A stretch of DNA of 16,003 bases. It comes from Candidatus Bathyarchaeota archaeon (GTDB lineage Archaea; Thermoproteota; Bathyarchaeia; 40CM-2-53-6). Shown here piece after piece: positions 1 to 16,003 of the stretch. Made by a program: the position numbers and the translations under genes. The notes under the pieces are model-generated. The model was not told the origin of the DNA and searched no databases. It saw nothing but the letters and a program-made list of their open reading frames with translations. Numbering within the stretch: position 1 is the first letter of the stretch; every line of letters begins with the position of its first letter. The DNA is taken from the NCBI GenBank assembly GCA_005884605.1, contig VBBE01000094.1, positions 1 to 16,003 on the forward strand. Direction: 5' to 3'.

Positions 1-108
1 GAAATTTGGCCCAACTCCTCGTATCCTGCTAAGCCCGAATGGCACCTTCTTGGTCCCATCAACATCCGCTCCGAGTACGCGGAGGATGAGCCTGAACTCT
101 CTTGACAT
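1..108 (-). CDS. rps13: Small ribosomal subunit protein uS13, 5' part (cut by window edge)
   Basis: The first 36 codons of uS13 are read leftwards from an ATG at 106-108 and run off the window. uS13 sits at the head of the 30S subunit, where it contacts the A/P tRNAs and subunit bridge B1. The visible residues include VLGADVDGTKKVPFGL followed by SRIRGVG, which match the uS13 N-terminus (inheritance of the 'DLDG-K-V-AL--I-GIG' pattern). A TATA-like stretch (TTAAATTA on the minus strand, about 144-152) lies some 40 nt before the ATG, and GGAAGAG just upstream of it may act as a weak ribosome binding site. The gene is divergent from speD. Archaea usually begin an rps13-rps4-rps11 operon here, so that operon probably continues to the left, outside the window. 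Confidence 0.9.
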   Translation of the reverse strand, partial: MSREFRLILRVLGADVDGTKKVPFGLSRIRGVGPNF

Positions 109-459
109 CGCTCTTCCACGAGGAAGGGAAAGTCTACCTAATCGCTTAATTTAACGTTTCGACTTTGCGACAGCTTTGCGCCTCACGATACAAGCACTTA
201 GCAAGTTCGTGTCTGATCCGATTTCAATTTCGTCGACTCGTCTCTTTTCTTCAGTCCTAAATTTCTGTTTCGGTTGCAAACTTTTTTCTCCGGTGAAAAA
301 GTTCGTCCAACGAAAATTTTCTACGACGGCGGATTTTTTTCTCACCGGAAAAATTTACCGACGAACTCGGTTGATGTGTAAACAATTCTTAAATACGTCA
401 CCCGCCTTGTTGGCCATACATCCGAAAAATATTCGCAAAAAGAGAAATTAACTCCAGAA
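109..459. other. Divergent rps13/speD intergenic region with crossing inverted repeats
   Basis: I see no convincing gene in these 351 bases; the short open frames are low-complexity and lack family signals. The right part is A/T-rich with homopolymer runs, including seven T at 334-340. Two perfect 7-bp inverted repeats cross each other: CCGGTGA at 290-296 with TCACCGG at 342-348, and GTTCGTC at 301-307 with GACGAAC at 360-366. As RNA this would be a pseudoknot. The promoters of rps13 (about 144-152, minus) and speD (388-396, plus) bound the region. Confidence 0.5.
388..396 (+). promoter_or_regulatory. TATA-like box of speD
   Basis: CTTAAATAC preceded by the purine-rich ACAATT resembles an archaeal BRE/TATA element. 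Transcription would begin about 25 nt downstream, near 418-422, leaving a leader of about 40 nt before the speD ATG at 460. No Shine-Dalgarno sequence is visible in front of that ATG. Confidence 0.45.
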
Positions 460-882
460 ATGTTCGGACCTCATCTTACACTGGATTTGTCGGAGTGTAA
501 TCCTGAAAAGCTCTCTGACCTTTCTTACATCTACAATCTCCTAGATGACCTTCCGGATGTTATCGACATGCACAAGATCACAGCGCCGTACGTGTTCGTA
601 TACAAACCGACGGGGAATCCGACAGAGTGGGGAATCAGTGGCTTCGTGATCATTGCCGAGAGCCACATCAGCATTCACACCTTCCCCGACAATAGGCATG
701 CGTTCATGGACATTTTCAGCTGCAAGCAATTCGACATTCACAAGGCCGTCAACTACATTACATCGAAGCTTGAGGCCCACAAGGCGGACAAGAGACTCTC
801 GGGAAGAGGTAAAGAGTATCCGCGCCAGGTTATGGCGGCACGAGAGATAGTCGCAAGTTCGCGTCCAACGCTTAAGCACTAG
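460..882 (+). CDS. speD: Pyruvoyl-dependent S-adenosylmethionine decarboxylase family (SpeD)
   Basis: This 140-residue protein belongs to the small prokaryotic AdoMet decarboxylase family, which supplies the aminopropyl group for spermidine synthesis. The proenzyme cleaves itself between Glu67 and Ser68 in the motif AESHISIHT, and Ser68 becomes the pyruvoyl cofactor. His73 and Cys88 (in DIFSCKQFD) match the conserved proton-transfer and catalytic residues. The preceding GISGFVIIAE is also typical. Length is slightly above the usual 120-130 because of a basic C-terminal tail. In some Crenarchaeota a close paralogue is an arginine decarboxylase; the sequence alone does not settle which substrate this enzyme uses. 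It stands alone between divergent rps13 and rpl14e, which has its own promoter. Confidence 0.88.
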   Translation: MFGPHLTLDLSECNPEKLSDLSYIYNLLDDLPDVIDMHKITAPYVFVYKPTGNPTEWGISGFVIIAESHISIHTFPDNRHAFMDIFSCKQFDIHKAVNYITSKLEAHKADKRLSGRGKEYPRQVMAAREIVASSRPTLKH

Positions 883-951
883 ACAGTTTCCGAGAACATT
901 TATTCAACGGACGCGATTAGATCGGCTTGTCGAGTGGCGCAACAACGAAAC

Positions 952-959
952 CTTAAATG
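952..959 (+). promoter_or_regulatory. TATA-like box of rpl14e
   Basis: CTTAAATG preceded by ACGAAAC fits an archaeal BRE/TATA pair. The predicted transcription start near 983 leaves about 18 nt before the GTG start at 1002, enough for the GTGAG motif at 994-998. Confidence 0.45.
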
Positions 960-1001
960 ACGTATTCTGTCGGCGTTTGACAAAGCTTCAGAAGTGAGAC
1001 T

Positions 1002-1298
1002 GTGCCAACAATCGAAGTCGGACGCGTCTGCGTCAAGCTCAACGGAAGAGAGGCGGGCCGCAAGTGCGTCATAGTCGACGTTATCGACAAGAACTTTGTT
1101 CTGATTACTGGACCGAAGAAAGTGAACGGAGTCCGTCGCCGTAGAACCAATGTCAAACATGTGGAGCCGACCGCTGATACGATCGATATCAAGAAGGGTG
1201 CAGCTGACGAGGATGTCGCCAAGGTAGCTGAAAAGGCAAAGAAGACAGACTATCTGAAAGAGATAGTCACAATCAAAGAGATCAGCGTAGCCGCATAG
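1002..1298 (+). CDS. rpl14e: Large ribosomal subunit protein eL14
   Basis: This is a 98-residue eL14, the usual archaeal length, found in the 50S subunit. The N-terminal [20 protein letters not shown] and the following [18 protein letters not shown] are the KOW-like core of the family. The start is GTG at 1002, with GTGAG a few bases upstream. The C-terminus is charged and rich in Lys, as usual. The gene is followed after 110 bases by cbf5, the standard archaeal order. eL14 is absent from several archaeal lineages (for example halophiles), so its presence, with eL34 below, narrows the likely host. Confidence 0.93.
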
Positions 1299-1381
1299 AG
1301 CCAATCCGTCTGAGATTAGCTGATCCCAACTTTACCAGGTGCAAGTTAGTCGGCTATGACAGTTTAAGAACCAGAAACCCG

Positions 1382-1398
1382 CTCCACATCTGGTGGAG
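1382..1398 (+). promoter_or_regulatory. Hairpin covering the cbf5 ribosome binding site
   Basis: CTCCAC (1382-1387) and GTGGAG (1393-1398) form a perfect 6-bp stem with loop ATCTG. The right arm contains GGTGGAG, the only good Shine-Dalgarno candidate for the cbf5 TTG start at 1409. The fold would hide that site, so it may tune translation; this is inference. Confidence 0.35.
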
Positions 1399-1408
1399 AA
1401 AAAATCGA

Positions 1409-2451
1409 TTGTCACAACAGGCTCCCTGGAATAAGTCACAGAAACTGCTCGTCAAGATCGATGAGGAGGCAGACCCGGCTTTAGGTTGCCCGCCCGAGAA
1501 GAGGACGATTGATCAGCACATCAGGTTCGGTTTGATCAACTTGGATAAGCCTTCAGGTCCGTCAAGCCACGAAGTCGTCGCATGGGTCAAACGTCTCCTG
1601 CGGTTGCACCACGCTGGCCACGGTGGAACTCTAGAGGTCCGCTTCGGGGCCGGAGTAATCCAATGGTCACCGGTGTTCTTCCGCTAGCTCTCGAAGACGC
1701 TACAAAGACGATCCAAGTATTCCTCCTCACCGGGAAAGAGTACGTCTGCCTAATGACGATGCACGGCGACGTCGATGAGACCAGGCTCCGCGGTGTACTG
1801 GAGGAATTTGTCGGCGACATATTTCAGAAGCCTCCTGTGAGGGCCGCGGTCAAAAGGGAAGTCCGGAAAAGAACAATCTACTCGATCGATGATGTGGAAA
1901 TTGATGGACGACAAGTCCTCTTCCGTGTCGCTTGTCAAGCGGGAACCTACATCCGGAAACTTGTCTACGACGTCGGGGAAGTTCTCGAAGTAGGCGCGCA
2001 CATGCGAGAGCTCCGAAGAACAAGATCCGGATCTTTTACTGAAAAAGGCATCCACTCTCTCTACGATATCCTCAAACTCTCTCAAGCTTCCCCGAACGAG
2101 AGGGAAGAAATGGTCCGGCAGATCATTAGGCCGATGGAGGCCGCTTTCGACTATGTTCCGCGAATCTACATTCGCGACTCCGCGGTCAGTTCAATATGTC
2201 ACGGCGCTGACCTTGCTGTCCCAGGGATAGTCAAGCTAACCGAAGGAATACGCCCCAAGACCGCAATCGCACTTTTCACGCTCAAAGGAGAACTCGTCGC
2301 GTTATCAAGAGCGTTCATGGGAACAGAGCAGATGATGAAGGATGAACGCGGGCTCGCCGCGAAGACAGTTAGGGTGATCATGCCGACCGACACATATCCC
2401 AAGCTCTGGAAACCGAAGCATAGTCGTCCCGTGGTAAGCCAGTTCAATTGA
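1409..2451 (+). CDS. cbf5: Cbf5, H/ACA pseudouridine synthase (split by a BHB intron at 1635-1657)
   Basis: Cbf5 is the catalytic subunit of the archaeal H/ACA RNP (with Nop10, Gar1, L7Ae) that converts uridines to pseudouridine in rRNA and tRNA. Exon 1 (from TTG 1409) gives 75 residues ending GHGGTL after [13 protein letters not shown]. Without splicing the frame runs into a stop at 1685-1687. Removing 23 nt joins G1634 to A1658 and restores [20 protein letters not shown], so the catalytic Asp is residue 76, whose codon is itself interrupted. The spliced protein is 339 residues, the normal family length. The C-terminal third (about 215-325) is a PUA domain. It follows rpl14e and is followed immediately by a zinc-ribbon gene. 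The start is chosen from GGTGGAG at 1392-1398, 10 nt upstream. Confidence 0.92.
1635..1657 (+). other. 23-nt archaeal BHB intron in cbf5
   Basis: The intron can be drawn as a bulge-helix-bulge. An inner stem GGTCC (1636-1640) with GGGCC (1647-1651) closes the loop GCTTCG. A central 4-bp helix pairs CTCT (1629-1632 region, CTCT at 1629-1632) with GGAG (1652-1655 region). The 5' bulge AGA is cut AG^A and the 3' bulge TAA is cut TA^A, both the canonical position. An outer helix TGGA with TCCA brackets the site. The length is not a multiple of three, so retention truncates Cbf5. A one-base shift (1636-1658) gives the same spliced product. BHB introns in cbf5 are known from Crenarchaeota. Confidence 0.85.
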
Positions 2452-2627
2452 CAAGCTTGAGCACGAACAAGGTTACTTTCGTCTGCAACTGCGGAGACGA
2501 GATCACGGTCGAAGTCGATCCTAACCAGGAAACTGAAGTTGTATGCCCAAAGTGCGGCCAGCAATATCGGTTTTTTGGACAGAGCATCTTGAGATTTAGA
2601 AGCAGCTCAGAGAATATGGAACACTGA
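2448..2627 (+). CDS. Small zinc-ribbon protein
   Basis: A 59-residue protein not recognised as a named family. It reads from TTG 2448, which overlaps the cbf5 stop (TTGA), or from TTG 2457, giving 56 residues. Four cysteines form a ribbon: Cys13-x-Cys15 in FVCNCGDE and Cys33-x2-Cys36 in VVCPKCGQQYRFFG, a pattern common in small archaeal zinc-binding proteins. The stretch between them, ITVEVDPNQETE, would form the beta hairpin. The overlap with cbf5 suggests co-transcription and a role near RNA modification or translation, which is only a context argument. Its last 21 bases overlap the end of the convergent protease gene. Confidence 0.68.
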   Translation: MTSLSTNKVTFVCNCGDEITVEVDPNQETEVVCPKCGQQYRFFGQSILRFRSSSENMEH

Positions 2628-3455
2628 AACAGCGACCGCCGCTATCCACAGAGGAATTGCAGCAGCTGCCCAGACTCTTCGATCCCAAGTGAAGACCTTC
2701 TGGCCATCCAATATGAAAAAGGGAATCATGTTGAATGCACCTAGCAAGAGGTTGATCTGAACCCCCACTTGAAGGAAATAGAAGCTATGGCCAATCACGA
2801 CGTCTCCAAAGCCGAGAGCCGTTGAGGCAACGAGGACTAGCCCGAATATTGCAGCGGCTCCTATGTTGACAAGGGGTCCGACGAGCGAGATTATTCCGTT
2901 GGCCTTCCGGTCTATCGCTTCCCCGAAATAGCTTGACCGGGAGGCGATGTAGACCGCCCCTGGGGCGGCGAAGATAAAATTGCCTTGGGAGATCACAGCG
3001 AATAACAGCGCCATGATCGCCCCGACGGTCCATAGTTTGAATTCTGCCCAGCATCCATATCGCTGAGCGCTGAACTTGTGCGCAAGCTCGTGTCCGAGGA
3101 AACCTGTCCCTATCACCAACAGAGTGAGTAGGAAAATCTCTAAAATCTCAAGTGGTCCTAGGCCGCCGAACACGTATCTCATCGAGAAGCTGAAGCCGAG
3201 AACAAGGAGAGCTGCGGTCAGAGCGTAGAGTTCTCGGCTGGAAAGGGATGATAGTTTCGGTGCCCTGACGAGTCTTAGGTTGGCCCCTGAGGAGCGTTGT
3301 TCCACCCTGATGATGGGTCTCGGGGCTCGTGCTTGTTGGATGTTGGGGCACTCGTGGTTTTCGGGGAGTCGGTGGTAGACGCAGTGGACGCGGTCGCAGT
3401 ATCTGCATACGTAGGGGATGAATTCTTCCGCCCCGCAGACGGCGCAGCCTTCCAT
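2607..3455 (-). CDS. AN1 zinc finger fused to site-2 protease (M50) membrane metalloprotease
   Basis: The protein has 282 residues. Residues 4-36 are an AN1-type zinc finger: Cys4, Cys7, Cys17, Cys20, Cys25, His28, His34 and Cys36 have exactly the AN1 spacing. After a linker, about seven hydrophobic segments follow from residue 77. The third carries the zinc-protease motif GHELAH (His122, Glu123, His126), and NMIPFFILDG (242-251) supplies the third metal ligand, Asp250. These are the site-2 protease signatures, so it should cut membrane-bound substrates within the bilayer. The AN1 domain faces the cytosol and may recruit substrates or ubiquitin-like/proteasome partners; that is inference. The ATG at 3453-3455 lies 28 nt from a TATA-like box, consistent with a leaderless mRNA. 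Confidence 0.9.
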   Translation of the reverse strand: MEGCAVCGAEEFIPYVCRYCDRVHCVYHRLPENHECPNIQQARAPRPIIRVEQRSSGANLRLVRAPKLSSLSSRELYALTAALLVLGFSFSMRYVFGGLGPLEILEIFLLTLLVIGTGFLGHELAHKFSAQRYGCWAEFKLWTVGAIMALLFAVISQGNFIFAAPGAVYIASRSSYFGEAIDRKANGIISLVGPLVNIGAAAIFGLVLVASTALGFGDVVIGHSFYFLQVGVQINLLLGAFNMIPFFILDGQKVFTWDRRVWAAAAIPLWIAAVAVSVFHIL

Positions 3456-3482
3456 GATGGCCAGTGATTGTCTGTTTGCTCA

Positions 3483-3490
3483 CTTAAAAT
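3483..3490 (-). promoter_or_regulatory. TATA-like box of the AN1-M50 protease gene
   Basis: On the minus strand this reads ATTTTAAG. Its centre is about 30 nt before the ATG at 3455, so the transcript is predicted to be leaderless. Confidence 0.45.
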
Positions 3491-3529
3491 CGTGCCTGAG
3501 AAGGAATATTTCGTAGTAACGACCGTGTG

Positions 3530-3660
3530 TGTTGGTGGGTTACGCGAGGCTTAGAATCGTATCTCACGACTTGGTCGATTCAAGGGTGGCGTCCCCCGGA
3601 TGCGGACACTGCCATTCGCCCGTTAAGGGTTGACGGCTGGCCCGCACCCACCGCCACTCT
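3530..3660 (+). ncRNA. Candidate structured non-coding RNA (unclassified)
   Basis: No credible protein is encoded here, but the plus strand folds into a closed multi-branch structure. A closing helix pairs TGGTGGGT (3533-3540) with ACCCACCG (3646-3653). Inside are three hairpins in succession: GAATCG/CGATTC (3554-3559 with 3576-3581); a 9-bp stem GTGGCGTCC (3586-3594) with GGAC and GCCAT (3604-3607, 3611-3615) interrupted by a 3-nt bulge ACT; and CCGTTAA/TTGACGG (3620-3626 with 3630-3636) with loop GGG. A TATA-like AATATTT at 3505-3511 would start transcription near 3533, right at the closing helix. Pyrimidine-rich sequence follows the structure. I could not match it to 5S, SRP, RNase P, C/D or H/ACA RNA. 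Confidence 0.4.
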
Positions 3661-3783
3661 ATTTCCTACTTCTCGAACGATTAATGTCTCGCTGGGCTTC
3701 TTGCATCTGTCCAAAGGGGAAAAATAGTCCCATCGGTCAAAGGGCGAGACTGGGCCGGGATTCCTGAGCCTGGTACAGGGCAG

Positions 3784-3805
3784 TCCACTAGAAACGTGGG
3801 CCTAG
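3784..3805 (+). other. 22-nt noncanonical intron (29/30) in tRNA-Ser
   Basis: The fold is GGGC, bulge AGT, CCAC, loop TAGAAAC, GTGG, GCCT, bulge AGG. Cleavage at AG^T and AG^G, the standard position in three-base bulges, joins G3783 to G3806 and builds the anticodon stem CAGGC. An outer exon helix is not evident, so it is a relaxed BHB. The intron ends in TAG, so before splicing TAGGC can also pair with GCCTG. Confidence 0.8.
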
Positions 3806-3813
3806 GCCTGGAA

Positions 3814-3828
3814 AAATAGGCTCCTGTT
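3814..3828 (+). other. 15-nt canonical-site intron (37/38) in tRNA-Ser
   Basis: Removing these 15 bases leaves the 7-nt loop CTGGAAA. The anticodon GGA (3810-3812) pairs with TCC (3822-3824) inside the intron, C32 can pair with G3826, and the 3' bulge TTA is cut TT^A. There is almost no internal intron helix. A shift by one A (3815-3829) gives the same product. Confidence 0.7.
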
Positions 3829-3966
3829 AGCCTGTGGTCCTTGCGGGCCGCGTGGGTTCAAATCCCACTCCCGGCGCCAACCTAAGAATCAGCTGTGACG
3901 AGCATGTTTTCTTCGGCGTGTTTGTTGCATCTCTTTCGGCCCGAGTCTTCGCATTGCTCTCTTGTG

Positions 3967-3974
3967 AATATACT
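3967..3974 (+). promoter_or_regulatory. TATA-like box upstream of the 4008 gene
   Basis: AATATACT lies about 38 nt before the ATG at 4008, predicting a start near 3993 and a leader of about 15 nt. Confidence 0.35.
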
Positions 3975-4007
3975 TGTTGAGAGGATTCAATCCTAGGCTT
4001 TCCGCGA

Positions 4008-4391
4008 ATGTCGGATCCTCCGTATGATGTAGAGAAAGATCCGTATCCGCTGATGTCCGATTGGCGTCAGTCCGAACGACACCATATGATCAAGGCGATG
4101 AGGCAGATGATAGATGAGGCGACAAGAATGGCCAAATCCAAGCGCGCCCCTGCAAGCGAGAGGATCAGGTGGACTCGTCTCGCAGGGCAACTCATCTGGT
4201 ACAAGGACGCGATTCTGAGGAGTATGAGCCTCGAATCGATGGAGAGAGAAATGGTAGTCTTGAAGAAAGCGTCACTGTCAATTCTTCGGTTGTTTTTGGC
4301 GGTAGCTTCGGTCCCCTCTAACCGTTATGTTCTCGATATGGCTCATCGCACTGTTAGGCAGTCGTCGTATGAGCCTGTCACCATGGGATGA
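4008..4391 (+). CDS. Unrecognised small helical protein
   Basis: A 127-residue open frame starting at ATG 4008. I do not recognise the family. The first 80 residues look like a genuine protein: acidic start, then charged helical sequence rich in Arg and Met (RQSERHHMIKAMRQMIDEATR), a Trp-containing core (RIRWTRLAGQLIWYKDAIL) and a probable coiled coil (SLESMEREM). The last 45 residues look different and less protein-like. In another frame from about 4249 the helix would continue as GSLEESVTVNSSVVFGGS and end at 4318-4320, so the C-terminus may be affected by an indel. The start is supported by a TATA-like box at 3967-3974. Neighbours are two tRNA genes. Confidence 0.55.
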   Translation: MSDPPYDVEKDPYPLMSDWRQSERHHMIKAMRQMIDEATRMAKSKRAPASERIRWTRLAGQLIWYKDAILRSMSLESMEREMVVLKKASLSILRLFLAVASVPSNRYVLDMAHRTVRQSSYEPVTMG

Positions 4392-5219
4392 GGGGAGTGA
4401 CTCCGACCATGTGACAGGTCTGAACTGGGATAACCGGTTGGTTGGCCACCGTAAAATCCTTGCCTGGCAACGGGCCAAGCTACCACGCTACAGGCGTGAG
4501 GGGGCGATTGAGATTCGACCGTTCCCTGCCCAGAAGAGGCTAAGTGTCTCTGAGGCTCAAGGGCTCTCAGGTGAAGCAATGAAGGGGAATCCGACGACGA
4601 CGGTAATCCTCCGAGCAGATGAGAGCAAGTCTAGTCCTCGAACAAACCGAAGACTTGACAGAACCAAGAAAGCGGTCTTGACAAACACCAGGAGGAAAAA
4701 CCTCCACCCGGTTACATGTACCCGTCCATGACTGAACCTACTAAGGGATCTAAAACCTAAGAGCAAGAACAAATTTGCGGGAACACAACGCCCCGAACAA
4801 CCAAACCTGTCGGTTGCTAATTGACCCATTTCTTAAAGTTGCTAGTGACAAGAGTACGCTGTTGGCCATGGTTCGGACTGGGTGGCGCTTCCCAAATTGG
4901 AGCTGTACCCGACATGCGAATCAGCAGTTTTAGGGGCTGATCAGCTAAGACAAACTGATAATCAGCCCAGATCTCGATTCTAGGCAGGCGATTTTTAGAA
5001 CATTGATTCCCACGCTTGTTCCCAGGGGATTCCTCGGGGGCCAGGAAATCGCGGACAAGCTGATAACGAACCCGTCTTGAAAAAAAAGCCCGAAATCCCG
5101 CCCGGACAGAAAGTGGTTTCCAAAAAGATTTTCCTATAACTTTTGGAGGGTCCCCGTGTGCGAGAGTAGGCGAGAGACAAGAACCCGAAGGAACGAGAAG
5201 CTGTGGAGCGTTTGTTTTT
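4392..5219. other. 828-bp region without a convincing gene; several hairpins
   Basis: A plus-strand open frame (4327-4731) overlaps the previous gene but has no recognisable motif, and I do not call it. Perfect hairpins include CACGC-TACAG-GCGTG (about 4485-4499), GGAGG-AAAAA-CCTCC (4691-4705) and GGGCTGAT/ATCAGCCC (4934-4941 with 4961-4968). A longer one has outer stem GCTTGTTCC/GGACAAGC (5014-5022 with 5053-5060) and inner stem GATTCCT/AGGAAATC (5028-5034 with 5043-5050). The cluster 4934-5060 could be a small RNA or a remnant of a mobile element; neither is shown. Confidence 0.4.
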
Positions 5220-5334
5220 TGGTGCGGGAGGTGGGATTCGAACCCACGAACCCCTACGGGACAGGCGCCTCAGGCCTGCGCTTCCAAGACCCTCGAATCA
5301 AAGGGTCTCTTTGACCTGGCTTGGCAACTCCCGC
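5220..5334 (-). tRNA. tRNA-Leu(GAG) with a D-arm intron, CCA encoded
   Basis: Read on the minus strand from 5334, removing 5282-5308 leaves an 85-nt class II tRNA plus CCA. The acceptor is GCGGGAG/CTCCCGC with discriminator A73, typical of leucine. The D arm becomes GCC-AAGCCAGGTCAAA-GGC. The anticodon arm is CAGGC-CTGAGGC-GCCTG, anticodon GAG, reading CUC/CUU. The variable arm is TCCCGTAGGGGTTC and the T arm GTGGG-TTCGAAT-CCCAC. The intron splits the 3' strand of the D stem (about position 23/24), which is uncommon. The gene lies between the unexplained region and the rpl15 operon, on the opposite strand. Confidence 0.92.
5282..5308 (-). other. 27-nt noncanonical D-arm intron in tRNA-Leu
   Basis: On the minus strand the inner stem GACCCT/AGGGTC closes the loop TTGATTCG. 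The central 4-bp helix pairs exon TCAA with intron TTGG. The 5' bulge AGA is cut AG^A and the 3' bulge AAG is cut AA^G. Both three-base bulges and the cut positions follow the canonical BHB rule, and the join restores the D stem. Confidence 0.85.
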
Positions 5335-5436
5335 AAACGCCAAGTCTCCCGTATCGCAATGAAGCAGATGCAAGTCCCTAATTGGCTTTCCCCGCATCCA
5401 CACAAACAACGTCTCGATCAAGAGTACTGGAAAAAC

Positions 5437-5444
5437 GTTTAATT
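5437..5444 (+). promoter_or_regulatory. TATA-like box of the rpl15 operon
   Basis: GTTTAATT preceded by GGAAAAAC suggests transcription from about 5468. The 16-bp palindrome at 5475-5490 would then lie just inside the leader. Confidence 0.35.
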
Positions 5445-5474
5445 CCGCGCGACCGGTCCCCACAAACGCTCAGA

Positions 5475-5490
5475 CTAGAGCATGCTCTAG
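5475..5490. promoter_or_regulatory. 16-bp perfect palindrome in the rpl15 leader
   Basis: CTAGAGCATGCTCTAG is identical on both strands and lies 33 nt before the rpl15 ATG. It could be an operator for a dimeric regulator or an RNA hairpin (6-bp stem, loop CATG). The half ATGCTCTAG recurs at 13305-13313 directly before another TATA-like box. Confidence 0.35.
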
Positions 5491-5523
5491 CAGCCAAAAA
5501 ACCATACACGTGAACCCCCAGCC

Positions 5524-5970
5524 ATGACCACAGCAAAGAGAAAAACACGAAAGCTCCGAGGCTCCAGATGCCACGGATGGGGACGCTCAGGCCAACACAG
5601 AGACTCAGGAATGCTAGGCGGACACGGCAACGCAGGCTGGAAACGCCACAAATGGTCCGCGGTCATACGCTACAACCTGCAGATGGGAAGCAGAGGGTTC
5701 CACCCCGTCAGACAAAAGATAACCAACGCGATCAACGTAAGCGACCTCGTTCTCCAGCTAGACCGGCTGATAGAAGAGGGCTCCGCGAAGCAAGCTGGCA
5801 ACATGGTCGAAGTTGACCTCGGAAAAGCAGGATACCAGAAACTACTGGGAAATGGGGCAATAAGCCAGCCGCTAAGAATAATTGTCGCAAAGACCTCCGA
5901 ACGTGCCCAAGAAAAGATAGGAAGGGCAGGCGGAGAAATCGTCCTCCCAACAAACAAGAAAGAGGACTGA
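5524..5970 (+). CDS. rpl15: Large ribosomal subunit protein uL15
   Basis: A 148-residue archaeal uL15, the normal length, located in the 50S subunit near the exit-tunnel side of domain II of 23S rRNA. The basic, glycine-rich N-terminus (RKLRGSRCHGWGRSGQHRDSG, then GGHGNAGWKRHKW) is the typical extension that threads into rRNA. The globular end finishes with LRIIVAKTSERAQEKIGRAGG, the usual 'A---S--A---IE--GG' signature of the family. No Shine-Dalgarno sequence precedes ATG 5524. It is first in the visible operon and is followed by secY, as in most archaea. Confidence 0.95.
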   Translation: MTTAKRKTRKLRGSRCHGWGRSGQHRDSGMLGGHGNAGWKRHKWSAVIRYNLQMGSRGFHPVRQKITNAINVSDLVLQLDRLIEEGSAKQAGNMVEVDLGKAGYQKLLGNGAISQPLRIIVAKTSERAQEKIGRAGGEIVLPTNKKED

Positions 5971-5985
5971 TCGCTAACGGTCAGG

Positions 5986-7300
5986 TTCATAGAGCTATTC
6001 CAACCCCTGACCAGAATACTACCCGGAGTAAGATCAACTCGGAATCGGGCCCATAGTAACAGCCGGCCTAATACTCCAAGTGCTCTCCGGCTCGAAGATG
6101 ATCAACGTCGACTTCTCAAACCCAGCGGACCGCGCCCTGTTCACCGGCGCCAGTAAAGTACTATCCGTATTCATGACGATCTTCGAAGGAATAGCCTTCC
6201 TGATAGGAGGAGCATACAACGTCACAAACAGCGCCGGACAGCTAATCACGCCTAGCCTGCAATCTCAATTCCTAATCCTCGTCCAGCTCGTAGTCGCAGG
6301 AGTCGTCATCATCCTCCTCGATGAGATGCTGCAGAAGAAATGGGGATTCGGCAGCGGAATAAGCCTGTTCATCGCCGCCGGCGTCTGCCTCTCCATAGTA
6401 TGGAGCACAATCGGACCAATAGCACCAGTGTCAGATGGAAAATACCTCGGCGCGATCTTCGCCTTCGCCCAATCCATCGGACCAGTCCTGTCCAGCCCGG
6501 GAAGCTTCTCCGCATGGCAGAGCGCACTCTACCGAGGAGGAAGCGGGCTTCCAGACATGATCGGACTCTTCACAACACTAGGAGTATTCGTCCTCATAAT
6601 CTACCTCAACGGGCTACGCGTCGAAGTCCCAGTCTCATACGCACGATACCGAGGCTTCAGAGGACGCTTCCCCATAAAGTTCTTCTACGTATCCAACATA
6701 CCCGTCATCTTCGCCGCCGCCCTCTTCGGAAACATCTTCTTCATCGGACAACTACTCTTCCAAAGATACAACCCCACCTGTTCCAGCACCGGACTAAACT
6801 TCTGGCTAAGCCTATTCCCAGGCTGCTTCGTACCCACAAGCTCAACCAACCAACAACTCGTCCCCAGCAAAGGACTCGCCTACTACACTTTCGCCCCGAG
6901 ATCCATCACTGTCGTCCTTCAGGATCCGATTAGAGCCGCAGTCTACATGGGCATCTTCGTACTAGCCTGCGTCTTCTTCGCCGTCACATGGGTCGAGGTA
7001 GGCGGCATGGACTCCAAGACAGTCGCAAAGCAACTGATCGACTCCGGGATGCAAGTAGAAGGATTCAGACGCTCCGGCACCACCATAAGACAGATCCTCG
7101 ACCGCTACATCCCAACCGTCACCGTTATCGGAGGAATCGTTATCGGCACCATCGCGGCAGGCGCCGACTTCCTCGGTGCCTTCGGCACCGGAACAGGAAT
7201 ACTCCTGACGGTAGGCATCATCGAACAATACTACGAGATACTGGTCAAAGAGAGAATTACCGAAATATACCCTGGAGTCAAGGGATTCCTCGGACAGTGA
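5986..7300 (+). CDS. secY: SecY protein-conducting channel, with an N-terminal deletion and frame break
   Basis: SecY is the main subunit of the Sec61/SecYEG translocon in the cytoplasmic membrane. A first segment at 5986-6033 encodes FIELFQPLTRILPGVR, the SecY N-terminal amphipathic helix, but no ATG, GTG or TTG lies in that frame after the rpl15 stop. After a frame change, the rest runs from about 6032 (QLGIGPIVTAGLILQVLSGS) to 7300. A GTG at 6080 would give an intact 406-residue frame with the later membrane helices and cytoplasmic loops, including the region around VEVPVSYARYRGFRGRFPIKF. Compared with other archaeal SecY, about 60 residues are missing between the LPGV and QLGIGP segments: TM1 and the plug. 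The stop overlaps the adkA start (GTGA). Confidence 0.85.
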
Positions 7301-7902
7301 GCCAGGAAAAATTGTCACGCACCATCATAGTAGCAGGGATACCCGGGGTCGGCAAGACCACCGTTCTCCAAGAACTGGAGACCGTCGCACGCGAAAAGAG
7401 CATCCCATTAAAGATCGTCAACTTTGGAAACGTGATGAACGAGCTCTTCAAAAAACGGGGAAGAACAGTTCACCGTGACCACATGCGCCGCCAAGACCTC
7501 GAACTCCAAGCCAAGGTGCAAGAACAAGCTGCGCGCGAGATCGGAAAGACAGGAGGCAAATCGGCACTAGTCGTTGATACTCACATGTTCGTCAAGACCA
7601 AAGATGGCATATGGCCAGGAACGCCTCGAAGAGTCTTGGAAGCACTTGACCCTGGTCTGATTATCCTAATCGAAGCTGACCCCGAGGACATTGCTAGGAG
7701 AAGGAATGCCGACCGAACGCGCGAAAGAGACAGCAAGACCGTCGACGAAGCCCGGACGGACCTGGAATGGTCGAGATACATGGCGAGCGCGAATGCTGTC
7801 CTGGCGGGTGCTCCCATCCAGATAGTATTGAATCCTGATGGGCATCAGAGACGAGCGGCGGAGGACCTATTAGCGCTAATCCAGAAGCGGACCTTACAAT
7901 GA
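7297..7902 (+). CDS. adkA: Archaeal adenylate kinase AdkA
   Basis: AdkA converts AMP and ATP to two ADP. The protein has 201 residues from GTG 7297, which overlaps the secY stop as GTGA; TTG 7312 would give 196 residues. The P-loop GIPGVGKT lies at 14-21. Archaeal-type features follow: IVNFGNVMNELF (AMP-binding region), ALVVDTHMFVKTKDGIWPGTP, and the Arg-rich lid RRRNADRTRERD. The open frame extends much further upstream inside secY, but that part is an out-of-frame shadow. Spacing and overlap place it in the same operon as secY and the DUF106 gene, the normal archaeal arrangement. Confidence 0.93.
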   Translation: MSQEKLSRTIIVAGIPGVGKTTVLQELETVAREKSIPLKIVNFGNVMNELFKKRGRTVHRDHMRRQDLELQAKVQEQAAREIGKTGGKSALVVDTHMFVKTKDGIWPGTPRRVLEALDPGLIILIEADPEDIARRRNADRTRERDSKTVDEARTDLEWSRYMASANAVLAGAPIQIVLNPDGHQRRAAEDLLALIQKRTLQ

Positions 7903-8453
7903 GTTTCATCGACGATATTCTAAACACTTTGGCTACGCCCCTCCGTCAATACAGTCATCCACCCTCTGCGACACTCCTGGTGCTAGGTGCCGCCATCGTT
8001 CTCTCGCTAATTACAATGTCGGCTAACAGGTTCCTTGTGAACTACAAGATGATCGCAAACACGAGACGTGAGTATGCGACTTGGACGATGGCTGTACGAA
8101 AGGCGAAGAAGGAAGGTGATGATAAACAGTTGGAAAAGCTAATGAGACGACAGTCAGCGATGATGAAGATGCAGTCTCGCTCGACCTTCGAGCAGTTTAA
8201 GACATACCCGATTACGATCGTACCTTTTCTCTTGATCTACTACACCGTCGTCACGGCGATTGGCTCGATTCCCGTGGCCTACGCGCCGCTCGTTCTACCG
8301 TTCACAACGACAACAGGCAGCGGTATGTTCTCAGTACTGTCCCTGTTCTACTGGTATCTGATCTGCTCGTTCACTCTCAGCATTCCACTCTCAAGATTAT
8401 TTGGAGTCCAGTCCTCGTTCTCGATGACTCCAACTTCAGGAGAATCTAGTTGA
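7899..8453 (+). CDS. DUF106 / EMC3-TMCO1-like membrane protein
   Basis: A 184-residue membrane protein of the DUF106 family, related to the Oxa1/YidC/Get1/EMC3 insertases and thought to help insert proteins next to the Sec channel. The order is TM1 (about 24-46), a cytosolic coiled coil (about 48-100: ANTRREYATWTMAVRKAKKE through LMRRQSAMMKMQSR), then two or three hydrophobic segments from about 106, with FKTYPITIVPFLLIYYTVV and a final SLFYWYLICSFTLSIPLSRLFG. The ATG overlaps the adkA stop as ATGA. Its place directly behind secY in many archaea supports a membrane-insertion role. Confidence 0.92.
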   Translation: MSFIDDILNTLATPLRQYSHPPSATLLVLGAAIVLSLITMSANRFLVNYKMIANTRREYATWTMAVRKAKKEGDDKQLEKLMRRQSAMMKMQSRSTFEQFKTYPITIVPFLLIYYTVVTAIGSIPVAYAPLVLPFTTTTGSGMFSVLSLFYWYLICSFTLSIPLSRLFGVQSSFSMTPTSGESS

Positions 8454-8722
8454 CGCGACCGTCGCAGAGGACGAGCGGGCGCCGAAAGAAAGTGCTTACA
8501 CTGCCGTCTGGTGTTCGAACTATCCACTTTGAAGCGAAGGCGCATCGGACCGCGCAGTGTTCTCGATGCGGAGCTGAGTTGCATGGAGTAGTGACAGGAA
8601 GACCGGTCGGCGTGGCAAAGAGCTCGCGCGTTCCCTCCCGTCCATTCGGTGGAGTGCTGTGTGGCAACTGTGTGGCGTCTGAGATTAGACGAGTTGCCCG
8701 GGCGTTAGGGTCCATCGTTTGA
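8450..8722 (+). CDS. rpl34e: Large ribosomal subunit protein eL34
   Basis: This 90-residue eL34 has a TTG start overlapping the DUF106 stop (TTGA). Two cysteine pairs, Cys37/Cys40 (CSRCGAELHGV) and Cys71/Cys74 (GGVLCGNC), form the zinc site, and the segment RVPSRPFGGVLCG is the family hallmark. The basic N-terminus contacts 23S rRNA. The next gene, cmk, starts in a TTGA overlap, so translation coupling is likely. eL34 is missing in several archaeal groups; like eL14 it narrows the host. Confidence 0.93.
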   Translation: MTRPSQRTSGRRKKVLTLPSGVRTIHFEAKAHRTAQCSRCGAELHGVVTGRPVGVAKSSRVPSRPFGGVLCGNCVASEIRRVARALGSIV

Positions 8723-9315
8723 TTGTGACCATTAGCGGGCCGCACGGATCTGGTAAGTCCACATACGCGGTGAAACTCGCGGAGTCGCTGAGTCTCCGCC
8801 ACGTGTCCGCTGGAATGCTGTTCAGAAAGTTGGCCGATGAGAGGAGGGTTTCACTAGAAAGATTTCAGGAAATGGCCGCGGCTGACCCGAGCATTGACAG
8901 GTTGGTAGATGAGAGAACCATGCAAGAGGCAGAAAGGGGTAATGTGGTGATGGATGGGCAACTGGCTGGGTGGGTACTGAAAGAGATTTCGGACTTGAGA
9001 GTCTTGTTGACCGCGCCTCTTGTGGTGAGGCTGGAGAGGATTGCCGCGCGAGATCGTATTAGTCTTGAGGAGGCGCGGAGGCAGACTCTGCACCGGGAAG
9101 GAGTGCAGGCCGAGAGATATCGGAAACATTACGGGTTCAGCGTCGATGACTGGTCGATCTACCACCTAATTCTCGATACAAGTTTTGGCTCTATAGAAGA
9201 CACGGCCAGGATCCTTCTTGCTGCGGCTGTCACCTCAAAGAACGCAAAGACCGGGAAGAGCTCGGAGAAGAATCCGGGATCCCCGGCTATTCCTGCAGGC
9301 ACTAGTCGTCCCTAA
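8719..9315 (+). CDS. cmk: Archaeal cytidylate kinase
   Basis: The enzyme phosphorylates CMP/dCMP with ATP. The protein has 198 residues from TTG 8719, overlapping the rpl34e stop; GTG 8725 is an alternative. The P-loop GPHGSGKST is at 7-15. RHVSAGMLFRKLA (NMP-binding), VVMDGQLAGWVL and RIAARDRISLEEA (lid, with Arg pairs) are characteristic of the short archaeal Cmk. The last 25 residues are Lys/Ser/Pro rich and probably disordered. In many archaea rpl14e and cbf5 follow cmk directly; here they are some 7-8 kb away at the other end of the window. Confidence 0.93.
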   Translation: MIVTISGPHGSGKSTYAVKLAESLSLRHVSAGMLFRKLADERRVSLERFQEMAAADPSIDRLVDERTMQEAERGNVVMDGQLAGWVLKEISDLRVLLTAPLVVRLERIAARDRISLEEARRQTLHREGVQAERYRKHYGFSVDDWSIYHLILDTSFGSIEDTARILLAAAVTSKNAKTGKSSEKNPGSPAIPAGTSRP

Positions 9316-9370
9316 CCGACACACCTCGACAAAATAGCCTCCGTTCAGGGAATGTTTGGAAGGCCCCAAG

Positions 9371-9456
9371 GGCGCTTCTCTCTGAGCGCCATTGTCCAGT
9401 AACAGCATGCTCATGCCGGGGAACACAGTCATCTCGCATGCCCGTAAGGGCGCATG
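9371..9456 (+). promoter_or_regulatory. Two hairpins in the leader of the VIT1-like gene
   Basis: GGCGCT (9371-9376) pairs perfectly with AGCGCC (9385-9390). A second stem, CATGCCC/GGG-CG-CATG with GNRA-type loop GTAA, spans 9437-9456 and ends 7 nt before the TTG start at 9464. They might form a terminator for cmk followed by a translational element; there is no T run. Confidence 0.3.
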
Positions 9457-9463
9457 ACCCGAC

Positions 9464-10093
9464 TTGGCAGTACAGAGTACAGAGCTAGTGGTTGAAGAGA
9501 CAGGGAGTCGAGGCGCCGAACTCGTCTTTGGCTCTATAGATGGCCTATTCTCCGTCCTCGGAATAATATCCGCAGCGGCCTCCGCGGCTCTGATACCCGT
9601 CCAGATTTTCGCAACTGGCGTAGGCGGAGCGGTCGCGGGCGCGCTATCAGTTTTTGCGGCAACCTATCTCTCTAAGACTCATGAGAAGAAGACTCAGTTG
9701 CTGGAAGCGATAACGCGGACAAATCGCCAGCGGTCAAGACAAACTAACGGCAGCAAGAAAAAACCAGTTCCTATTACAACGGAGCATCCGAAGGTCCATC
9801 GATTGCTGGGAAAGATCAACCGGAGAGCTCTGGGCTCTGGAATAGTCACGGCAATTACCTCCGCCCTTGCCTCGCTGGTCCTCCTGTTTCCGCTAGTACT
9901 CTTCCCCGAGACTTATGCGGTTACAGCATCCATAATCATCGGAGTCATAATGCTATTCTTGCTCGGAGCTTTCCGAGGAATCACTCTGAAACAGTCAGCT
10001 GGGAAGTCAGCGGTGAAAATGGTAGTCTTGGGAATTCTCGTAATTTTGGCGAGTAAGCTCTTAGGGTCCTATGTGCTAGAGCTCGTAACCTAG
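9464..10093 (+). CDS. VIT1/CCC1-family membrane transporter
   Basis: A 209-residue integral membrane protein resembling the VIT1/CCC1 family, which exports Fe2+ or Mn2+ (vacuolar iron transporter in plants and yeast). TM1 starts with AELVFGSIDGLFSVLGIISA, including the conserved Asp26 of the IDGL motif. TM2 ends in ATYLSKTHEKK, with Glu74 in the family position. A basic cytosolic loop (about 75-125) is followed by three more hydrophobic helices (about 128-152, 155-178, 184-207). The loop is longer and more Lys/Arg-rich and lacks the clear Glu-rich metal-binding domain of VIT1, so the substrate is uncertain. The TTG start comes just after an in-frame stop at 9455; no better start is visible. 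It converges on the dehydratase gene with 3 bases between. Confidence 0.75.
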   Translation: MAVQSTELVVEETGSRGAELVFGSIDGLFSVLGIISAAASAALIPVQIFATGVGGAVAGALSVFAATYLSKTHEKKTQLLEAITRTNRQRSRQTNGSKKKPVPITTEHPKVHRLLGKINRRALGSGIVTAITSALASLVLLFPLVLFPETYAVTASIIIGVIMLFLLGAFRGITLKQSAGKSAVKMVVLGILVILASKLLGSYVLELVT

Positions 10094-10096
10094 CAG

Positions 10097-11074
10097 TTAC
10101 GGGATGCCTCCGGCAAGAATCCTCCCTAACTTTGAAGAGTCAATATTGCCACCAGACACGATGCAGACAATTTTTCCAAGGCCAGCCTTGCCTGTCATGG
10201 CTGCGGCGACGGATGCTGCTCCAGCGCCTTCTGCGACTATCCTGTTGCGTTCGATCAATAGCCTGACAGCCATCGTGATATCCGAGAGAGAAACGACCAC
10301 GGGGAGGAGCAGATTCCTCGCTCGCTCCCACATCTCGGGCAAGACGCACTTTCCACCGATACCATCAACGAAACTGGGAATCCTGTGGATCTCTTGGGCT
10401 GAACCAGCTGCGAAAGAGGCGGAGAGGGGCGCCGCGGTTTCCGGCTCTACAGCGTAGACTCGAGTCCGCGGACTTTTTGCACGGATCGCTGAAGCGATAC
10501 CTACGGATAGTCCTCCGCCACCGAACGGTATGACCACCGAGTCGACATTAGGCAGATCCTCCAAGATCTCTAGCCCAGCAGTACCGTTTCCTGTCATCAT
10601 TCGCATATCTGCAAACGGATGGATGAACACCGAGCCCTCGAGGGGAGGGTAATGATGCGTTACGACTACATTCCAGACCTCGTCAAATGAAACTTGGATA
10701 ATCTTCGCACCGTACCGCCTGATCGCCGCGAGCTTTGTTTCCGGAGCGTTATCCGGGACGATTACTGTGCATGGAATCTTTTCTTGACGGGCTCGCCAGG
10801 CGAGTGCCTGGGCCATGTTTCCAGCACTGCAGGTATATACTCCACGCTTCTTGGCATCTGGACCGACAAGGGCGATCGCATTGCTGGCACCTCGAACCTT
10901 GAAGGAGCCTGTGGGCTGCAAATTCTCCAGTTTCAGAAAGATCTCTGCTGGTGCGTCGTCAACGTTCAAGCGGACGAGAGGAGTTCGTAGGACCGTGCAC
11001 TTGATCCGTTCTCTGGCCTCCTCGATTAGGTTCAGGGGAATTGGGTCCTGACCTTCCGAGCCCTTTTCTGGCAT
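10097..11074 (-). CDS. PLP-dependent threonine/serine dehydratase family
   Basis: A 325-residue fold-type II PLP enzyme close to catabolic threonine dehydratase (TdcB/IlvA without the ACT domain) and serine racemase. It most likely deaminates threonine to 2-oxobutyrate or serine to pyruvate. Lys59 in TGSFKVRGA forms the Schiff base. TCSAGNMAQALAW binds the substrate carboxylate (usually S-x-G-N-H-A-Q; here N-M replaces N-H). IPFGGGGLSVG is the phosphate-binding glycine loop, and VSGGN near the end contacts the PLP pyridine ring. Length fits the enzyme without a regulatory domain. The divergent ridA-like gene is meaningful: RidA hydrolyses the reactive enamine/imine that these dehydratases release. 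Confidence 0.88.
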   Translation of the reverse strand: MPEKGSEGQDPIPLNLIEEARERIKCTVLRTPLVRLNVDDAPAEIFLKLENLQPTGSFKVRGASNAIALVGPDAKKRGVYTCSAGNMAQALAWRARQEKIPCTVIVPDNAPETKLAAIRRYGAKIIQVSFDEVWNVVVTHHYPPLEGSVFIHPFADMRMMTGNGTAGLEILEDLPNVDSVVIPFGGGGLSVGIASAIRAKSPRTRVYAVEPETAAPLSASFAAGSAQEIHRIPSFVDGIGGKCVLPEMWERARNLLLPVVVSLSDITMAVRLLIERNRIVAEGAGAASVAAAMTGKAGLGKIVCIVSGGNIDSSKLGRILAGGIP

Positions 11075-11107
11075 AAATGATCAATTATCCAGCGTTATCT
11101 CTCAACT

Positions 11108-11115
11108 CTTAAACA
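11108..11115. promoter_or_regulatory. Shared TATA-like box between the dehydratase and ridA genes
   Basis: TCTTAAAC on the plus strand and GTTTAAGA on the minus strand are both acceptable TATA boxes. It lies about 35 nt from each start codon (11074 minus, 11145 plus), so the two divergent genes may share one element. Confidence 0.35.
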
Positions 11116-11144
11116 CGAAGAAGGAGAACTTCCTGTCGATTCGT

Positions 11145-11535
11145 ATGAAGAAGGAGGCTGTGAAAACGGGGCCCGCGCCGCTAGGTCTTCCCTTCTCGCC
11201 CGTGGTCAGGTTTGGAGAATTACTGCTTGTCTCGGGACAGGGGCCTATCGACAAGAACGGGAAAGTTGTCCCCGGAGACATCAGAGTCCAGACAAATGCT
11301 ACTCTGGAGAACCTCAAGAGGATCTTGGAAGCAGCAGGGTCCAATATGGACTGCGTCCTCCAAACGACGGTATACCTGAGGGATCTAGTGGAGTATTCAG
11401 GAATGAACGAAGTCTACTCCAGCTTCTTCCATGATCCCAAGCCCGCGGACGACCATCCAAGCTGGTGACCTGCTCTTTAGGATGAAAGTAGAGATTCAAG
11501 GCATGGCTTATGTGCCAGAGAAACAGGAACAGTGA
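11145..11535 (+). CDS. ridA: RidA-family reactive imine/enamine deaminase, frameshifted
   Basis: RidA hydrolyses 2-aminoacrylate-type intermediates made by PLP dehydratases, so its place opposite the dehydratase makes sense. Residues 1-103 are clear: MKKEAVKTGPAPLGLPFSPV, LLLVSGQGPIDKNG, TNATLENLKRILEAAGS, TTVYLRDL and MNEVYSSFF. The frame then ends early at 11466-11468. In the next frame, from CGG 11446, the expected ending RTTIQAGDLLF, then KVEIQGMAY, continues to TGA 11533-11535. The conserved catalytic Arg of RidA is that first R, lost in the unbroken frame. Loss of two bases in a GCGCGG-like stretch near 11445 would explain it: a sequencing error or a real mutation. The true stop overlaps the next gene's likely GTG. 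Confidence 0.82.
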
Positions 11536-11905
11536 CCGTTAGCAGTGGTTTTCAGAAGGGTCGTTCCTGAGAAACAGCAAACATCAGTTTCTCTATCTCA
11601 CTACTGAAGGCTGGAAGACCAGGGCACCTCACAGAATCGAAATCTGGTATGTCCGACATCAGGGAAGATTCTATCTCCTCTCGCAATACCGTGACCAGGC
11701 TCACTGGGTGCGGAACATTAAGAACCACCCGGGAGTCTCTTTCGAGGTCGACAGCGACAAGTACCTTGGACTTGGCCGGATCATCGATCCGGACGATGAG
11801 CCTGAACTGGCTAAGGAGGTTTCTGAGCTGATGGAGGCGAAGTATCACTGGAGCGATGGTCTCATCGTAGAGCTTCGACCCGAACCCGGGGTCCTTCAGA
11901 AATAG
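11532..11905 (+). pseudogene. Pyridoxamine-oxidase-fold / nitroreductase-like protein, start region broken
   Basis: The frame open from 11543 to the stop at 11903-11905 encodes FLYLTTEGWKTR, IEIWYVRHQGRFYLLSQ, DQAHWVRNIKNHPGVSFEV and a helical end. This resembles the split-barrel flavin-binding families (pyridoxamine 5'-phosphate oxidase-like and deazaflavin-dependent nitroreductase-like), which use FMN or F420. The homology-like region starts near 11564, but no ATG, GTG or TTG occurs in that frame before GTG 11708, which is too late. A GTG at 11532 overlapping the ridA stop (GTGA) starts a peptide in another frame that stops after 12 codons. A frame slip near 11560 would join the two. It is either a pseudogene or an indel error. 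Confidence 0.6.
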
Positions 11906-11996
11906 CCCCTTCCCTTGATTTCCTCTCGCAAATTCATATGAGCTAGATACGCAAGGACTCGTTTTGTTTCGCCGAATCGCAAAGTCAAGGATTTGT

Positions 11997-12005
11997 GCTT
12001 ATATC
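11997..12005 (+). promoter_or_regulatory. TATA-like box of the thioredoxin-like gene
   Basis: GCTTATATC lies about 35 nt before the TTG start at 12036, so a leader of fewer than 10 nt is predicted. Confidence 0.45.
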
Positions 12006-12035
12006 GCGCATTCAACAGGTTTCTAGGGTACTGTA

Positions 12036-12485
12036 TTGACAGTTTCAAGCCAGCTTTCTGAGGACACGAGTGTGGAGCTCGTTGAGTTTCAACACTTGAA
12101 GGGTTTGTCTAACAACGGCGCGGTTGAGGCTCTTGCAAAGGAGCTGGGAGTTGTGTATGTGACGGCGATCACGAGAGACGGTTGCTCAGGTTGTATGGAG
12201 CAGAAACCATTGTTCCGGGAGCTTGCTAGAAAGATGACTTCGGATCTTGCTGAAAGAGTCCACTTCTCGAATGTTCATGTTCGTTATGCGGATAGTGATA
12301 GGGCGGATTCTTGGGAAAGCAAGAGGATGTTTCGACACGCCGCGTATCCAACCTATTTGGTGCATGTGAGATCAGGGAAGGGTGTTCTGGAGGTCTTCAG
12401 GGCAGTGTACCCGACAATGGAAGAGTTAGAGAAGCAGACTCGGGAATCGCTGGACCTGGCGAAGTTCTACAAGGACGAAGCTTAG
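12036..12485 (+). CDS. Thioredoxin-like protein with CSGC motif
   Basis: A 149-residue soluble protein with a thioredoxin-fold pattern: a beta strand (GVVYVTAITRDG) leading to the active-site motif Cys50-Ser-Gly-Cys53 at a helix start (CMEQKPLFRELARKM). It continues with a strand VHFSNVHVRYADSD and the likely cis-proline Pro104 in AAYPTYLVHV. There is no signal peptide. The motif CSGC differs from CGPC of classic thioredoxins, so the partner and redox role are unknown; oxidoreductase activity is inferred from the fold. The TTG start is supported by the TATA-like box at 11997-12005. A small membrane-protein gene converges on its end. Confidence 0.7.
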   Translation: MTVSSQLSEDTSVELVEFQHLKGLSNNGAVEALAKELGVVYVTAITRDGCSGCMEQKPLFRELARKMTSDLAERVHFSNVHVRYADSDRADSWESKRMFRHAAYPTYLVHVRSGKGVLEVFRAVYPTMEELEKQTRESLDLAKFYKDEA

Positions 12486-12498
12486 AGTCGAGAGATTT

Positions 12499-12714
12499 CT
12501 AGTTCATCGCGGCCTCAAGATCGTAAAGGCCGCCTAGGGCATCTTGTATGCCATGGTTGTCGAATAGCCGAAAGAATCCGCCTAGAACGAGGAGTAAACC
12601 GCCGAGCTGTAGACTGAGGACTGCTCGTTGGAAGCCGAGTGTCCTGGAACCCATGAGGAGAGACGAGAGCGTTAGGGCGAGGCCGAGGAAGGCGACTATC
12701 TTGGTCTTGAGCAT
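12499..12714 (-). CDS. Small two-helix membrane protein, unknown
   Basis: A 71-residue frame with two clear hydrophobic segments, residues about 4-22 (TKIVAFLGLALTLSSLLMG) and 31-49 (AVLSLQLGGLLLVLGGFFRL), joined by a short loop and ending in an acidic tail. I do not recognise a family. It is separated by 13 bases from the end of the convergent thioredoxin-like gene. Hydrophobicity and compact fit between neighbours are the only support. Confidence 0.5.
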   Translation of the reverse strand: MLKTKIVAFLGLALTLSSLLMGSRTLGFQRAVLSLQLGGLLLVLGGFFRLFDNHGIQDALGGLYDLEAAMN

Positions 12715-13347
12715 ACCAGCACTACAGCATCAATCACAGGGTATGGGATGGAAGCTGTTGCTATAATGCTGACCCGAATTTCTCGCGGAATAATAGTACG
12801 AACAAAGAACGGAGAAACCACTTGTGCGTCGCGAGATGCTTGGCTACTACCCCCTTTTTTTGGAAAAGTGACTCGCGGTCTGGCCTTGATTCTCGGCGAG
12901 TCTCTGTATTCACGACGTGCTCCAGGCTTGGATCGCAAGGCGAAACTCACCATGATTTCAGCCAAGCCCGAACGGTTCTCAGGTGAGAGTTTGGAGGGGG
13001 TCCTGGAATCGCGATCAGGGCTGATAATGGGCGATTTCGTGGATCACAGGTTTCGCTTCGACCACTCTTGCGTCACGGGACCTTCAACACGATCTGGGTC
13101 ATTTTTTCCATGACCCGTTTCCTGTCTGAACCAGATTTGCGTTTGTTTCTTTGAGACGGGCATGTTATCGGCTTGTCTTGCCTTTTTCGATCCCCGCAGA
13201 TTCCCCTAGGGATAAGCGTGGAAGATCATGTTCTAGAAATCGTGGGCTCAGAGTCTGAATCAGGGGTTAAAATGGGCGATATCGGGGGTCATATGCGATA
13301 GAATATGCTCTAGTCTTAAACCGCCAAGACCCACTGTACGATTTAAT
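12715..13347. other. 633-bp region without a convincing gene; hairpins and an imperfect direct repeat
   Basis: The open frames here have no family signals. Perfect inverted repeats include GACTCGC/GCGAGTC (12870-12876 with 12896-12902), GGCTTGG/CCAAGCC (12925-12931 with 12962-12968) and GGGTCAT/ATGACCC (13096-13102 with 13110-13116). A 32-bp direct repeat (13015-13046 and 13260-13291) matches at 26 positions, with the shared core ATGGGCGAT. These could belong to a structured RNA or a decayed element. Confidence 0.4.
13314..13320 (+). promoter_or_regulatory. TATA-like box of the 13348 gene
   Basis: TCTTAAA lies 28-34 nt before ATG 13348, predicting a leaderless mRNA. The half-palindrome ATGCTCTAG (13305-13313), also present in the rpl15 leader, directly abuts it. 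Confidence 0.4.
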
Positions 13348-13725
13348 ATGCCGAAAATAATGTTGACGGTCGAGCTGAAAGAATTACATGACCGGGCGAT
13401 CGAAGCGACCCAGTTCTTGAAATCGAAGGTCGAGGGAAAAGTGAGGGCCAAGGGCACACAGCTCCAGATTGAGGGGGCAAAAACCAAACAAGTAAAACTA
13501 CTACTCCACAAGTTCCTACATCATCAAGGCCTGAACCACTACAGAGTCCTAAGCCAGAGTGGAGTCCTAGAGGTTACACCGCCAGAGAAGCATGTACTTC
13601 GCCCGCCGGAACCCGGAGGCTCGGCGCCAACTGCAGCTCAAACGACCCCGTACTTGTTCCCACAAACTCCGGCTCTGACGCCGGAGAAAAAAAGCAAGGC
13701 CAAGCCCAAGCATAAGTACGAGTAA
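13348..13725 (+). CDS. Unrecognised small basic protein with Pro/Lys tail
   Basis: The protein has 125 residues. Residues 1-80 look like a compact alpha/beta domain: MLTVELKELHDRAIEATQFLKS, a strand-turn-strand KVRAKGTQLQIEGAK, a helix QVKLLLHKFLHHQGL and a final strand NHYRVLSQSGVLEVTPP. The remaining 45 residues are rich in Pro, Thr and Lys and end in KSKAKPKHKYE, likely disordered and nucleic-acid friendly. The domain recalls small archaeal RNA-binding proteins (SUI1-like size and layout), but I see no diagnostic motif and do not assign a function. It is probably transcribed leaderless. Confidence 0.65.
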   Translation: MPKIMLTVELKELHDRAIEATQFLKSKVEGKVRAKGTQLQIEGAKTKQVKLLLHKFLHHQGLNHYRVLSQSGVLEVTPPEKHVLRPPEPGGSAPTAAQTTPYLFPQTPALTPEKKSKAKPKHKYE

Positions 13726-13735
13726 ACCTAGGGCG

Positions 13736-14116
13736 CTAGTTGCCCCTCGAGGGCTCGCCTGGTTTCAAGGGACCCACGATCTCCACGACGTAACCTTCAG
13801 CATCTTTGAAGCCTGCTGACCGGGTGCCCCAGGGCCGGTTCGCGGGAGGCTCATCGAACCTCACGCCCTTAGACCTGAGAGAGGAATAGACTTCGTCGAC
13901 GTCGTTGACCTCCAGATGCACTTCGACGGTTGAGCGGGAGAGAGGAGGGGCTTTGGTGAGCCGGTGCAACGCAAGCCTCGCTCCTTTGGTGTCGAACATG
14001 ACGAAGTTCTCATTCTCCTGAGCAACCGGGAGACCGAGAGTATCCTTGTAGAGCTTCTTTACCTCGTCGAAATGAACCGCCCAGAGGGTCAGGTAAGACA
14101 GTTTGCTGAGCCTCAT
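13736..14116 (-). CDS. VOC (glyoxalase/dioxygenase) superfamily protein
   Basis: A 126-residue protein with the two beta-alpha-beta-beta-beta repeats of the vicinal oxygen chelate fold. The first begins LSYLTLWAVHFDEVKKLYKDTLGLPV and ends VMFDTKGARLALH; the second begins STVEVHLEVNDVDEVYSSLRSKGV and ends with FKDAEGYVVEIVGP. The final Glu in VVEIVGP is the usual metal ligand. Other ligands are less clear, so it might be glyoxalase-like, a resistance-type binding protein or a dioxygenase. It is monocistronic and ends 10 bases from the convergent 13348 gene. Confidence 0.82.
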   Translation of the reverse strand: MRLSKLSYLTLWAVHFDEVKKLYKDTLGLPVAQENENFVMFDTKGARLALHRLTKAPPLSRSTVEVHLEVNDVDEVYSSLRSKGVRFDEPPANRPWGTRSAGFKDAEGYVVEIVGPLKPGEPSRGN

Positions 14117-14273
14117 GACTGAATTCGAAAATGCATAATCAGATTGCGACTATTAGCCTATTCGTAAGTGACCCCATTCTCTCTTTGATCACATCGGGGT
14201 CTGCAGAGTAAACATCGGGACGTTCTGGAACATGACTCTATTAGGAGCGGCGACGGTAGTGAGGGGTATTATT

Positions 14274-14453
14274 TTGACAAAGTTCATGATGTCGCTTCGC
14301 GACGAGAACTATCGCGTCTTGACCGGCGCTGCAATAGATCGAGGAATTTCCGTGCAAGAGCTTCTCCGAGCCGTGATTATTCCTGACTGGGTTAAGGAGA
14401 CCCCCCGAGGAATAGTGGCCGACAACTGGCCCTCTATCAGACCACGTCGCTGA
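14274..14453 (+). CDS. Small putative ribbon-helix-helix-like protein
   Basis: A 59-residue protein from TTG 14274, chosen because GTGAGG at 14259-14264 is well spaced and a TATA-like TCTATTAG sits at 14236-14243; ATG 14232 would give 73 residues but overlaps that box. The core SLRDENYRVLTGAAIDRGISVQELLRAVIIPDWV has a short strand followed by two helices separated by a Gly turn. It resembles ribbon-helix-helix DNA-binding proteins, but the similarity is a pattern impression. No partner toxin gene is adjacent. Confidence 0.5.
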   Translation: MTKFMMSLRDENYRVLTGAAIDRGISVQELLRAVIIPDWVKETPRGIVADNWPSIRPRR

Positions 14454-14491
14454 CGCAAAGCTACAATTACCATCTAGATCGATAATGGCTA

Positions 14492-14499
14492 TTTTATTA
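14492..14499 (+). promoter_or_regulatory. TATA-like box of the DUF1059 gene
   Basis: TTTTATTA lies about 37 nt before ATG 14533. Its position argues against the upstream ATG at 14485 as the start. Confidence 0.4.
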
Positions 14500-14532
14500 G
14501 GGACGACTGCGAACGAGGCAGGGCGAGCAAAT

Positions 14533-14700
14533 ATGGCGAAACAAGTAACTTGCGACTGCGGGTTCATGCTCCGGACCCCATCCGACGATGAGCTAGTGAA
14601 ACATGTCCAACTTCACGCAAAAGACACCCATAACATGGAACTTACTCCAGAACAGGCCCTAGCACGGGCCGTCTCCGTGGAAGCAACAATACAGGCCTAA
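14533..14700 (+). CDS. DUF1059-like small metal-binding protein
   Basis: A 55-residue protein starting at ATG 14533 with MAKQVTCDCGFMLRTPSDDE. The pattern of an N-terminal cysteine pair (CDCGF), then DELVKHVQLHAKDTH and NMELTPEQ, matches the DUF1059 family of small predicted metal-binding proteins, whose function is unknown. Cys and His residues are placed for one metal site. An upstream in-frame ATG (14485) would add 16 residues with no family resemblance and lies before the TATA-like box. Confidence 0.75.
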   Translation: MAKQVTCDCGFMLRTPSDDELVKHVQLHAKDTHNMELTPEQALARAVSVEATIQA

Positions 14701-14892
14701 TCGTAAAGAGACCCGTTCGGAAACTCCCTCCTTTATTTCGCGCATCCAGCGAGCGACCCGATTGCCTACACATCCTAACAACCAGAAGATTCCGAACCCG
14801 CACATCCATAACCTAATCGGACAAAAATGCTCTGGTCCGGGAACAATTTTCTTATCAGCGAGAATCGACAACGCAGTTCTAAGGCCTAAGAT

Positions 14893-15324
14893 ATGGAGGA
14901 TAGTGAAGTGTTTCTCGGCGGGTTCGCGGGCGGTTTCCTCGAGAGAGGCCTGACCCACATCGGATATGGAATTTACTTCACAACGAGCAGACTAATTGGC
15001 ATAGACCTCGGCGCGAATGGTGGTGGAGCCTTGGGTGGTGGCACGTTCGCTGGCTTTATCCATGGCGAGCTGATGCCAAAACTCTCTTCAGAAGAGAGCG
15101 CCAAGACAATAACAGATCTCGAACGGATGAAAGAGTTCGAGATAGAAAAGGACCAGATAAGCCGAATAGAGCTCAAGAAACCAGGCCTACTGGGAACAGG
15201 CCATATCGTAATTACGCCGAAGGAAGGGAAACCAGAGAAGATTACTCTCCGGCACCGGATAGCCTACGATAGACTGATGACGCTCACTCAAGCCTTCAGC
15301 CCAGAACTAGCTAGCTCGTCTTAG
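14893..15324 (+). CDS. Unknown protein with PH-like domain pattern
   Basis: The protein has 143 residues. The N-terminal half is Gly-rich and hydrophobic (LGGFAGGFLERGLTHIGYGI, GANGGGALGGGTFAGFI), with YFTTSRLIGIDLG between them. The second half has strands DQISRIELKKPGLLGTG, HIVITPKEG and KITLRHR, then a helix AYDRLMTLTQAFSP. The 'lTn-RligI' and 'I--IelkkpG' pattern is typical of small prokaryotic PH-like proteins, whose role is unknown. ATG 14893 is preceded by an A/T-rich stretch (TTCTTATC, about 14849-14856) that may be the promoter. Confidence 0.6.
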   Translation: MEDSEVFLGGFAGGFLERGLTHIGYGIYFTTSRLIGIDLGANGGGALGGGTFAGFIHGELMPKLSSEESAKTITDLERMKEFEIEKDQISRIELKKPGLLGTGHIVITPKEGKPEKITLRHRIAYDRLMTLTQAFSPELASSS

Positions 15325-15364
15325 GAATTGTTCTAACAAACGGATCATCAGGAATCCTAGCAAG

Positions 15365-15460
15365 TCTTAAAACAACGCCGCCTTATTTGTTGAAATCAAC
15401 AGGCGCGTGAGTGGGGCCTTCCACCCGTTGCGCCATACAAACCCCGGAGTAGGGAGGCAA
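15365..15460 (+). promoter_or_regulatory. TATA-like box and structured leader of the QueT-family gene
   Basis: CTTAAAAC (15365-15372) is a TATA candidate. Three stems follow: TGTTG-AAAT-CAACA (15388-15401); GGCGC/GCGCC (15402-15406 with 15430-15434) enclosing GTGG/CCAC (15411-15414 with 15421-15424); and CCC/GGG (15443-15445 with 15452-15454), whose right arm is part of the GGGAGG ribosome binding site just before ATG 15461. The arrangement resembles a leader that controls translation, but no known riboswitch class is recognised. Confidence 0.35.
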
Positions 15461-16003
15461 ATGAGAAGAGAAACCAAAGATAGAATCGCAGTTTCCCGTT
15501 CGAGAAACCTCGCACTAGCAGCCCTATTTGCAGCGCTCTACGCAGCACTCGTCGTCGGATTAGCCCCAATAAGCAATCTTCCAATACAAGTGAGGATCGC
15601 AGACGCTCTAATGCCTCTCGCCATCCTTTTCGGATGGCCAGCAATCCTCGGACTGGGAATTGGAACCGTTGTGGGCAACTCCGCTGCGGATTCGATAACC
15701 GGATTCCCATCAGCCTCGATCGGACTGGACATTGTGGGCGGAAGTCTTGTCAATCTTCTCGCTGGATTCTTAGCATGGAAGATCGGCCAACGAAGTTGGA
15801 GGATTTGGAACCGGAACGCGAGCTGGTTCATCGCCACCGTTATTGAGACTGCACTGATATCACTGGTGGTAGGTGGCTACCTGAGCTTTGTATTCTCGAT
15901 CCCCTTGGACCTTTCGATCTTGGGGATTCTCGCGGGAGAGGTAGTGGCGATAAACATAGGTGGCTTTACGCTTCTTAGCATCATCGGAACGTCAAGGAGT
16001 TTG
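15461..16003 (+). CDS. QueT-family ECF transporter substrate-binding component (3' end outside window)
   Basis: Open for 181 codons from ATG 15461 to the window end without a stop. After a basic N-terminus, LALAALFAALYAALVVGLAP opens the first helix, followed by the family signature IQVRIADALMPLAILFGWPA, GLGIGTVVGNSAAD and LDIVGGSLVNLLAGFLAW. About five to six membrane helices are visible. QueT proteins are S-components of energy-coupling-factor transporters, predicted to import queuosine/archaeosine precursors; the substrate is inferred from the family. The ECF ATPase and T subunits are not in the window. Confidence 0.8.
   Translation, partial: MRRETKDRIAVSRSRNLALAALFAALYAALVVGLAPISNLPIQVRIADALMPLAILFGWPAILGLGIGTVVGNSAADSITGFPSASIGLDIVGGSLVNLLAGFLAWKIGQRSWRIWNRNASWFIATVIETALISLVVGGYLSFVFSIPLDLSILGILAGEVVAINIGGFTLLSIIGTSRSL

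Follow-up and report, generated by a model that had tools for sequence, protein, structure and literature searches.

BHB introns in archaeal messenger RNA

Crenarchaeal cbf5 pre-mRNA reportedly contains an intron that Watanabe is said to have described in 2002. Splicing and EndA-dependent cleavage of crenarchaeal cbf5 introns have been reported for several species, the published occurrence being restricted to the Desulfurococcales and Sulfolobales, with entries of 0 for Thermoproteales, Korarchaeum, Cenarchaeum and Nitrosopumilus; the intron has been dated to the common ancestor of these two crenarchaeal orders, and its loss within Crenarchaeota has been inferred (Yokobori 2009, PMC2738675). 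In a paper on Haloferax, the intron of crenarchaeal cbf5 mRNA is given as the one further BHB intron previously reported (PMC7714728). The preliminary description of the locus treated here, which held that bulge-helix-bulge (BHB) introns in protein genes are known mainly from crenarchaeal cbf5, agrees with both sources. Among the matches listed in a literature search covering titles and abstract openings, with subscription papers and preprints outside its scope, no report of a cbf5 intron outside Crenarchaeota was found.

The intron described here, from a bathyarchaeon, resembles the crenarchaeal cbf5 intron in its gene, its phase between letters 1 and 2 of the Asp codon, its length (23 nt, within the published 16-44 nt) and its BHB-like junction, predicted here to be cut between bulge residues 2 and 3; unlike the published crenarchaeal range, its occurrence extends to Bathyarchaeia, to further lineages of their phylum and to part of the Asgard archaea (PMC2738675). 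The kind of intron is already known, from crenarchaeal cbf5 at the identical codon phase, and the new part is its reach. Archaeal tRNA introns share this type of junction and presumably also the endonuclease, whereas the cbf5 substrate is an mRNA whose exon codons serve both pairing and coding. The BHB of Haloferax HVO_1309 likewise concerns an mRNA substrate of the splicing endonuclease, a role predicted for the cbf5 transcript, but lies in the 5' UTR rather than inside a codon (PMC7714728).

An insert within the catalytic Asp codon of cbf5

The window, by which the whole 16,003-nt stretch of DNA analysed is meant, carries cbf5 on its forward strand in a frame that, read unspliced from an assumed TTG start at 1409, reaches a stop after 92 codons. 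Exon 1 (1409..1634) encodes the DKCLD domain and the beginning of the TruB domain, its last base being G, the first base of the catalytic Asp codon. It is followed by the 23-nt insert AGGTCCGCTTCGGGGCCGGAGTA (1635..1657), and exon 2 (1658..2451) runs from bases 2-3 of the Asp codon through the stop, encoding the TruB and PUA domains. Deletion of 1635-1657 joins G1634 to AT1658-1659 and brings back GTLDP and a 339-aa Cbf5, so that the preliminary description was right about the coordinates of the insert, the stop after 92 codons, the split of the catalytic Asp codon and the length of the restored protein. Before splicing, the domains are matched apart, DKCLD in frame 1 and TruB with PUA in frame 2. 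The spliced protein scores 423.9 and 418.1 bits against two NCBIfam Cbf5 models (cutoffs 242 and 238.15) and matches solved Cbf5 structures with a best E of 5.9e-112, the GHGGTLDP block being gap-free in the alignment.

A scan of single deletions, with starts from 1600 to 1689 and 20 lengths of 2 to 59 nt per start, yielded an open frame with GTLDP in four cases (1635/23 nt, 1636/23 nt, 1636/2 nt and 1636/44 nt). The first two give one and the same mRNA, 1636-1658 being equivalent to 1635-1657, and the latter was chosen among the frame-restoring deletions because of the BHB cut rule. Self-splicing introns of groups I and II have a catalytic RNA core and are far longer than 23 nt; with an insert of just this length, and with two tRNAs as the only Rfam matches across the whole window, an intron of either group was ruled out.

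Predicted fold of the junction

The region 1605-1690 is predicted to fold as a bulge-helix-bulge with cuts at both ends of the insert. Its central 4-bp helix pairs the exon strand CUCU (1629..1632) with the intron strand GGAG (1652..1655) at pair probabilities of 0.93-0.95. Bulge 1 consists of A1633, G1634 and A1635 (1633..1635), with the predicted 5' cut after 1634, and bulge 2 of U1656, A1657 and A1658 (1656..1658), with the predicted 3' cut after 1657. Inside the intron, a 5-bp hairpin (1636..1651; 1636-1640 with 1647-1651) has a pair probability of 0.97, and outside it the exon strands UGGA (1624..1627) and UCCA (1659..1662) form the outer helix at 0.88-0.94, using bases that double as coding bases around Gly, Asp and Pro.

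The preliminary description had given this structure as two 3-nt bulges around a 4-bp centre. The cut sites stand, as does the strict form as the conserved one, but in this species an extra pair, A1628-U1656 (0.87), is predicted, which makes the centre 5 bp long and the second bulge 2 nt; this form, at -17.0 against -15.6 kcal/mol, is better by 1.4 kcal/mol. Because a pair of this type is possible in just 10 of 80 distinct bathyarchaeial windows, the strict arrangement of 4 bp and 3-nt bulges is taken as the conserved form. The fold energy of this single sequence lies within chance expectation (z -0.84 and -0.69), and the evidence above chance for the fold is its conservation and covariation in relatives, not single-sequence energy.

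Distribution in Bathyarchaeia

The nearest named relatives of the window, at up to 96% identity over the best segment, are Bathyarchaeota metagenome-assembled genomes (MAGs) of the BA_x series and two Crenarchaeota-titled MAGs (13_1_40CM). A contig scan for relatives confirmed 264 stretches, of which the 80 best were retained; eleven named loci among these (L001-L010 and L050) share the 23-nt insert at this very base, and the coding sequence of the window is 89-96% identical (best segment) to L001-L009 and L050, all of which have it. Further named Bathyarchaeota loci have an insert of 21, 22 or 30 nt, or none; fifteen named loci without a fit to the motif are not counted among L001-L080.

A search of 256 genomes of the class Bathyarchaeia found a Cbf5 match in 236. 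Of the 157 genomes resolved, 87 have 16-38 nt inserted at this codon phase and 70 have no insert; the 157 form a non-random sample taken mostly from the top of the score-ordered match list; 13 were added from the lower listed part (13/13 intron-bearing) and five were chosen solely for a short exon-1 frame (5/5 intron-bearing). The insert also affects annotation, cbf5 being mis-called in intron-bearing genomes. Close relatives of the window often appear in protein searches as Cbf5 proteins of 260-262 aa, and the aligned short proteins of its clade start at the Met after Asp-Pro and thus lack the catalytic residue, which is what gene prediction halted by the insert would produce.

Distribution in other TACK lineages, Asgard archaea and further groups

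Across the phylum of the genome with the nearest Cbf5 (G001), 377 of 398 genomes searched gave a match. In the class that includes a MAG titled Desulfurococcales (G257), 140 of 147 genomes were matched, and an insert of 19-67 nt was found in 25 of 31 resolved genomes, a sample made up of 29 resolved out of 30 score-kept loci together with G258 and G260, the last placed by title only. The class of G439 (44 searched, 42 matched) has the intron in 24 of 26 parsed genomes, one of the two others (G559) being misparsed. A leftover group has it in 24 of 30 parsed, a figure to be read with the biased choice of the phylum search, in which genomes beyond the classes already covered were fetched for a short exon-1 frame; five of the six intron-less members are score-kept genomes from that search, and one (G262) comes from outside it. 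The class of G423, which we infer to be Nitrososphaeria, shows no insert in 30 of 30 loci read, and its 59 matches among 61 genomes all have frames of 282-448 aa.

Among Asgard archaea, represented by the phylum of Candidatus Jordarchaeum (G263; Promethearchaeati in NCBI), which includes Baldrarchaeum (G261), 141 of 148 genomes were matched. An insert of 29-41 nt was found in 13 of 46 resolved genomes, about 20 of the loci in this sample having been picked mainly for short frames. Two Asgard bins, G776 and G745, have a second, intron-bearing cbf5 (L417 and L427) that branches among TACK sequences; these copies are probably foreign contigs, and they were left out of the covariation and ancestral-state analyses while remaining in the count of state changes given below. 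In the phylum of a Methanocellaceae MAG (G842), 116 of 120 genomes were matched, with frames of at least 287 aa in 114 of the 116 (the exceptions being G920 and G878), and in the phylum of G846 there were 18 matches among 23 genomes, 17 of them with frames of at least 332 aa and the other at a contig end.

Over all groups the shortest inserts measure 13 nt and the longest 67 nt. The 67-nt insert, in L231 (class of G257), exceeds the published range of 16-44 nt, and those of 13 nt, in L331, L442 and L451, lie below the published minimum of 16 nt and leave little room for an inner helix. Some loci stand outside these counts: L237 (at a contig end), L220 (a second copy of G229) and L389 were left unparsed, and L413, L435 and L437 were misparsed and excluded, so that G471 and G543 are uncounted, while G535 is counted through L318. 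G559, misread as intron-less, is entered as having none in the tree count and was dropped from the covariation and ancestral-state analyses. The comparison with crenarchaeal and other TACK cbf5 genes that the preliminary description had proposed thus gives an identical intron phase, which extends to Bathyarchaeia and some Asgard archaea. Judged from sequence, the reach of the predicted cbf5 intron across Bathyarchaeia, other TACK lineages and some Asgard archaea is wider than in the papers cited here.

Covariation and constraint on the exons

In the central helix, 645 of 656 positions hold standard pairs across 164 distinct junction windows, compared with a mean of 592 and a maximum of 602 when the intron strands are redealt and 364-431 in slid controls; the inner helix, counted to a maximum of 5 bp in each window, has 653 pairs against a shuffle maximum of 299. 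These shuffles ignore kinship among the sequences. Bathyarchaeia alone give 312 of 320 pairs in the central helix (shuffle maximum 294) and 330 in the inner helix (maximum 212), and Asgard archaea give 52 of 52 (maximum 49) and 59 (maximum 55). In Thermoproteia (98), the class of G439 (92) and the leftover group (91), the central helix equals the best shuffle and does not exceed it, because the strands hardly vary there, and the inner helix exceeds the best shuffle in all three (121 against 104, 55 against 41 and 88 against 76, respectively).

The exons are also marked. The border AG^A of bulge 1, with ^ at the cut, is present in 146 of 173 introns, and CTA serves as the Leu codon before Asp in 147 of the 173 genes with an intron but in 17 of the 147 without one, an excess expected if the Leu codon has to provide the first bulge. 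Intron lengths modulo 3 fall into classes of 83, 57 and 33 among the 173 introns, and their spread over all three classes speaks against both a fixed frameshift and an in-frame loop. Every one of the 32 distinct inserts with a length divisible by 3 contains an in-frame stop. Within the bathyarchaeial subset, a stop in the exon frame occurs in 25 of 25 such introns (for example L029, L128, L141 and L146) against 24 of the remaining 55 (Fisher p 1.7e-7), and shuffled middles reach a mean of 8.7 and a maximum of 16 of 25. Across 11 independent pairs on the tree (starred branches), the stop goes the same way in 2.4 on average and the opposite way in 0, with a median p of 0.5; because these pairs are not significant, selection for in-frame stops is a lead and not a result.

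Alternative explanations for the insert

That the 23 nt are an assembly or sequencing error, missing from the real genome, would fit a window that already contains a probable assembly fault (a gap of 172-177 nt in secY, described below), but the same 23-nt insert recurs in the eleven named loci of separately assembled genomes, and inserts of 16-38 nt with differing letters and compensatory changes are found class-wide; an error of this kind has next to no probability. A broken gene with an intact copy elsewhere can be nearly dismissed as well, since the coding sequence remains 89-96% identical to the ten loci with the same insert, and a second Cbf5 of G001 was not found among the matches listed, which extend to near E 2e-88.

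The 2-nt deletion at 1636, itself among the four deletions that reopen the frame with GTLDP, would allow the reading frame to be explained by a frameshift, or by a 2-nt error together with a short insertion; another alternative is translational bypass of the insert. Against these stand insert lengths of 13 to 67 nt in all classes modulo 3, the in-frame stop in every one of the distinct multiple-of-3 inserts, and insert letters that covary as RNA structure; a ribosomal hop between whole codons would, moreover, leave the split Asp codon unrestored. Frameshift and bypass are accordingly very improbable. The 23 nt are, with high confidence, a BHB intron of the cbf5 pre-mRNA. The sequence, the reading frame, the BHB geometry, the exact conservation of position, the covariation and the presence of endonuclease homologues in relatives are observed, and endonuclease cleavage, ligation and the dependence of Cbf5 on these steps are inferred.

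Putative splicing route and machinery

The exon-intron junctions of the cbf5 pre-mRNA would fold as a BHB and be cut after the second base of each bulge by the tRNA splicing endonuclease, probably a two-subunit (alpha-beta) enzyme, and the exons would then be joined by an RtcB-type ligase, bringing G and AT together as the catalytic Asp codon. If the intron were retained, the frame would end after codon 92, and Cbf5 would thus need the tRNA splicing machinery; the dependence on the tRNA splicing endonuclease that the preliminary description had suggested holds as a prediction. H/ACA-guided pseudouridylation, by way of Cbf5, would be likewise dependent, and, if this is true, the enzyme of tRNA splicing would also control rRNA pseudouridylation, in groups of which few members are cultured.

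Homologues of the endonuclease (PF01974) are present in 13 of 13 relatives tested, ten of which have two copies. Nine of the ten intron-bearing relatives (G001-G010) have two, and G001 has a single match, perhaps from incompleteness of the genome. Class-wide, PF01974 is matched in 249 of 256 Bathyarchaeia, with two matches in 184, one in 59 and three in six, and copy number shows no association with the intron in this class, two or three matches occurring in 70 of the 87 genomes with the intron and in 55 of the 70 without it. In G002, copy 1 matches the solved chain 3p1z_B (E 3.8e-42) and aligns Tyr, His and Lys, which we take to be the endonuclease active site, while copy 2 is divergent, with a weak match to 5x89_A (E 5.2e-16). 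The pair would fit the hetero-oligomeric type of endonuclease, a type that has been linked to relaxed BHB cutting (Yokobori 2009, PMC2738675).

Origin and age

An intron at the same base across these groups points either to a date far older than the ancestor of two crenarchaeal orders or to a site of repeated BHB gain. Independent origin of the bathyarchaeial, thermoproteial and Asgard introns at a hotspot, in place of one ancient intron, has an even chance of being correct. It would account for a patchy distribution with at least 25 changes of intron state on a FastTree phylogeny of 334 rows of spliced Cbf5, both second copies and the misparsed G559 being included in the count. After pruning of four rows (these three and the long branch G677), the common node receives a P(intron) of 0.28 under a reversible two-state model. 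The surrounding Gly and Asp-Pro codons could, in addition, provide the outer helix in any cbf5. Against a hotspot, the introns read share an identical phase as well as AG^A and N^A borders across groups, and loss of the kind that a single gain demands, with 27 losses on the pruned tree, has been inferred in Crenarchaeota (PMC2738675). The two-state model and Dollo counting disagree, and one ancient origin and a recurrent hotspot are taken to be about equally probable.

The Asgard intron bearers fall into four small clades with support of 100 each. Three of these branch next to Asgard sequences that have no intron, and the one that includes Jordarchaeum is placed elsewhere, with support 0. A more far-reaching reading, offered tentatively and somewhat doubtful as a whole, would place one very old intron in the cbf5 Asp codon as early as an ancestor shared by Asgard and TACK archaea, at a time close to or preceding the rise of eukaryotes, followed by many losses; the intron would perhaps have been kept to tie Cbf5 supply to tRNA splicing capacity, and retained introns would have been selected always to truncate the protein.

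Other features of the window

At 6036-6041 the secY gene of the window is without 172-177 nt found in four relatives (L003, L006, L007 and L008), these being the relatives whose alignment resumes beyond the gap. The secY open reading frame fits the SecY model only from position 92, with a shifted frame, and the gap is probably an assembly deletion. ARAGORN found no tRNA in the window, and Rfam finds two, both bearing long inserts: one on the forward strand at 3754-3876, with 50 nt where the model has 13, and one on the reverse strand at 5223-5334, with 35 nt where the model has 4, in the D-arm region.
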